The position numbers were made by a program, and so were the translations under genes. Shown piece after piece: positions 1 through 64,000 of a stretch of 64,000 nt of DNA. How positions within the stretch are numbered: position 1 is the first letter of the stretch; each line of letters starts with the position of its first letter. Origin of the DNA: Phreatobacter sp. (GTDB taxonomy: Bacteria; Pseudomonadota; Alphaproteobacteria; Rhizobiales; Phreatobacteraceae); the NCBI RefSeq assembly GCF_030691135.1, contig NZ_JAUYFA010000070.1, forward strand, positions 62,001-126,000. The letters are read 5' to 3'. The notes beneath the pieces are model-generated. The model was not told the origin of the DNA and did not search any database. It worked only from the letters and a program-made list of their open reading frames with translations.

Positions 1-135
1 CTCAAGGCGTTCGGCGAGGCGAACCTCACCCGGGCCCAGGACGGTCTCGCCAGGGCGCGCGATGTCGCCACCGACAGCGTCAAGGCGATGCAGGCGGAAG
101 CGGCGACCTTCACCGCCGGCTTCAAGGCCGCCTGA
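1..135 (+). CDS. Phasin-family protein, C-terminal fragment (truncated by window edge)
   Basis: The window opens inside a reading frame that encodes 44 residues and ends at TGA 133-135. The peptide is rich in Ala, Lys, Glu and Phe, with an amphipathic pattern ending in TAGFKAA, as at the C-terminus of phasins, the small helical proteins that coat polyhydroxyalkanoate granules. A strong hairpin terminator follows 40 bases downstream, so this is the last gene of its transcript. Too little sequence is present to be certain; another helical coiled protein is possible. Confidence 0.5.
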   Translation, partial: LKAFGEANLTRAQDGLARARDVATDSVKAMQAEAATFTAGFKAA

Positions 136-173
136 GCCTCATTCTCGGCATCACCGTTCCCCCTCATGAAAAG

Positions 174-204
174 GCCCGCCGGGATCCGTCCCGGCGGGCT
201 CTTT
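174..204 (+). terminator. Rho-independent terminator after the phasin-like gene
   Basis: A perfect 11-bp stem (174-184 pairing with 189-199) closes on the four-base loop TCCG and is followed by TCTTT. It lies between the convergent phasin-like and acetyltransferase genes and could serve both. Confidence 0.8.
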
Positions 205-230
205 CGTGCGGTGTGGGCGCCGCCGGCGGT

Positions 231-767
231 TCAGAGCGCCGCGGCGAGCTCTTCGGCATCCCGATGATGGCGGGGCACCGCGAGGGCCGGCTCGAAGGGC
301 AGGCTCAGCAGGCCCGTGACGTCGCCGCCGTCGAAGGTGAACCGCGCTCCGAAATTGCGTGCCAGGGCGCGCATCGCCCGGTTGCCGGCGGTGGAGGTGA
401 TGCGGAGTTCGGAAAAGCGCGAATAGCGGGCGGCGACCATCACCGTTTCGAACAGTCCGGTACCGATCCCGCCATTGCGGAAGTCGGGCTCGACGGAAAA
501 GGCGATGTCGGCCGGATGCCCGGCGGAGGGCGGGTGGAGTTCGGCGGTGCCGCGCACCGTGCCGCCCTGGTCGATCCAGGCGAAGACGCGGGTGCGTCCG
601 GCGAAGCAGCGCGTCGAATAGGCCGTGATGAAGCGGTCGTCCGCGACACCGTTGAACCGCTCGCGCCGCCCCTGCGGATCCAGCCGCAGCAGGTGGTCGC
701 GGTGGCGTACGGCATCCGGGCCGGAGAGTTCGCGAATCGTGCCGAGCGCGTTGGAGGCTCGTGCCAT
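231..767 (-). CDS. GNAT-family N-acetyltransferase
   Basis: A 178-residue protein of the Gcn5-related acetyltransferase family, which transfers an acetyl group from acetyl-CoA to an amine. The acetyl-CoA-binding motif A is visible as RNGGIGTGL at residues 97-105, preceded by the usual beta-strand (DIAFSVEP). Length is normal for the family. The ATG at 767 has a good GAGGAG ribosome-binding site. The substrate cannot be inferred: no operon partner is present, and the gene is convergent with the phasin-like gene and follows the large PodJ-like gene on the same strand with about 150 bases between them. Confidence 0.85.
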   Translation of the reverse strand: MARASNALGTIRELSGPDAVRHRDHLLRLDPQGRRERFNGVADDRFITAYSTRCFAGRTRVFAWIDQGGTVRGTAELHPPSAGHPADIAFSVEPDFRNGGIGTGLFETVMVAARYSRFSELRITSTAGNRAMRALARNFGARFTFDGGDVTGLLSLPFEPALAVPRHHRDAEELAAAL

Positions 768-914
768 GGTGATCTCCTCGTGAATCGTCGTCCCGAGGCG
801 TTCACATCCCTAGAAGCCGTAGATTGTGCAGTGCAGCATGAATGTCAATGGCGCCGCCGCGCGAGGCCGCCCGCATTTCCGCACGCGCCCCATGCGACGC
901 GGCGAGGGAACCTG

Positions 915-3900
915 TCAGCGAGTCGTCTGGGCGCGTCGTGGAACCGGACGGGCCGGAGCGGGAGGATCGCTCCATTCGGCCGGGGCGGCGACGCGGACGG
1001 CGGCGTCCGGTTCGGCCTTCGGCGCGAAAGTCTGCACGGCAAGCCGGGCTGCCACCAGCGTCTGCGGATCGAGGCGGGCTGCGACCTCCTCACGCTTCTT
1101 GGCCGAGTCCTGGTCTCCGCCGGCGGCGGCGAGGGCGAACCACTTGTAGCTTTCGGCCAGGCTCTGGTCGACGCCGAGGCCGCGGGCGTAGAGGATGCCG
1201 AGATTGTACTGGCTGTCGGTGACGCCGTGTTCGGCCGCCCGGCGGAACCATTGGGCGGCGATCTTATAGTCCGGCCGCGGCGTCGCCTGGCCCTGCGCAT
1301 GCATGACGGCGAGGTTGTGCATGGCCTTGGCGTTTCCGGCCTCGCCGGCACGCTCGTAGAGCCGGCGGGCGCGCTCGAAGTCGCGCAGGACGCCGGTGCC
1401 CTTCTCGTAGAGGCTGCCAAGGCGGTACTGCGCCGGGACGATGCCGGCATCGGCGGCGCGCTGGTACCACCTGGCCGCTTCCGCGGCACTGACCGCGACG
1501 CCGCGGCCTTCCAGGTGGCGCGTGCCCATTTCGTGAGCGGCCAGCGGATCGCCGGCATCGGCGGCGGCCTTGAGGGCGGCCGGAACGGACACGGCGCGTC
1601 CCGTGCGGGTGTCGACCGGCTGCCAGCCCGAGGGCGAGAGGGTCATGCCCGGCGGCGGCGTGCGGCCTCCTGTCACCGAGCCGGTGGTCTCCGGCGCGGT
1701 ATCGCTCCCCGGCAGGGCCGGGGTGGGATCGGTCGCGCCGGGGCCTGCGGCAGGCGGCGTCAGTTCGGACGGGGTCGAACTGGTAGAGGCCGGTGACAGG
1801 TTCGAGGCCGGCGCGGGCATGCCGGGCGTCGCCGCGGGAGCGCCGGAGATGGGTGCCGCGGCGGTGGCGTCGATCGATGGAGTCGGGACCGCGGTCTGCT
1901 GCGTCCCGGTGGCGTCGAGCAGGCTGCGGATCTTCGGCACCGTCGCGATGCCGGCCGCGAGCACGAGCAGGGCCGCCGCGATGCCCATCAGGATGGTCTT
2001 GCGGTTGACGGCGAGAACCGGCTTGCTGGCAACCTCCGGCTCTGCTTCCGCGGCGGGCTGGATCGTCACCGGTTCGGGAGCGGAGAGGACCGGTGCCGTA
2101 TCCTCGCGTTCGGCCTTGGCGCGCCAGCGGGGCTTCTTCGGCTCGGCGGCAGCCGGCTCACCGTCGTCCTGGGGCTTGGGTGCGCCGCGGAAGCGGGCGA
2201 AGAAGCCGGGCTTGGCGGCCTCCTCCGGCTCCGAGCGGAGTGCCGGATCGACGGAAGCGGCGCGCGCGGCACGGCGGGCAGCGGCGATGAAGTCGGTCTT
2301 GGTGCCGCCGACGGGGGCAGCACCGGGTGCGGGCGGCCGGACACGAGGGGCGCCCGATCCCGGCTCCAGCGGCAGGTCGATGCTGCCGGGCGGGTGGTTG
2401 GGCGCCGTCTGCCGCGAGACGGGTGCTGCGGACCTTTCGGCGACGATGGAGGCCGAAGTCGCCTTGGGACGTGCCAGGGCCGGTTCCGGCTCGCGCGGAG
2501 CGAGCGACGGCGATGGCGCCTTGGCCGGAGCCTCTGCCGGCTCGATCTCGGCGATGCGCCTGGCGACGCGCTCGAAGGTCTGCTGCACGGCGTCGACCGT
2601 GCCGGCACCTTGCTGGTCGATGACGGTGCGGGAGCGGCGGACCTCGGCGATCTCGCGGCGCAGGGACTCGATCTCGTCGTCCGTGGCGGAGCCCGGCGCC
2701 GATGCGAGGGCCCTCCGGGCCGCCTGTTCAGCGGCCTCGATTGCGCCGGCCCGCATCTCCTCCATCTGGACGAAGAGGTCGGAAAGGCCGCGCTCGATCG
2801 TGCCGAGCTGGGCGAAGCGCCCATCGGCGGCATCGATCTTCGAGGCGAGCGAAAGGATATGCCGCTCGATATCGGCCAGCGCCTTGGGGTCGTCCGGGCG
2901 GGCATGACCGTCTTCCAGCTTGTCGGCGAGGCGATGAAGCGCCTCCTCGAGCTGGGGATTGACGGCGGCGGAGGGGCGCGGCACCGCTGCGAGACGTTCG
3001 GCGATTTCCTCGATCCGCGCCTCGATGGCGGAGGTGATCGCGGCGACGTCGGTCGCCGTCTGGCGCGGCTGGGCGAGGTCGTCGATGCGGCGGCCGAGCG
3101 CGGCGATCTGGTCGCCGAGCGCGTCGATCGCGTCGCGCGACACGGTATCGGCCAGCATGGCGCGGATGGCACCGGTTTCTTCGGCGAGCCTGTCGAGAAG
3201 TCCGCCGCTGAGATCACGGCTCGCCAGGCTGTCGACGCGGTAGGACAGCGCCTTCAGCTCTTCGGCGATTCCCTCGGCGGGCATCAGCCGGGCGATGGCC
3301 TGCTCGAATTCGTGGACGAGGTGTTCGAGAGGCTCGGCCGGCAGCCCCTTGGCGCGGGCCGCATCGAGCCTTGCGCCCAGTCCCTGCACTTCGGCCTCGA
3401 GCGAGGCCACGGCACGGCGGGGCGCGAGGTCGGAGAGCTGGTCGGCGATGGCGGCGATGTCGGAACGCAGGTCTGCGACAGCGCGGTCGTACTGACCGGT
3501 CTCGCGCTCGGCGAGATCGCGCCGCATCTGCTCGACCCGGCCGGACAGCGTCTTGATCTCGGTCTGCAGCCCGTCGGACGAGGGCGCGGCCATCGCATCG
3601 ATGCGCTGGCTCAGCCGCCCGATCTCGCCTGCGAGCGCGGTGGTTTCGGGTGCACGGGGAGGGGCGGGGCGCTGCTGGCTCAGCACCGTCTCGATCTGGC
3701 GGGACAGGGCGTCGAGCCTGGCGGCGATGGGCGCCATGTCCGGCACGGCGAACGGATCGGCCGCCGTCGCGGGGGCGATGATCCGCGCCGGCGCCTCTTC
3801 GCGACCGTGGGAGAGAGCCTTCTGGCGGGCGGCGATCTCGGCGACAGCCGAGTCGATGTCGCTGCGGAAGCTCTTTCGTGGTGTTTTGATACCATTAGTC

Positions 3901-4418
3901 GCATCAGCGTGACGCGGAGCTGGCATGTCGAGATCGCGCATAGAGCGCGCGATCGCATCCATCTGGGCGGTGTGGTCGGCCCTGTCCGTGGTGAAAGCCG
4001 GCGCCGTCGGTGGTGAGGATATGAGGGCCGGTGCAGCCCTGGCGCCGCCCAGTCTCTCGACGGCCTCGATGGCTGCGGCCGAACGCCGCTCGGAGATTTC
4101 GGCGAGCCGCGCCACGGCGTCGAGGGCGCGTACGATGTCGCTGTTGTCACCGCGAGCCGCGGGGACTTTCGGGATCGCGGTCTCGGATTCGCGTCGCGTC
4201 ACGGCATCGAGTCGCTGGGAAATCGTTTCGAGCCGGCGGGTGACGGTGGACAGTCCCGTCTCGGTCACCGCGGCGTCGGCAACCTCTGCGGCCTGGTCCG
4301 CAATGGCGCTGTTCAGCCATTCGCCGAGCGACATGCCGGAGCGGCGGGCCGCTTCCTTAGCGGCCTCCCTGGCGTCCTGATCGACGCCCTTCACGCTCCA
4401 GGGGACTGTGTGTCGCAT
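915..4418 (-). CDS. PodJ-like polar localisation protein with Sel1 repeats
   Basis: A 1167-residue, mostly cytoplasmic coiled-coil protein resembling the PodJ/Sel1-repeat proteins that organise the cell pole in Caulobacter and rhizobia. The N-terminus has the conserved VKGVDQDAREAAKEAARRSG block, followed by some 550 residues of heptad-rich helix full of 'R-x-D-A-L/I' units. A single transmembrane helix lies at about 806-828, then a Pro/Ala/Thr-rich linker, and about four Sel1 (TPR-like) repeats at about 950-1100 in the periplasm. The ATG at 4418 is chosen because the conserved block starts right after it; a GTG at 4457 would add 13 residues. The upstream region carries near-consensus CtrA boxes and a GANTC methylation site, consistent with the cell-cycle expression known for podJ. 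The assignment rests on architecture, not a database match. Confidence 0.8.
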   Translation of the reverse strand: MRHTVPWSVKGVDQDAREAAKEAARRSGMSLGEWLNSAIADQAAEVADAAVTETGLSTVTRRLETISQRLDAVTRRESETAIPKVPAARGDNSDIVRALDAVARLAEISERRSAAAIEAVERLGGARAAPALISSPPTAPAFTTDRADHTAQMDAIARSMRDLDMPAPRHADATNGIKTPRKSFRSDIDSAVAEIAARQKALSHGREEAPARIIAPATAADPFAVPDMAPIAARLDALSRQIETVLSQQRPAPPRAPETTALAGEIGRLSQRIDAMAAPSSDGLQTEIKTLSGRVEQMRRDLAERETGQYDRAVADLRSDIAAIADQLSDLAPRRAVASLEAEVQGLGARLDAARAKGLPAEPLEHLVHEFEQAIARLMPAEGIAEELKALSYRVDSLASRDLSGGLLDRLAEETGAIRAMLADTVSRDAIDALGDQIAALGRRIDDLAQPRQTATDVAAITSAIEARIEEIAERLAAVPRPSAAVNPQLEEALHRLADKLEDGHARPDDPKALADIERHILSLASKIDAADGRFAQLGTIERGLSDLFVQMEEMRAGAIEAAEQAARRALASAPGSATDDEIESLRREIAEVRRSRTVIDQQGAGTVDAVQQTFERVARRIAEIEPAEAPAKAPSPSLAPREPEPALARPKATSASIVAERSAAPVSRQTAPNHPPGSIDLPLEPGSGAPRVRPPAPGAAPVGGTKTDFIAAARRAARAASVDPALRSEPEEAAKPGFFARFRGAPKPQDDGEPAAAEPKKPRWRAKAEREDTAPVLSAPEPVTIQPAAEAEPEVASKPVLAVNRKTILMGIAAALLVLAAGIATVPKIRSLLDATGTQQTAVPTPSIDATAAAPISGAPAATPGMPAPASNLSPASTSSTPSELTPPAAGPGATDPTPALPGSDTAPETTGSVTGGRTPPPGMTLSPSGWQPVDTRTGRAVSVPAALKAAADAGDPLAAHEMGTRHLEGRGVAVSAAEAARWYQRAADAGIVPAQYRLGSLYEKGTGVLRDFERARRLYERAGEAGNAKAMHNLAVMHAQGQATPRPDYKIAAQWFRRAAEHGVTDSQYNLGILYARGLGVDQSLAESYKWFALAAAGGDQDSAKKREEVAARLDPQTLVAARLAVQTFAPKAEPDAAVRVAAPAEWSDPPAPARPVPRRAQTTR

Positions 4419-4781
4419 GACGGGTCCACACGCTCTGCCGACGGGCACCGCAAACACCCATCGCTGGACGGATGATCACGATCGGGGCATCCTCCAAGGC
4501 GAATCCTTGATGCGCTAGGCGAACACTCCCGTTCCGTAATCTTGGCCTTCATGGTAAATGGAGAGTTAACGGGCCCTTTTTTTGTTGCCCGCGCCGCCGA
4601 GGTGTTAACTGTTAAACTGATGGTAAGCGGTTATAGGTGTTCCTGTCTGGCCGGCGTGGCCCTGTCCTAACGGTAAGTAACAGACCGGTTTGCGTCGCAC
4701 TCTCGCTTTGCGTGTGCAAATTCCGGTAAAGGTGTCCCATCCACGAATGAGTTTTCCTCGAGAGCGAGGATGGAGCAGATT
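4419..4781. promoter_or_regulatory. Divergent promoter region with GANTC and two near-consensus CtrA boxes
   Basis: These 363 bases separate the leftward PodJ-like gene from the rightward MerR gene. They hold a GANTC (CcrM methylation) site, GAATC, at 4501-4505. TAAA-N7-TTAAC at 4555-4570 and GTTAA-N7-GTAA at 4611-4626 each differ by one base from the CtrA box TTAA-N7-TTAAC, in opposite orientations. A short dyad TTTGC-GTGT-GCAAA at 4707-4720 could be the operator of the MerR regulator. No coding frame is credible here. The CtrA reading is inference from motif and the known cell-cycle control of podJ. Confidence 0.5.
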
Positions 4782-5243
4782 ATGGAACGGAAGGCATTTA
4801 TGTCTCGCAAGAACGACGATGACGTCTTTTGGATCGAGGACGATGCCGAGGCCGCCAAGGCAGGCCCGGCAGTGTACACGATCGGCGATCTGGCACGCGA
4901 GTTCGACGTCACACTGCGTGCCCTCAGGTTCTACGAGGACAAGGGTCTTCTCACGCCGCGACGCGAGGGACTTGCGCGCCTCTACAGCGCCGCTGATCGC
5001 GTGCGGCTGCAACTCATCCTGAAGGGCAAGCGTCTCGGCTTCACCCTCGCCGAGATCGCCGAGATGGTCGAAGCGCATGAGCGCAACGATGCCGGTCCGG
5101 ACCAGCAGCTCAAGCTGTCCCGCGAGAAGTGCATGGAGCAGATCGCCCATCTTGAGCAGCAGAAGCGCGAGATCGAGGAAGCGATCGTCGAGCTGAAGCG
5201 CACCCACGACACGCTGACCCAGATGATCGACCGGACGCGCTGA
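4782..5243 (+). CDS. MerR-family DNA-binding transcriptional regulator
   Basis: A 153-residue regulator with an N-terminal MerR winged helix-turn-helix (YTIGDLAREFDVTLRALRFY from about residue 28, then YEDKGLLTP and the RLY wing) and a long C-terminal dimerisation coiled coil rich in Glu, Lys and Gln. No metal-binding cysteine cluster is present, so it is not a MerR/CueR-type metal sensor; similar short alphaproteobacterial MerR proteins often control fatty-acid or amino-acid catabolism (family knowledge). The ATG at 4782 has GGAG seven bases upstream; alternatives at 4770 and 4800 are possible. It is followed by a GC-rich hairpin at 5254-5276. Confidence 0.85.
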   Translation: MERKAFMSRKNDDDVFWIEDDAEAAKAGPAVYTIGDLAREFDVTLRALRFYEDKGLLTPRREGLARLYSAADRVRLQLILKGKRLGFTLAEIAEMVEAHERNDAGPDQQLKLSREKCMEQIAHLEQQKREIEEAIVELKRTHDTLTQMIDRTR

Positions 5244-5253
5244 CCGGTCCTCA

Positions 5254-5276
5254 GGGAGCCGCCCCGGGCGGCTCCC
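5254..5276 (+). terminator. GC-rich hairpin after the MerR gene
   Basis: A 9-bp stem (5254-5262 with 5268-5276) lies 10 bases after the MerR stop, followed by a second small inverted repeat CCGCCAC-GTC-GTGGCGG. There is no T-tract, so this is a weak or Rho-assisted terminator candidate only. Confidence 0.4.
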
Positions 5277-5403
5277 CGCCACGTCGTGGCGGGAAATGCA
5301 CGCATCGGCGGAATAGCCGGCTCGTGATGGGCGCGCGCCCTTGCCCGGCCACCCGGTTCCTGTCATGCGGTGTCGGCCTCGAGGCTCGCCCACGGACAAT
5401 CTT

Positions 5404-6690
5404 ATGCCCACAAGCTCGAAATCAGCCACATCCGGCACTCCCCGCCGGGCGGCCCTGTCGCTGTCCAAGAACCGCATCAAGATCCTGCTGCTCGAGGGCA
5501 TTTCCGACACGGCGGTGGGCGTCCTCGAACAGGCCGGCTACACGAATATCCAGCGCCTGCCGAAGGCGCTCGACGCCGCCGCGCTGACCAAGGCGATCCG
5601 CGGCGTCCATCTGCTCGGCATCCGCTCGCGCACCCACATCACCCCCGAGGTTCTCGCCGCCGCCGATCGCCTGATCGCCATCGGCTGCTTTTCGGTGGGC
5701 ACCAACCAGGTCGACCTCGTCGCAACCAACCGTGCCGGCGTCCCGGTATTCAACGCGCCGTTCTCCAACACGCGCTCGGTGGCCGAACTGACCATCGCCG
5801 AGATCGTCATGCTGTTCCGGCGCATCTTCCCGAAGTCCGGCGCGGCCCATGTCGGCGGCTGGGACAAGTCAGCCGTCGAAAGCTACGAGATCCGCGGCAA
5901 GACCCTCGGCATCGTCGGTTACGGCAATATCGGCTCGCAGCTCGCCGTGCTGGCCGAGGCCATGGGCATGCGGGTCATCTATTTCGACCACACCGACAAG
6001 CTGCGCCACGGCAATGTCGAGCCGGCCGAGAGCCTTTTCGATCTGCTTGGCCGCTCCGACGTCATTTCGCTGCACCTGCCGGAGACGCCGGCGACGCAGG
6101 GCATGATCGGTGCGCGGGAGATCGCCGCGATAAAGAAGGGCGCCTATCTCATCAACAACGCCCGCGGCACCATCCTCGACCTCGCGGCGCTGGCCGACGC
6201 GTTGAAGTCCGGCCATCTGCGCGGCGCTGCGGTGGACGTCTTCCCCGTCGAGCCGTCGTCGAACGCCGACCCCTTCGTCAGCCCGCTGCAGGGCCTCGAC
6301 AACGTCATCCTGACCCCGCATGTCGGCGGCTCGACGGAAGAGGCGCAGGAGCGCATCGGCGCCGAGGTGGCGCGCAAGTTCATCGAGTATTCCGACGTCG
6401 GGTCGACCTGGGGGGCGGTGAATTTCCCGCAGGTTCAGCTGCCAGTGCGCCCGGCCGGCACGCGCTTCATCCAGGTCCAGCGCAACCTGCCGGGTGAGTT
6501 GCGGCGGCTCAACGACGTCTTCGCCGACCGCAGCATCAATATCGCGGCGCAGTATTACCAGACCGACGGCGAGATCGGCTATGTCGTGCTGGACGCCGAC
6601 GGGGCCGTGGCGGATGCGGAGGCGGTTCTCGAACAGCTGCGCGAGCTTCCCGGCACCATCCGCGCCCGCCTGCTCTACCGCGGCGGCTGA
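5404..6690 (+). CDS. D-3-phosphoglycerate dehydrogenase-type 2-hydroxyacid dehydrogenase with ACT domain (short form)
   Basis: A 428-residue NAD-dependent dehydrogenase of the E. coli SerA type, which oxidises 3-phosphoglycerate in the first step of serine synthesis. Visible are the N-terminal substrate domain, the Rossmann motif GIVGYGNIGSQ near residue 160, the catalytic Arg in NNARG, the catalytic His in TPHVGGSTEEA, and a C-terminal ACT domain with the RNLPGELRRLNDVF and VVLDAD segments. It lacks the extra intervening domain of the 530-residue SerA encoded at 21227. ATG 5404 is chosen; a start at 5341 would add 21 unlike-family residues. Two SerA types in one genome means this one may act on another 2-oxo/hydroxy acid or serve a specific condition. 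It stands alone between a MerR regulator and the amidase cluster. Confidence 0.85.
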   Translation: MPTSSKSATSGTPRRAALSLSKNRIKILLLEGISDTAVGVLEQAGYTNIQRLPKALDAAALTKAIRGVHLLGIRSRTHITPEVLAAADRLIAIGCFSVGTNQVDLVATNRAGVPVFNAPFSNTRSVAELTIAEIVMLFRRIFPKSGAAHVGGWDKSAVESYEIRGKTLGIVGYGNIGSQLAVLAEAMGMRVIYFDHTDKLRHGNVEPAESLFDLLGRSDVISLHLPETPATQGMIGAREIAAIKKGAYLINNARGTILDLAALADALKSGHLRGAAVDVFPVEPSSNADPFVSPLQGLDNVILTPHVGGSTEEAQERIGAEVARKFIEYSDVGSTWGAVNFPQVQLPVRPAGTRFIQVQRNLPGELRRLNDVFADRSINIAAQYYQTDGEIGYVVLDADGAVADAEAVLEQLRELPGTIRARLLYRGG

Positions 6691-6810
6691 TCCGTCTCAC
6701 CCGCGACGGCTGGCCCCGGACTTGCTCTCCCGATGGCATCGCCGGTCGTCCGGGTCTTCCTGCCTGAATTTTAGGCGGGATATCGGGCGGCCCATTGCAG
6801 GGAGCGACGC

Positions 6811-7008
6811 ATGCCATCCAGCGAACTGACCGCCGAGGTCGCCGAGAGATATATCGACGCCGTGGCACCCCTGCTCGGCCTCGCCGTCGCCCCGGTTTGC
6901 CGGCCGGGCGTCGTCCTCAATCTGCAGATCGCCATGCGCCTGGTGCGGATCGCCGAGACGCTCGATCTCGAGGATCACGACGAACCCGCCGCGGTCTTCG
7001 AGGCCTGA
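6811..7008 (+). CDS. AtzG/HpxX-like DUF4089 small subunit
   Basis: A 65-residue acidic protein matching the DUF4089 pattern: a start with VAERYIDAVAPLLGL, then NLQIAMRLVRIAE and an acidic tail. In the AtzG-AtzE complex such a small protein is required for the stability and activity of the amidase 1-carboxybiuret hydrolase, and it is called HpxX in oxalurate catabolism clusters. The stop codon is one base from the amidase ATG, which is the expected paired arrangement. A clear AGGGAG ribosome site precedes ATG 6811. The pairing with the downstream gene is the strongest evidence. Confidence 0.82.
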   Translation: MPSSELTAEVAERYIDAVAPLLGLAVAPVCRPGVVLNLQIAMRLVRIAETLDLEDHDEPAAVFEA

Positions 7009-7009
7009 C

Positions 7010-8407
7010 ATGACCGACCTGACCCAGCTCACGGCCGCCGCCCTCGCCGACGGCGTCAAGACGGGCGCCTTCACCGCACGGGCCGTGGCGGAAGCCCATC
7101 TCGCCCGGATCGCCGCCCATGACGGCAGGGTCGGCGCCTTTACCGCGGTCACCGCGGAGCGGGCGCTCGCGGCAGCCGACGCGGTAGATGCGAAACGGCG
7201 CGGCGGCGTTCCGCTCGGGCCTCTCGCCGGCGTTCCCTATGCGGTGAAGAACCTCTTCGACATCGCGGGATTGTCGACGCTGGCGGGCGCGAAGATCAAC
7301 CGCGACCATCCGCCGGCAATGCGCGACGCGGCCTTGATCGAGAAGCTTTCGGCGGCGGACGCCGTTCTCCTCGGCGCCCTCAACATGGGCGAATATGCCT
7401 ATGACTTCACCGGCGAGAACGCCCATTTCGGCCCCTCGCGCAACCCGCACGACCTGACCCGCATGACCGGCGGCTCGTCCGGCGGCTCGGGGGCCGCCGC
7501 CGCCGCCGGCTTCGTGCCGGTGACGCTCGGCTCCGACACCAACGGCTCGATCCGCGTGCCGTCGTCGCTTTGCGGCCTGTTCGGGCTGAAGCCGACCTTC
7601 GGGCGGCTGTCGCGGGCGCGCTCCTTTCCCTTCGTGGCCAGCCTCGACCATCTGGGTCCGCTTGGCCGGTCGACCGCCGACTGCGCCGCCTTCTACGACG
7701 CCATGCGTGGCCACGATTCCGACGACCCGGTCTCGCAGGACCGGCCCGCGCCGCCACTCGGCCCGGAGGTGGGCGCCGGGATCAGCGGCCTGAGGATCGC
7801 CCGTGCCACCGACTATTTCGACGGCATGCAGGAGGCGGCGGCGCGGGACGCCACGGCCCTTGTGGCGGGGGCGCTCGGCGCCGGCACGGTCGAGATCCCC
7901 CATGTCGCGGCGGCGCGGGCCGCGGCCTTCGTCCTGACCTGCTCGGAAGGCGGGGTGCTGCATCTCGACCGGCTGCGGACCCGTGCCGCCGATTTCGATC
8001 CCGACACCCGCGACCGGCTCATCGCCGGGGCGCTCTTGCCGGCGGCCCATGTCGCCACCGCCCATCGCGTCCGCGCCAAGTACCGTGACGCGATGCGGGC
8101 GCTGTTCCGGGACGTAGACGTGATCATCGCCCCGGCGACGCCGACCCGCGCTCCGTCGCTCGGCCAGAAGACGTTCGACCTCGACGGCCAGATGGTGCCG
8201 GTGCGGGCCAATCTCGGGCTCTTCACCCAGCCCTTCTCCTTCATCGGCCTGCCGGTCATGAGCGTGCCGGTCTGGACCGCGGGCGAGGCGCTGCCGATCG
8301 GCGTGCAGATCATCGCGCCGGCCTGGCGGGAGGACATCGTTGTGCGCGTCGCGGGCCATCTGGAGCGGGCCGGCCTCGTCGGCGCCAGGGTCGCCCGGCT
8401 CGACTGA
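7010..8407 (+). CDS. AtzE-family amidohydrolase (amidase signature family)
   Basis: A 465-residue amidase-signature enzyme. The Ser-Ser-Lys catalytic triad is intact: Lys in PYAVKNLFD (about residue 78), the Gly/Ser-rich loop TGGSSGGSGAAAAAG (about 156) and the nucleophilic Ser in GSDTNGSIRVPSS. Together with the DUF4089 gene one base upstream and the SnoaL-like gene downstream, this is the AtzG-AtzE-AtzH (HpxX-HpxY-HpxZ) set, whose members hydrolyse carboxylated urea or biuret intermediates in cyanuric acid catabolism, or take part in oxalurate use. No cyanuric acid hydrolase, allophanate hydrolase or HpxW gene is in the window, so the true substrate is open. Confidence 0.85.
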   Translation: MTDLTQLTAAALADGVKTGAFTARAVAEAHLARIAAHDGRVGAFTAVTAERALAAADAVDAKRRGGVPLGPLAGVPYAVKNLFDIAGLSTLAGAKINRDHPPAMRDAALIEKLSAADAVLLGALNMGEYAYDFTGENAHFGPSRNPHDLTRMTGGSSGGSGAAAAAGFVPVTLGSDTNGSIRVPSSLCGLFGLKPTFGRLSRARSFPFVASLDHLGPLGRSTADCAAFYDAMRGHDSDDPVSQDRPAPPLGPEVGAGISGLRIARATDYFDGMQEAAARDATALVAGALGAGTVEIPHVAAARAAAFVLTCSEGGVLHLDRLRTRAADFDPDTRDRLIAGALLPAAHVATAHRVRAKYRDAMRALFRDVDVIIAPATPTRAPSLGQKTFDLDGQMVPVRANLGLFTQPFSFIGLPVMSVPVWTAGEALPIGVQIIAPAWREDIVVRVAGHLERAGLVGARVARLD

Positions 8408-8521
8408 CCGGCAAGGTTCATGTTTCGTTGACCATGATGCCGACAATTGTCTGCAAGTCCGGCCGGGACAGGGACCGTTCGCCAGGCCGGCGGGTTGCTC
8501 GGCAGTTCCGGAGAGCGTGCC

Positions 8522-8653
8522 ATGCCCCGCCTGCTGTTGTTCGCCACGACCCTGGTCACGGCCTGCGCCGTGGCCGCCATCGTTGCCGCCGCCGATCCGT
8601 CGGGCGGCGCCGTCCTTGCCCATCTCGCGCCCGCCTTCGCGGCTCTGCCCTGA
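8522..8653 (+). CDS. Small hydrophobic secreted or membrane protein, 43 residues
   Basis: A short frame with a good GGAGAG ribosome site before ATG 8522 encodes MPRLLLFATTLVTACAVAAI followed by a short Ala/Pro-rich tail. The first 28 residues form a signal-peptide-like or membrane helix. It sits in the amidase cluster between the AtzE-like and AtzH-like genes and is probably co-transcribed. No family is recognised and the function is unknown. It is supported by the ribosome site, its fit between neighbours and hydrophobicity only. Confidence 0.5.
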   Translation: MPRLLLFATTLVTACAVAAIVAAADPSGGAVLAHLAPAFAALP

Positions 8654-8680
8654 TCGCGGCGTCCCTCCAGGAGCCCTGCC

Positions 8681-9073
8681 GTGATCATCAACGACCCCGC
8701 CGTCCATGCCGAAGTGAGCGCCGCCTTCGCGACCTACGAACAGGCCCTGAACAGCAACGACGTGGCGGTGCTGGACATGCTGTTCTGGGTGTCGGAGCAC
8801 ACGATCCGCTATGGGATCGGCGAGAACCTCTACGGTCACGCCGAGATCGCGGCCTTCCGGTCGGCGCGTTCGCCGGTCGGGCTGGAACGTCGGATCGAGC
8901 GCACCGTGATCACGACCTACGGTCAGGACATGGCCACCGCCTCGACCCTGTTCCATCGCGCGAGCATGGGGCCGGAGAAGATCGGCAGGCAAATGCAGAC
9001 CTGGGCCCGGATGCCGGACGGATGGCGGGTGGTCGCCGCCCATGTCAGCGTCATCCCGACGCCCAAGGCCTGA
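8681..9073 (+). CDS. AtzH/HpxZ-like protein (SnoaL/DUF3225 fold)
   Basis: A 130-residue protein with the DUF3225/HpxZ pattern: [20 protein letters not shown], then [23 protein letters not shown] and the C-terminal WKV-like segment [16 protein letters not shown]. Family members are SnoaL-fold enzymes; AtzH of Pseudomonas removes an amide from 1,3-dicarboxyurea, and HpxZ is linked to oxalurate catabolism. It starts at GTG 8681 with CAGGAG upstream. Its presence two genes after the AtzG/AtzE pair completes the conserved triad. Confidence 0.8.
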
Positions 9074-9187
9074 ACAGAACAGGCCGTCTCGGCCCTTCGG
9101 CACATTTACAGCCTGTCCTCGCATGCTAGCGTTCGCGTCACCGCGGCGTCCGAACCAACGGGCGCGCCCTGCATCCGAGGACACGCC

Positions 9188-10276
9188 ATGGATTCTTTCT
9201 CGCCCGCGCGCACCACCCGTTCCTGGCGTCTGAACGTCTCCTGCGATCCGCTGATCCTGACCGAGGAGCCGCGTCCCGTGCCGAAGGGCCGCGAGGTCCT
9301 GATGAAGGTCAGCCATTGCGGTGTCTGCCATTCGGATCTGCATATCCGCGAAGGCAAGTACAATATCGGCGGCGGCAAGAGCCTCGACCTCGCCCAGCGC
9401 GGCCTGAAGCTGCCGCTCACCCTCGGCCACGAAATCCTCGGCACGGTCGAGGCGGTCGGGCCGGACGTCACCACCGTGAAGCCGGGCGACCGGCGCCTGC
9501 TGCACACCTGGATCGGTTGCGGCGAGTGCCCGCTCTGCAAGTCCGGTGATGAAAACCTCTGCGCCCAGCCGCAATTCCTCGGCGTGCAGGCGCGCGGCGG
9601 CTTCGCCGACCACGTGCTGGTGCGTGACGAGGAGTTCCTCGTCGACGTCGACGGCCTCGATCCGGCGCTGGCGGCGACCTATGCCTGTTCCGGCGTGACC
9701 GTGTTCAGCGCCGTCAACAAGATCCGCCCGCATCGCGAAGGCGAGAAGATCGCCGTCTTCGGGATCGGCGGCCTCGGCCAGACGGCACTGCAACTCCTCA
9801 AGGCGCTGGGGATGGGGCCCGTCATCGCCATCGACCCCTCGCCGGAGAAGCGCAGGATCGCCGAGAGCATCGGTGTCGCGGCCACGCTTGACCCGAACGC
9901 CCCGGATGCGGCGAAACAGCTCGCCGCCTTCTCCGGCGGGAGGCTCGCCTCGGCGCTGGATTTCGTCGGCGGCGAGGACACGACGAGCCTCGCCATCAAC
10001 GGCCTGCGCAAGGGCGGACAGCTGGTCATCGTCGGCCTGTTCGGCGGCGAGCTGCGATATCCGCTGCCGTTCTTCCCGATGCGGGCGCTGACAGTGCGCG
10101 GCTCCTATGTCGGCTCGCTGAAGGAGTTGAAGGAATTCATCGCTCTCGTCCGCGAGGTGAAGCTGCCGCCGATCCCGATCGAGACGCGACCGATGAACCA
10201 GGTCAACCAAGCCCTGCATGATCTGGAAGCGGGCAAGGTCGCCGGCCGGATCGTGCTGGAAGCCGAGCCCGCCTGA
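9188..10276 (+). CDS. Zinc-dependent NAD(P) alcohol dehydrogenase
   Basis: A 362-residue medium-chain dehydrogenase. The catalytic zinc ligands are visible in CGVCHSD (about residue 45) and GHE (about 82), and the structural zinc site as four cysteines in CGECPLCKSGDENLC. The nucleotide-binding motif is GIGGLGQTALQLLKALG. It oxidises alcohols to aldehydes or ketones or runs the reverse reaction. A 30-residue insertion containing KYNIGGGKSLDL after the first zinc ligand is typical of one broad-specificity subfamily. ATG 9188 follows GAGGACACGCC. The next gene begins 16 bases after its stop, suggesting a shared transcript with the thiolase-fold gene. Confidence 0.9.
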   Translation: MDSFSPARTTRSWRLNVSCDPLILTEEPRPVPKGREVLMKVSHCGVCHSDLHIREGKYNIGGGKSLDLAQRGLKLPLTLGHEILGTVEAVGPDVTTVKPGDRRLLHTWIGCGECPLCKSGDENLCAQPQFLGVQARGGFADHVLVRDEEFLVDVDGLDPALAATYACSGVTVFSAVNKIRPHREGEKIAVFGIGGLGQTALQLLKALGMGPVIAIDPSPEKRRIAESIGVAATLDPNAPDAAKQLAAFSGGRLASALDFVGGEDTTSLAINGLRKGGQLVIVGLFGGELRYPLPFFPMRALTVRGSYVGSLKELKEFIALVREVKLPPIPIETRPMNQVNQALHDLEAGKVAGRIVLEAEPA

Positions 10277-10292
10277 CCTCGGCGCAGGGCGA

Positions 10293-11429
10293 ATGGCCTA
10301 TCTCACCGGCATCGCCGTCACGGCCTTCGGCAAGCATCCGGGACGCGGCCCCGTCGACCTGATGGAAGAGGCGGCGCTCGCTGCGCTTGCCGATGCGGCC
10401 CTGCCGCGGGAGGCCATCGACGGACTGATCTCCGGCTATGCCACCACCTATCCGCATCTGATGATGGGCACGGTGATGGCCGAGCGGCTCGCCATCCGGC
10501 CACGCCATGCCCATCAGGCGCAGGTCGGCGGCGCGACAGGGGCGGCGGCGATCATCCTCGCGCGACACCTGATCGCCGCTGGCGCCTGTCGCCACGTGCT
10601 CGTCGTCGGCGGCGAGAACCGGCTCACCGGGCAGAGCCGCGACGATGCGGTCAAGACGCTGGCCGGCGTCGGCCATCCCATCCACGAGGTGCCGCTGGGC
10701 GCCTCGATCCCGTCCTATTACGCGCTGGTCGCGGCGCGCTACCTGCACGAGACGGGTGCGAGCGAGGCGGACCTCGCCGAACTCGCGGTGCTGATGCGCC
10801 GCCATGCGGCGGATCACCCGGGCGCGCAGTTGAAAAAGCCGCTGACGGTGGACGAGGTTCTCGCCTCGAAACCGATCGCCACGCCGCTGAAGTTTCTCGA
10901 CTGCTGCCCGATCTCGGACGGCGCTGCCGCGGTCGTGGTCTCGGCTGAACCGGCGGGCGCGGCGGTGATCCGCCTCGCCGGCTGGGGCGAGGCGCATACC
11001 CACCAACATGTCTCGGAGATGCCGGACGACGTGGGGGTGGGGGCGAAGCTCGCCGCCGCGCAGGCCTTCGAGACGGCCGGGCGCAAGACGGCCGACATGC
11101 GCCTGCTCGGCCTCTACGACAGTTTCACCCCGACGCTGGCGATCTTCCTCGAGGCCTTCGGCTTCGCGCAGCCCGGCCGGGCGGGTATCGCCGCCCGGGA
11201 CGGGCGCTTCTCCCGCGACGGTGCGCTGCCGCTCAACCTCCATGGCGGGCTGATGTCCTTTGGCCATCCCGGCGTCGCGGGTTTTCTCGCCCATGTGGTG
11301 GAGGTCGTCAGGCAAATGCGTGGCGAGGCGGGTCGCCGGCAGGTGAAGGACGCGCCGCTGGCCTATTGTCATGCCGATGGCGGGGTCTTTTCCAGCCATG
11401 CCGGCCTCGTCCTGGAGCGGACGGCATGA
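10293..11429 (+). CDS. Thiolase-fold protein (SCP-x/Ltp2-like) lacking the nucleophilic cysteine
   Basis: A 378-residue thiolase-superfamily protein. The C-terminal half carries NLHGGLMSFGHPG with His325 and the HADGGVFSSHA motif of lipid-transfer-protein thiolases. At the position where true thiolases have the nucleophilic Cys, this protein reads VGGATGAAA (Gly79-Gly80-Ala81), so classical thiolysis is unlikely. It keeps GLYDSFTPT around Tyr275, the region that holds the catalytic Tyr in Ltp2-type retro-aldolases. Its gene overlaps the next, a DUF35 protein, by ATGA; Ltp2 and related enzymes need such a DUF35 partner. A role in side-chain cleavage or acyl-CoA aldol chemistry is inferred, not proven. 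Confidence 0.8.
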   Translation: MAYLTGIAVTAFGKHPGRGPVDLMEEAALAALADAALPREAIDGLISGYATTYPHLMMGTVMAERLAIRPRHAHQAQVGGATGAAAIILARHLIAAGACRHVLVVGGENRLTGQSRDDAVKTLAGVGHPIHEVPLGASIPSYYALVAARYLHETGASEADLAELAVLMRRHAADHPGAQLKKPLTVDEVLASKPIATPLKFLDCCPISDGAAAVVVSAEPAGAAVIRLAGWGEAHTHQHVSEMPDDVGVGAKLAAAQAFETAGRKTADMRLLGLYDSFTPTLAIFLEAFGFAQPGRAGIAARDGRFSRDGALPLNLHGGLMSFGHPGVAGFLAHVVEVVRQMRGEAGRRQVKDAPLAYCHADGGVFSSHAGLVLERTA

Positions 11430-11770
11430 GCGGCCCCCTGCTGCAGTCCTGCCGCGCCTGCGGCCATGTCTGGCAGTTCCGACGCGCCTGCTGTCCGGCC
11501 TGCGCCACCGCGGGGCCGGAGGCGGTCACGGCCGGGGGAGGGGGCACGGTCTGGTCGGTGACGACGGTGCTGCGCGCCCCGCTCCCCGAGCTCGACGTCC
11601 CCGGCGGCTATGGCATCGCCCTCGTCACGCTGGACGAGGGCCCGCGGATCATGTGCCGGAGTGAGGCGGGCCTGGCGATCGGCGACCGGGTCCAGGTGGC
11701 CGTGGAGGATGACGGGATGCCGCGCGCCGTCCGCGCCGGGTCAGAACTTGAAGACGCTTGCGGCGGCTGA
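11426..11770 (+). CDS. DUF35 OB-fold/zinc-ribbon partner of the thiolase-fold protein
   Basis: A 114-residue protein with a rubredoxin-like zinc ribbon at the N-terminus (CRACG at residues 9-13 and CCPAC at about 21-25) and an OB-fold with the GTVWSVTTVLRAP and YGIALVTLDEGPR segments. DUF35 proteins bind acyl-CoA and form complexes with thiolase-fold partners such as Ltp2 or HMG-CoA synthase. Its ATG overlaps the stop of the upstream gene (ATGA, 11426-11429), which implies translational coupling. Its last 30 bases overlap the tail of the convergent DUF1192 gene. Confidence 0.85.
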   Translation: MSGPLLQSCRACGHVWQFRRACCPACATAGPEAVTAGGGGTVWSVTTVLRAPLPELDVPGGYGIALVTLDEGPRIMCRSEAGLAIGDRVQVAVEDDGMPRAVRAGSELEDACGG

Positions 11771-11932
11771 CTTGCTGGCCTCCTTGGCGCCCATATCCAT
11801 CTCCAGCCGGGCGATCTCGATCTTCAGCAGGGCGATGCGTTCGGCGAGTTCGTGCACCGACAGGGCCGAGAGATCCTGTCCCAGGACATGGGCGGGCGGC
11901 TTCGGGCGCGGCTTCAGATCGTCGTCGAACAT
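11741..11932 (-). CDS. DUF1192 domain small protein
   Basis: A 63-residue protein starting FDDDLKPRPKP and containing LSALSVHELAERIALLKIEI, the DUF1192 signature, with a short coiled coil and a C-terminus ending VFKF. The function is unknown. ATG 11932 is chosen because it follows GAGGAGGCCCTG and begins the conserved block. It is divergent from the quinone oxidoreductase gene (84 bases apart), an arrangement common in this order (family knowledge). Confidence 0.8.
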   Translation of the reverse strand: MFDDDLKPRPKPPAHVLGQDLSALSVHELAERIALLKIEIARLEMDMGAKEASKSAAASVFKF

Positions 11933-12016
11933 CAGGGCCTCCTCCTCGCGGACTGGCATTGCCTTTGAACGAAGGCTACACCGTCTCACCCCTCGCTGTC
12001 GAAACCGGACGATCTC

Positions 12017-13015
12017 ATGACCGCTGTTCCCCCGACCATGACCGCCATCGCCATTCCCGTTCCCGGCGGCCCCGAGGCCCTGGTGCCGGAGACGCGGCCG
12101 GTTCCCGTGCCGGGGGCAGGCGAGGTGCTGGTGAAGATCGCCGCGGCCGGCGTCAACCGGCCCGACGTGCTGCAGCGCGCCGGCGGCTATCCGCCGCCGA
12201 AGGGCGCCTCCGACATTCCCGGCCTCGAATTTGCCGGCGAGGTCGTCGCCTGCGGCGAAGGCGTGACCCGCTTCAAGGCCGGCGACCTGGTCTGCGCTCT
12301 CGTCTCAGGCGGGGGCTATGCCGAATATGCCGTCGTCCACGAGAGCAATGCGCTGCCGGTCCCGGCCGGGCTCTCCCTGGTCGAGGCGGCGGGCATCCCC
12401 GAGACCTTCTTCACGGTCTGGTCCAATGTCTTCGACCGCGGCGGCTTGAAGGCCGGCGAGACCATCCTGATCCATGGCGGCACGTCGGGCATCGGCGTCA
12501 CCGCGATCCAGCTCGCCAAGGCCTTCGGCTCCACCGTCATCACTACGGCGGGGTCGGACGAGAAATGCGCGGCGGCGAAGGCGCTCGGCGCCGATCATGC
12601 GATCAACTACCGCACGACCGATTTCACCGCCGCGGTGAACGAGATCACGGCCAAGCGCGGCGCCCATCTCATCCTCGACATGGTCGGCGGCGACTATGTG
12701 CAGAAGAACCTCGACTGCGTGGCGGCGGACGGGCGCATCGTGCAGATCGCCTTCCTGCACGGTTCGGAGATCAAGGTGGACATCCGCTGGATCATGCTGA
12801 AGCGCGTCACCTTCACCGGCTCGACGCTGCGCATCCGCGACATCGCCTTCAAGGCGGCGCTGGCCGACGCGCTGAAGGCGAAGGTCTGGCCGCTGCTGGA
12901 GAGCGGCAAGGTCAAGGTGGTGATGGATTCCACCTTTCCCCTGGTCGAGGTGTCCAAGGCCCATGCCCGGATGGAGGGCAGCACCCATATCGGCAAGATC
13001 GTGCTGACGGTGTAA
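12017..13015 (+). CDS. NAD(P)H-quinone oxidoreductase, PIG3/QorA family
   Basis: A 332-residue zinc-free medium-chain dehydrogenase. The start MTAIAIPVPGGPEALV with VNRPDVLQRAGGYPPPKGAS and the cofactor motif HGGTSGIGVTAIQLAKAFG identify the quinone oxidoreductase (PIG3-like) group, which passes electrons from NADPH to quinones or other enone-containing compounds. No structural zinc cysteines are present. It starts at ATG 12017, or at the internal ATG 12038. It is followed by an inverted-repeat element that separates it from the convergent dihydropyrimidinase gene. Confidence 0.88.
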   Translation: MTAVPPTMTAIAIPVPGGPEALVPETRPVPVPGAGEVLVKIAAAGVNRPDVLQRAGGYPPPKGASDIPGLEFAGEVVACGEGVTRFKAGDLVCALVSGGGYAEYAVVHESNALPVPAGLSLVEAAGIPETFFTVWSNVFDRGGLKAGETILIHGGTSGIGVTAIQLAKAFGSTVITTAGSDEKCAAAKALGADHAINYRTTDFTAAVNEITAKRGAHLILDMVGGDYVQKNLDCVAADGRIVQIAFLHGSEIKVDIRWIMLKRVTFTGSTLRIRDIAFKAALADALKAKVWPLLESGKVKVVMDSTFPLVEVSKAHARMEGSTHIGKIVLTV

Positions 13016-13045
13016 AGGGGCGTTCGGAGGACTTGCACCGCGCAC

Positions 13046-13237
13046 GTGCGTCCTTCGAGGCTCGCCACCGGACGATGCTGACGCATCTCCGGGAGCTCGC
13101 ACCTCAGGAGGAGGTGGGTGGTGTATTGCACCTCGGCTCCATGAAGCTGAACGGTCGAGCTGCGTTCGGCGCTGATGCCAGCCACCACCGCCTCATCCTG
13201 AGGTGCGAGCCCGAAGGGCGAGCCTCGAAGGGCGCAC
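13046..13237. repeat. Pair of inverted intergenic repeat copies between convergent genes
   Basis: Two copies of an intergenic palindromic element face each other. The 21-base outer arm at 13046-13066 is the reverse complement of 13217-13237 with one mismatch. The inner 20-base arm at 13095-13114 is the reverse complement of 13191-13210 with one mismatch. The motif 'CTCATCCTGAGGTGCGAGC ... CGAGCCTCGAAGG' resembles the dispersed intergenic repeats common in rhizobial relatives. As RNA it could fold into one long hairpin and act as a bidirectional transcription barrier. Confidence 0.75.
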
Positions 13238-13274
13238 TTGCCCGATGCAACGTTCCCTCGTGGCGTGAGTGCCC

Positions 13275-14699
13275 TCACGCCCCCGCGGGAAGCGCGTAGG
13301 GGCTCTTGTCGCGGGCGAGGAAGGAGCCGGCGCCCATGGCGCCGACGACCTTGCCCTCTTCGACGATGGTCTTGCCCCTGGCGATGGTCATGACCGGCCA
13401 GCCGGTGACGGCAAAGCCCTCCCAGGGGGTGTAGTCCGACCCGTGGTGGAGGATCTCCTGGCGGATCGTCTCCTTGCGGTTCGGATCCCACAGGACGATG
13501 TCGGCATCGGAGCCGACGGCGATCGTGCCCTTCTTCGGGTAGAGACCGTAGAGCTTGGCGTGGTTGGTGGAGGTCAGCGCGACGAATTCGTTCATGGTGA
13601 TGCGGCCCTTGGCGACGCCCTCGGACCAGAACACCGGCAGGCGCGTTTCGACGCCGGGAAGGCCGTTCGGAACCCATTTGAACGAGGTCCGGCCCTTGTC
13701 GTTCAGCTTGCCGCGCGGGCTGTCGTAGAAGAACGGGCAGTGGTCGGAGGAGAAGGTCTGGAAGACGCCCTGCTTGATCCCCTCCCAGATCGCCTGCTGG
13801 CTGTCGGTATCGCGCGGCGGCGGCGAGCAGACATATTTCGAGCCCGACATATCCATGTTCAGGCCCTTCATGTCGTCCTCGGTGAGGGTGATATATTGCG
13901 GGCAGGTCTCGGCATAGACCTTGAGGCCGCGCTGGCGGGCCCAGCGGATCTGCTCCATCGCCTCGCGCCCCGAGACGTGGACGATCATGATCGGCACGTC
14001 GAGCAGCTCGGCATGGCTGATGGCGCGGTGGGTGGCCTCGCGCTCGATCACCTGCGGCCGCGACGGACCATGATAATAGGGCGCCGTCTTGCCAGCCGCT
14101 TCCAGCCGCTCGGTCAGGAACTTGATGTTGTCGTAGCCCTCGGCATGGACCATCACCAGCGCCTGCTCGCGGCGCGCCACCTCGAAGACCTCGAGCAGCT
14201 GTCGGTCGGAGAGGACGAGGTCGTCATAGGTCATGAAGACCTTGAACGAGGTGCAGCCGTCGGCGAAGAGCGCCGGCAGTTCCTGGTTGAGGACCGTCGG
14301 CGTCGGGTCGGAGACGACGAGGTGGAAGCCGTAGTCGATATAGGCCTTGCCCTCGGCCTTGCGGTGATAGTCGCTGACGCAGGCGCGCAGGGATTCGCCC
14401 TTCACCTGCATGGCGAAGGGGATGATCGTGGTGTTGCCGCCGGCCGCGGCCGAGCGCGTGCCGCTCTCGAAACCGTCGGCCATGGTGATGTCGGGCCCCG
14501 AGGGCTGGTCGAGATGGACGTGGCTGTCGATGCCGCCGGGCATGACGAGAAGGCCCGAGGCGTCGATCATGCGGGCGGCCTCGGTGATGTTCTCGGCCAG
14601 CAGCGCCACCTTGCCGTTCCTGATGCCGACGTCGCAGCGGATCGTGTCGGAAGCCGTGACGACGGTGCCGCCGCGGATGGCGAGGTCGAGATCGAGCAT
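13275..14699 (-). CDS. hydA: Dihydropyrimidinase (D-hydantoinase)
   Basis: A 474-residue cyclic amidohydrolase that opens dihydrouracil, dihydrothymine or hydantoin rings in reductive pyrimidine catabolism. All metal ligands can be seen: HVHLDQP near residue 57, the carboxylated Lys in SFKVFMTYDD near 158, HAEGYD, VHVSG and the Asp of SDHCPFF. Length matches the family. The ATG at 14699 is preceded by a CCTCTC (GAGAGG) ribosome site. No preA/preT or beta-ureidopropionase neighbours are present, so the rest of the pathway must be elsewhere. Upstream lies the CtrA-box intergenic region. Confidence 0.92.
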   Translation of the reverse strand: MLDLDLAIRGGTVVTASDTIRCDVGIRNGKVALLAENITEAARMIDASGLLVMPGGIDSHVHLDQPSGPDITMADGFESGTRSAAAGGNTTIIPFAMQVKGESLRACVSDYHRKAEGKAYIDYGFHLVVSDPTPTVLNQELPALFADGCTSFKVFMTYDDLVLSDRQLLEVFEVARREQALVMVHAEGYDNIKFLTERLEAAGKTAPYYHGPSRPQVIEREATHRAISHAELLDVPIMIVHVSGREAMEQIRWARQRGLKVYAETCPQYITLTEDDMKGLNMDMSGSKYVCSPPPRDTDSQQAIWEGIKQGVFQTFSSDHCPFFYDSPRGKLNDKGRTSFKWVPNGLPGVETRLPVFWSEGVAKGRITMNEFVALTSTNHAKLYGLYPKKGTIAVGSDADIVLWDPNRKETIRQEILHHGSDYTPWEGFAVTGWPVMTIARGKTIVEEGKVVGAMGAGSFLARDKSPYALPAGA

Positions 14700-14835
14700 G
14701 AGAGGGTTCCCCGGACAGGTCTGGAAGGCAGCAGGATGCCCTGCCGACGCACCGCATTTTCAGCCGCCCGTCAAGCCCGCGCCGGCGCGTCCCGGTTCAC
14801 CGGGCGGCGGCCCGCCGGCTCTGTTGCAACGCGAA

Positions 14836-14876
14836 GAATCGGCGCCTGCAACGGGCGAGGTTAACCGGGGGTTAAC
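14836..14876 (+). promoter_or_regulatory. GANTC site and perfect CtrA box
   Basis: TTAA-CCGGGGG-TTAAC at 14861-14876 is an exact match to the CtrA box (TTAA-N7-TTAAC), the binding site of the cell-cycle master regulator CtrA. GAATC at 14836-14840 is a CcrM methylation site of the GANTC type. The box is 23-35 bases before the predicted small RNA and about 365 bases before rcdA, and about 160 bases upstream of hydA on the other strand. Confidence 0.75.
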
Positions 14877-14896
14877 CTTTCTCCTTTAACAAGAAA

Positions 14897-14991
14897 ATCG
14901 TTCAGTTCGCTGGACGCGAGTGGCTCCTGTCCACTCTGTTTGACGCCTCCCTGTATTCCACTTCAAGGCCGCCTTCGGGCGGCCTTTTTTT
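14897..14991 (+). ncRNA. Candidate small regulatory RNA with three stem-loops, CtrA-linked
   Basis: There is no coding frame here, but the sequence has the full anatomy of a trans-acting small RNA. Stem-loop 1 is at 14899-14916 (7 bp, UUCG tetraloop). Stem-loop 2 is at 14918-14936 (6 bp, loop CUCCUGU). A pyrimidine-rich single-stranded stretch with GCCUCCCUG follows, then a perfect 9-bp terminator at 14965-14986 with a T-run. The two CUCC-type motifs could pair with ribosome-binding sites, as in AbcR- or CuckooRNA-type sRNAs. The start near 14897 is guessed from TTTAAC (14885-14890) downstream of the perfect CtrA box. It may belong to a known rhizobial family such as EcpR1 or be new; this was not tested. 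Confidence 0.6.
14965..14991 (+). terminator. Strong Rho-independent terminator of the candidate small RNA
   Basis: AAGGCCGCC pairs perfectly with GGCGGCCTT around a TTCG loop (14965-14986) and runs into seven T residues. No protein gene ends upstream on this strand for nearly two kilobases, so it terminates a non-coding transcript. Confidence 0.85.
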
Positions 14992-15241
14992 CACGCCGAT
15001 CGGGGCTGTCTAGGCTCCCTCGCCGGTGCGGCAAATTCAGCCTTGGCACGGCCTTGATTTCATCGTCTCATCGCTTCCGTCGGCTGCGCCGTGTCCCGTT
15101 GCGGGACGGAACGGACTGGCACCGGCCTTGCTGCATCAGATCCGAGACCGCATTTCCACCGCCGTTTACCTTTCCTTAAGCAAACGCTTTACGCGGCGCG
15201 AGGACGGCGGCACACACGGGTTCTGAGGGAGTTTTAGCGTG

Positions 15242-15772
15242 ATGTCGCATGAGAGCGTTTCGCCGATCGCCGAGCCGACCGTCGCCTTCGGGGCGCGGCT
15301 CGCCAGCTCCCCCGCCTTCAAGGAGCTTTTCCGCGACGGCATGGGCCTCGTGGAAGAGACGGCGGCCTATCTCGACGGCCCCGGACGCGAGGAAAGCCGC
15401 GCCCTCGACCGCGGGCCGGCTCTCGCCTATGCGACCGAGAGCATGCGCCTGACGACCCGCCTGATGCAGCTCGCCTCCTGGCTGCTTCTGCAGCGCGCCG
15501 TCAACGAGGGCGAACTGACCCAGGAACAGGCGGCGCTGGAAAAGTCCAAGGTTCGTCTGTCGTCGGTCGGAGCGCCGACGCCGCTGTCGGTCATCGAGGA
15601 ACTGCCCGAGGCGCTCGGCAGGCTGATCGGCAAGGCCATGCGGCTGCAGGAGCGGATCATCCATATCGACCGCCTGCTGTTTACCCCGCAGCGCGATGCG
15701 GTCGACGCTCCGGTCAACGCCATTTCCAGCCAGATCGACCTCCTGACGAACGCCTTCGGCAAGCGGCGCTGA
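15242..15772 (+). CDS. rcdA: DUF1465 protein, RcdA-type protease adaptor
   Basis: A 176-residue helical protein of the DUF1465 family, whose founding member RcdA helps deliver the cell-cycle regulator CtrA to the ClpXP protease. The pattern FGARLASSPAFKELFRDGMG at the N-terminus and the DRGPALAYATESMRLTTRLM segment are typical; the C-terminus carries ISSQIDLLTNAFGKRR. ATG 15242 directly follows a GTG at 15239 that could also serve. The promoter region has a one-mismatch CtrA box (GTTTA-N7-TTAA, 15164-15179), which fits the known control of rcdA by CtrA. The upstream intergenic region also holds the candidate small RNA. Confidence 0.8.
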   Translation: MSHESVSPIAEPTVAFGARLASSPAFKELFRDGMGLVEETAAYLDGPGREESRALDRGPALAYATESMRLTTRLMQLASWLLLQRAVNEGELTQEQAALEKSKVRLSSVGAPTPLSVIEELPEALGRLIGKAMRLQERIIHIDRLLFTPQRDAVDAPVNAISSQIDLLTNAFGKRR

Positions 15773-15900
15773 TCGCGGCCGGCCGCGCTGGATTTCGCGG
15801 CCCCGCCCGCCTATAAGTCGCGCCGACCTGTAGCCGGCGCTGAGCGCGGCGCGTGAATGCCTGCGCCCCGACACCGGCTGACCACCGCCGAGAGGGGCAT

Positions 15901-16647
15901 ATGGCCGGCCATTCACAGTTCAAGAACATCATGCACCGCAAGGGCCGCCAGGATGCGGCCCGCTCCAAGCTGTTCGGCAAGCTGGCGCGCGAGATCACGG
16001 TGGCGGCCAAGATGGGCCAGCCCGACCCGGCCATGAACCCGCGCCTGCGCGCCGCGATCCTCGCCGCCCGCGCCGAGAACATGACCAAGGACACGATCCA
16101 GCGCGCCATCAACAAGGCGACCGCCGGAGACGCGGAGAACTACGACGAGATCCGCTACGAGGGCTACGGCCCGGGCGGGGTCGCCGTCATCGTCGAGGCG
16201 CTGACCGACAACCGCAACCGCACCGCTTCCGAAGTGCGCTCCTTCTTCACCAAGTCGGGCGGCAACCTGGCCGAGACCGGTGCGGTCTCCTTCATGTTCG
16301 ACCGGGTCGGCAGCATCGAATTCTCCGCAGACAAGGCCTCGCCCGACGACATGCTCGAGGCGGCGATCGAGGCGGGCGCGGAGGACGTCGCCTCCTCCGA
16401 GGCCGGCCACGAGATCACCACCGCCGCCGATGCCCTCGCCGAGGTGGCCAAAGCGCTGGAGGCGAAGTTCGGCGAGCCGAACAAGACGGCGCTGACCTGG
16501 AAGCCGCAGACCAATGTCGCCGTCGACGACGAGACGGGCGAGAAACTGCTTCGCCTGATGGACAATCTTGACGAGAACGACGACGTGCAGAACGTCTACT
16601 CGAACTTCGAACTCTCCGACGCGCTCATGGCGAAGATGGGCGGCTGA
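15901..16647 (+). CDS. yebC: YebC/PmpR-family protein
   Basis: A 248-residue member of the YebC/TACO1 family: [20 protein letters not shown] at the start, then [14 protein letters not shown] and [11 protein letters not shown]. Family members have been described as DNA-binding regulators and more recently as factors that relieve ribosome stalling at proline stretches. ATG 15901 follows GAGAGGGGCAT. In many proteobacteria yebC lies directly before ruvC; here ruvC is 2.5 kb downstream, with a permease and a GlxA/rhodanese pair in between. Confidence 0.95.
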
Positions 16648-16702
16648 CCCCTCGTTGCGCTCGCGAGCGGTGCCCTCATCCGGGACGCGCAGCGCGCCCG
16701 CC

Positions 16703-17461
16703 CTAACGCAGGATCCGGTCGAGCAGCGGCAGGCTGGTGAGCGCGGCGATGGCGATCACCGCGAAGGCGACGGGCCGGAACAGGCGCGGATCGGCCCTGT
16801 CGAAGAGCAGCGAGCCGAGGCCGATGCCGATTCCATAGGGCAGGATCGTCCAGGCGGCGCCGCGGAACACCTCCGAGGTGAAGATGCCGGCGAGCGCCAG
16901 AAGGCTCATCGAAAGCACCGAAGCCGGCACGAAAAACGCGACTGAGGAGCCGCGCACGCCGGCATTGTGGCTCGGCCCGGCCAGCCAGAACAGCGACAGC
17001 ACCATGCCGCCGAGGCTGGCCAGTCCCGAAATGATGCCGGAGGCGGCGCCCGTCGCCAGCGTCGCGGGCAGGCCGGGCGAGCGCTCGATGCGCCCGACCA
17101 GGAGGAGAAGCGTCAGGACCAGCACAATGGACAGGGACGTGACCCAGCGCACCGGCGTCGGGTCGATGGTGACCAGCAGCCAGACGCCGATGGGCAGACC
17201 GACGACGTAGCCGACGAAGAGCGGGCCGATCTCGCCCCAGCGTGCATGGCGCCAGGTGGAGCGGATCATGGCGAGCTGCAGGACGGCGTCGATGATCGAC
17301 ATGATGCCGATGGCGGCCTTCGGGCCGAGATAGGCGCCGGCCACCGGCATGAAGATCATGGCTGAACCGAAGCCGGTATAACCGCGGACCGTGCCGGCGA
17401 AGAAGGCGGCGACGAGGACGGCGATCGGCGGGGCGGAGCCGAGGGCGGCGGTGAGGTCCAA
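16703..17461 (-). CDS. TauE/SafE (TSUP) family permease
   Basis: A 252-residue membrane protein with about eight hydrophobic helices and the family motif region GFGSAMIFMPVAGAYLGPKA near the N-terminus, repeated as ASGIISGLASLGG in the second half. TSUP proteins export sulfite, sulfoacetate or other organosulfur anions; the substrate here cannot be read. The only in-frame start is TTG 17461 with a weak ribosome site, since no ATG precedes the first helix. It is convergent with yebC. Confidence 0.82.
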   Translation of the reverse strand: MDLTAALGSAPPIAVLVAAFFAGTVRGYTGFGSAMIFMPVAGAYLGPKAAIGIMSIIDAVLQLAMIRSTWRHARWGEIGPLFVGYVVGLPIGVWLLVTIDPTPVRWVTSLSIVLVLTLLLLVGRIERSPGLPATLATGAASGIISGLASLGGMVLSLFWLAGPSHNAGVRGSSVAFFVPASVLSMSLLALAGIFTSEVFRGAAWTILPYGIGIGLGSLLFDRADPRLFRPVAFAVIAIAALTSLPLLDRILR

Positions 17462-17559
17462 GGGGGAAGCCTTCGAGCGTTTCCGGACGTTTCCCGTCGC
17501 TTACGGGGATTTTCCCGGCTCCGGAACCGGCGGCGACGCGGGACACGCCTGCACATGGA

Positions 17560-18597
17560 CTAGGCCTCGGCGACCCTCGCGCCCTTGCAGCCGTGGCCGA
17601 AGCGTTCGCGGTAGTCGCGCGGGCTCAGCGCCGTGGCGCGGCTGAAGTGGTGCCGCAGTGTCGCCGTACTGCCGAAGCCCGAGAGCCTCGCCACCTCCTC
17701 GATAGGCAGCGCGGTCGCCTCCAGCAATCGCCGGGCCTCGTCCACGCGCACGCCGGCCAGCCACTCTCCCGGCGATGTCCCCGTCGCCTCCGCAAACCGG
17801 CGCAGGAAGCTGCGCTCGCTCAGGGCGGCCTTCCGCGCCATGTCCGCGATCGTCCAGCGGTGTCGCGGATCGGCCCGCACGAGGTCGAGCAGCGGCGACA
17901 GCCGGCTTTCCGGGCGTTTGGGCACCGGTCGCTCCACGAATTGCGCCTGGCCGCCGTTGCGATGGGCCGGCATGACGATGCGGCGGGCGACGCTATTGGC
18001 GGCATCGGTGCCGAAATCGGAGCGTACGATGTGAAGCATGAGGTCGATGCCGGCCGCCGAGCCGGCGGATGTGAGCACGCGCCCCTCCTCGACATAGAGC
18101 ACGGACGCGTCCACTGCGACCTGAGGATGCGCCCTCTCCAGCGCCTCGGCGTAGCGCCAATGCGTCGCGGCCCGCCTCCCGTCGAGAAGTCCCGTCGCAG
18201 CGAGCACGAACGCGCCCGAACAGATCGAGGCGAGCCGCGCGCCGCGGGCATGGGCCGCCAGCAGGGCTCCTCGCAGCCGCTCCGGAACGGGTTCGCCTGC
18301 GCCCTTCCAGCCGGGCATGACGATCAGGTCGGCGTCCTCGAGCAGTTCCAGCCCGCCGTCCACCTCGAACCGCAAGCCGCCATGGGCGCGCAGCACTCCG
18401 GAATCGACCGCCGCAGTGGCGAAGCGGTACCAGCCGGCACCCATCTCTGGCCGGGCGAGGCCGAACACCTCTGCGGCGATGGCGTATTCGAAGGTGCAGA
18501 GCCCGTCATAGGCGATGGCGACGACCAGCGGGCCGGTCGTCGGAGCTTCCATCCGCTCGACGGGCGTGTTCGATGATTCTGGCGCGATCTTCAGCAT
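17560..18597 (-). CDS. GlxA-family transcriptional regulator (DJ-1/PfpI plus AraC HTH)
   Basis: A 345-residue regulator with an N-terminal DJ-1/PfpI-like (class I glutamine amidotransferase) domain (VVAIAYDGLCTFEYAIAAEV, and the nucleophile-elbow-like ICSGAFVLAATGLLDGRRAT) and a C-terminal AraC helix-turn-helix pair (TIADMARKAALSERSFLRRF and ARLSGFGSTATLRHHF). It is divergent from the rhodanese gene with 77 bases between start codons, a pairing seen widely in proteobacteria, so it probably controls that gene. ATG 18597 is chosen; 18552 would begin right at the conserved domain. Confidence 0.87.
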   Translation of the reverse strand: MLKIAPESSNTPVERMEAPTTGPLVVAIAYDGLCTFEYAIAAEVFGLARPEMGAGWYRFATAAVDSGVLRAHGGLRFEVDGGLELLEDADLIVMPGWKGAGEPVPERLRGALLAAHARGARLASICSGAFVLAATGLLDGRRAATHWRYAEALERAHPQVAVDASVLYVEEGRVLTSAGSAAGIDLMLHIVRSDFGTDAANSVARRIVMPAHRNGGQAQFVERPVPKRPESRLSPLLDLVRADPRHRWTIADMARKAALSERSFLRRFAEATGTSPGEWLAGVRVDEARRLLEATALPIEEVARLSGFGSTATLRHHFSRATALSPRDYRERFGHGCKGARVAEA

Positions 18598-18674
18598 GGA
18601 TGGCAAACCTGCCACTCGCGCGGCGGCGAGGGAAGCAGGAAAAACGGGCATCGCCGACACGAGGAGACAAGACC

Positions 18675-19094
18675 ATGCCCAGCACCGTAACCCGGATCCC
18701 GGCTGCGCCCCCAGCCGAAGCCGAGGCTCATTTCGCCGCCGAATTCACCTTCGAGGCCGACTGCTGGGACGTTCACGAAGCCATGAGCCAGGGGGCCGAC
18801 TTCGTGCTTCTGGACGTGCGCGGGCCGGCGCTGTTCGCAGCGGGCCATGTTCCCGGCGCGATCAACCTGCCGCATGGCAAGATCATCGCGTCGAAGATGG
18901 CGCATTGGCCGGAAGGCACACTGTTCGTCACCTACTGCGCCGGGCCCCACTGCAACGGAGCCGCCCGCGGCGCCCTGCGGCTCGCGCAACTCGGCCGGCC
19001 CGTCAAGATCATGGCCGGCGGGGTCACCGGCTGGCTCGACGAGGGTTTCGCGCTGGAGACGGCAGGTGCCGCCGAGCCTCCGCCGGATCGCTGA
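18675..19094 (+). CDS. Rhodanese-like domain protein
   Basis: A 139-residue single-domain sulfurtransferase-like protein. It shows the FVLLDVRGPALFAAGHVPGA segment and an active-site loop starting at the persulfide-forming Cys in TYCAGPHCNGA, followed by LGRPVKIMAGGVTGWLDEGF. The gene has a strong GAGGAGACAAG ribosome site at ATG 18675 and is divergent from the GlxA-type regulator. The sulfur donor and acceptor are unknown. Confidence 0.88.
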   Translation: MPSTVTRIPAAPPAEAEAHFAAEFTFEADCWDVHEAMSQGADFVLLDVRGPALFAAGHVPGAINLPHGKIIASKMAHWPEGTLFVTYCAGPHCNGAARGALRLAQLGRPVKIMAGGVTGWLDEGFALETAGAAEPPPDR

Positions 19095-19173
19095 TGACAG
19101 CCCTCCCCGGCATGGTGAGCCTCGCCACGATCAGCGGTGGCTGATCATGGCGATCGAGGCCTAGATTGCAGCG

Positions 19174-19668
19174 ATGAGTCCCACGATTCGCATTCTCGGC
19201 ATCGATCCTGGCCTCCGCCGCACTGGCTGGGGCATCATCGACGTCACCGGCAACCGCCTCGCCTTCGTCGCCTGCGGCACGGTGACGTCCGACGACAAGG
19301 CCGAGCTCGGGCCGCGGCTCGCCCAGCTGCACCGCGGCCTTTCGGACGTGCTCGCCGCCTGGTCGCCGGACGAGGCGGCGGTGGAGCAGACCTTCGTCAA
19401 CAAGGATGCGGGGGCGACCCTGAAGCTCGGCCAGGCCCGCGGCATCGCCATGGTGGTACCGGCGCTGGCCGGGCTTTCCGTGGCCGAATACGAGCCGAAC
19501 AAGGTCAAGAAGTCGGTGGTCGGCGCCGGCCATGCCGAGAAGAACCAGATCCACATGATGATCGGCATCCTGCTGCCCAAGGCCGCCCCGAAGACGATGG
19601 ACGCCGCCGACGCGCTGGCCATCGCCATCACCCATGCCCATCACCGCACAGGGTCGGGGAGGCGTTGA
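19174..19668 (+). CDS. ruvC: Crossover junction endodeoxyribonuclease RuvC
   Basis: A 164-residue Holliday-junction resolvase that nicks four-way junctions during recombinational repair with RuvAB. The catalytic acidic residues sit in [12 protein letters not shown] (Asp at residue 10), VEQTFVNKD (Glu), and [15 protein letters not shown] near the C-terminus. Length is typical. ruvA and ruvB are not adjacent in this window, which ends differently from the common ruvCAB order. Confidence 0.95.
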
Positions 19669-19764
19669 GCCGGCTCCCGGTGCTCGGGAGCGGGCGGACA
19701 TGCCCGCATGGACTGATCCTCCTTGACCGCCGGGGCGCATGCGCCTATCCCGGTCGGCGGGACA

Positions 19765-19803
19765 TACCCCCCCAACGGGGTACGCCCATCTGTGAGGATG
19801 GAG
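19765..19803 (+). promoter_or_regulatory. Two-hairpin serC leader, second hairpin masking the ribosome site
   Basis: Hairpin 1 is TACCCC-CCCAAC-GGGGTA (19765-19782). Hairpin 2 is CCATC-TGTGAG-GATGG (19786-19801), whose 3' arm overlaps the GGAG ribosome site (19800-19803) of serC. The location and layout resemble the 'serC' leader motif described upstream of serC in Alphaproteobacteria (Rfam family), thought to regulate serC translation. Identity with that motif is my inference. Confidence 0.55.
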
Positions 19804-19809
19804 ATCCAA

Positions 19810-20985
<1,176 letters not shown>

Positions 20986-20997
20986 AGCTGCCGAAGA

Positions 20998-21150
20998 ACC
21001 CTCTCCCGAAGCGGGGGAGGGTGCCGCCGTCACGCGCCGGGTGAGGGAACTGCCTCGTCCGCACGGACGGCCGGCCGCCGCGACTGCCTACGCTTCACTT
21101 CCCCTCACCCGGCTGCTCCGCAGCCACCCTCTCGCACAAGGGGAGAGGGT
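20998..21150. repeat. Inverted pair of intergenic repeats between serC and serA
   Basis: ACCCTCTCC-C...GGGGGAGGGT at 20998-21022 followed by CCGGGTGAGGG (21038-21047) is mirrored by CCCTCACCCGG (21102-21112) and a second ACCCTCTC...GGAGAGGGT unit (21126-21150). Each unit is itself a hairpin. These are dispersed intergenic palindromes, probably not serA-specific, but they could attenuate read-through from serC. Confidence 0.65.
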
Positions 21151-21226
21151 CGGTCGGAGCCCTTCCCCTTTGCCCGCGCCCGAAGGCGCACCTTCTCCGC
21201 AACAGGAGGAGGCCGTGGAGCCCATC

Positions 21227-22819
21227 ATGACCAAACCCCGCGTTCTCATTTCCGACGCCCTGTCGCCCGCCGCCGTCCAGATCTTCAAGGACCGCGGCAT
21301 CGACGTCGACTTCCAGCCGGCCCTCGGCAAGGACAAGGATAAGCTCGCCGCCATCATCGGCGACTATGACGGCCTCGCCATCCGCTCGGCGACCAAGGTG
21401 ACGCCGGCGATCCTCGCCAATGCCACGAAGCTGAAGGTGATCGGCCGCGCCGGCATCGGCGTCGACAATGTCGACATCCCGAACGCCACATCCAAGGGCG
21501 TCATCGTGATGAACACGCCCTTCGGCAATTCGATCACGACGGCCGAGCACGCCATCGCCATGATGTTCGCCATCGCCCGCCAGATCCCCGACGCCGACCG
21601 CACGACCCAGGCGGGGCAGTGGGAGAAGAACAAGTATATGGGCGTCGAGCTGACCTCGAAGACGCTGGGCGTCATCGGCTGCGGAAATATCGGCTCCATC
21701 GTCGCCGACCGGGCCCTCGGCCTGAAGATGAAGGTCATCGCCTTCGATCCCTATCTGTCGCCCGAGCGGGCCGTCTCCATCGGCGTCGAGAAGGTCGAGC
21801 TGGACGAACTGCTGCGCCGCGCCGACTTCATCACGCTGCATGTGCCGATGACGGCGCAGACGAAGAACGTCCTCTCCCGCGAGGCGCTCGCCAGGACCAA
21901 GAAGGGCGTTCGCATCATCAACTGTGCCCGCGGCGGTCTGGTCGACGAGCAGGCGCTGCGCGACGCGCTTGATGCCGGCCATGTGGCGGGCGCGGCCTTC
22001 GACGTCTTCGCCGAGGAGCCGGCGACCGCCAACCCGCTCTTCGGCCATCCCAACGTCATCTGCACGCCGCACCTCGGCGCCGCCACGACGGAGGCGCAGG
22101 AGAATGTCGCGCTGCAGGTGGCCGAGCAGATGTCGGACTACCTTCTGTCGGGCGCCATCACCAATGCGGTGAACTTCCCCTCGATCTCGGCGGAAGACGC
22201 GCCGAAGCTCAGGCCCTTCGTGGCGCTCGCCGAGAAGCTCGGTTCCTTCCTCGGCCAGCTCACGGAAGCGCCGATCAAGGGCATCCGCATCGAATATGAA
22301 GGCAAGGTCGCCGACCTCAACGTCCGCCCGCTCACCGCCGCGGCGGTGACCGGCGTGCTCCGGCCCTTCCTGTCCGACATCAACATGGTCAATGCCGTGC
22401 CGATCGCCAACGACAAGGGCATCACGGTGGACGAGGTGAAGCGCGAGGCGCCGGGCGGCAATCTCGAGAGCCGCATCATGATCACGGTGGAGGCCGAGGA
22501 CATGCCGCGCCATGCCGCTGGCACTGTTCTCGCCGACGGCAAGCCGCGCATCGTCGAGATCCGCGCCATTGCCATGGACGCGGAGTTCGCCGACCACATG
22601 CTCTATGTGCGCAACGACGACAAGCCGGGCTTCATCGGCCGCTTCGGCTCGTTGCTCGGCGATGCCGGCGTCAATATCGCGACCTTCAATCTCGGTCGCG
22701 ACAAGCCGGGCGGCGACGCCATCTGCTTCGTGGCGGTGGACGAGCGCATCTCGGACGACCTGCTCGCCCAGATCCACGCGATCCCGCAGGTGAAGCGCGC
22801 CCGCCGCCTGGCGTTCTGA
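21227..22819 (+). CDS. serA: D-3-phosphoglycerate dehydrogenase (long form)
   Basis: A 530-residue enzyme that catalyses NAD-dependent oxidation of 3-phosphoglycerate. The domain order is substrate domain split around a Rossmann domain (GVIGCGNIGSIVADRALGLK; catalytic NCARGGLVDE and TPHLGAATTEAQ), then the intervening ASB domain and a C-terminal ACT domain (LYVRNDDKPGFIGRFGSLLG) that usually binds serine for feedback control. Length is exactly that of the long class. ATG 21227 has GGAGG and GTGGAG upstream. With serC it forms the serine-synthesis pair; a second, shorter SerA-type gene is at 5404. Confidence 0.95.
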   Translation: MTKPRVLISDALSPAAVQIFKDRGIDVDFQPALGKDKDKLAAIIGDYDGLAIRSATKVTPAILANATKLKVIGRAGIGVDNVDIPNATSKGVIVMNTPFGNSITTAEHAIAMMFAIARQIPDADRTTQAGQWEKNKYMGVELTSKTLGVIGCGNIGSIVADRALGLKMKVIAFDPYLSPERAVSIGVEKVELDELLRRADFITLHVPMTAQTKNVLSREALARTKKGVRIINCARGGLVDEQALRDALDAGHVAGAAFDVFAEEPATANPLFGHPNVICTPHLGAATTEAQENVALQVAEQMSDYLLSGAITNAVNFPSISAEDAPKLRPFVALAEKLGSFLGQLTEAPIKGIRIEYEGKVADLNVRPLTAAAVTGVLRPFLSDINMVNAVPIANDKGITVDEVKREAPGGNLESRIMITVEAEDMPRHAAGTVLADGKPRIVEIRAIAMDAEFADHMLYVRNDDKPGFIGRFGSLLGDAGVNIATFNLGRDKPGGDAICFVAVDERISDDLLAQIHAIPQVKRARRLAF

Positions 22820-22840
22820 GGGGCGTCGCGCGCCGTCATA

Positions 22841-22994
22841 GGCCCCACCCTTAACCTCCCCTCGCTGCCGCGAGGGGAGGGGGACTACCGCGTCGCGCCC
22901 AGCCCGCCCGGTCGAGCCTGGCACAAGGTGCGAAACGACTGTGAGCGGCTGAAGCCCCCCTCCCCGCGCAGCGGGGAGGGTGAGGGTGGGGCCC
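22841..22994. repeat. Inverted pair of GC-rich intergenic repeats
   Basis: The unit 'GGCCCCACCCTTA-CCTCCC...GAGGGGGACTACCGCGTCGCG' at 22841-22898 is the same family as the copies around 46.4 and 47.2 kb. A reverse-oriented unit (CCCCTCCCC...GGGGAGGGTGAGGGTGGGGCC) occupies 22957-22994. The pair lies between serA and a small membrane-protein gene. Confidence 0.75.
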
Positions 22995-23085
22995 TGCTTC
23001 ACGATCAAAACCGCAGTCGCGATCCAGGCCCCGCCCGCCACGGCCTGCGCTACACTCGCACGACCCGATTCGCCGGAACCTGCCC

Positions 23086-23535
23086 ATGTACGTGCTCGCC
23101 CGTCTGTCCTTCGGCTTCGTCGTGGGGGCCCTCGCGGTTGTTCTCGCCCTGCAGGGTGCGGTCTGGCTGATGGGCCAGGTCGGCATGGCCGCCATCCAGC
23201 TCTTCCCGATGCGGGCGCCGCTGCCGGCGACCCTGCCGGGGCTCACCCAGCCGGCGATCATCGGCGGGCTCTGGGGTCTCCTGTTCATCCTGATCTGGGA
23301 CCGCTGGGGCCGCCAGGGCATCGTCAAGGGGGCCGGCTTCGGCACGCTCTTCGGTCTCGTCGGTCCCGGCCTGGTGCTCTGGGTCGTCTGGCCTGCGCTG
23401 CGCGGTGCGGCCTTGTTCGAGGGCGGCAATGCCGGGCGGATCGTCGCCGGCGCGGCCCTGGCTGTAGCCTTCGGCATCGGCCTTGCCTGGATCGGCCAGA
23501 TCCTCAACGGCTACATGCGCTACGCGGCGCGCTGA
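23086..23535 (+). CDS. Hypothetical membrane protein with about four helices
   Basis: A 149-residue hydrophobic protein with four predicted transmembrane segments: LSFGFVVGALAVVLALQGAV, AIIGGLWGLLFILIW, FGTLFGLVGPGLVLWVVWPA and AGAALAVAFGIGLAWIG. No enzymatic motif is visible and the family is not recognised. Its stop codon touches the end of the convergent transporter gene with no spacer. Confidence 0.7.
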   Translation: MYVLARLSFGFVVGALAVVLALQGAVWLMGQVGMAAIQLFPMRAPLPATLPGLTQPAIIGGLWGLLFILIWDRWGRQGIVKGAGFGTLFGLVGPGLVLWVVWPALRGAALFEGGNAGRIVAGAALAVAFGIGLAWIGQILNGYMRYAAR

Positions 23536-24420
23536 TCAGCGCTTGCCGCTCTCGGCGATGGCGATGCCGCCCAGCACCAGCAGTAGCGCCACGGCGTGGT
23601 ACCAGGCGAAGACCTCGCCGAGGATCAGCGGCCCGAGAATGGCCGCCCAGACCGGCACGAGATTGACCCAGAGACCCGCCCGGCCCGGCCCGATCAGCTC
23701 GACGCCGCGCATGAAGAAGATCTGGGCGACGAAGCCCGGCAATACCGCGACATAGAGGATGATGAGCCAGCCGTTGAGGTCCGGCCATTGCGCCGTGCCA
23801 TGGGCCATCTCGGCAGCGAGCAGCGGCAGCGACGAGATGAACGCCACCAGCGCCAGCGCCATGAAGAAGGGGCGCGGCGAGATGGCGGGGCGGTTGCGCA
23901 GCGCCACCGTGTAGGCGGCATAGCCGAGGCAGGCGACCAGCATCAGCACGTCGCCGAAATTGAAGGCGAGCCCGGTCAGCACGGCGAGATCGCCGCGCGC
24001 CGCCAGCAGGGCGATGCCGGCGATGGTCACGACGATGCCGATGGCCTGCAGGGCCGTCACGGCGGTGCGATGGACGAGATAGGCGCCGGTCAGAACCATC
24101 ACCGGGATCGATCCCTGGATGATGCCGATGTTGACGGCGGTGGTGTAGAGGGCGGCGAGATAGAAGAGGGCGTTGAAGCCGGTGAAGCCGACGACGCCCA
24201 GGATGACCAGCCATTTCCAGTTGGCGCGGATCTGGGGCCATTCACGCAGAAAGGCCGGACCGGCGATGGCGATCATCAGCGACAGCGTGCCCACCCAGCG
24301 CAGCGTCGTCAGCATCATCGGCGAGACATGGCCGATGGCCAGGCGGCTGGCGATGGCGTTGCCCGCCCAGATCAGGGTCGTGGCGGCGAGAATGAGGTAG
24401 GGGCGGTCGTAAAGGCGCAT
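23536..24420 (-). CDS. DMT-superfamily (EamA) transporter
   Basis: A 294-residue protein with ten hydrophobic helices in two homologous EamA halves, starting YLILAATTLIWAGNAIASRL and repeating as GDVLMLVACLGYAAYTVALR. Drug/metabolite transporters of this family export amino acids, nucleobases or other metabolites; the substrate is not predictable. The ATG at 24420 starts the gene divergently from the pst operon, 296 bases away. Confidence 0.88.
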   Translation of the reverse strand: MRLYDRPYLILAATTLIWAGNAIASRLAIGHVSPMMLTTLRWVGTLSLMIAIAGPAFLREWPQIRANWKWLVILGVVGFTGFNALFYLAALYTTAVNIGIIQGSIPVMVLTGAYLVHRTAVTALQAIGIVVTIAGIALLAARGDLAVLTGLAFNFGDVLMLVACLGYAAYTVALRNRPAISPRPFFMALALVAFISSLPLLAAEMAHGTAQWPDLNGWLIILYVAVLPGFVAQIFFMRGVELIGPGRAGLWVNLVPVWAAILGPLILGEVFAWYHAVALLLVLGGIAIAESGKR

Positions 24421-24550
24421 GCGCTCGAAAAACCCTGCTGGATTCGCACTATAGCGCCGCTATCCGCTGTCCGGCAGCCATGCCCGACGCAGCCGAGCAA
24501 TGCCGCCCCAGAGATTAACGCCGAGTCATCCGGTCTTTGCGACAAATTGG

Positions 24551-24569
24551 ATAGATATAGGCTATCTAT
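24551..24569 (+). promoter_or_regulatory. AT-rich perfect dyad upstream of pstS
   Basis: ATAGATA-TAGGC-TATCTAT is a perfect 7-bp inverted repeat inside an AT-rich stretch (about 24540-24600) that contrasts with the high GC of the rest of the window. It looks like an operator for a dimeric regulator or an UP-like element of the pst promoter; no regulator is known for it. Confidence 0.45.
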
Positions 24570-24600
24570 ATGAAAAATATAAGCAATCTATTTCATCTTT

Positions 24601-24618
24601 CTGTCAAGCAGAGGTCAT
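24601..24618 (+). promoter_or_regulatory. Pho box-like direct repeat before pstS
   Basis: CTGTCAA-GCAG-AGGTCAT fits the 7-4-7 PhoB-binding repeat (CTGTCAT-N4-CTGTCAT) with six and five matches per half. It ends about 100 bases before the pstS start codon, a normal distance for phosphate-starvation control of the transporter. Confidence 0.65.
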
Positions 24619-24716
24619 AGAAGTATCGCGCAGCGGCCCTATCCAATGGCTGCATCCCTTGTCCGCCCCGCGCACTGAGGCGCAGGACGAGGTTCCTCCA
24701 GGGACAGGAGCATCCT

Positions 24717-25748
24717 GTGAAACTCTCTTTCTTCCTTTCGGCCGCGGTCTTCGCGATCGGCGGTACGGTTCTCGCCACGGCGCCGGCGAATGCCCAGGCC
24801 CGTGACCGCATCCAGATCACCGGTTCCTCGACCGTGTTCCCCTTCACCACCACGGTTGCGGAGCGCTTCTCGCAGCGCGGTGGCCGCGCGCCGATCGTCG
24901 AGTCGACCGGCACCGGTGGCGGCATGCGTCTGTTCTGCGCCGGCGTCGGCCTGAACACGCCCGACATCACCAATGCCTCGCGCCGCATCACGCAGAACGA
25001 GTTCAACACCTGCAAGACCAACGGCGTCGACATCGTCGAGCTGCAGATCGGCTTCGACGGTATCGTCCTGACCAATTCCAAGCTGGGCCCGAAAATGCAG
25101 CTCACTCTCGAGCAGCTCTATCTCGCCCTCGCCGCCAAGATCCCGAACGCCCAGGGCCAGCTCGTCGACAACACGAACCGGAACTGGTCGGACATCGCGC
25201 CGAACCTGCCGAACGTGAAGATCGAGGTCATCGGGCCGCCGCCGACGTCCGGCACCCGCGACTCGTTCAACGAGCTCGGCCTGCTCGCCGGCTGCCAGGA
25301 GCACGCCAAGCGCCGCAACATGCAGATCGCCAGCCGTGAGTGCCAGCAGATCCGCGCCGACGGCGGCTTCATCGAAGGTGGCGAGAACGACAACATCATC
25401 GTCCAGCGTCTCGTCGCCAATCCGACGGCCTTCGGTATCTTCGGGTACTCGTTCCTCGAAGAGAACCACGACAAGGTTCAGGGCGCCGTGCTCGGTGGTT
25501 ACGAGCCGACGGTCGATAACATCCAGAGCGGCAAGTGGCCGATGGCCCGCTCCATGTTCGTCTATCTGAAGAAGAACCACATCGGCACCGTTCCGGGCCT
25601 GCAGGACTTCTTCAACGAATATGCTTCCGAGCAGGCCATGGGTGAAGACGGCTACCTCGAGAAGAAGGGCCTCGTCCCGAGCCCGGCCGCCGATCGTGCA
25701 CGGTTCCGTGCCGGTGTCGCGGCCGCGACCTCGATGGCCGGCCTCTGA
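24717..25748 (+). CDS. pstS: Phosphate ABC transporter substrate-binding protein
   Basis: A 343-residue periplasmic protein with a clear signal peptide ending AnaQ-like (ATAPANAQA). It carries the PstS phosphate-binding loops ITGSSTVFPFTT, STGTGGGMRLFCAGVG and SGTRDSFNELG. It captures inorganic phosphate and delivers it to PstCA. Start is GTG 24717 with AGGAG six bases upstream. First gene of pstSCAB; an internal hairpin after it may let pstS mRNA accumulate above the membrane components. Confidence 0.93.
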   Translation: MKLSFFLSAAVFAIGGTVLATAPANAQARDRIQITGSSTVFPFTTTVAERFSQRGGRAPIVESTGTGGGMRLFCAGVGLNTPDITNASRRITQNEFNTCKTNGVDIVELQIGFDGIVLTNSKLGPKMQLTLEQLYLALAAKIPNAQGQLVDNTNRNWSDIAPNLPNVKIEVIGPPPTSGTRDSFNELGLLAGCQEHAKRRNMQIASRECQQIRADGGFIEGGENDNIIVQRLVANPTAFGIFGYSFLEENHDKVQGAVLGGYEPTVDNIQSGKWPMARSMFVYLKKNHIGTVPGLQDFFNEYASEQAMGEDGYLEKKGLVPSPAADRARFRAGVAAATSMAGL

Positions 25749-25769
25749 TCTCTCGCTGACACGCTCAAA

Positions 25770-25793
25770 GGGGTCCGGCTTCGGCCGGGCCCC
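25770..25793 (+). terminator. Stem-loop between pstS and pstC
   Basis: A 10-bp stem (25770-25779 with 25784-25793, one G-T pair) with a TTCG loop and no T-tract. It most likely protects the pstS 3' end or partly terminates, giving excess binding protein, as in many transporter operons. Confidence 0.6.
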
Positions 25794-25842
25794 ACCGCCG
25801 GATGAGCCGGTGTGCTGACTTCGATCGCAGTGGAGGGCTTTC

Positions 25843-27222
25843 ATGTTCCTGACCTTGTTCGGCCTCATCCTGGCGATTGCAGTCGTCTGCTTCTATGTCG
25901 GCCGGAACCGCGCCGTCGCCGTTTCCGGAGCCAATTTCAGCGCGCTCCATTCCCTGCCCAGCTACCACGGATGGTGGCTGATCCTGATGGCTGCCGGTCC
26001 AGCCTTTGCGGTTCTGGTGCTCTGGTCGATCATCAGCCCCTATGTCCTACGGCCCTTGATGCTCTCCCAGTTCGCACCTCAGCTGGCGGAGTTCAGTGCC
26101 GCCCAGCTTGACGGGTTCTGGCGCGATATCCAGGCCATCGCCGGCGGCGGGACGCCCGGGGTTCGCGATGCCTTCCGTGAAGAGGCAGCGACCGCCTATC
26201 AGTCGGTCAACCGCATGTCGCTCACCGGCATGATCGCATTGATGCTCCTTCTCGGGGCCGGTGGCTTCTACTTCGCGTGGAATGCGATCGCCGTGCACTT
26301 CCGGGCCCGTCACAAGGTCGAGGCGGCGATCAACGTCTTCCTGGCGGCATCCGCGACCGTCGCGATCCTGACGACAGTCGGCATCGTCATGTCGCTGCTG
26401 TTCGAATCGCTGCGCTTCTTCTCGATGGTCAACCCGATCGACTTCCTGTTCGGCACCACCTGGACGCCGCAGCAGATGGCCTTCCGTCCCGATCAGGTCG
26501 GCGGAACCGCCGCCTTCGGCTTCATCCCGCTGCTCACCGGCACGCTGCTCATCACTTTCATCGCCATGATGGTGGCGGCCCCGCTCGGCATCCTCGCCGC
26601 CATCTACCTGTCCGACTATGCCTCGCCGCAGGTTCGCGCTGTCGGCAAGCCGATCCTCGAACTCCTCGCCGGCATCCCGACGGTGGTCTACGGCTTCTTC
26701 GCCGCACTGACCGTCGCGCCCTTCATCCGCAACAGCGGCCAGGCCATGGGTCTGGACGTGTCGTCGGAGAGCGCTCTGGCTGCCGGCGTCGTCATGGGCA
26801 TCATGATCGTGCCCTTCGTGTCCTCGCTTTCGGACGACGTCATCAACGCGGTGCCCCAGTCGCTGCGTGACGGTTCGGCCGGCCTCGGCGCCACCAAGTC
26901 GGAAACCATCCGCAGGGTCGTGCTTCCGGCCGCGCTGCCGGGCATCGTCTCGGCCCTGGTTCTGGCCGTGTCGCGCGCCATGGGCGAGACGATGATCGTC
27001 GTCATGGCGGCCGGCATGGCCGCCAACCTGACGATCAATCCGCTGGAGGCGGTGACCACCATCACCGTGCAGATCGGCACGTTGCTGACCGGCGACCAGG
27101 AGTTCGACAGCCCCAAGACGCTGGCGGCTTTCGGCCTCGGCCTCTCGCTGTTCGTCATCACCCTGTCGCTCAATCTCGTCGCCCTGCGCGTCGTCAACAA
27201 GTATCGGGAACAGTATGACTGA
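25843..27222 (+). CDS. pstC: Phosphate ABC transporter permease PstC
   Basis: A 459-residue inner-membrane permease. The first 200 residues contain extra helices and a periplasmic stretch (long alphaproteobacterial form). The second half is the ABC permease domain with the EAA-type loop (SLRDGSAGLGATKSETIRRV) that contacts PstB and the helix motif LELLAGIPTVVYGFFA. It overlaps pstA by eight bases (27215-27222), so the two are translationally coupled. Confidence 0.93.
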   Translation: MFLTLFGLILAIAVVCFYVGRNRAVAVSGANFSALHSLPSYHGWWLILMAAGPAFAVLVLWSIISPYVLRPLMLSQFAPQLAEFSAAQLDGFWRDIQAIAGGGTPGVRDAFREEAATAYQSVNRMSLTGMIALMLLLGAGGFYFAWNAIAVHFRARHKVEAAINVFLAASATVAILTTVGIVMSLLFESLRFFSMVNPIDFLFGTTWTPQQMAFRPDQVGGTAAFGFIPLLTGTLLITFIAMMVAAPLGILAAIYLSDYASPQVRAVGKPILELLAGIPTVVYGFFAALTVAPFIRNSGQAMGLDVSSESALAAGVVMGIMIVPFVSSLSDDVINAVPQSLRDGSAGLGATKSETIRRVVLPAALPGIVSALVLAVSRAMGETMIVVMAAGMAANLTINPLEAVTTITVQIGTLLTGDQEFDSPKTLAAFGLGLSLFVITLSLNLVALRVVNKYREQYD

Positions 27223-29053
27223 CGCCTCGCTGCCTCGGATCGCCACCGATATCCACACCAACGACGCGGCGCAGAGGCGGCTCAAGGCACGCTATCGCGG
27301 CGAGTTCATCTTCCAGGCTCTCGGTGCCGGCGCTGTCGCCATCGCCGCAGGCTTCCTTGTCCTCTTCCTCTCGACGATCGTCGGCCAGTCGATCCCGGCC
27401 TTCACCCAGCACTACCTGAAGCTGGACGTCGAGCTGAAGCGCGAATACCTCAACCCGCAGAACGCGTCGGGCGACGACCTGACTCGGGCTATCGGAGCGG
27501 CCAATTTCGACGCCATCGTGAACGGCAGCCTGCGGGGCTATTTCCCGTCCGTCACCGACCGGGTCTCCCGCCGGGCGCTCGGCGCGATCATGTCGTCGGG
27601 TGCGCCCTCGATGGTTCGCAACGACGTGCTCGCCAACCCGACCGCGATCGGCACCACACGTCAGATCTTCGTGCCGCTGCAAGCGAATGCCGACCTCTAT
27701 CTCAAGGGCCAGGTCTCGCCGGTCGAAGTGACCAGGGGAGCCGGTGAACTGGGCGTGTCGGGCACGTCCGGGCAGGTCCAGCTGTCTTCCACGGTCAACA
27801 ATTTCGCGCCGCTGCTGGCGGCGGTGAAGACCCAGCTCCAGGGCGAAGCTGCGCGGCTGCGCGTCGATCTCGCCGGCAAGGAGCGCGTGCTCGTCATCCT
27901 GGAACGGGATGCAGGCGTGCTGCAGCGCGGCCTCGCGACGGTTCCGGAAGCCGATCGCGCCCGCCTCCAGGGCCGTGTCGAACAGGAAGCCGGCCAGGTC
28001 GCCGCTACCCGCTCGGAGATCGCGCAGCTTCGCCAGCGCGTCGCCGCTCTCGAGGTCCGCATCAGCGGCGCCGACAGGCCCGAGGCTCTCGACAACGCGC
28101 TGTCCAGCTACCTCATCCGCATCAACGGCGGCGTGATCAAGCTGACGACGGTGCAGAGCTCCAATGCGACCGGGCTGGTGATCCTGCCGCCGCGCAGCAC
28201 CGACGTGGCCAAGGCCGGCGAATGGGAAGTCATCCGCATTGTCCAGCCGGAGGCCAACCGGCGGCTCAGCGACCGCGAGATCGCCTATCTCGACTCTCTG
28301 AAGCAGCGCGGCCTCGTCGAGCAGCGCATCTCGCGCGAGTTCTTCTTCGGCGGTGCCTCGCGCGAAGCCGAGCTCGCCGGCGTCTGGGTGGCGGTGGTCG
28401 GTTCTTTCATGACCCTGGTCATCACCCTGCTGCTGAGCTTTCCGATCGGCGTCGCCGCGGCGATCTACCTCGAAGAGTTCGCGCCGAAGAACCGCCTGAC
28501 CGAGATCATCGAGGTCAACATCAACAATCTCGCGGCCGTCCCGTCGATCATCTTCGGTCTGCTTGGCCTGGCGGTCTTCCTCAACATCTTCGGCATGCCG
28601 CGCTCGGCGCCGGTGGTCGGCGGTCTCGTTCTCGCCCTGATGACGCTGCCGGTGATCATCATCGCCTCCCGTGCCGCGATCCGCGCCGTGCCGCCGTCCA
28701 TCCGCGAGGCGGCGCTCGGGGTCGGTGCCTCGCACCAGCAGGCCGTGTTCCACCACGTCCTGCCGCTGGCAATGCCCGGCATCCTCACCGGCACCATTCT
28801 CGGCATGGCCTCGGCCCTCGGCGAGACCGCGCCCCTCCTGCTCATCGGCATGGTCGCCTTCGTTGTCGATGTGCCCAAGGGCATCACGGACGCTTCCACC
28901 CTGCTGCCGGTCCAGGTGTTCATGTGGGCGGATTTCCCCGAGGCTGCCTTCGTCAGCAAGACGGCCGCCGCCATCATCATCCTGCTCGTGTTCCTGATGC
29001 TCATGAACGCGGTGGCCATTATTCTCCGCAAGAGGTTCGAGCGCCGCTGGTGA
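27215..29053 (+). CDS. pstA: Phosphate ABC transporter permease PstA with large periplasmic insertion
   Basis: A 612-residue PstA, much longer than the usual 280-430. After one N-terminal helix (about 36-58), a periplasmic region runs to about residue 385. It has the DUF3333-like start ([12 protein letters not shown]...NPQNA) and a coiled-coil segment at about 200-285 rich in Glu, Arg, Gln and Leu. The permease domain follows at about 388-612 with [20 protein letters not shown] and the EAA loop [20 protein letters not shown]. The coiled-coil insertion is unusual and its role unknown. Confidence 0.92.
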
Positions 29054-29078
29054 TCGCCCGGGCGCCCACGACAAAAGG

Positions 29079-29906
29079 ATGACGTCGATGAATTCGCTTC
29101 CCACCTTCGAGACGACGGCGGCAACGTCCGCCGTGCCGACGGCAGCGCTGCGGCCGAAGATCACGGGCCGCAACGTCAACGTCTATTATGGCGAGAAACA
29201 CGCCATCAAGGACGTCAATGTCGATATCCCCGAGCGCTCGGTCATGGCCTTCATCGGCCCGTCGGGCTGCGGCAAGTCGACCTTCCTGCGCTGCATCAAC
29301 CGGATGAACGACACCATCTCGGTGTGCCGTGTCACCGGCGACATCCGCATCGACGAGAAGGACATCTACGACCGCAGCCTGGACGTCGTGCAGCTTCGCG
29401 CCCGTGTCGGCATGGTGTTCCAGAAGCCGAACCCGTTCCCGAAGTCGATCTATGAGAACGTCGCCTACGGCCCGCGCATCCACGGTCTGGTGAAGAGCAA
29501 GGCCGAGCTCGACGAGATCGTCGAAACAGCGCTGAAGAAGGCGAGCCTCTGGAACGAGGCCAAGGACCGCCTGAACGAATCCGGCACCGGCCTGTCCGGC
29601 GGCCAGCAGCAGCGCCTGTGCATCGCCCGCGCCATCGCCGTTTCGCCCGAGGTGATCCTGATGGACGAGCCCTGCTCGGCCCTCGACCCGATCGCCACCG
29701 CCAAGATCGAGGAGCTGATCGACGAGTTGAAGCAGAACTTCACCATCGTCATCGTCACCCACTCGATGCAGCAGGCGGCGCGCGTGTCGCAGCGCACGGC
29801 CTTCTTCCACCTCGGCATCCTGGTCGAGGAAGGCACCACCGACCAGATCTTCACCAATCCGGTCGACACCCGGACGCGCGACTACATCACCGGCCGTTTC
29901 GGCTGA
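29079..29906 (+). CDS. pstB: Phosphate ABC transporter ATPase PstB
   Basis: A 275-residue ATP-binding subunit that powers phosphate import. Walker [11 protein letters not shown]-loop [20 protein letters not shown], signature [16 protein letters not shown], Walker [14 protein letters not shown] and the switch His in [12 protein letters not shown] are all intact. It starts at ATG 29079, or at the internal ATG 29088. Unlike the common order, phoU and phoB do not follow. Confidence 0.95.
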
Positions 29907-29966
29907 TTTTCGACGGGCGGCCGCCGTGCTTCGGCCCTGCGGCGGCCCCATTCCACCGGCCTGCTG

Positions 29967-29992
29967 GGCGCTCCTTTCACGGAGCGCCCATC
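29967..29992 (+). promoter_or_regulatory. 10-bp hairpin covering the ribosome site of the DUF4139 gene
   Basis: TGGGCGCTCC pairs perfectly with GGAGCGCCCA around a six-base loop. The 3' arm includes GGAG (29983-29986), the only good ribosome site for ATG 29994. It may serve as the end of the pst transcript, as a translation-limiting structure, or both. Confidence 0.5.
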
Positions 29993-29993
29993 G

Positions 29994-31643
29994 ATGAAGC
30001 CGCAGCGTCTCGCCGCCCTGACCCTCGCCCTCGTCGTGCCGACCGCCGGCGCCTCGGCCGCCGACTTCCGCCCACCTTCGCAGGTGGAAGCTGTGACGGT
30101 CTTTCCCGACGGCGCCAGTGTCACCCGGCGCTTTGCCGTCGACCTGCCGGCGGGCGAGCATGTCCTCATCCTCGACGATCTGCCCCTGACCGCCGATGCG
30201 GGCTCGCTGCGCGTCGCCGGCAGCGGCAGGGGTGACCTCGCGATCGGCTCGGTCGACGCCCGCCAGGCGCGGCCGACCGAGCGGGCCGATCCCCAGGCGG
30301 TGCAGCGGCTCGAAGCGCTGCGCGACGAACGTCTCTCCCTCGAGGACGCCATCGCCGCCGAGCGGATGCGCAAGCGCGCCGCGGAGGCGCTCATCGCGCC
30401 CGGAACCCTTTCGGCCGGCGAACGTGGCCTCGATGTCGCCGCCGCCCGCCAGGCGCTGGCCGCCGCCCACGAGGTGACGCTCGCCGCCGACCGCGCCATC
30501 CGCCAGGCCGAGCAGCGCCAGCGCGGGCTCGACCGCGCCATCGCCGAGATCGAGGCGGCCCTGAAGGCCCAGCCGCCCCGGCGCATGGAGGCGCGGGTGT
30601 CGGTCGAGGCAGGGGCACCGTTCCGCGGCGAACTGACCCTCACCTATGCCGTCCGCAATGCCCGCTGGACGCCGGTCTATGATGCCCGTCTCGTCACCTC
30701 CGGCCCCCGTCCGGCCCTCGACCTCATCCGCCGCGCCGAAATCCGCCAGCAGACCGGCGAGGACTGGGCGGACGTGGCACTGACCGTTTCCACCGCCCGG
30801 GTGGCGCGGGGAGGGGCGGTGCCAGTGCTGCCGCCGCTGGTGCTGCGCTATCAGGAGACCGAGGCGCTGCGCGACCGCAGCGGCGGCGTACCGACACCAT
30901 CGGCCCTGCCGGCACCGGCCGCGCCGCCGGTGCGCCCCGGCCGATCAAATGCCGAAGCCGCGATGGCCGGCCGCGTCGCCGAGACCGAGGCTGCCGTGGA
31001 CATGGGCGGCTTCCAGGCGACCTTCGCCATTCCCGGGCGGACGACGCTGGCCTCCGGCGACGGTGCGCGGGCGATCCGCATCGGGGGCGGCACGATTGCG
31101 CCGGACCTCGTCTCACGCGTCGTGCCGAGCATCGATACGACCGCCTTTCTGGAGGCCCGTTTCCGCCATGGCGAGGACGTCCCGCTCATGCCCGGGCGGG
31201 TGAATCTCTACCGCGACGGCCTCTTCGCCGGACGCACGACGCTCGCCGCGGCGACCCGCGACGATGAGGTGAAGCTCGGTTTCGGTCCCGATGACCTGAT
31301 CCGCGTCGAGCATCAGGTCGTGCGCCGCACCGACGGTTCGGCGGGCCTGATTTCGACCTCTCGGACCGAGGAACGCGAGTTCCGCATCGTCCTGCGCAAC
31401 GGCGCGCCCGCCGCCCGTCGCATCGTCGTGGAGGATCGGATGCCCGTCACCGAGGTCCAGGACATCGTCGTCGAACCGCTGTCCGGCATGACGGCGCCGG
31501 GGGCAAGGGACGTCGACGGGCGCCGTGGCATCGTCTCCTGGAGCGTCGAACTCGCGCCCGGCGCGAGCCGCGACATCCGTCACGGCTGGCGTCTGCGCTG
31601 GCCCTCCGAACGGCGCATCCAGCCGGTCGAGGGTCGAATGTGA
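29994..31643 (+). CDS. DUF4139 domain-containing protein (mucoidy inhibitor A-like)
   Basis: A 549-residue exported protein with a signal peptide (LAALTLALVVPTAGASAADF). It has the N-terminal DUF4140 region (VEAVTVFPDGASVTRRF), a central coiled coil (about 100-190) and a C-terminal DUF4139 beta-rich domain containing ELTLTYAVRNARWTPVYDAR and EDWADVALTVSTA. Function is not established in bacteria. It directly follows the pst operon in the same direction, 87 bases after pstB, with a hairpin over its ribosome site. Confidence 0.82.
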   Translation: MKPQRLAALTLALVVPTAGASAADFRPPSQVEAVTVFPDGASVTRRFAVDLPAGEHVLILDDLPLTADAGSLRVAGSGRGDLAIGSVDARQARPTERADPQAVQRLEALRDERLSLEDAIAAERMRKRAAEALIAPGTLSAGERGLDVAAARQALAAAHEVTLAADRAIRQAEQRQRGLDRAIAEIEAALKAQPPRRMEARVSVEAGAPFRGELTLTYAVRNARWTPVYDARLVTSGPRPALDLIRRAEIRQQTGEDWADVALTVSTARVARGGAVPVLPPLVLRYQETEALRDRSGGVPTPSALPAPAAPPVRPGRSNAEAAMAGRVAETEAAVDMGGFQATFAIPGRTTLASGDGARAIRIGGGTIAPDLVSRVVPSIDTTAFLEARFRHGEDVPLMPGRVNLYRDGLFAGRTTLAAATRDDEVKLGFGPDDLIRVEHQVVRRTDGSAGLISTSRTEEREFRIVLRNGAPAARRIVVEDRMPVTEVQDIVVEPLSGMTAPGARDVDGRRGIVSWSVELAPGASRDIRHGWRLRWPSERRIQPVEGRM

Positions 31644-31870
31644 GCGCGAAGCCGCGACCATCTCCGTCACTCTGACACGGCGCCGGATCTACCTTCCATC
31701 GTGGGTTGCCCCGGTCTCCCGGCGCCATCGAGTCCGCGTCCGCGGTGGACGGCCCGCCGCACGACCCTTGCCACCCCCGCAACGATCCTTTATCCGCACA
31801 GTGCAAGGGCCCCGGCGCGCCGCCAACGATGCGATGCCGAGTTTTTCCTTGCCGTGGAGGATGTTGGACC

Positions 31871-33160
<1,290 letters not shown>

Positions 33161-33187
33161 AAGTATAGGGGCGAGAAGCGAGTTTCG

Positions 33188-34729
33188 ATGGCCGATTATA
33201 CGCCCCTGATCTCCCGCGCCGTTGGGGCACTGGCGGAAAACACCGGCGAAGCGCGGCGTGGCGTTTACGATCGCGCGCGCGCGGCGCTGCTGGCGCAGTT
33301 GCGCAACATGAACCCTCCTTTGCCGGAGGAGCACATCACGCGCGAGCGCATGTCGCTCGAAGATGCGATCCGCAAGGTCGAGCTGGAAAACTCCGCCGAC
33401 AGCCTCGATGCCATGCTGGAGCGCGAATTCGCCTCGCTCGGCAAGATCACTCCGCGGCCGGAGGCCATTTCCATCGCCGGGGCGCGCACGGTCAGCGATG
33501 CGGCCCATGATGCCGAAAGCCTCGGCGACGCGGCGGCTCATGCGCACCGATCCGCCCGCGACCAGTTGTCGACACCCGAGCCGGTCGTCGATGCCGCGCG
33601 GATCGAGCCCAGCGTCGGGCGGTCCGGTCCCTTCACCGACGCCAATCAAGCCGGGCAGTCGCCGATCCGGCCGAGGGTCTCCGTCCTTGGCGAGGACGAA
33701 GCCAAGCCGGCCCGCAAGGGTGGGGGCGTCATCGCCATCGTGCTCGTGCTGCTGCTGCTGACCGGGGCCGGCGGCCTCGGCTGGTACGTGGCCAACAACC
33801 ATCCCGACCGCCTCCCCTTCGCCACGGCACGGGCACCCGCGACGGCGCCGGCACCCGCTCCGGCTGTGGCGCCTGTCCCCGCCGCCGAACCCGAGCGGCC
33901 GAAGGCGACCGACCGGGTGGGTGGCGACACGCCTGCGCCCACCTCACCGTCCGTCGCTCCCGCGACCCCGGCGGTTGCACCCGCGGCTCCGCGCCAGATC
34001 GTGCCCGTCGATCCGCCCGCGACGGCACTGCCGCCGGCCTCGGCCGACGCCTCCGACACGCCGCCGCCTGCGGCGGTCGCTCCCGACCCGGCGCCCGCCG
34101 CCGAAGCCCCGCCGGTGGCGCCGGTCGCACCGCCCGTGGCGGCGGCGCCCCCTGTCACATCCGCCCCTGCGGCGCCGGTCCAGCCCGGCCAGGCCCATCG
34201 CGCCGCCCTGTTCGAGGAAACGCCCGGCAATGCCGCGGGCACGCTGATGCAGGGCTCGGTCGTCTGGCGGACGCAGACCGTCAGCGTCGGACCCGGCCAG
34301 CCGCCGGATCTCGCCCTGCTGGGCGAAGTGTCCATTCCCGAGCGGCGGATGACGGTGACCATCACCATACGGCGCAATCTCGACCAGACGCTGCCGGCCA
34401 GCCACACGATCGAGGTGCTCTACGCGCTGCCGCGCGACTTCCAGTTCGGCGGCGTCGCCGAAGTGCCGGGCATCCTGATGAAGGTGTCCGAGCAGGCGCG
34501 CGGCGTGCCGCTGGTCGGCCAGGCGGTGCGGGTGACCAACGGCTTCTTCTTCATCGGCCTGTCGGGTTTCGACATGGACCGGAACACCAATATCCAGGCT
34601 CTCAAGACGCGCCCGTTCTTCGACATCCCCATGCGCTACGATTCCGGCCGCCGCGCCATCCTGACCGTCGAGAAGGGCGCTGCGGGCGACAAGGCCTTCG
34701 AGGAGGCGATGCAGGCCTGGGGTCAGTAG
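33188..34729 (+). CDS. Hypothetical single-pass membrane protein, Pro/Ala-rich
   Basis: A 513-residue protein of unknown function. The N-terminal 60 residues are helical (MADYTPLISRAVGALAENTG, EARRGVYDRARAALLAQLR). A transmembrane helix follows at about 181-203 (IAIVLVLLLLTGAGGLGWYV), then some 130 residues of low-complexity Ala/Pro, and a well-ordered C-terminal domain of about 170 residues (VVWRTQTVSVGPGQPPDLAL ... ILTVEKGAAGDKAFEEAMQAW). The same layout is found next to purA/rpoH in related genomes (family memory, unverified). It is co-directional with purA and convergent with rpoH. Confidence 0.75.
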   Translation: MADYTPLISRAVGALAENTGEARRGVYDRARAALLAQLRNMNPPLPEEHITRERMSLEDAIRKVELENSADSLDAMLEREFASLGKITPRPEAISIAGARTVSDAAHDAESLGDAAAHAHRSARDQLSTPEPVVDAARIEPSVGRSGPFTDANQAGQSPIRPRVSVLGEDEAKPARKGGGVIAIVLVLLLLTGAGGLGWYVANNHPDRLPFATARAPATAPAPAPAVAPVPAAEPERPKATDRVGGDTPAPTSPSVAPATPAVAPAAPRQIVPVDPPATALPPASADASDTPPPAAVAPDPAPAAEAPPVAPVAPPVAAAPPVTSAPAAPVQPGQAHRAALFEETPGNAAGTLMQGSVVWRTQTVSVGPGQPPDLALLGEVSIPERRMTVTITIRRNLDQTLPASHTIEVLYALPRDFQFGGVAEVPGILMKVSEQARGVPLVGQAVRVTNGFFFIGLSGFDMDRNTNIQALKTRPFFDIPMRYDSGRRAILTVEKGAAGDKAFEEAMQAWGQ

Positions 34730-34791
34730 GGGCGTGGGCGAGAAGGGTTCTTCCGGCGGCGCTTTGTCGCGGCCATGGTTCCGGTTCATGA

Positions 34792-34819
34792 AAAAGGGAG
34801 GCCTCGCGGCCTCCCTTTT
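34792..34819. terminator. Bidirectional terminator between the hypothetical gene and rpoH
   Basis: A perfect 12-bp palindrome AAAAGGGAGGCC-TCGC-GGCCTCCCTTTT provides a GC stem with A-tract and T-tract on both sides, serving both convergent genes. Confidence 0.9.
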
Positions 34820-34845
34820 GTCGTCTGTACCCAGTGTTCGGCCTA

Positions 34846-35754
34846 TCAGCCGGCGGCGATCTGCTGGGCCTGGGCTGCCGGGCGCTCGATCTCGCGGATC
34901 GACTTGACCACGGCGTCCTGGACCTTCTCGAAGGCGCGAACCTCGATCTGGCGGACCCGCTCGCGGGAGACGCCGAAACGCTCGGCGAGCTCTTCCAGCG
35001 TGATCGGGTCGTCCTTGAGGCGGCGCTCCTCGAAGATGATGCGCTCGCGCTCGTTCAGCACGCCGAGGGCGCGGGTAAGGGCGAGGCGACGGTTGTCGGT
35101 CTCCTCCTCGCGGGCCAGCACGGCCTCCTGGCTGTCTGAATCGTCGGCCAGCCAGTCCTGCCACTCACCGTCGCCATCCTCGCGGACGGGGGCGTTGAGG
35201 GAGGCGTCACCGCCGAGGCGGCGGTTCATGTCGATGACGTCTTGCTTCTCGACGCCGAGCTTGGTGGCGATGATCGCGACCTGGTCGGGGCGCAGATCGC
35301 CGTCTTCCAGCGCCGAGATCGAGCTCTTCGCCTTGCGCAGGTTGAAGAACAGCTTCTTCTGGTTCGCCGTGGTGCCCATCTTCACCAGCGACCAGGACCG
35401 CAGGATGTATTCCTGGATTGAGGCCTTGATCCACCACATGGCATAGGTGGCGAGGCGGAAGCCCTTGTCGGGCTCGAACCGCTTCACCGCCTGCATGAGG
35501 CCGACATTGCCCTCGGACACCACTTCGCCGATCGGCAGGCCGTAGCCGCGATAGCCCATGGCGATCTTGGCGACCAGCCGGAGATGGGATGTGACGAGCC
35601 GGTGCGCCGCCTTGCTGTCGCCGTGTTCGCGCCAGCGCTTGGCGAGCATGTACTCCTCCTGCGGCTGAAGCATGGGGAACTTGCGGATCTCGTCGAGATA
35701 CCGCGACAGCCCCGCTTCGGCGGAGAGGATCGGAAGAGATGCAGCATAGGCCAT
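34846..35754 (-). CDS. rpoH: RNA polymerase sigma factor RpoH (sigma-32)
   Basis: A 302-residue heat-shock sigma factor. Region 2.1-2.4 is visible as AHRLVTSHLRLVAKIAMGYR, EGNVGLMQAVKRFEPDKGF and RLATYAMWWIKASIQEYILR. The RpoH box NQKKLFFNLRK follows, then the region 4.2 helix-turn-helix (ITLEELAERFGVSRERVRQI). ATG 35754 with GAAGGAGGGCCAC upstream begins the conserved MAYAASLPI. Alphaproteobacteria often hold two or more RpoH copies; only one is here. Confidence 0.95.
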   Translation of the reverse strand: MAYAASLPILSAEAGLSRYLDEIRKFPMLQPQEEYMLAKRWREHGDSKAAHRLVTSHLRLVAKIAMGYRGYGLPIGEVVSEGNVGLMQAVKRFEPDKGFRLATYAMWWIKASIQEYILRSWSLVKMGTTANQKKLFFNLRKAKSSISALEDGDLRPDQVAIIATKLGVEKQDVIDMNRRLGGDASLNAPVREDGDGEWQDWLADDSDSQEAVLAREEETDNRRLALTRALGVLNERERIIFEERRLKDDPITLEELAERFGVSRERVRQIEVRAFEKVQDAVVKSIREIERPAAQAQQIAAG

Positions 35755-36109
35755 GTGGCCCTCCTTCTCTTTGGCTCCCGGACCATCCGGCAAGCCCCGA
35801 ACCGCCCACCCGGAAGCCCGGGCGATCCGTTGATCCGGCGGCGCTCATCGCCCCGTGATCCAGCAATATCCTGTGCAACAATCGTGGCGGAACGTTGACA
35901 AATGCCCGCCTGGATCGAAGAGAACCCCTTGCATCTTTGCAGGTACGCAAAGAGGTGATGTCTGATCTATCTACGAGGATGATACGAAACCGGACGTCGT
36001 GTCGTTACACGATGGTGTGAAATCCGGTCATTCCGGCATGCGGCGGGCGGCTGCACCCGATCCGGGACAACCCACCGGGGCGGGTCCTGTTCCGGCAGCG
36101 CCGGCCGGA
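35755..36109. other. Non-coding region upstream of rpoH, with a short dyad
   Basis: No credible gene lies in these 355 bases. They must hold the rpoH promoter on the minus strand, although I cannot pick a convincing -35/-10 pair. TCTTTGC-AGGTAC-GCAAAGA (35934-35953) is a perfect 7-bp inverted repeat that could be an operator. The rightmost 100 bases are the 3' flank of the rluA-type gene. Confidence 0.4.
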
Positions 36110-37096
36110 TCAGCCGCTGCGGAGCGTGTCGGCCAGCCGCGCGAGATCGGCGGGCAGGGCGCTCTCGAACCGCATCGCCTCGCCGGTCGCCGGATGGGCG
36201 AAGCCGAGGACGGCGGCATGCAGCGCCTGCCGGCCCAGCGCATCGAGGGCTTCGCGGGGCCCGTCCCCCAGTTTGGCGGTCTTGGTGCGGAAGCCGCGGG
36301 CATAGGTCTCGTCGCCGAGGAGCGGGTGGCCGACATGGGCCATGTGGACGCGGATCTGGTGGGTGCGGCCGGTCTCCAGCCGGCAGCGGACCTGCGTCAC
36401 GAGGCCCGCGGCGAATGTTTCCTCCACCGCGACATGGGTGACGGCGTGGCGACCGGAGGAGCGGACGGCAATCTTCTCGCGGGCGTGCGGGTCGCGATCG
36501 AGCGGCGCGTCGACGGTGAAGGCCTCGCGCGCGGGCGCTCCCCAGACGAGCGCGACATAGGCCCGCTCGAGCGGGCCCGTGCGCCCGTGATCGGCGAACT
36601 GGGCGCTGAGCACCGCATGCGCGCGGTCGGTCTTGGCGACCACCAGCAGCCCGCTCGTATCCTTGTCGAGGCGGTGGACGATGCCCGGCCGCCGCACGCC
36701 GCCGATGCCGGACAGGCTGTCGCCGCAATGGGCGATGAGGGCGTTGACCAGCGTGCCGGTCCGGTGGCCGGCCGCCGGGTGCACCACGAGGCCCGCCGGC
36801 TTGTCGACGACGATGAGGTGGTCGTCCTCGAAGACGACGGCGAGGGGGATGTCCTCGCCGGTCGGCGTCGGGTCCTCGGGCTCCGGCACGGCGACGCTGA
36901 CCTGGTCGCCCAGATTGACCCTGTGGCTCGCATCCGTCATGGTCCGCCCGCCGATCCGGACGTGCCCGGCCTCGATGAGCACCTTCAGGCGGGAGCGCGA
37001 CAGGTCGGCAAGCCGGCGCGCGAGCAGACGGTCCAGCCGCTCCCGGGCGATATCCGCCTCCACCACCGCGTCGGGCTCCCCCGTCATGCCCGCCAT
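36110..37096 (-). CDS. RluA-family 23S rRNA pseudouridine synthase
   Basis: A 328-residue enzyme that isomerises uridine to pseudouridine in 23S rRNA, as RluD or RluC do. An N-terminal S4 domain (ERLDRLLARRLADLSRSRLK) is followed by the catalytic domain with the Asp motif GIVHRLDKDTSGLLVVAKT, GRTHQIRVHMAHVGHPLLGD and the usual C-terminus. Start ATG 37096 has AGGA seven bases upstream; 37087 and 37114 are alternatives. It is divergent from a small membrane-protein gene. Confidence 0.93.
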   Translation of the reverse strand: MAGMTGEPDAVVEADIARERLDRLLARRLADLSRSRLKVLIEAGHVRIGGRTMTDASHRVNLGDQVSVAVPEPEDPTPTGEDIPLAVVFEDDHLIVVDKPAGLVVHPAAGHRTGTLVNALIAHCGDSLSGIGGVRRPGIVHRLDKDTSGLLVVAKTDRAHAVLSAQFADHGRTGPLERAYVALVWGAPAREAFTVDAPLDRDPHAREKIAVRSSGRHAVTHVAVEETFAAGLVTQVRCRLETGRTHQIRVHMAHVGHPLLGDETYARGFRTKTAKLGDGPREALDALGRQALHAAVLGFAHPATGEAMRFESALPADLARLADTLRSG

Positions 37097-37129
37097 CCGT
37101 TTTTCCTGTTCCATGAATCGCAGCGCCCG

Positions 37130-37477
37130 ATGACCAGCACGCCCCCCGAGACCGATCCGAACGCGGCCGCCAACGAAGCCGTCGTCACCCGTATCCGCCG
37201 CATCTCGGTGGTCTCGTTCCTGGTCATGATCCTCGGCGTCGGCAGCGTGCTGGCGGTGATCGCCTTTCGGCTGATGACGGTTCCGGCGGCCGCGCCGCTG
37301 ATGTCCGGCACGGTTCCGGCCGAGACGGGCCGGGTCGTGTCGGCGGTCGCCGCCGACAAGAGCCTGACCGTCACCTACCAGCGCGATGACGGCGCCCTGA
37401 TCGTCATCTACGACCTCAGGACGCTGAAGGAAACCCACCGCGTCACCGTCGGCGGGCCGCAGGTGCCACGGCCCTGA
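37130..37477 (+). CDS. Conserved small membrane protein, 115 residues (DUF6476-like)
   Basis: A 115-residue protein with an N-terminal cytoplasmic tail rich in Asn and Glu, one transmembrane helix (ISVVSFLVMILGVGSVLAVI) and a C-terminal periplasmic beta-rich part (SLTVTYQRDDGALIVIYDLR). The pattern fits the small single-pass proteins found beside rluD-type genes in rhizobia. Function unknown. It is divergent from the pseudouridine synthase, with start codons 33 bases apart. Confidence 0.75.
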   Translation: MTSTPPETDPNAAANEAVVTRIRRISVVSFLVMILGVGSVLAVIAFRLMTVPAAAPLMSGTVPAETGRVVSAVAADKSLTVTYQRDDGALIVIYDLRTLKETHRVTVGGPQVPRP

Positions 37478-37591
37478 CGCCGGCCTGTCCCGGCGACCCC
37501 GCGGGATTGTGGCGCGACACTACGCCGGCCGGCTTGACCCGGCTGCGGCTTTGCGATTATGAAGCGCCCTCCGCCGCGCAAGCTGTGGTCC

Positions 37592-37667
37592 GCTCCCTTC
37601 GTCTAGCGGTCTAGGACGTCGCCCTCTCACGGCGAAAACAGGGGTTCGATTCCCCTAGGGAGCGCCA
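37592..37667 (+). tRNA. tRNA-Glu (anticodon CTC)
   Basis: A complete 76-nt cloverleaf: acceptor stem GCTCCCT/AGGGAGC, anticodon stem TCGCC/GGCGA around the loop CTCTCAC, so the anticodon is CTC (reads GAG), T-arm with GGTTCGATTCC, and an encoded CCA end (37665-37667). Confidence 0.95.
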
Positions 37668-37818
37668 AAAGCGCCTGCCGCGGATGCGCAGGCTGCTGGC
37701 AGGGCGTGGATACGCTGTCCCCGACCCGGTGATTTCCACCAGATTCCTTCGTCCTTCATCGCCTCTCAATTCCCTTTCGGCGGCCTGCGAGAGGGCGCTT
37801 GCATTCTGCCGAAAAAGA

Positions 37819-37833
37819 GAACATAATAGGAAC
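37819..37833. promoter_or_regulatory. LexA (SOS) box of the alphaproteobacterial type
   Basis: GAAC-ATAATAG-GAAC is an exact match to the direct-repeat LexA site GTTC-N7-GTTC of Alphaproteobacteria read from the other strand. It ends 17 bases before the ATG of the 66-residue gene at 37851, and there is no other gene close enough to be its target. Confidence 0.7.
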
Positions 37834-37850
37834 ATGTAGGGAGATGCGAG

Positions 37851-38051
37851 ATGAGCGCAGCACGCAGCATGGCCGGTTCCGATAGGCCCGACGGCGGAGA
37901 CGAGGAGGTCGAGGCGGTGCTGGCCGAGTTCGACGGCGACGTCCGCCGTGCGATACGTGCGCTGCTCGACGATGTGGCGGCGCTGGCCGAGGACAGGGCC
38001 GGCGGCTTCAATTTTCTCAAGGCCTATGGCCATCTGGAGGTGGTGAAGTGA
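37851..38051 (+). CDS. Small acidic protein, probably SOS-regulated
   Basis: A 66-residue protein with the helical core EFDGDVRRAIRALLDDVAAL and the C-terminus GFNFLKAYGHLEVVK. ATG 37851 has a strong GGGAG site at seven bases. A perfect LexA-type box overlaps its promoter region. Proteins of this look ('E-F-x-G-D-x-R-x-A-I-R-A-L-L') occur in many rhizobial relatives, but I know no function. It is likely induced on DNA damage (inference). Confidence 0.7.
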   Translation: MSAARSMAGSDRPDGGDEEVEAVLAEFDGDVRRAIRALLDDVAALAEDRAGGFNFLKAYGHLEVVK

Positions 38052-38212
38052 GGGGTATTCGGGCCGCGTCCGGTCGCACCGCGACATATCGGTCTTGCGC
38101 GGTGCGGCCCGGGCTTGCGCTCTGCCGCATGTCCTGAAGGGTTGAACAACGGGGTGGCGCCGATGGGCGCGGGGGTGCCGGGAACGGCGCCGTGCGATGG
38201 GAGGGTTTCCGC

Positions 38213-38744
38213 ATGAGAGGGTTCGTTGCATGTTTGCGCCGTCTCGCCGCCGCGCTTGTATGGGTCGCGATGTCTGTCGGTGCGGGCGCGACGCTGGCTC
38301 CCGCCGAGGCACAGCCGGCCAGAATGCCGGCCGACCAGACGCGCGCCTTCCTCGAGGATCATTTCGCAGCGGACCAGCAGCCGCCGCGGCATCGGGCCCG
38401 TCCCTTCGATGGTTCGACCATCTCGCGTTTCGCTGGTTTTCGGGACCGGGCGAAGGCCCTCGGCCAGCGCGACGTGAACCTGTTTCCCGGCATGGACCCG
38501 ATCCTCGATGGGCAGGAGGCTGACCGGCCGGGCGATACTCGCATCGAAGACGTGTCGGGCATACCGGATCGTCCCGCCGTCAGGGTGTCGCTCCGGGTCT
38601 TCCCGGGGGGATGCCACGCGGATCCTCGACCTTGCCGAGGACAGGAACGAATGGCGGCTTTTCGACGTGATGACGCCGGTCGTTGGGAAGGAGCCATCGG
38701 GCCTGCGGCAGGCGGTGGAGCGCCATATCGCGACGGGCCATTGA
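38213..38744 (+). pseudogene. Secreted hypothetical protein interrupted by a frameshift at a G6 run
   Basis: ATG 38213 with GGAGGG upstream encodes a signal peptide (ending LAPAEAQ) and continues to about residue 132 (VRVSLRVFPG). At the six-G run 38605-38610 the frame must shift by one to continue as GDATRILDLAEDRNEWRLFD up to the stop at 38744; staying in the first frame gives a low-complexity tail to 38776. The joined product, about 176 residues, looks like a DUF3828-type periplasmic protein ending in a 'W-R-L-x-D-V' motif. It is either a real pseudogene, a phase-variable tract, or a sequencing error in the homopolymer. Confidence 0.6.
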
Positions 38745-38845
38745 CGATGGCTGCAGCCGGCCCGACGTCCTCTTGAACCTCTTCGGGGCGAGCGGCCACC
38801 CATGGACGTGGATCGCCGGTGCGATCCCGCCCAGGAGCCGCCACG

Positions 38846-39001
38846 ATGACACAGTCCAACCTCTCGGCTGGATCCTCCACCGACCTCAACCTCGTTCATC
38901 GCGCGGGTTCGGCCGGTGTGCCGTCCCGCCCGCCGCGCCCGCCCTCCCTGGCCGGGGCGCAGGCCGGCTGGGCGCGGGCCTTCCTGCGGGAAGGTCTGTA
39001 G
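38846..39001 (+). CDS. Possible 51-residue hypothetical protein
   Basis: ATG 38846 follows CAGGAGCCGCCACG, a good ribosome site, and encodes MTQSNLSAGSSTDLNLVHRA then a Pro/Arg-rich stretch and a C-terminus resembling W-A-R-A-F-L. No family is recognised. The ribosome site is the main support; it could be spurious. Confidence 0.35.
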   Translation: MTQSNLSAGSSTDLNLVHRAGSAGVPSRPPRPPSLAGAQAGWARAFLREGL

Positions 39002-39188
39002 ACGGGGCATCGGGATCGTCGGCAGGCCGGCCTGGGGCAGGCTGGACCAGCCATGGTCTTGTACTAGCCCGAGGCCCTGAAGCACCCAAAGGCCAGTTAC
39101 GCGCCCGCGGTCCTGCAATCTTCAAGTGGTCTTGCGGCATTTCGCGCACCGGCGCGAGTCGCCAGGCCGCGGATAAGCCCACGGGCGT

Positions 39189-39479
39189 CTAGCGGTGCCC
39201 GTTGCCGGGGATCACGGGCTGCGAACAGTTGCGGTGGCCGGCCTCGATACAGGCGAGGATGCGGGAACTCGACCGTAACTCGATCATGACATGGTAGGTC
39301 GCCAGGCCGAGGCACAGGACGACGGCGGCGGCGGCGATGTTCTGGCGGGTGCGGATGCGGTCGTCCCAGGCGTTGAAGCCTGGCTTTTCCGGCTCCTGCC
39401 GCTGGTGCTCGAGGCTCCAGGTCGGCGGCCGCCGCAACAGCGTAGGTCTCGGATCGATCCGCTTCTGATCGCCGTCCAT
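39189..39479 (-). CDS. Hypothetical single-pass membrane protein, 96 residues
   Basis: A 96-residue protein starting MDGDQKRIDPRPTLLRRPPT, with one helix (NIAAAAVVLCLGLATYHVMI) and a small extracytoplasmic tail with two cysteines (ILACIEAGHRNCSQ), which could form a disulfide. ATG 39479 is preceded by GAGGACGTG at 9-10 bases. No family recognised. It is convergent with nothing close and faces the 39.8 kb gene divergently. Confidence 0.55.
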   Translation of the reverse strand: MDGDQKRIDPRPTLLRRPPTWSLEHQRQEPEKPGFNAWDDRIRTRQNIAAAAVVLCLGLATYHVMIELRSSSRILACIEAGHRNCSQPVIPGNGHR

Positions 39480-39819
39480 CGGCTCACGTCCTCGCCGCGA
39501 AGGGAAGCGCAGGAACCCATCCGGGGTTCCGCTTTCCACATGGCCGGAGGATAGCCGTTTTCGGCATCGTCGTCGAACGGCATCCGCGTCCATCGGCCTC
39601 GGCATCGCGCCGCCTGAGTGCTGAACCGCCCCGCGCCCCGCGCCCAAGCGGAAGGCGCGGGTCGAGAGCCGTCGCGCGACCTCCGACACGCGGCCAGCGG
39701 CCCGTAGGACGGCGCCATCAATGCGGCGCGGGCCGGGCCCCCTAAAGGCCCGGGGTTCCCGCCTTTTGGGGATTGCAGGGTCCGGCAGGATCCGGCGATC
39801 TGGCGAATGACGTCCCGGC
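39480..39819. other. Intergenic region without a recognisable gene
   Basis: These 340 bases separate two divergent genes. They show no convincing coding frame, promoter consensus, or terminator. A GC-rich imperfect stem (GGGCC...GGCCC, near 39738-39765) is the only structure noted. Confidence 0.4.
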
Positions 39820-41079
39820 ATGGCATTGATCGCCCTGCCCAATGCCCTGGAGGTCGAGATCCGTTCCGTTCGCAAGCGACGCACCTATCTCCTGACCGGC
39901 TATGAGCCCTTGCCTGCGAGCGCCCATCATCATCGTTTCGCGCGCGAGATCGGCCGTTTCGAAAAGACCTGGTCGCTCCGCGCCAGCGTGGGCGCACCGA
40001 TCGACGTGCCGGATGCGCCGGTCACGACATGGCAGGTCGATGTCTCCGGGCCGGACTTCGCCGTCGAGACCGACGTCCGCCTGCTGCGCTGGGACGACAT
40101 CGTCGCCGAGGACATGGACCTGCCGGTCTGGAAGCGGCTGCCGCGCTATCTCGTCGCGGCCGGCGACATCCTCCTGTCGGGGACCTTCATCCGCTATGCC
40201 CTGGCCTATTGGCGCTATGCGCTCTTTGCCGCCTATCCGCTGGCGCTGCTGGCCGCCTTCGCCGCCCTTGCCTGGATCATCCCTGCAATTCCCGGCCGGT
40301 TCGGCCAGCCGCTGCCTGGGCTCCTGCGCCTGCTCGGCGGGCTCGCGCTCTTTGCCGGACTGGTGGTGGCCGCGGGGCCGCGCCTGCACCTCACCTACAT
40401 GCTGAGCGACTGGATCTTCGCACGCGACATGATCCGCCGGCACCGTCCGGCGATCGAGCGGCGCGCCGAGGCCTTCGCCCGAGAGATCGCCGCGGGCCTC
40501 GCGGCGGGCGATGTCGACGAGGTGGTGATCGTCGCGCACAGCCTCGGGGCGGTGTGGATGCTTGACGCCGTGGCGCGGGTCGAGGCCGTTGGCTCGCCGG
40601 GAACACCGCCGCTCGGGCTCGCCGGGGTCGGATCCTCCACCCTGAAGATCGCCCTCCACCCAGCGGCGAGCTGGCTGCGTGATCAGGTCCAGCGTGTCGC
40701 CGACCGGCCCGCCATTACCTGGGCGGAATATGACAGCCACGTCGATTTCATCTGCTTCTACAAGAACAACACGGTCGAGGCGCTCGGCCTGACGGCGGCG
40801 AGCCGCCCCCTCCGCCAGTCGATCCGCCTGTCCCGCATGCTGTCGCCACACACCTGGAAGCGCTTCCGCGGCAATCTGCTGCGCATCCACCGGCAATATG
40901 TGATGGGCAACGAGCAGCGCTACGCCTATGATTTCCACATGATCGCCTGCGGGCCGTTCCGTTTCGCCGACATCGTCAGCCACGGCACGAACCTGCCCGG
41001 TGCCCTCGGCCCCGACGGCGCTCTGTCCGGGGCGACCACACCCTTCCCCGAAGCCGCCAAGGACATGCCGCACCGATGA
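39820..41079 (+). CDS. Alpha/beta-hydrolase-like membrane protein
   Basis: A 419-residue protein with an N-terminal globular part of about 110 residues, two or three transmembrane helices (YALFAAYPLALLAAFAALAW; LLGGLALFAGLVVAAGP) and a C-terminal lipase-like domain whose nucleophile elbow is VIVAHSLGAVWML (about residue 233-240, Ser in GHSLG-type AHSLG). A role in lipid or ester turnover at the membrane is likely but unspecified. ATG 39820 is used. Its stop overlaps the start of the methyltransferase gene by ATGA (41076-41079), so the two are coupled. Confidence 0.72.
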   Translation: MALIALPNALEVEIRSVRKRRTYLLTGYEPLPASAHHHRFAREIGRFEKTWSLRASVGAPIDVPDAPVTTWQVDVSGPDFAVETDVRLLRWDDIVAEDMDLPVWKRLPRYLVAAGDILLSGTFIRYALAYWRYALFAAYPLALLAAFAALAWIIPAIPGRFGQPLPGLLRLLGGLALFAGLVVAAGPRLHLTYMLSDWIFARDMIRRHRPAIERRAEAFAREIAAGLAAGDVDEVVIVAHSLGAVWMLDAVARVEAVGSPGTPPLGLAGVGSSTLKIALHPAASWLRDQVQRVADRPAITWAEYDSHVDFICFYKNNTVEALGLTAASRPLRQSIRLSRMLSPHTWKRFRGNLLRIHRQYVMGNEQRYAYDFHMIACGPFRFADIVSHGTNLPGALGPDGALSGATTPFPEAAKDMPHR

Positions 41080-41672
41080 CCCGTCTGCTTGCCGAGATCA
41101 TCTTCCTGATCGGTGTCTTCGGCTGGGGTGCCATCCGCATCCCGCACGAGGTGAAGAACAAGCGCAAGAACCGCGTGCAAGTGAGCGCCGTCGACAGCCG
41201 CGAACGCCGGCTGCTGCTCATTTCGCTGACCGGTCTCGGCATCGTGCCGATCGCCTATTGCCTGCTGGCGGGCTTCGGGCTGCTGCGTTTCGCCGATTAC
41301 GGTTTTTCGACCCTTCAGGCCTATGCCGGCGCGCTCGCCTTCGCCGCCTCGCTCGCGCTGTTCCTCGCCACCCACCGCCAGCTCGGCCGCAACTGGTCAC
41401 AGACGCTGGAACTGCGCGAGGGACACACGCTGGTGACCCACGGGGTCTACCGGCTGGTACGCCACCCGATGTACACCGCCTTCTTCCTCTGGGCGCTGGC
41501 GCAGTTGCTGCTGCTGCAGAACTGGATTGTCGGCCCTGCCGGCTTCATCGGCTTCGGGCTGCTCTATGCCTTCCGCGTCGGGCGCGAGGAGGCCATGATG
41601 CACGAGGCCTTCGGTGCCGAATATGCCGCCTATGTGGCGCGCACCAAGCAGATCATTCCCTACGTCTACTGA
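41076..41672 (+). CDS. Isoprenylcysteine carboxyl methyltransferase/PEMT-family protein
   Basis: A 198-residue integral membrane protein with about five helices. The C-terminal motif THGVYRLVRHPMYTAFFLWA with the following GREEAMMHEAFGAEYAAY is diagnostic of the ICMT/phospholipid N-methyltransferase family, which methylates lipids or modified cysteines using S-adenosylmethionine. The actual acceptor is not known for most bacterial members. It is translationally coupled to the upstream lipase-like gene, suggesting a shared lipid-linked function. Confidence 0.83.
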   Translation: MTRLLAEIIFLIGVFGWGAIRIPHEVKNKRKNRVQVSAVDSRERRLLLISLTGLGIVPIAYCLLAGFGLLRFADYGFSTLQAYAGALAFAASLALFLATHRQLGRNWSQTLELREGHTLVTHGVYRLVRHPMYTAFFLWALAQLLLLQNWIVGPAGFIGFGLLYAFRVGREEAMMHEAFGAEYAAYVARTKQIIPYVY

Positions 41673-41930
41673 GGCCACCGGCCCGAACGGACCGCTTGGC
41701 GCCCCGGCGCCAGTCTCCGGCGGGGACGCTGAAACAGGGATGGCCGCAGCGCGGCAATCGTCTAACACATTCCGGTGATGGGCTTTCCCAGCAGGCCGCC
41801 TTTCGCTTCGACGTCCGTTGGCACTGTCTTCAGCGGCAGTTAACCATGATGCGTCACGGTATTGCCGCGGTCTGCCGGAACCTTGACGGTCTCCGGAGGT
41901 TGAAGGGCGGTCCTGGGACTGAGGTTGGCG

Positions 41931-42650
41931 ATGACGATGTCGAAGCGTGCCGCGATCATGGCGCTCACCCTTTCGGGCCTGTTGCTGGCGGGCTGCCAGA
42001 CGACGGCGGAGACGAGCGGCGTGGGCGGCCAGACGGTGCAGATGGCGCGCGACGCCATGGCGCGCGGCGATCTCCTGTCGACGGCTGCGACCGGACGGCG
42101 CGTCCAGCAGATCGCGCCGCGCATCTATCTCGTGCGCGGCCTCGCCAACGTCTTCTCGCAGGGCATGGACGATCTCGCCGAAAAGCTGCGCGCCCGAGGC
42201 TACAACGCCACGGTGCACGAATATGGCGGCTGGAGCCAGATCGTCGCCGAGATCGCCGCCAACCAGCGCGCCTCGGGCGGCCGGCACCAGGCGGTGGTGG
42301 TCGGCCATTCGCTCGGCGCCAATGCCGTGACCGACATCAGCAATGCCCTGGCGCAGCAGGGCTTCAGTCTCGCCCTGGCCGTGGCCTTCGACCCGACGGT
42401 GCAGCAGCAGGTTTCCGGCGGCACGCGGCGCTACATCAACCTGTTCCAGTCCAACAACGGCTGGGGGGCGGCGGTGGGCGCCGCGCCGGGATTCCGTGGC
42501 CGGCTCGAGAATATCGACCTGCGCCAACGCGGCAACATTACCCATTTCAACATCGAAAAGGATCCGGGCCTGCACGCCCAGGTGATCACCTGGATCGGCC
42601 AGGCGGTCGGCAGCGGCCGCCGGGGCGGGCGTCAGGCCGCGGCGCGCTGA
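41931..42650 (+). CDS. Lipase-like lipoprotein
   Basis: A 239-residue protein with a lipoprotein signal (LTLSGLLLAGCQ, Cys at about residue 20) and an alpha/beta-hydrolase elbow VVVGHSLGANAV (Ser at about 125). Downstream Asp (AFDPTV) and His (ITHFNIEKDP) could complete the triad. It probably sits in the outer or inner membrane facing the periplasm. ATG 41931 has GAGG at a six-base spacing; 41937 is an alternative. Its last 19 bases overlap the 3' end of convergent prfC. Confidence 0.72.
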   Translation: MTMSKRAAIMALTLSGLLLAGCQTTAETSGVGGQTVQMARDAMARGDLLSTAATGRRVQQIAPRIYLVRGLANVFSQGMDDLAEKLRARGYNATVHEYGGWSQIVAEIAANQRASGGRHQAVVVGHSLGANAVTDISNALAQQGFSLALAVAFDPTVQQQVSGGTRRYINLFQSNNGWGAAVGAAPGFRGRLENIDLRQRGNITHFNIEKDPGLHAQVITWIGQAVGSGRRGGRQAAAR

Positions 42651-44230
42651 TAATCCTTGATCGCCGAGAAGGTGATGCCGGGCGCCCGCTCTTCCTCGTA
42701 GCGCAGCGAGAAGGCGCTCGAGGCCATGTAGACCGGCGCGCCGTCGAGATCCCGCGCCATCGATGATCCGTGGCTCTCGACGAAGGCGTTGAGCTTCACG
42801 GGGTCCTCGGCGGTGATCCAGCGGCAGACCGAGAACTGGCAGGGATCGAAATCGACGGGCAGGGTATATTCCGCCGACAGCCGGTCCTTCAGCACGTCGA
42901 GCTGCAGGGCGCCGACGACGCCGACGATGGCCGGTGAGCCGTCATGGGGCACGAAGAGCTGGACGACACCCTCCTCGCCCATCTGCTGCAGCGCCTCGCG
43001 CAGCTTCTTGGCCTTCATCGCGTCCTTCAGCTTGACGCGGCGCAGCTGCTCGGGGGCAAAGCTCGGCACGCCCTTGAAGACGATGTCCTCGCCGTCGGTC
43101 AGCGTGTCGCCGATGCGCAGGGTGCCGTGATTGGGGATGCCGACGATGTCGCCGGCATAGGCCTCCTCGGCGAGCTGGCGGTCCTTGGCGAAGAAGAACT
43201 GCGGCGCGTTCAGCGGCATGGGCTTGCCGGTACGCACCAGCTTGGCCTTCATGCCACGGGAGAGCTTGCCCGAGCAGACGCGCAGGAAGGCGATGCGGTC
43301 GCGGTGGTTGGGGTCCATATTCGCCTGGATCTTGAAGACGAAGCCGCTCATCTTCGGCTCGTCGGCCAGCACGGTGCGCGTCTCGGCCACCTGGGCGCGC
43401 GGCGGCGGCGCATAGGCGATCAGGGCGTCGATCAGGTCCTGGACGCCGAAGGTGCGCAGCGCTGACCCGAAATAGACCGGCGTCATGTGGCCCTCGCGAT
43501 AGGCGTCGAGGTCGAAAGGCTTGGCGCCTTCCTTGGCCAATAGTGCGCTCTCGCGCCAGGCTTCGGCGCCGATCGGCAGCATCTCGTCGAAGATGGCGGC
43601 CTCGGGGCCGTTGACCTTGATCGGCTCCTCGTCGCGGTCGATGCGGCGCACGTGGTTGTGGACGAGGTCATAGGTGCCGGCGAACTCGCGGCCCACCCCG
43701 ATCGGCCAGGTCATGGGCACGGTGTCGAGGGCGAGGGCCTTCTCCACATCGTCCATCAGGTCGAAGGGGTCGCGGGTCTCGCGGTCCATCTTGTTGACGA
43801 AGGTGATGATGGGGATGTCGCGCAGGCGGCAGACCTCGACCAGCTTGCGCGTGCGGTCCTCGACGCCCTTGGCGCCGTCGATGACCATGATGGCGGAATC
43901 GACGGCGGTCAGGGTGCGGTAGGTGTCCTCGGAGAAGTCCTCGTGGCCCGGCGTGTCCAGCAGGTTGAAGACGCAGCCGCCATATTCGAAGGTCATCACC
44001 GAGGTGACGACCGAGATGCCGCGCTGCCGCTCGATGGCCATCCAGTCGGAGGAGGTCTGGCGGCGGCCCTGCTTGGCCCTCACTTCGCCGGCGAGCTGGA
44101 TGGCGCCGCCGAACAGCAGCAGCTTCTCCGTCAGCGTGGTCTTGCCGGCGTCGGGGTGGGAGATGATGGCGAAGGTGCGCCGGCGCGAGGCGGGGGTGCC
44201 GGGGGCGTTCGGGCTGTGCGGAGCGGTCAT
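42632..44230 (-). CDS. prfC: Peptide chain release factor 3
   Basis: A 532-residue translational GTPase that recycles RF1/RF2 after termination. The G motifs are intact: SHPDAGKTTLTEKLL (G1), DTPGHEDFSEDTYR (G3), NKMD (G4). RF3 features include YGGCVFNLLDTPG and EEAYAGDIVGIPNHGTLRIG. Length is typical. ATG 44230. Confidence 0.96.
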   Translation of the reverse strand: MTAPHSPNAPGTPASRRRTFAIISHPDAGKTTLTEKLLLFGGAIQLAGEVRAKQGRRQTSSDWMAIERQRGISVVTSVMTFEYGGCVFNLLDTPGHEDFSEDTYRTLTAVDSAIMVIDGAKGVEDRTRKLVEVCRLRDIPIITFVNKMDRETRDPFDLMDDVEKALALDTVPMTWPIGVGREFAGTYDLVHNHVRRIDRDEEPIKVNGPEAAIFDEMLPIGAEAWRESALLAKEGAKPFDLDAYREGHMTPVYFGSALRTFGVQDLIDALIAYAPPPRAQVAETRTVLADEPKMSGFVFKIQANMDPNHRDRIAFLRVCSGKLSRGMKAKLVRTGKPMPLNAPQFFFAKDRQLAEEAYAGDIVGIPNHGTLRIGDTLTDGEDIVFKGVPSFAPEQLRRVKLKDAMKAKKLREALQQMGEEGVVQLFVPHDGSPAIVGVVGALQLDVLKDRLSAEYTLPVDFDPCQFSVCRWITAEDPVKLNAFVESHGSSMARDLDGAPVYMASSAFSLRYEEERAPGITFSAIKDYQRAAA

Positions 44231-44510
44231 GGGGCGGGTTTAGCGGTGGGACGTGGGCCAGGTCAATCGCAGGGCCTCATCACCGCGACGACGTCTGAAG
44301 GGCCTGGAGCGCCGCCTTCAGGCCCGGCAGAAAACAATGCTCGTCCATGTTTCAATCGGACCAGGACTCCCAGCCGACCAGAAGGAGGACGCGTTGTTCT
44401 CGATCCTGCCGCTCGTCATGCGCGAAGCGCGTGCCGACGTTCGTGGTTTCGCCGTTGCGTTTGTGCCGCGACCACATAACCTGTCGTCCGGCTTGTGTCC
44501 GGAGATCCTC

Positions 44511-45593
44511 ATGTCCACCATTCTCGCACGCGTTGCGGCCGTCCTCTCGTTCGGCCTTGTGACCTCGCCCGCCCTGGCGCAGGCGCCCACCCTGCCGCCG
44601 GGTCCGCCGGTCTCGATCCAGATGGTGACGCAGCTCTCGCCCTCGATCCCGCAGTATACCCGCGTCGACATCCCGATGCTGCGCGAGGCCTTGCCGCAGC
44701 GCTCCGGCGGCCGCATCCGCGTGACGCTGGCGAGCTGGCCGGAGCGCAACCTCTCGGGTCCCGACCTCATCCGCGTGCTGCGCTCGGGCCAGATCGACCT
44801 CGCCGGCCTCGCCCTGCCGACGGTGGCCGGCGACGTGCCGCTGCTCGACATCATCGACATGTCCGGCCAGAACCCGTCGCATGAGCAGGGTCGCCGCATC
44901 GCCCATGCGATGCTGCCCACCCTCAACAAGGAGCTGGAGCGCGTCGGCATCAAGATCGTCGCCTTCTATCCCTTCCCCGGCCAGGTGCTGTTCTGCCGCG
45001 ATCCGATCACCAGCCTCGCCGATCTGAAGGGCCGGCGCGTGCGCACCCCCGGCGGTTCGCAGAACGACTTCATCCAGTCCGTCGGCGGCCAGCCGGTCGC
45101 CATCGGCTTCCCCGAGGTCTATGGCGCGCTGGAGCGCGGCGTCGTCGATTGCGCCGTCACCGGCACGGCCACCGGCAACGGCGCCCGCTGGTACGAGGTG
45201 ACGCGCCATCTCTACACCCTGCCGATCCAGTGGGGCGTCGCCGCCTATGCGGTGAACCTCGCCTGGTGGAACCGGCTCGACCCGGCCGTGCGCGACTTCC
45301 TGCAGACCACCATGAACGAGGTCGAGGAAGCCCAGTGGACGCTCGGCGCCGAGCTCACCGAGGACGGCATCCAGTGCAATGCCGGCAATGCGGCGGGCTG
45401 CAAGATCGGCCATGTCGTCACCAACCGGCCGATGACCATCACCCGCGCCACGCCGGCGGACGTCGTGCAGCTGCGCGAGGCGCTGACCAAGGTGGTGCTG
45501 CCCGCCTTCGTGAAGCGTTGCGGTGCCCGCTGCGGCGAGATCTACAACCAGATCGTCTCGCCGATCAGCGGCATTACCTATACGGCGCAGTGA
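44511..45593 (+). CDS. TRAP transporter solute-binding protein (DctP family)
   Basis: A 360-residue periplasmic protein with a signal peptide (ending SPALAQA). The DctP fold pattern is SGGRIRVTLASWPERNLSGP early, then DLKGRRVRTPGGSQNDFIQS and VYGALERGVVDCAVTG with the conserved Arg that binds the carboxylate ligand. TRAP transporters import organic acids with an ion gradient. No DctQ/DctM membrane genes are adjacent, so it is an orphan binding protein here. ATG 44511 with GGAG. Confidence 0.88.
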   Translation: MSTILARVAAVLSFGLVTSPALAQAPTLPPGPPVSIQMVTQLSPSIPQYTRVDIPMLREALPQRSGGRIRVTLASWPERNLSGPDLIRVLRSGQIDLAGLALPTVAGDVPLLDIIDMSGQNPSHEQGRRIAHAMLPTLNKELERVGIKIVAFYPFPGQVLFCRDPITSLADLKGRRVRTPGGSQNDFIQSVGGQPVAIGFPEVYGALERGVVDCAVTGTATGNGARWYEVTRHLYTLPIQWGVAAYAVNLAWWNRLDPAVRDFLQTTMNEVEEAQWTLGAELTEDGIQCNAGNAAGCKIGHVVTNRPMTITRATPADVVQLREALTKVVLPAFVKRCGARCGEIYNQIVSPISGITYTAQ

Positions 45594-45597
45594 CCGC

Positions 45598-46167
45598 ATG
45601 ATCCGCCTGATCGATCCCGCCACCTTCCAGGCAGTCCCGTGGAAGAACGGCGGCGGCACCGCTACCGACATCGCCGTCAGCCTCGCCGACGACGGCGAGG
45701 TCGCCTGGCGGGTCGGCACGGCGGCGATCCAGAAGGACGGCCCCTTCTCCGACTACGCCGGGGTGACGCGGACCTTCACCATCGTCGAGGGTCCGGGCGT
45801 TCATCTCGATTTCGCCGGGGAGGGCACCCGCACGCTGCCGCGCGACCAGCCGACGCGGTTCGCCGGTGCGCCCGCGCCGTTCTGCCGGCTGCGCGAGGAC
45901 CTGCCCGCCACCGCCTTCAACCTGTTGACGGGGGACGGGCTGGCCAGCGGCGACGTCATGATCCGTCGTGGCCGCGGCGCCGAGGACCCTGTGCCGGCCG
46001 CTCCGGTTCACGTCCTCCTGGCGCTTGAGGGGGACTGGAGCCTCACCGCCGACGGCGCGACCGTGGTGGTGCCGCAGGGCGCTGCGGCGCAGGTCGACGG
46101 CGCGCTGACGGTGAGCCTGTCCTCGCCGACCGGCGGTCGCGCGGCACTGGCCTCGATCAGGGCTTGA
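45598..46167 (+). CDS. HutD/Ves-family cupin-like protein
   Basis: A 189-residue protein: LIDPATFQAVPWKNGGGTAT at the N-terminus is the HutD signature, followed by WRVGTAAIQKDGPFSDYAGV and FNLLTGDG. HutD is a bicupin of unclear function linked to histidine utilisation; no hut genes are next to it. ATG 45598 lies four bases after the upstream stop, so it may be co-transcribed with the TRAP gene. Confidence 0.87.
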   Translation: MIRLIDPATFQAVPWKNGGGTATDIAVSLADDGEVAWRVGTAAIQKDGPFSDYAGVTRTFTIVEGPGVHLDFAGEGTRTLPRDQPTRFAGAPAPFCRLREDLPATAFNLLTGDGLASGDVMIRRGRGAEDPVPAAPVHVLLALEGDWSLTADGATVVVPQGAAAQVDGALTVSLSSPTGGRAALASIRA

Positions 46168-46741
46168 GGGTTGGAGCAGGCCACCGGCTCCGCGGGCTGC
46201 CTTTGACATTCGTGCCTGGTGGACCGATGACAACCGGGCTGTCGGCCAAAGTCCGCCTCTCCTCGAACGGCAGTGACAGGGGAGGGCGCGGGTGGGGTTC
46301 ATTTTCTTGCGACCTGTTCAGTCGACCCATCCGGTGACGACGCGTTTTGATGGTTGGGCCGGCAGCCCCACCCTTACCCTGCCCGCTGCGCGGAGAGGGG
46401 GACTACCGCGTCGTGCTGTTTCCGGAGCGGGTGGGCCAGACTCGATCCAGCGACCGCAGCTTGAAGGCCCCACCCTTACCCTCCCCGCTGCGCGGAGAGG
46501 GGGACTACCGCGTCGCGCTGTTCCCGGAGCGGCTGAGCCAGGCTCAATCCAGGGAACGTGGCCTGATCATGACAGTTGTGCCTGGTGGACGGATGACAAC
46601 CGGACTGTCGGCCAAAGTCCCCCTCTCCTCGAACGGCAGTGAGAGGGGAGGGTGCGGGTGGGGCTCTTTCGGCCGTGACCTGCGAAATCCGGTTCGTCCG
46701 CGGCCGACAACAACCACCGGCGAGGGGCTGTTTCCCGGTTT
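46168..46741. other. Non-coding stretch filled by palindromic repeats
   Basis: This 574-base gap between hutD-like and DUF559 genes holds four repeat copies (listed separately as 46213-46665) and no plausible gene. Confidence 0.7.
46213..46665. repeat. Cluster of four GC-rich palindromic repeat units
   Basis: An 88-base unit (46213-46300) and its near copy (46579-46665, about seven differences) are in the same orientation. Between them are two forward copies of the shorter unit, 46365-46430 and 46466-46532 (GCCCCACCCTTACCCT...GAGAGGGGGACTACCGCGTCG). The 88-base unit ends in the reverse complement of the short unit's core, so the array reads reverse, forward, forward, reverse. The same short unit recurs at 47180 and 22841. 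Confidence 0.85.
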
Positions 46742-47134
46742 TCAGGTCAAGATATCGAGGGGCGGCAGGCCCTGCCGCAGCCGCAGGACGTTGGCGGTTT
46801 CCAGAATGCGCCCTGCGACATCGACGGGGCTGGCGACGACCTCGCTGTTCCAGAACCGGAGCACGGTGAAGCCGTTTGCGGCCAGCCACCGGTCCCGCCG
46901 CTGGTCGCCAGCCTGTGCCGTCGCGGTCAGATGGCCGTCGCCGTCGATCTCGACCACCAGCATCATGGACAGCCAGGCGAAGTCGACATAGTAGGCCCCG
47001 AGGGGCACCTGGCGGCGAAAGTGACAGCCCATGCGGTTGTACCGACGGAGGATAGCCCAGAGGTGACGCTCCGGCGCCGGGGACGACCGGCGCAGGTCCC
47101 GCGAGCGATCCCGCACGGACAGACCCTGGCGCAT
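46742..47134 (-). CDS. DUF559 endonuclease-like protein embedded in repeats
   Basis: A 130-residue protein (144 if started at ATG 47179). It shows the Vsr/PD-(D/E)XK-like DUF559 pattern: APERHLWAILRRYNRMGCHF, RQVPLGAYYVDFAWLSMMLV with catalytic Asp, VEIDGDGH with Glu-x-Asp, then WLAANGFTVLRFWNSEV. DUF559 proteins are predicted nucleases of unknown biology. Palindromic repeats of one family flank it on both sides (46213-46665 and 47180-47239), and its upstream start region lies in a repeat copy. That suggests a link, possibly mobile. The start 47134 matches the conserved domain; 47179 uses ribosome-like GGGTGGGG of the repeat. Confidence 0.75.
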   Translation of the reverse strand: MRQGLSVRDRSRDLRRSSPAPERHLWAILRRYNRMGCHFRRQVPLGAYYVDFAWLSMMLVVEIDGDGHLTATAQAGDQRRDRWLAANGFTVLRFWNSEVVASPVDVAGRILETANVLRLRQGLPPLDILT

Positions 47135-47179
47135 GACGATATCTTGGCGAGGCAGGACGGCGGAGCAAGTCCGGGCCAT

Positions 47180-47239
47180 GCCCCACCCTTACCCTCCCCG
47201 CTGCGCGGAGAGGGGGACTACCGCGTCGTGCTGTTTCTG
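47180..47239 (+). repeat. Palindromic repeat copy at the 5' side of the DUF559 gene
   Basis: GCCCCACCCTTACCCTCCCC then GCTGCGCGGAGAGGGGGACT and ACCGCGTCGTGCTGTTTC is almost identical to the units at 46365 and 46466. Confidence 0.85.
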
Positions 47240-47282
47240 GGGTCGGCGAGCCAGGCTCTGTCCCTGGAAACCTCGGCAGTCG

Positions 47283-47759
47283 TCACCCGATCGCGATGAT
47301 CTCCACCTCGCCGCCGGCGACCACCGCGACGTCGCCGACCACCTTGCCCACCAGGGCGCGGGCCACCGGAGACACGTAGGAGATCGTTCCCTTCGCCGGT
47401 TCGGCCTCGTCCTCACCGACGATGCGGAAGGTCTGGCGGCGACCGTCGTCGCGGTCGAAGGTGACGCGGCTGCCGAAATGCACGCGGCCGTCGGCGGGCG
47501 GCGGCGGGACGATTTCGGCATCGGCCTGACGGGCGGAAAAATAGCGAAAGTCGCGGGCGGCGCGGGCGAGGGCGAGCCCGGTGCCGTCCTCGCCGGCAGC
47601 GCGCGCCTCGTGGACCGCAGCGCGCGCCACTTCCAGCGCGGCCTCGAGCATGGCGTGGCCCTCCGCCGTCACGAGGTTCGGATGGGGCGAGATCGGCCGG
47701 TCCTGGAGATTGGCCTCGGTGCCGTCGCGGTCGTTTTCCTTGGTGAAGGCGACGCTCAT
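47283..47759 (-). CDS. GreA/GreB-family transcription elongation factor-like protein
   Basis: A 158-residue protein with the N-terminal coiled-coil region (ISPHPNLVTAEGHAMLEAAL, RDFRYFSARQADAEIV) and a C-terminal FKBP-like GreA domain (VHFGSRVTFDRDDGRRQTFR, IVGEDEAEPAKGTISYVSPV, ARALVGKVVGD). Such Gre-like or Rnk-like factors bind the RNA polymerase secondary channel. The acidic tip of the coiled coil that stimulates cleavage in GreA is not obvious, so activity may differ. ATG 47759. Confidence 0.82.
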   Translation of the reverse strand: MSVAFTKENDRDGTEANLQDRPISPHPNLVTAEGHAMLEAALEVARAAVHEARAAGEDGTGLALARAARDFRYFSARQADAEIVPPPPADGRVHFGSRVTFDRDDGRRQTFRIVGEDEAEPAKGTISYVSPVARALVGKVVGDVAVVAGGEVEIIAIG

Positions 47760-47875
47760 GGCGGGGGCCTCCTCTTGCTGCATGCCGGGGAATGGACGGG
47801 GGCGGGCGCGGCGGGCATGGTCCGCCGCACGCCGGGTCACTGGTGAGATGGCGTCTCGACGGCGGCGGTGCAACC

Positions 47876-47904
47876 TTGACACTGCGATGCCGGGGCCGTA
47901 TAGC
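47876..47904 (+). promoter_or_regulatory. Sigma-70-type promoter of rpmJ
   Basis: TTGACA (47876-47881) and TATAGC (47899-47904) are separated by exactly 17 bases, about 80 bases upstream of the rpmJ ATG. Confidence 0.75.
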
Positions 47905-47981
47905 CCGCGCCTCATCTTCTTCGACGCACCGCCCGTCGGGTCCTCCGATCCCGGTGCTCGTCCCATCCAAGGATCGCCGCC

Positions 47982-48107
47982 ATGAAGGTCCGCAATTCGC
48001 TGAAGTCGCTGCGCGGTCGCCATCGCGACAACCAGATCGTGCGCCGTAAGGGCCGCGTCTACATCATCAACAAGACCCAGAAGCGCTTCAAGGCGCGTCA
48101 GGGCTGA
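47982..48107 (+). CDS. rpmJ: 50S ribosomal protein L36 (type without zinc ribbon)
   Basis: A 41-residue basic protein, [20 protein letters not shown] followed by [20 protein letters not shown]. It is the ribosomal protein L36 of the C-minus type: all zinc-binding cysteines are absent. AAGGA lies at a good spacing before ATG 47982, and a TTGACA-N17-TATAGC promoter precedes it. Confidence 0.93.
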
Positions 48108-48194
48108 TCGTCGGTTCCCACGCGGGTACCGACGCTGCGGGACGGCCGACGCTCACGCCGACGTCATCATCCCGACATTGACCGTCGCCGTTTC

Positions 48195-48845
48195 ATGGAC
48201 CACGTTTGTGGCATGACTCGCGCGGCGGTTTTTCTTTGTCTGATCCTGGCCTCGGCCTCGCCTGCACTGGCGCAGGTCACCGGGCCGGTGCCACCGGCCG
48301 CGGCACCCTCTCCCGAGACCGCCCCGGCCGCCAACGTGCTCCCGCCCTCCTTCGCCTCGGAGCGGGCACGCCGGCTGGACGAACTTTATGGTCGCCTGCG
48401 CGAGGCCGAGGGCGCGCGGCAGGCTCGCGCCATCGAGGCACAGATCGGCATGGTCATCGCGCAGACCGGGTCCGATACCGCCGACCTCCTCATGGCCCGG
48501 GCCCAGCAGGCCATGCAGCAGAGGCAGGCCGACCTCGCCCTCTCGCTGCTCGATTCGGTCATCGACCTTTATCCGGAGACGGTGGAAGCCTGGAGCCGTC
48601 GGGCGACGCTGTATTTCTCCCGCCGCGAACTCGGCCGCGCCATCACCGACATCGAACATGTGCTGCGCCTCGAACCGCGCCATTTCGGCGCCATGGTCGG
48701 ACTCGGCATGATGCTGCAGCAGCTCGGTGAGGATAAATCGGCACTCACCGCCTTCAAGCGTGCGCTGGAGATCAATCCGCATATCGAGCGGGTGCCGCAG
48801 ATCATCAAGCGCCTGCAGCCGACGGTCGACGGCGTCGAACTCTGA
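48195..48845 (+). CDS. Tetratricopeptide-repeat protein, exported
   Basis: A 216-residue protein with a signal peptide (FLCLILASASPALAQ) followed by a Pro/Ala linker and TPR helices from about residue 90: ADLALSLLDSVIDLYPETVE, AWSRRATLYFSRRELGRAIT, HFGAMVGLGMMLQQLGEDKS, ALTAFKRALEINPH. It probably acts as a periplasmic scaffold. The start is uncertain: ATG 48195 or 48213 (which gives a more classical signal peptide); neither has a strong ribosome site. Confidence 0.8.
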   Translation: MDHVCGMTRAAVFLCLILASASPALAQVTGPVPPAAAPSPETAPAANVLPPSFASERARRLDELYGRLREAEGARQARAIEAQIGMVIAQTGSDTADLLMARAQQAMQQRQADLALSLLDSVIDLYPETVEAWSRRATLYFSRRELGRAITDIEHVLRLEPRHFGAMVGLGMMLQQLGEDKSALTAFKRALEINPHIERVPQIIKRLQPTVDGVEL

Positions 48846-48902
48846 GGTCGGAGCAGGCCTTGCGCCGCCGATCCGCTGCAGCCGCGCCGACGTAACCTCA
48901 TC

Positions 48903-49889
48903 ATGGTCGGTCTCGTCGAACCCCTCATTGCCGCCGCTTCCGTTCCCGCCGCCCTGGCGGGCTGGACGGCGTTGCGCGCCCGCGCCATCTCCCGTGCCTT
49001 CGCGCCGGAGGGCCGTTTCGTGCCGACGCGGGCGGGAAGGCTGCACCTGATCGACGCCGGGGAGGGCGCTGTGCCGGCGCTCTTCCTGCACGGCGCCTCC
49101 GGATCGGCACTCGCCTGGCGCCCGGCGCTCGGCGCGGGGCTCGCCGGTCTCGGCCGCACCGTGCTGGTCGACCGGCCGGGCCATGGCTTTTCAGAGCGGC
49201 ACGCTGGCCGCGCCGCCGCCCGTCTCGACCATCAGGCCGGTGCGGTGATCGATGCGCTCGACGCCCTCGGCATCACCAAGGTGGTCATCGTCGCCCATTC
49301 CTGGGCCGGGGCGCTCGCCTGCCGGCTCGCTCTCGACCACGCCTCGCGGGTTGCCGGTCTCGTGCTCATCGCCCCGGCGACCCATCCCTGGCCCGGGGGC
49401 GTGCACTGGTACTATCGCGTCGCGGCGAGCCGGCTGCTCGGGCCGCTGTTCTCCTGGACCCTCGCGCTGCCGGTCGGCGAGGCCTGGATGGGGAGGAGTA
49501 TCGCCGGCGTGTTCAGCCCGCAGTCCATCGACACGGATTATGCCGCGAGCGCCGGCATCCCGCTGGTGCTCAGGCCGGCGCAGTTCATGGCCAATGCGCA
49601 GGACGTCGCCGGGCTGCTCGATCAGGTGCGCGACCAGTCGCAGCGCTACGGCGCGATCGCCTGCCCGGTGACGGTGATATCGGGCGACAAGGACGGCGTC
49701 GTCTGGACGCATCTCCATTCGCTCGGCATGGCGCGCGACGTGCCGCAGACCAAGCTGATCGTGCTGCCGGATGTCGGGCACGGGCCGCACCACGCCGATC
49801 CGGCACTGGTGACGGCAGAGATCCGGGCGCTGCAGCAGGGACGAGGCGAGACGCGCCCGATTGCGCAGGTCAGTGCTCCGTCCGCATGA
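48903..49889 (+). CDS. Alpha/beta hydrolase
   Basis: A 328-residue serine hydrolase. The nucleophile elbow is VIVAHSWAGALACRL (Ser at about 132), the oxyanion region ALFLHGASGSALAW, the acid in ISGDKDG and the His in VGHGPHHADP. The N-terminal helix (residues 1-25) may anchor it to the membrane. The substrate is unknown; the fold is shared by esterases, haloperoxidases and dienelactone hydrolases. Confidence 0.85.
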   Translation: MVGLVEPLIAAASVPAALAGWTALRARAISRAFAPEGRFVPTRAGRLHLIDAGEGAVPALFLHGASGSALAWRPALGAGLAGLGRTVLVDRPGHGFSERHAGRAAARLDHQAGAVIDALDALGITKVVIVAHSWAGALACRLALDHASRVAGLVLIAPATHPWPGGVHWYYRVAASRLLGPLFSWTLALPVGEAWMGRSIAGVFSPQSIDTDYAASAGIPLVLRPAQFMANAQDVAGLLDQVRDQSQRYGAIACPVTVISGDKDGVVWTHLHSLGMARDVPQTKLIVLPDVGHGPHHADPALVTAEIRALQQGRGETRPIAQVSAPSA

Positions 49890-49911
49890 CCGCGCGGTCG
49901 CCCTCGGCGGG

Positions 49912-51345
49912 CTAGATCTCCACCACTTCCGAACCGACGAAGGCGATGCGCAGCATGTTGGTGGCGCCGGGGGTGCCGAGCGGCACGCCGGCCACCACGA
50001 TGATGCGCTGGCCGGGCTTGGCGAAGCCGTCCTGGAAGGCGAAGCGGCAGGCGCGGCTGACCATGTCGTCGAGGTCGCGCGCGTCCTGCGTGACGACGCA
50101 GTGGACGCCCCAGAGCAGGGCCAGCCGGCGGGCGGTGGCGATCTTCGGCGTCAGGGCGATGGTGATCGGCTTCGGGCGCTCGCGGGCGACGCGCAGGGCC
50201 GTCGAGCCCGACATGGTCCAGCAGACGATGGCGGAGAGGTCGAGCGTCTCGGCGATGTCGCGGGCGGCGAGGGCGATGGCGTCGGCGCCGGTGGCCTCGG
50301 GCTCGGCCCGCTGGCCCTGGATGACGGCACGATAGGTCGGGTCGGCCTCCACCTCCTCGGCGATGCGGTTCATCATCGCCACCGCTTCCACCGGATATTG
50401 GCCGGCGGCGCTCTCGGCGGAGAGCATGATGGCGTCGGCGCCCTCGAAGACGGCAGTGGCGACGTCGGAGACCTCGGCGCGGGTCGGCACCGGGGCGGTG
50501 ATCATGCTCTCCAGCATCTGGGTTGCGACGACGACCGGCTTGCCGGTCCGGCGGGCCTGACGGGTGATCTGCTTCTGGATGCCCGGCACCTTGGCCATCG
50601 GCATCTCGACGCCGAGATCGCCGCGGGCGACCATCAGCGCATCGGCGATGTCCATGATCTCGGCGAGGCGGGCGACGGCCTGCGGCTTCTCGATCTTGGC
50701 CATGACGGCGGCGCGGCCGCGCGCCACCTTCTTCACCTCGGCGACGTCCTCGGGGCGCTGGACGAAGGATACGGCGATCCAGTCGACGCCGGCGTTCAGC
50801 GCGGCGTCGAGGTCGGAGCGGTCCTTGTCGGTGAGGGCGGAAACGGGAAGGTCGGTGTCGGGGAGGCTGACGCCCTTGCGGTCGGAGAGCTTGCCGCCGA
50901 CGACGACGCGGCATTCGGCGCGTGTCGGCGAGCATTTCACCGCGGTGAGCGTCACCTTGCCGTCGTCGAGGATGAGGCGGTGGCCGGGCTCCAGCGCGCT
51001 GAGGATTTCCGGATGGGGCAGATGGACGCGCGTCACGTCGCCGGCCTTCTTGTCGGAATCCAGCGTGAAGGCGGCGTCCTTCGCCAGCATGACCGGCCCG
51101 TCCTTGAAGGCGCCGACGCGCAGCTTGGGGCCCTGAAGGTCGGCGAGAATGCCGATCGGGCGCTGCTGTTCGTGCTCGATGGAGCGGATCGTCTCGACGA
51201 ACTCCCGGAGCTTGTCGTGCGACGTATGGCTCATGTTGATGCGGAAGACGTCGGCTCCCGCCGTGAACAGGGCGGCGATCTGCTCCCGGCTTGAGGAGGA
51301 AGGTCCGAGGGTCGCGAGAATCTTGGTCCGGCGCTGGCGTCGCAT
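49912..51345 (-). CDS. pyk: Pyruvate kinase
   Basis: A 477-residue glycolytic enzyme that transfers phosphate from phosphoenolpyruvate to ADP. Key parts: TKILATLGPSSSSREQIAAL, RINMSHTSHDKLREFV, the catalytic Lys in AKIEKPQAVARLAEI, MVARGDLGVEMPMAKVP and ATQMLESMI. The C-terminal regulatory domain is complete. ATG 51345. It follows a separate yqgE gene on the same strand with 131 bases between. Confidence 0.96.
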   Translation of the reverse strand: MRRQRRTKILATLGPSSSSREQIAALFTAGADVFRINMSHTSHDKLREFVETIRSIEHEQQRPIGILADLQGPKLRVGAFKDGPVMLAKDAAFTLDSDKKAGDVTRVHLPHPEILSALEPGHRLILDDGKVTLTAVKCSPTRAECRVVVGGKLSDRKGVSLPDTDLPVSALTDKDRSDLDAALNAGVDWIAVSFVQRPEDVAEVKKVARGRAAVMAKIEKPQAVARLAEIMDIADALMVARGDLGVEMPMAKVPGIQKQITRQARRTGKPVVVATQMLESMITAPVPTRAEVSDVATAVFEGADAIMLSAESAAGQYPVEAVAMMNRIAEEVEADPTYRAVIQGQRAEPEATGADAIALAARDIAETLDLSAIVCWTMSGSTALRVARERPKPITIALTPKIATARRLALLWGVHCVVTQDARDLDDMVSRACRFAFQDGFAKPGQRIIVVAGVPLGTPGATNMLRIAFVGSEVVEI

Positions 51346-51476
51346 CTGAGTCGTCGTCTCCCTGAAAGCGATCCTAGACCGTTTCGCGCTACCGGCGCGA
51401 GAGGGCGCGGCACCGGGATGGCGCGATGCTGCGACCGTGGCGTGACGACCCGCGGTGGGGCCTGAAATGGATTGTG

Positions 51477-52094
51477 TCAGGCGTGGCCGGCGTCGCTCGA
51501 CAGCATGGCCGGATCGATGCCGATCTTGCGCATGGCGCGATCATATTTGGTCTCGACGTCGGGACCAAAGATGAGATCGGGGTCGGCAGGGCAATGCAGC
51601 CAGCCGTTCGACTGGATCTCGTTCTCCAGTTGGCCGGCGCCCCAGCCGGCATAGCCGAGCGCCAGGATGGCGCTGGAGGGGCCGTCGCCGGTGGCCAGCG
51701 CCTTCAGGATGTCGAGCGTCGCCGTCAGGCAGATGCCCTCGTCGATCGGCAGCGTCGAGTTCTCGATGTAGAAATCGGAGGAGTGGAGGACGAAGCCGCG
51801 TCCGGTTTCGACCGGCCCGCCGCGCAGCACGCGAATCGCATCGACCCGCTCGGGCAGCATGATCTTCTGTGCCTCGGGGATGATGTCGAGCTGCACCAGC
51901 AGGTCGGAGAAGGCGAGATTGGTGGCGCTCTGGTTGACCACGATGCCCATGGCCCCGTCGGAGGAATGGGCACACATGTAGATCACAGTGCGCGAAAACC
52001 GCTCGTCGCGCATGGTGGGCATCGCGATGAGCATCTGACCGTCGAGATAGCCGCGGACGCTGTCGCGCCCTCCGCGTCGTGGGTTTGCTGCCAT
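51477..52094 (-). CDS. YqgE/AlgH family protein
   Basis: A 205-residue protein of the UPF0301 family: [40 protein letters not shown] and [20 protein letters not shown]. The function is unknown; AlgH was named from alginate control in Pseudomonas. ATG 52094; downstream is pyk. Confidence 0.94.
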
Positions 52095-52216
52095 GCGCCA
52101 CGCTAACCCGGAACGGTGAAAATTGCCACCCGTCGGGGCGTCACCAGTCCTGTCGACGATGCATCTTCAACGGAACGTCAATGGCCAAATCCGGTTCCGC
52201 CAGCTACAGGCGGGGG

Positions 52217-53056
52217 ATGATGGATCGCCGAGCCCTCATCTCCGCGCTCGCCCTCGTCGGCGCCGCCGCACCGGCCTCGGCCAGCCGTTCGATGTCCGCA
52301 AGTCCTTCGACATCGCCCTGGTCGCGGGATACCAAGTCGGCGGTGCGGCTCGTGCGCGGCGGCTTCGACCAAGAGGTCCATCGTGCCGGCGTCGAGATCA
52401 CGCTCGATCCCGGCACCAAGACATACTGGCGGACGCCCGGCGATTCCGGCGTGCCGCCGGCCTTCGACTGGTCGGGCTCCGACAATGTCGCCGATGTCGC
52501 ACTGGACTGGCCTGCGCCCTTGCGCTTTCCCGACGGCAACGGCTTTTCCATCGGCTACAAGACCTCGGTCATCTTTCCGCTGCGCGTGCGGCCGCGTGAT
52601 CCATCCCGTCCGGTCCGCCTCGCCCTGAAGCTCGATTATGCGGTCTGTGACCAGATCTGCATCCCGGCCAAGGCCACCGCGACGCTGGCACTGGTGAAGG
52701 GACCCGCCGACCCCGCCGTCGCCGCCGCCCTCGCCGGCTTCGTGGCGCGGGTGCCGAAGACCCATGCCGAAGGGCTGGCGCTCGCCCTCGACGGCGTCGA
52801 CCGCAGCGGCGACCATCCGGTGCTGCTGCTGCGCGCCCTGGTCGATGCGGACGCCGCCGTCGACCTCTTCGTCGAGGGACCCGAGAGCCGCTGGGTCCTG
52901 CCGCTCCCCGAGCCGACCGGATCGGTCGGCACCGAGCGGCGCTTCCGGCTGGTGATGGACGGCGCTCCGCGGGGCACCGACCCGCTGGGGCATGAACTGA
53001 CCTTCACGCTGGTCTCCGGCGCGCGCGCGCTGGAAGCCCGGCTGACGCCGCGCTAA
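52217..53056 (+). CDS. Protein-disulfide reductase DsbD N-terminal-like periplasmic protein
   Basis: A 279-residue exported protein with a signal peptide (RRALISALALVGAAAPASA) and a DsbD-N-terminal-like immunoglobulin fold: VEITLDPGTKTYWRTPGDSG, GYKTSVIFPLRVRP and the paired cysteines in LKLDYAVCDQICIPAKA, the expected redox pair. It lacks the DsbD membrane domain, so it must receive electrons from another protein. ATG 52217 (52220 also possible). Divergent from yqgE. Confidence 0.85.
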   Translation: MMDRRALISALALVGAAAPASASRSMSASPSTSPWSRDTKSAVRLVRGGFDQEVHRAGVEITLDPGTKTYWRTPGDSGVPPAFDWSGSDNVADVALDWPAPLRFPDGNGFSIGYKTSVIFPLRVRPRDPSRPVRLALKLDYAVCDQICIPAKATATLALVKGPADPAVAAALAGFVARVPKTHAEGLALALDGVDRSGDHPVLLLRALVDADAAVDLFVEGPESRWVLPLPEPTGSVGTERRFRLVMDGAPRGTDPLGHELTFTLVSGARALEARLTPR

Positions 53057-53104
53057 GGCTTGCGGCGAAGACAAGGCTTGCAGCGAAGACAAGGCTTGCA
53101 GCGG
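53055..53104 (+). repeat. Short tandem repeat, 18-base period, 2.8 copies
   Basis: AAGGCTTGCGGCGAAGAC, AAGGCTTGCAGCGAAGAC and AAGGCTTGCAGCGG follow one another, beginning inside the TAA stop codon of the DsbD-like gene. It lies in non-coding DNA before the peroxiredoxin gene. Confidence 0.8.
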
Positions 53105-53206
53105 ACCCCTCGACGCCTGCCGGGCAAGGCACTAGATGTTGGGGGCTTTCCCCCGCGCGGCGACGTGCCGCGGGGTTCACACGCGCTATCCTTCAGGAGT
53201 TTCCCC

Positions 53207-53692
53207 ATGACGATCCAGGTCGGCGACAAGCTGCCGGAAGCAACCTTCCGCACCATGGCCGCGGACGGGCCCGCCGCCCGGACGACGGCGGAGATCTTCG
53301 CCGGCAAGACGATCGTCCTCTTCGCGGTGCCGGGCGCCTTCACGCCCACCTGCCACAAGAACCATCTGCCGGGCTTCGTCGCCCATGCCGAGGCGATCAA
53401 GGCCAAGGGCGTGGACGGCATCTTCGTCACCTCGACTAACGACGTCTTCGTGCTCGACGCATGGCAGAAGGCGACGGGTGCCGTGGACAAGGTCGGCATT
53501 CTTGCTGACGGCAGCGCCGAATTCGCCAAGGCCGTCGGCCTCGACGCCGATATGGGCGCCTTCGGCATGGGCATCCGCACCAAGCGCTATTCGATGATCG
53601 TCAAGGACGGTGTCGTGACCGCGCTGAATATCGAGGACGGCCCGGGCAAGGCCGACCTGTCGGGCGCCGACGCTCTGATCAAGCAGCTCTGA
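53207..53692 (+). CDS. Peroxiredoxin (Prx5-like)
   Basis: A 161-residue thiol peroxidase that reduces hydrogen peroxide or organic peroxides. The active-site segment is VPGAFTPTCHKNHLPGFVAH with a single peroxidatic Cys at about 47; no second cysteine is visible, so it must be reduced by glutathione/glutaredoxin or another thiol. CAGGAG precedes ATG 53207. A strong terminator follows. Confidence 0.94.
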   Translation: MTIQVGDKLPEATFRTMAADGPAARTTAEIFAGKTIVLFAVPGAFTPTCHKNHLPGFVAHAEAIKAKGVDGIFVTSTNDVFVLDAWQKATGAVDKVGILADGSAEFAKAVGLDADMGAFGMGIRTKRYSMIVKDGVVTALNIEDGPGKADLSGADALIKQL

Positions 53693-53732
53693 TCGGCGCA
53701 GCCGGGTAGCCGGCCCGCCTTCGTGATCCAAC

Positions 53733-53767
53733 GCCGCCCCGGGCCGGAAGGCCTGGGGCGGCTTTTT
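53733..53767. terminator. Terminator after peroxiredoxin
   Basis: GCCGCCCC (53733-53740) pairs with GGGGCGGC (53755-53762) with a nested GGGCC/GGCCT stem, followed by TTTTT. It separates the peroxiredoxin gene from the convergent cupin gene. Confidence 0.85.
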
Positions 53768-53771
53768 CGTT

Positions 53772-54293
53772 TCAGAAGCCGAAAACGCCGATGGCGCCGA
53801 GGAGGCCGATGCCGACGAGGGGAACGCCGGCGCGCATGGCATAGGTCGGCGCACGGGCCGGCAGGCGCTGGCGCAGGCGCTCGATGAGGCGGCCGGCCTT
53901 GCGGACGGCGCGCAGCGGCAAGGTGACAGCGGTCGGCAGGCTGTCGCGGCAGATGGCATGTTTGCGCACATAACGGGGCACGTGCCAGGTCGCCCAGGTC
54001 CCGGCGCGGAACAGCGCGGCATCGCCCGGACGCAGGGTCCGTTCGGGGACGCCGTCGCCGGCGACGATCACTTCACCCTCGATGATGTGGACGATCTCAT
54101 CGCCACCGAAATACCAGCGGAAGGTGCCGGCCGTGCAGTCCCAGACCATGGCGGAGGTGGTGCCGTCGGACGAATCCGACCAGTGGCGGCAGCGTGCGGC
54201 GGGATGGCCCTCGAGCACCCATTCGGGGCGGATCGGCGCGGGATCGAGATCGAAATCTGCGAGGCTCGCGGCAGAGAAAGGCGGCCTGTTCAT
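53772..54293 (-). CDS. Cupin-domain protein with a C-terminal helix
   Basis: A 173-residue protein: MNRPPFSAASLADFDLDPAP, then a cupin-like core with TFRWYFGGDEIVHIIEGEVI (first cupin half) and LRPGDAALFRAGTWATWHVP (second half). The C-terminus ends in a hydrophobic stretch PLVGIGLLGAIGVFGF that may be membrane-attached. Enzymatic role unknown. ATG 54293 with AGGAG upstream. It follows rnhA in the same direction. Confidence 0.75.
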   Translation of the reverse strand: MNRPPFSAASLADFDLDPAPIRPEWVLEGHPAARCRHWSDSSDGTTSAMVWDCTAGTFRWYFGGDEIVHIIEGEVIVAGDGVPERTLRPGDAALFRAGTWATWHVPRYVRKHAICRDSLPTAVTLPLRAVRKAGRLIERLRQRLPARAPTYAMRAGVPLVGIGLLGAIGVFGF

Positions 54294-54378
54294 GGTCGTC
54301 TCCTGTATCAATCCGGGACTGATCGCCCGGCTGCAGGAAGACGTCGCAAAAGGCTTGCCGATTCTCACGCAGGCGTGA

Positions 54379-54852
54379 TCAGGCCCTGCCCGGCTTGAAG
54401 GGGGCCATGCCCTCGCGGGCGAGTTCGTCGGCCCGCTCGTTCTCGGGATGGCCGGCATGGCCCTTCACCCAGTGCCAGGTGATCCGGTGCAGGTCGGCGA
54501 CGTCGTCGAGCCGCTGCCAGAGCTCGGCATTCTTCACCGGCTTCCTGTCGGCGGTCTTCCAGCCGTTGCGCTTCCAGCCGTGGATCCAGGTCATGATGCC
54601 GTTCTTCACGTACTGGCTGTCGGTGTGGAGATCGACCTCGGAGGGGCGTTTCAACGCCTCCAGGGCGCTGATGGCCGCCATCAGTTCCATACGGTTGTTG
54701 GTGGTGACGGCCTCACCGCCCTTCAATTCCTTCAGGGTGTCGCCGTAGCGCAGGATGGCGCCCCAGCCGCCGGGCCCCGGATTTCCCGAACAGGCACCCT
54801 CGGTGAAGATCTCGACGTTGCGGGCCGGGGTGGTTGCGGGCTGGGTCGTCAT
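54379..54852 (-). CDS. rnhA: Ribonuclease HI, with a Glu in place of the first catalytic Asp
   Basis: A 157-residue enzyme that degrades the RNA strand of RNA-DNA hybrids. Catalytic residues Glu ([10 protein letters not shown]), Asp ([11 protein letters not shown]), His and the last Asp ([16 protein letters not shown]) are present. The first metal ligand, normally Asp in 'TDG', is Glu here ([17 protein letters not shown]). That may reduce activity or be tolerated. ATG 54852 overlaps the thrB stop by four bases. Confidence 0.94.
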
Positions 54853-55811
54853 GCGAGGCCATATTCGGTGGGAGAGGCGACCTTCTGATGGAAGCGCAGC
54901 TTCTTCAGATATTCGATCGGGTCCTTCGGCGTCACCACGGCGCCCGCCGGCACGTTGAGCCAGTCCACCAGCCGGGTGAGCAGGAAGCGCAGTGCCGAGC
55001 CGCGCGCCAGGAGCGGCAATGCCGCCTTTTCGGCCTCGCTCAACGGCCTGACAGCCTGATAGGCGGCGATCATGGCGGAGCCCTTGGCGAAATCGAACTC
55101 GAAATCGGCCGAGAAACACCAGGCGTTGAGGCAGATGGCGAGGTCGTAGGCGAGGATGTCGTTGCAGGCGAAGTAGAAGTCGATCAGCCCCGACAGCTCG
55201 TTGTTGAGGAAGAAGACGTTGTCGTTGAACAGGTCGGCGTGGATGACGCCGGTCGGCAGGGCCGTCGGCCAGGTCCGCTCGCAATGGTCGAGCTCGGCGG
55301 CGATGGTCGCGGCGAGATCCGGCGCCACGGTGTCGGCGCGGTCGCTGGCCCTGTCATAGAGCGGTCGCCAGCCCGGCACGGAGAGGGCGTTGACGCGCGT
55401 GATGGCGAAGCCCTGTCCGGCGAGGTGCAACTGGGCGAGGGCCCGGCCGACGGCGGCGCAGTGGTGGACCTGCGGGCGGCGTATCCACATGCCGTCGAGA
55501 AAGGTGACGATGGCGGCGGGGCGGCCTGCGAGCTCGCCGAGGGTGGCGCCGTCCTTCATCCGCACCGGCTGCGGGCAGGTGAGGCCGCGCGCCGCGAGGT
55601 GCTCCATCAGACCGATGAAGAAGGGCAGGTCGGCGGGATCGACGCGCTTTTCATAGAGCGTCAGGATGAAGCTGCCGGCGGTGGTGTGGAGCAGGAAGTT
55701 GGTGTTCTCGACGCCCTCGGCGATGCCCTTGAAGGACAGGAGCTCCCCGATGTCGTAGCGCGCGAGATGGGCCGAGAGCTCCTCGGCGGTGACATCGGTA
55801 TAGACGGCCAT
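54849..55811 (-). CDS. thrB: Homoserine kinase
   Basis: A 320-residue enzyme of the APH-like fold that phosphorylates homoserine in threonine synthesis. Matching segments: [60 protein letters not shown] and [20 protein letters not shown]. It is the alphaproteobacterial ThrB type and overlaps the rnhA start by four bases (ATGA-type coupling). Upstream in the same strand run are hicB, hicA and ispH. Confidence 0.95.
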
Positions 55812-55822
55812 GGGAAGGGCTT

Positions 55823-56050
55823 TCAGGCGGCTCTGCTGGAAGAGCCCGGCTTGTAGCGCGGCGGTGGGATGGCGTCACCGTCTTCCATCGCAATCTGCAG
55901 CCATTGCGCGATGGCGACCTGGATGGAACGGGCTGCGTCCTCCGGCGTGGCGCCATGGGCCGAGCAGTAAGGCAGGTCCGGAACGTCCGCGGTCCAGCAC
56001 TGGTCGGCCTCCGACCATGACAAATTGATATGGTATCGGGGCGCGGTCAT
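55823..56050 (-). CDS. hicB: HicB-family antitoxin
   Basis: A 75-residue protein, [20 protein letters not shown], with the HicB partial RNase H-like fold core [20 protein letters not shown]. Its ATG overlaps the stop of the preceding gene (56047-56050), the usual HicA-HicB layout. The DNA-binding tail seen in longer HicB proteins is missing, so autoregulation is uncertain. Confidence 0.82.
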
Positions 56051-56298
56051 CGCTCGTCCAACGTGAGGTCGTGGGTATCGACAATAGCCAGAAACTGGCG
56101 GATTTGGTACCGCTTCACGTCCTTGCCGTCGGACTGGACCGACAGCTTGACGCCGCTCCCCTCGTGTTTCCAGAGCCGGTGGCTACCACTCGTGGCGCGG
56201 AGCCGGAAGCCGCAGGCGGCGAGAAGCGCCTCGAAATCCCGGAATGACAGGCTGCTGCCGGACCGCGCCGCTGCCATGAGTTTGGCAGCGCGTCCCAT
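56047..56298 (-). CDS. hicA: HicA-family toxin (mRNA interferase)
   Basis: An 83-residue protein with the HicA double-stranded RNA-binding-like core: DFEALLAACGFRLRATSGSH, then RLWKHEGSGVKLSVQSDGKD. The catalytic His is in GSH. The gene is tightly inserted between the ispH stop (56302) and hicB. HicA toxins cut mRNA and are neutralised by HicB. Confidence 0.82.
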   Translation of the reverse strand: MGRAAKLMAAARSGSSLSFRDFEALLAACGFRLRATSGSHRLWKHEGSGVKLSVQSDGKDVKRYQIRQFLAIVDTHDLTLDER

Positions 56299-56301
56299 GG
56301 T

Positions 56302-57261
56302 TCAGGCCGCCGCTTCGGGGCGCAGCTGGCGGGGCAGGGGGAAGAAGACGCTCTCGTCGGCGGTGGAGACGGTCTCGACCGACACCGTGTAGCGCGCGGC
56401 GAAGGCCTCGATGATCTCCTCGACCAACACTTCCGGAGCCGAGGCGCCGGCGGTGATGCCGAGGGAGGCGATGGCGCCGAAGCGGGTCCAGTCGATATCG
56501 GCGGCGCGCTGGACGAGGTCGGAGACGGCGCAGCCCTCGCGTTCGGCCACTTCGCGCAGGCGCTGGGAATTGGACGAGTTCGGCGCGCCGACGACGATCA
56601 TCGCTTCGACCATCGGCGCGACCCGCTTCACCGCCTCCTGGCGGTTGGTGGTCGCATAGCAGATGTCTTCCTTGTGCGGGCCGACGATGGCGGGAAAGCG
56701 CTGGCGCAGGCAGTCGACGATCTCGCGGGTATCGTCCACCGACAGGGTGGTCTGGGTGACAAAGGCGAGCGCTTGGTCGTCGCGCGGGGTGAAGGCGCGG
56801 GCATCCTCCAGCGTCTCGATCAGCGTCACCGCACCCGGCGGCAACTGGCCCATGGTGCCGACCACTTCGGGATGGCGGGCATGGCCGACGAGCACCACCT
56901 CGCGGCCGCGGCGGTGATGGATTTCCGCCTCGCGATGCACCTTGGTGACCAGCGGGCAGGTGGCGTCGATGGCGAGGAAATTGCGCTCCTGGGCGGCGGC
57001 CGGCACCGATTTCGGCACGCCGTGGGCCGAGAAGATGACGGGAGCCGCGGTATCCGGGATCTCGTCCAGTTCCTCGACGAAGACGGCACCCTTGGCCTTC
57101 AGGCCGTCGACCACGAAGCGGTTGTGGACGATCTCGTGGCGCACATAGACCGGCGGGCCATAGAGCTTCAGCGCCTGCTCGACGGCGTCGATGGCGCGCA
57201 CCACGCCAGCGCAGAAGCCGCGCGGCGAACACAGCAGAATCTTCAGCGGGGGCTTCGACAA
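56302..57261 (-). CDS. ispH: 4-Hydroxy-3-methylbut-2-enyl diphosphate reductase
   Basis: A 319-residue iron-sulfur enzyme of the MEP pathway that makes IPP and DMAPP. The three cluster cysteines lie in [30 protein letters not shown] and [14 protein letters not shown] 57261 is chosen because GGAG sits six bases upstream and the length fits the family; TTG 57315 would add 18 residues. It runs into hicA within four bases. Confidence 0.94.
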
Positions 57262-57325
57262 GCAGCTCTCCGGATCGGGAGGTCCCGGTTTCGGGGGAAG
57301 CGGCGCGCCTGTCAAGGCGATGCCG

Positions 57326-57610
57326 TCAGGCGGCGCGCGCGGCCTGGGGACGCGGCAGGCGCACGCGGCGGAAGACGACGACGATTTCGTGGCGGTTGCA
57401 GGCGACGGCGCCGCGGGCGATGGCGCGGCGGCGCTCGAATCCGGTGAGGTCGTAATGCGGTGCGCTGGTCTTCGGCGGGCCCTGGTAGATCAGGCGGTGG
57501 ACGCCGATCTCGCGGGCGAAACGGTGCAGTTCCTCCTCGCTGTCGGCGAGGAGATGGCACCATTTCAGCCCCTGCCATGGCCAGATCGCGTCGTCCACGT
57601 AGACCGCCAC
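57326..57610 (-). CDS. DUF4031 protein
   Basis: A 94-residue protein, [20 protein letters not shown] with [20 protein letters not shown] and [20 protein letters not shown], the DUF4031 family. Function unknown. It starts at GTG 57610 with GAGGAG eight bases upstream, and lies between the aarF-like gene and ispH in a tight run. Confidence 0.88.
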
Positions 57611-57622
57611 CGCGCCGGCTCC

Positions 57623-58987
57623 TCAGGCGGCGAGAAGGCCGGCGGCGCCGAGGGCGGCCTGCTGGCGTTGGGTGACCGCGGCGAGGCTGAAGCGGTCGAT
57701 CTCCTCGTTGAACATGCGGTAGAAATTCAGTTCCGCCTTGAGGTGCAGGAAGACGCCGCCGAGGCCGATGGCGGCGCGGTCCATCAGCACGAATTCCTGC
57801 GGGATGGTGACGGGGCCCTTCTCCTTCAGCGCCTTGTGGACGGTGAAGGCCTCGCGCCGGCCGTACTGGCCGGGGGAGACGCCGTCGGCGATGGAGCGGA
57901 CGCGGTCGTCGAGCAGCGGCCCGTAGATGAAGCGCGCCCACAGGTTCAGGATATCGATGAGATCCCGGTTGAGGTTCTTGAAGCCCCAGGTCTCGTAGGC
58001 ATGGACGACGCGCGCCTCGTCGTTCTCCTCGAGGCCCTTGTAGAGGTCGATGACGGCGCCGATGAAGCGCGGCGGGAAGATGCGCACGCAGCCGTAGTCC
58101 AGGAGGTTGATGCCGCCGGGTTCGCCGTCCTCTTCGAAGACGGTGTAATTGCCGAGATGCGGGTCGCCGTGGATGACGCCGATGGCGGCGAAGGGATGCC
58201 ACCAGGCGCGGAACATGGCGGTGGCGAGCCGGTTGCGGATGGCGAGCGTCTGATCGACATGGGACAGCATCTTCGTGCCGTCGAGCCAGGACAGCGTCAG
58301 GAGGCGGCCGGTGGAGAGCTCATGCCGGATGGTCGGCACACGCACCAGCGGCTCGTCCGAGAGGACCTCCTGATAGAGCGCGGCGTTCTTGGCCTCGCGG
58401 CGGTAGTCGAGTTCCTCGCGGACCCGCTCGCCGATCTCCTTGATGATCTCGCGGGTGTCGATGGCACTGTCCATACGCCGCTGGATGGCGAAGAGAATCT
58501 CGAGCTGGGACAGATCGGCCTCCACCGCCGACTGCATGTCCGGGTACTGCAGCTTGCAGGCGAGGGCCATGCCGTCATGGGCGGTGGCGCGGTGGACCTG
58601 GCCGAGGGAGGCGGCGGCAGCGGGGATCTTGTCGAAGGCGGCGAAGCGCTTCTCCCAGTCGGGCCCGAGTTCGGCCATCATGCGGCGCTTGACGAAGGCC
58701 GGGCCCATGGGCGGCGCGTCCGACTGCAGCTTCTGCAACTCCTCGGCATATTCGGGCGGCAGGACCTCGGGGATGGTGGCGAGGAGCTGGGCGACCTTCA
58801 TGATCGGCCCCTTCAGGCCACCGAGTGCGCGGCTCAGGTCGGCGGCGTTCTTCTCGCGGTCGAGGCCGGTGCCGAACAGGCGGGCCGCGGCGATCGAGGC
58901 GGCCGCACCCGCCACGTTGGTGCCGACGCGGGCATAGCGCGACAGGCGTCCGGTCAGGCGATTGGCTTCGTCGTCGCGCGGCGGCAT
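57623..58987 (-). CDS. ABC1/AarF (UbiB-like) kinase-like protein
   Basis: A 454-residue atypical protein kinase-like protein of the UbiB/COQ8 family. It shows the Ala-rich, Gly-poor nucleotide loop (AAAASLGQVHRATAHDGMAL), KLQYPDMQSAVEADLSQLEI, catalytic GVIHGDPHLGNYTVFEED and LLDYGCVRIFPP. UbiB-type members support ubiquinone synthesis. ATG 58987 follows GGGAGC. Confidence 0.9.
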   Translation of the reverse strand: MPPRDDEANRLTGRLSRYARVGTNVAGAAASIAAARLFGTGLDREKNAADLSRALGGLKGPIMKVAQLLATIPEVLPPEYAEELQKLQSDAPPMGPAFVKRRMMAELGPDWEKRFAAFDKIPAAAASLGQVHRATAHDGMALACKLQYPDMQSAVEADLSQLEILFAIQRRMDSAIDTREIIKEIGERVREELDYRREAKNAALYQEVLSDEPLVRVPTIRHELSTGRLLTLSWLDGTKMLSHVDQTLAIRNRLATAMFRAWWHPFAAIGVIHGDPHLGNYTVFEEDGEPGGINLLDYGCVRIFPPRFIGAVIDLYKGLEENDEARVVHAYETWGFKNLNRDLIDILNLWARFIYGPLLDDRVRSIADGVSPGQYGRREAFTVHKALKEKGPVTIPQEFVLMDRAAIGLGGVFLHLKAELNFYRMFNEEIDRFSLAAVTQRQQAALGAAGLLAA

Positions 58988-59058
58988 GCGGGCTCCCGGG
59001 GATCAGGGTCGAGAGCAGGACATAGTGCGGGTGGGGCCGGGTTTCGAGGGGCGGGCGT

Positions 59059-59156
59059 TCAGGCCGGCCAGTTGTCGCGGATCCAGCGGGTCAGGCCTTC
59101 CTCGCCCAGCTCTCCTTGTCGAAGCGGGTGACGACGGCGATCTGGAGGGACATCAT
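59059..59156 (-). pseudogene. Small coupled gene or remnant after pepF, with a possible frameshift
   Basis: ATGATG at 59151-59156 overlaps the pepF stop TGA and opens a frame reading MMSLQIAVVTRFDKESWARK and a stop at 59091. One base shifted at the GCGAGG step, the frame continues as EEGLTRWIRDNWPA to a stop at 59059, which looks like natural protein sequence. It is either a frameshifted 32-residue gene or chance; unrecognised family. Confidence 0.3.
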
Positions 59157-60997
59157 TCTTCCATCGCCTCCAGCTCGTCGATCAGGCGGGCAATGACGCC
59201 GAGACCGCCCTGCCAGAAGGCCGGGTCGCGGGCATCGAGCCCGAAGGGCGCCAGGAGTTCGGCGTGGTGCTTGGTACCGCCGGCCGAGAGCATGGCGAGA
59301 TAGCGCGCCGCAAAGCCGGAATCGGCCTTCTCGTAGACCGCATAGAGCGAGTTCACCAGGCAGTCGCCGAAGGCATAGGCGTAGACGTAGAAGGGCGAAT
59401 GGATGAAGTGCGGGATATAGGCCCAGAAGGTCTCGTAGCCCGGCTTCAGTTCGATGGCGGGGCCGAGGCTCTCGGCCTGGACGCTCATCCAGGCGGCGGA
59501 AATGTCGTCGGCGGTCAGTTCACCGTTACGGCGCTGCGAGTGGATCTGCCGCTCGAAGGAATAGAAGGCGATCTGGCGGATCACCGTGTTGATCATGTCC
59601 TCGACCTTGGAGGCGATGAGCGCCTTCTTCTGGACGGGGTCGGTGGTGGCCTTCAGGATCGCCTTGAAGGTCAGCATCTCGCCGAAGACCGACGCTGTCT
59701 CGGCGAGGGTGAGCGGTGTCGGCGCCATCAGCGCGCCGTTGGGGGCGGCGAGCACCTGGTGGACGCCGTGGCCGAGCTCGTGGGCGAGGATCATCACGTC
59801 GCGCGGCTTGCCCTGGTAGTTGAGCAGCACGAAGGGATGGGCGGAGGGCACGGTCGGGTGGGCGAAGGCGCCAGGCGCCTTGCCGGGGCGGACCGGCGCG
59901 TCGATCCAGCCCTCGTCGAAGAAGCGGCTGGCGATGTTGGACAGATCCGGCGAGAAGCCCGCATAGGCCGAGAGCACCGTGTCGCGCGCCTCGGTCCAGG
60001 CGATGGTGCGCTGTTCGACCTGCGGCAGCGGCGCGTTGCGGTCCCAGTGCGGCAGCGTCTCCTTGCCGAACCAGCGGGCCTTCAGCTTGTAGTAGCGGTG
60101 GGAGAGGGCCGGATAGGCCTCGCGCACGGCGGCGACCAGCGCGTCGACCACTTCGCGCTCGACCCTGTTGGCGAGGTGACGTGAATCCGCCACGTCCTCG
60201 AAACCGCGCCAGCGGTCGGAGATTTCCTTGTCCTTGGCCAGCGTATTGGTGATCAGGGCGAAGGTGCGCAGGTTCTCGCCGAAGGTCGCGGCCAGCGCGT
60301 CGGAGGCCTTGCGGCGGTTGTCCTCTGCCGTGTCCTGCAGCAGGTTCAACGCCGGCTCCAGCGGCAGTTCCTCGCCGTCGATGGTGAAGCGCAGGCTCGC
60401 CATGGTCTCGTCGAACAGGCGGTTCCAGGCAGCGCGCCCGGTCATGTTCTTCTCGTGGAAGAGCTTCTCGATGCGGTCGTCGAGCTGGAAGGGCTTGTCC
60501 TTGCGGATGTCCTCCAGCCAGGGACGGTAGCGGGCGAGCGGGGGCAGCATCACCGCCTGATCGATCAGTCCATCCTCGATGCGGTTCAGCTCGAGGGTGA
60601 AGAACAGGAGATGCGACGAGGTCGCGGTGATCTTCTCCTGGATGTCGCCATAGAACTTCGCCCGCACCGGGTCGGTGGTGTCGCCGGCATAGACGAGGCC
60701 GGCATAGGAGGCGAGGCGGCCGAGGAGGTCTTCCAGCGCCTCGAAGCGGGTCACCGCCTCGGTGAGGCCGGCGGCGGCGCTGGCGCTGCGGGCGATCTCC
60801 TCCAGCCGGCCCTCATAGGCCGCCTCGAAGGCGAGGGCCTCGGTTTCGGCACGGTAGAGGTCGTCGGCGACGGCCGGCGCGTCCATGCCGGCATAGAGGG
60901 CCGTCAGGTCCCATTCGGGGAGGGCGCCGAGAGCCTCGACGCGCTTCTCGCGCGCAGCCGCACTCTTCGAGCCGGCATCGTTGACTGAACGGCGCAT
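59153..60997 (-). CDS. pepF: Oligoendopeptidase F (M3 family metallopeptidase)
   Basis: A 614-residue zinc peptidase that cleaves short peptides in the cytoplasm. The active site is DVMILAHELGHGVHQVLAA with the HExGH zinc ligands, followed by TASVFGEMLTFKAIL. The PepF N-terminal domain (MRRSVNDAGSKSAAAREKRV) and length are normal. ATG 60997 is preceded by GGAGG. Confidence 0.95.
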   Translation of the reverse strand: MRRSVNDAGSKSAAAREKRVEALGALPEWDLTALYAGMDAPAVADDLYRAETEALAFEAAYEGRLEEIARSASAAAGLTEAVTRFEALEDLLGRLASYAGLVYAGDTTDPVRAKFYGDIQEKITATSSHLLFFTLELNRIEDGLIDQAVMLPPLARYRPWLEDIRKDKPFQLDDRIEKLFHEKNMTGRAAWNRLFDETMASLRFTIDGEELPLEPALNLLQDTAEDNRRKASDALAATFGENLRTFALITNTLAKDKEISDRWRGFEDVADSRHLANRVEREVVDALVAAVREAYPALSHRYYKLKARWFGKETLPHWDRNAPLPQVEQRTIAWTEARDTVLSAYAGFSPDLSNIASRFFDEGWIDAPVRPGKAPGAFAHPTVPSAHPFVLLNYQGKPRDVMILAHELGHGVHQVLAAPNGALMAPTPLTLAETASVFGEMLTFKAILKATTDPVQKKALIASKVEDMINTVIRQIAFYSFERQIHSQRRNGELTADDISAAWMSVQAESLGPAIELKPGYETFWAYIPHFIHSPFYVYAYAFGDCLVNSLYAVYEKADSGFAARYLAMLSAGGTKHHAELLAPFGLDARDPAFWQGGLGVIARLIDELEAMEE

Positions 60998-61125
60998 GGA
61001 AGCCTCCTGACGGTCGATCCCAGGGGGCTGGTATGGGCAAAAGGCTTCGACCGATCAACGGCGCGCGTGGCCCAGAGGGACCGAGAGGGGGCCGCCGTTG
61101 CCGCTGTGCAACGCCTGCCGACGGT

Positions 61126-61806
61126 TCAGCCGGCAGCCGCCATCCGCGGCATGTCCTGCTCTCCCGCGGCGCGCTTGCGGAAGCGGACCAGCGTGTAGAC
61201 GCCCAGCGGGGCGACCCGGCGACGCTCGGCGACCTCGACGCCGCCATGGGCCTCGGCCCAGGCCTGCAGGCGCTGGAAGGGGAATTCCGGCCTCAGGCCG
61301 AAGGTATGGGCGTGCTTGGCGAACCAGCGCTCGATGGCGGCGGCGAGGCCGCGCTCCGAGTAGAGGTGATTGACCAGGATGATCTCGCCGCCAGGCTTCA
61401 GGACGCGGGCGCATTCGTCGAGCACGCGCTCGGGCCGCTCGACCAGGGTGATGACGAATTGCGCGACGACGCCGTCGAACATCGCGTCGGGAAAGGCGAG
61501 ATCGTGGGCGTCCATGACGCTGACGTCCCTGACCTGCGGAAAGGCACCGGTGGCCATGCGCTCGCGCGCCTTGGCGATCATCGGCTCCGACAGGTCGATC
61601 CCGTAGATCTCGTGGCGGGCATCGTAGTCCTGGAAAGACAGGCCGGTGCCGACGCCGACTTCGAGGATGCGGTTGCCGGTCTGCTTCACCGCCGCGGTGG
61701 CGGCACGGCGGCCCTTCTCGAAGACGGGCCCGCAGACGGCGTCATAGATCGGCGCCCAGCGCGCATAGGCGCGCTCCATCGTTTCCCGGTCGAGATCTCC
61801 AGCCAT
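61126..61806 (-). CDS. Class I SAM-dependent methyltransferase, PmtA-like
   Basis: A 226-residue methyltransferase with motif I NRILEVGVGTGLSFQDYDA and motif II-like YGIDLSEPMIAKARERM, VMDAHDLAFPDAMFDGVVAQ. The N-terminus ETMERAYARWAPIYDAVCGP is typical of the Rhodobacter-type phosphatidylethanolamine N-methyltransferase family, which makes phosphatidylcholine. The location beside a lipid-remodelling pair fits. Pho-box-like repeats lie upstream. Substrate not proven. Confidence 0.8.
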   Translation of the reverse strand: MAGDLDRETMERAYARWAPIYDAVCGPVFEKGRRAATAAVKQTGNRILEVGVGTGLSFQDYDARHEIYGIDLSEPMIAKARERMATGAFPQVRDVSVMDAHDLAFPDAMFDGVVAQFVITLVERPERVLDECARVLKPGGEIILVNHLYSERGLAAAIERWFAKHAHTFGLRPEFPFQRLQAWAEAHGGVEVAERRRVAPLGVYTLVRFRKRAAGEQDMPRMAAAG

Positions 61807-61886
61807 CTGGCGCCCCCGTCAACACGTGCGGGTGCGCCCTGAAATCGGGAGCGGACCCCTCATCCGGCAAGCCGTAGCAAGGCTGG

Positions 61887-61945
61887 GCGACAGTTGGACG
61901 ACAGGACCGAGCGTCGCTTCGCCGCGCCTGTCACAAAAGCGCAAG
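61887..61945. promoter_or_regulatory. Pho box-like repeats between divergent lipid genes
   Basis: Read on the minus strand, 61904-61887 is CTGTCGT-CCAA-CTGTCGC: two copies of CTGTC in the exact 7-4-7 Pho-box spacing, each one base off CTGTCAT/CAC. On the plus strand a single half-site CTGTCAC-AAAA begins at 61928 with a poor second half. They lie between the methyltransferase and the phosphoesterase genes. Confidence 0.55.
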
Positions 61946-61998
61946 GCGAATCTGATGTTGCTGCCCGCGTCGAAGCAAAAGCGGCCGGGAGCCGGACG

Positions 61999-62823
61999 AT
62001 GGTGCAGAAGCGGCACAGGGCAATATTCATCTCGGATGTCCATCTCGGCGCCCGGGGTGCGCAGGCGGCCCTCCTGATCGACTTCCTCCGGCACAATGAC
62101 GCCGACGTCATCTATCTCGTCGGCGACATCGTCGACGGATGGCAGCTCAAGCGCGGCTGGTACTGGCCGCAGGCGCACAACGACGTCGTGCAGAAGCTTC
62201 TGCGGGTCGTGCGCAAGGGCAGCCAGATCTACTACCTGCCGGGAAACCACGACGAATTCATGCGCGACTATTTCGGTACGCATTTCGGCGGCATCGAGGT
62301 GATGGACCAGGTCGTGCACGAGGCGGCGGACGGCAAGCGCTTCCTCGTCATCCACGGCGACGCCTTCGACGTGGTGGTCATGCACGCGCGCTGGCTCGCC
62401 AATCTCGGAGACTGGGCTTACGACGCGGCGCTCTACTGCAACCGCTGGCTCAATTTCGTGCGACGCCGGCTGGGCCTGACCTACTGGTCGCTGTCGGCCT
62501 GGGCGAAGTTCAAGGTGAAGAAAGCGGTCAACTTCATCGGCGCCTTCGAAGAGGCGCTGGCGACCGAAGCGCGGCGCCAGAAGGTCGACGGCGTCATCTG
62601 CGGGCACATCCACCACGCGTCCATCAACGACCAGCTCGGTATCCGCTACATGAATTGCGGCGACTGGGTCGAGAGCTGCACCGCCCTGGTGGAGGGCTAT
62701 GACGGCAGGTTCGAGATCATGCGCTGGACCGAGCTGGTCGCAGCTCCCGGGCTCGTCGATGCCGACATGCACGAGGTCGACCTGCCGATCGCGATGCCGG
62801 GGCGTTCGCGGGTGAATGCCTGA
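61999..62823 (+). CDS. PlcP-like metallophosphoesterase (LpxH-related fold)
   Basis: A 274-residue calcineurin-like phosphoesterase with all metal-binding motifs: ISDVHLGARG, VGDIVDGWQ, LPGNHDEFMRDY, VIHGDAFDV and CGHIHHASI. Close rhizobial relatives are annotated as UDP-2,3-diacylglucosamine diphosphatase, and this group includes PlcP, the phospholipase C that cleaves phospholipids to diacylglycerol during phosphate starvation. The glycosyltransferase gene overlapping its end by eight bases supports the lipid-remodelling reading. ATG 61999 follows GGGAG. Confidence 0.85.
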   Translation: MVQKRHRAIFISDVHLGARGAQAALLIDFLRHNDADVIYLVGDIVDGWQLKRGWYWPQAHNDVVQKLLRVVRKGSQIYYLPGNHDEFMRDYFGTHFGGIEVMDQVVHEAADGKRFLVIHGDAFDVVVMHARWLANLGDWAYDAALYCNRWLNFVRRRLGLTYWSLSAWAKFKVKKAVNFIGAFEEALATEARRQKVDGVICGHIHHASINDQLGIRYMNCGDWVESCTALVEGYDGRFEIMRWTELVAAPGLVDADMHEVDLPIAMPGRSRVNA

Positions 62824-63853
62824 TCGGGAGGCTGCGATGCGCCTGGCGATCGCCACCGATGCCTGGACACCGCAAGTCAACGGTGTCGTGCGCTCACTCA
62901 AGGAGACCGCCGCGGCGCTGGCCGGGCTCGGCATCGATGCCCGGTTCGTGACGCCCGAGGGGCTGCCGACCTGGCCGATGCCGACCTATCCCGACATCCG
63001 CCTCGCCCTCGGCGCCGGGACGGCCATCGCCGCCCGGCTCGATGCGATCGCTCCCGCGGCGCTGCACATCGCCACGGAAGGTCCCGTCGGCCATGCGGCG
63101 CGGCGCTGGGCACTCTCCAGGGGGCTCGCCTTCACCACCAGCTATCACACCCGCTACCCCGAATATGTGCGGGCCCGGGCGCCGATTCCCGAGGCGTTGA
63201 CCTACGCCTGGCTGCGCAATTTCCACGGGGCCGCGGTCCGCACGATGGTGCCGACCGAGACGATGCGGCGGGAACTCGCCGGCTGGGGCTTCGCCAATCT
63301 CGCGGTGTGGTCGCGCGGCGTCGACACCGCCCTGTTCCGGCCGCGGGCAGGTTCGGGCCTCGGCCTGCCGGGGCCGGTCATGCTGAGCGTCGGACGCGTC
63401 GCGGTGGAGAAGAACCTTGAGGCGTTCCTGTCGCTCGACCTGCCAGGGACGAAGCTGGTCGTGGGCGACGGCCCGCAGCGGGCGGAACTCGAGCGTCGCT
63501 TTCCCGCAGCGGTCTTCCTCGGGGTTAAGACCGGCGACGAACTGGCCGCAATCTATGCCGCGGCGGACGTCTTCGTCTTCACCAGCCGCACCGACACCTT
63601 CGGCAACGTCATGCAGGAGGCTCTGGCCTGCGGGGTGCCGGTCGCGGCTTTCCCGGTGCCCGGCCCGCTTGACGTCATCACCGATCCCGCCGTCGGCGTG
63701 CTCGACGAGGACCTCGCGGTCGCCATCCGCTCGGCGCTGGCCCTCGACCGCCGTGCCTGCCGGGCGCTGGCGGAAAGCCGCACCTGGGAGGCGGCGGCAC
63801 GCCAGTTCGCCGCAGCGCTGGCACCGTTTCCGGCGGCGGCGAGGGCCGCCTGA
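62816..63853 (+). CDS. GT4-family glycosyltransferase (Agt-like, probably glycolipid-forming)
   Basis: A 345-residue retaining glycosyltransferase of the GT4/GT1 fold: ATDAWTPQVNGVVRSLKETA at the N-terminus, acceptor-side TTSYHTRYPEYVRARAPIPE, and a C-terminal donor-binding region with LSVGRVAVEKNLEAFLSLD and FTSRTDTFGNVMQEALACGV (E-x7-E type). It overlaps the PlcP-like gene by eight bases. A PlcP-Agt pair making glyco-diacylglycerols is known from marine bacteria, and this fits it. The sugar donor is unknown. Confidence 0.85.
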   Translation: MPDREAAMRLAIATDAWTPQVNGVVRSLKETAAALAGLGIDARFVTPEGLPTWPMPTYPDIRLALGAGTAIAARLDAIAPAALHIATEGPVGHAARRWALSRGLAFTTSYHTRYPEYVRARAPIPEALTYAWLRNFHGAAVRTMVPTETMRRELAGWGFANLAVWSRGVDTALFRPRAGSGLGLPGPVMLSVGRVAVEKNLEAFLSLDLPGTKLVVGDGPQRAELERRFPAAVFLGVKTGDELAAIYAAADVFVFTSRTDTFGNVMQEALACGVPVAAFPVPGPLDVITDPAVGVLDEDLAVAIRSALALDRRACRALAESRTWEAAARQFAAALAPFPAAARAA

Positions 63854-63902
63854 GCTTGCCGCCCCGGGTTTGGTCCGTTCGGGATCACGCCGTTAGAGCC
63901 GC

Positions 63903-63918
63903 GTTAACCGCCCCTTAA
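63903..63918. promoter_or_regulatory. Perfect CtrA box before the last gene
   Basis: GTTAA-CCGCCCC-TTAA reads on the minus strand as TTAA-GGGGCGG-TTAAC, an exact CtrA box, 57-72 bases upstream of the start codon at 63975. Confidence 0.7.
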
Positions 63919-63974
63919 GCGGCACCCACCACCCTCTCCCGAATCGAGACATCCGCATTCCGGGAGTGCATGCC

Positions 63975-64000
63975 GTGACCACCATCCTCATCTGCGACGA
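63975..64000 (+). CDS. Start of a gene, probably a response-regulator-like protein (cut by window end)
   Basis: GTG 63975 opens MTTILICD, then the window ends. The GGGAG ribosome site (63962-63966) and 'ILI-acid-D' beginning resemble a CheY-like receiver start. Only eight residues are visible; the family is a guess. Confidence 0.4.

Follow-up and report, generated by a model that had tools for sequence, protein, structure and literature searches.

A conserved predicted CtrA box precedes the BjrC1505 small RNA gene upstream of rcdA in Phreatobacter sp. and its relatives

The alphaproteobacterial cell cycle is governed by the master regulator CtrA, to which, to our knowledge, few RNAs have been linked. 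Small RNAs (sRNAs) commonly repress by pairing with ribosome sites. One alphaproteobacterial sRNA, BjrC1505 (Rfam family RF02356), was reportedly described from Bradyrhizobium by Madhugiri et al. in 2012. In the literature searched, which covers few subscription papers and so is no proof of novelty, BjrC1505 appears only as a table entry, and we found no function for BjrC1505/RF02356, no name for its homologue in S. meliloti, and nothing that joins it to CtrA or rcdA. CcnA of Caulobacter is, according to the available part of the published account (PMC8959179), a CtrA-boxed noncoding RNA of 182 nt with a C-rich loop, which is encoded at the replication origin and targets ctrA and gcrA. EcpR1 (SmelC291) of S. 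meliloti is, in the accessible portion of its description (PMC4414408), an sRNA that is conserved in Rhizobiales and linked to the cell cycle; it is encoded between divK-pleD and rpmG, has a sigma-70 promoter and a ppGpp response, and pairs via the loop UCCGCCGCAUCU. CtrA motifs before rcdA have already been predicted in S. meliloti and agrobacteria, as far as the available parts of those papers go (PMC3616915, PMC10469942), and the RNA family itself is not new. What is added here is a conserved CtrA-box upstream region, an inferred transcription start, covariation support, and a separation of the RNA from rcdA.

The locus lies in a 64,000-nucleotide stretch of Phreatobacter sp. DNA, which we refer to as the window (features are listed in Table 1). 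A preliminary description made from the sequence had proposed a candidate CtrA-controlled sRNA here and had recommended a search with Rfam covariance models. That search gives one RF02356 match in this genome, at 92.3 bits (cut-off, 50), and the alignment is full-length (model positions 1 to 140) with the core GACGCCUCCCUG included. The locus also shares with BjrC1505 the core GACGCCUCCCUGU, the terminator, and the sequence of stem-loop 2. Judged by this match, the stretch is the BjrC1505 sRNA gene of this genome; the proposal of an sRNA gene is borne out, except that it belongs to a known Rfam family and is not an unnamed candidate. The flanking genes had also been recognized correctly, and rcdA is supported here by a DUF1465 match; the exception is the name "hydA," which was the earlier reader's own and for which Pfam gives amidohydrolase. 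EcpR1 was rejected as an identity because the neighbors are an amidohydrolase gene and rcdA and because the EcpR1 loop is, by reading, absent from positions 14897 to 14992; neither the locus nor the loop given in the available part of the EcpR1 account fits the present RNA. CcnA, as its partly available account presents it, is a works-like precedent for a CtrA-regulated noncoding RNA and shares with the present RNA a promoter CtrA box (here predicted), but it differs in locus, length, and targets, and the likeness drawn here is one of mode of working. The MmgR/suhB RNA model (RF00519) matches positions 14922 to 15000 (+) with 22.4 bits, which is below its cut-off of 41; the order CCUCCCU-ACUU-terminator is common to both RNAs and is perhaps a shared module.

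Table 1. Positions in the window of the sRNA gene, its predicted control elements, and the flanking genes
Feature	Position	Strand	Basis
CtrA box TTAACCGGGGGTTAAC, TTAACC-GGGGG-TTAAC (TTAA-N7-TTAA), predicted	14861-14876	+	Pattern match; fixed place in relatives
-10-like element TAACAA (weak)	14887-14892	+	Placement inferred; consensus of relatives is TATNAC at equal distance from the box
Predicted mature sRNA, ~93 nt	14899-14991	+	Start inferred from box/-10 spacing, end from terminator
Stem-loop 1, 7 bp, UUCG loop	14899-14916	+	Fold, covariation
Stem-loop 2, 6 bp, GAGUGG-CUCCUGU-CCACUC	14918-14936	+	Fold; stem covaries, loop varies in distant relatives
Unpaired core UUUGACGCCUCCCUGU, presumed seed (anti-Shine-Dalgarno)	14939-14954	+	Kept in relatives' hits not selected by core
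Intrinsic terminator, 9-bp stem, UUCG loop, U7	14965-14991	+	Fold, covariation
Rfam RF02356 match	14858-14992	+	First ~40 positions probably promoter DNA
rcdA (PF07323, DUF1465 = RcdA family)	15239-15772	+	Conserved downstream neighbor
Dihydropyrimidinase-like amidohydrolase gene	13275-14699	Opposite strand to sRNA	Pfam, amidohydrolase

At an E value of ≤0.001, RF02356 matches 53 of 61 near relatives, 331 of 397 genomes sampled from the order, and 120 of 151 genomes of a family that is presumably the Rhizobiaceae. In a sample of the whole class, 40 of 385 genomes match, 17 of them above the cut-off, and none of 14 control genomes, Caulobacter vibrioides among them, has a match. Most genomes sampled from the order carry the conserved RNA, as do scattered representatives of other orders. 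One distant family has multiple copies of the sRNA (loci L053, L054, L384, and L387): genome G436 has two neighboring copies (C6:79514-79860), and genome G269 has three matches on two contigs.

The two hairpins, the unpaired stretch, and the terminator at 14965 to 14991 that had been described from the sequence are all present. The RNA from 14897 to 14992 folds to -35.7 kcal/mol, compared with a mean of -24.0 for shuffled sequences (z, -3.4; 1 of 200 shuffles is as stable). From 199 sequences, reduced to 50 non-redundant ones, 31 were aligned for covariation, and the 19 left out are mostly divergent. Nine of 18 base pairs change on both sides while 98.2% of cells pair, values that none of 500 shuffles reaches, and sliding the partners lowers pairing to 40 to 57%. 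Seven of the nine covarying pairs sit in hairpins 1 and 2. Part of the terminator arm is fixed by the pattern with which the sequences were gathered (see below), and the terminator 3' arm is missing in 6 of the 31 aligned sequences, in which trimming stopped at an early T run. The compensatory changes that the preliminary description had proposed to look for in aligned relatives are thus found. The loop CUCCUGU is replaced in distant relatives such as L035, where stem 2 has changed as well.

The RF02356 model spans the region of the CtrA box, so hits to this model are biased regarding the box; relatives were therefore gathered by core and terminator arm only. The gathering pattern, TTTGACGCCTCCCTGT-N6-16-GCCGC, found at least 117 loci, many of which have Hyphomicrobiales/Rhizobiales in their listed titles, with Sneathiella outside the order. 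Six of the 117 listed loci do not extend 130 bases upstream, leaving 111 for analysis of the box. In 107 of the 111 listed relatives, a TTAA-N7-TTAA with no more than one mismatch begins between 92 and 77 bases ahead of the core, with 52 of them perfect, and the same box is found in only 4 and 2 of the 111 when the stretches flanking this place on either side are searched. Over the whole 130 bases, perfect matches with other spacers number 0 to 8 of the 111 listed relatives; half-sites of equal composition number 0 to 6 of 111 in the same place; and shuffles give 0.3 perfect matches on average. When one mismatch is allowed anywhere in the 130 bases, the controls are loose (other spacers, 10 to 71, and an ATTA half-site, 47, of 111 listed), so the case for the box rests on its place and on the perfect matches. 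In the window itself, the 16-base pattern TTAAC-N6-TTAAC has its sole match at the box, counted once on each strand, and none in shuffles, which upholds the box as originally described, and the looser TTAA-N7-TTAA has two matches (14861 and 63904; 0 in shuffles).

A second covariance model was built from ~12 bases before hairpin 1 through the terminator, with the CtrA box excluded. Of the 385 class genomes searched, 54 match this model at E ≤ 0.001, and 49 of these are outside the order, many of them weak. For 25 of these 49 genomes, a single match apiece was examined, and the box is present upstream in 21 of the 25 (10 perfect), compared with 1 of 123 control windows; several of the 25 share a genus and so are not independent, one (G202) was in the training set of the model, and at least L395 seems to be a spurious hit. 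Promoters are AT-rich, and one-mismatch TTAA pairs with other spacers are common nearby, as would be expected if a real sRNA merely happened to lie behind an unrelated TTAA-rich stretch. However, perfect matches show specificity for spacer 7 and for a single place, and distant relatives agree, which makes such a coincidence highly improbable. We conclude that the predicted CtrA box is conserved, occupies a promoter position, and is not a chance match. With the box in 107 of 111 listed relatives and covariation in 9 of 18 pairs, both the box and the hairpins are conserved, and together these results argue strongly that the sRNA gene is real and conserved and that its predicted CtrA box is conserved too. 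A GANTC site (GAATC, 14836 to 14840) is indeed present 25 bases upstream of the box, start to start, as had been pointed out; GANTC has no conserved position upstream among the 111 listed relatives, and a role for it was dropped for this reason.

Aligned on the box, the 107 listed relatives that have it give the consensus C-R-TTAAC-N5-R-TTAAGCTTTCC, followed by T-A-T-N-A-C-T at 26 to 32 bases from the box start. The distance from box start to hairpin 1 is 38 or 39 bases in 85 of the 102 of these loci in which it is measurable. We infer that transcription starts at or near 14899, at hairpin 1, because this fits the position of the -10-like element; the center of the box would then lie ~31 bases before the start. 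It follows from such a start that the first ~40 positions of the RF02356 model would be promoter DNA, and comparison of the relatives as delimited here places the beginning of the Rfam model inside the CtrA-box promoter, so the model probably includes promoter DNA. We think it likely that CtrA controls the gene in the cell, most likely as an activator. The sign of control is all that separates this from an otherwise overlapping explanation, that CtrA uses the box mainly for repression and that the RNA appears only without CtrA, in S phase. The center of the box falls over the -35 location, a position that permits either sign, but a search around the gene yielded no sigma-70-type pair (0, with 0.0 expected by chance too), which slightly favors an activator, and we regard predominant repression as unlikely.

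Invariance of the core and of the terminator arm GCCGC in the 117 listed loci is a product of selection by the pattern, and conservation of the core was instead read from hits chosen by covariance. Loci L001 to L058 retain CUCCCUGU in 54 of 58 cases (L024, counted as a miss, does carry it) and have an exact GACGCCUCCCUGU in 51 of 58. The corresponding values are 17 and 15 of 20 for L176 to L195 and 29 and 29 of 30 for L197 to L226. The weak hits L227 to L246, which are all from one family, keep CUCCCUGU in 18 of 20 and exact GACGCCUCCCUGU in 2 of 20. In most of the Rhizobium-like weak hits (L227 to L240 and L243, below the Rfam cut-off), the core is reduced to UCUCCCUGUU and stem 2 is different; this diverged form retains the box, hairpin 1, and the terminator and has rcdA nearby. 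The unpaired core CCUCCCUGU forms the complement of ribosome sites of the AGGGAGG type. Of the two anti-ribosome-site motifs originally noted, then, the exposed core is well kept and the loop CUCCUGU is not, being replaced in distant relatives. Repression in trans through the core as an anti-ribosome-site element is plausible.

The 9-mer core complement ACAGGGAGG occurs at 17 places in this genome besides the RNA, and 7 of these are at start-codon distance. The genes concerned, named from their translations, include transporter binding proteins, an acyl-CoA ligase, a thiolase-like protein, and an oxidoreductase. Among the matches listed, 34 of 105 non-self sites in the genus precede an open frame of 100 or more amino acids. 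Three gene groups recur in this genome and a congener, and two of them also have a paralogue-like member. ACAGGGAGG is ribosome-site-like by nature, so a position before start codons is expected and proves no target, and ACAGGGAGG is not clearly enriched over its reversed pattern (18 versus 18 in this genome; 230 versus 211 over 12 congeneric genomes, self sites included). Few candidate target genes recur, and the sites hint weakly at targets. In the 120 nt that precede the aligned rcdA start, which is approximate, AGGGAG is found in 11 of 218 loci, GGGAG in 24, and any of GGAG, AGGA, or GAGG in 160. On the first of these counts rcdA was dropped as a conserved target; together with the presence of the RNA without rcdA in some genomes, it leaves the proposed cell-cycle feedback onto RcdA unsupported.

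Linkage of the RNA to rcdA is pronounced. Where at least 1 kb of downstream sequence is available, rcdA lies on the same strand less than 1.2 kb downstream in 89 of 94 listed pattern-gathered loci and in 41 of 54 covariance-found loci; a divergent quinone oxidoreductase gene is upstream of the RNA in 52 of 95 and 30 of 51, respectively. Such linkage is what would be seen if the element were the 5' leader of rcdA, with CtrA driving rcdA from this box and the terminator acting as an attenuator overridden by a signal. The CtrA motif predicted before rcdA in S. meliloti (PMC3616915) and the several starts and far-upstream possible CtrA site in agrobacteria (PMC10469942), both taken from the available parts of these papers, also fit a leader, and by reading, pairing is possible between the stem-loop 2 5' arm GUGGCUC and the terminator arm GAGCCGC of many relatives. 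However, this antiterminator pairing is, again by reading, lost where stem 2 has changed (L035 type), and a kept unpaired anti-ribosome-site core would be superfluous for a leader.

A leader or attenuator should be present only with rcdA, and this is not what we found. rcdA is present in 56 of the 61 near relatives; in two genomes, G028 and G060, the RNA is matched but rcdA is not. In family f50, to which G060 belongs, the RNA is present in 5 of 5 genomes (4 above the cut-off) and rcdA in 1 of 5, where the four genomes without rcdA have an estimated contamination of 4 to 9% and the RNA match of G060, at 42.3 bits, is below the cut-off. This makes it unlikely that the RNA is only an rcdA leader. 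Conversely, RF02356 is unmatched in five genomes that have rcdA; by eye, three of these show a diverged copy before rcdA and two show none, and the diverged copy of G052, in which rcdA is present, is also found by the box-free model. The linkage is thus strong yet not obligatory, which favors an independent RNA, and we consider the leader explanation quite improbable. These results suggest that, in many species, what has been predicted as a CtrA site before rcdA may be part of the intervening RNA gene.

The reading that we favor, and consider fairly likely, is that the gene encodes a CtrA-controlled, trans-acting BjrC1505 sRNA of ~93 nt directed against ribosome sites. CtrA would bind the box at 14861 to 14876 and switch the promoter, most likely activating it; a ~93-nt transcript would be made from the inferred start; and its two small hairpins would frame the single-stranded core UUUGACGCCUCCCUGU. 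This core would pair in trans with AGGGAGG-type ribosome-binding sites, and mRNAs so paired would lose translation or stability while CtrA is active. The family, which is found in most sampled genomes of the order (331 of 397) and for which the literature searched gives no function, carries a conserved upstream CtrA box and becomes a candidate RNA arm of the alphaproteobacterial cell cycle, in which both CtrA timing and the silenced messages are testable. A wider proposal, which is tentative and which we hold to be rather unlikely, is that BjrC1505 is a CtrA output RNA in most of the order and some other lineages, where it would silence AGGGAGG-type messages while CtrA is active and couple cell-cycle phase to uptake and growth, beside a gene whose protein ends the CtrA phase. 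If so, the silenced set in this genus would perhaps be transporter binding proteins and acyl-CoA ligases.

Two further features of the window were observed. The second TTAA-N7-TTAA box, TTAACCGCCCCTTAA (63904 to 63918, +), lies ~65 bases before a frame near the end of the window that begins ...TTILICDD and is response-regulator-like by eye. A serC leader (Rfam RF00517) is found at 19755 to 19806 (+), with 58.4 bits, above its cut-off.
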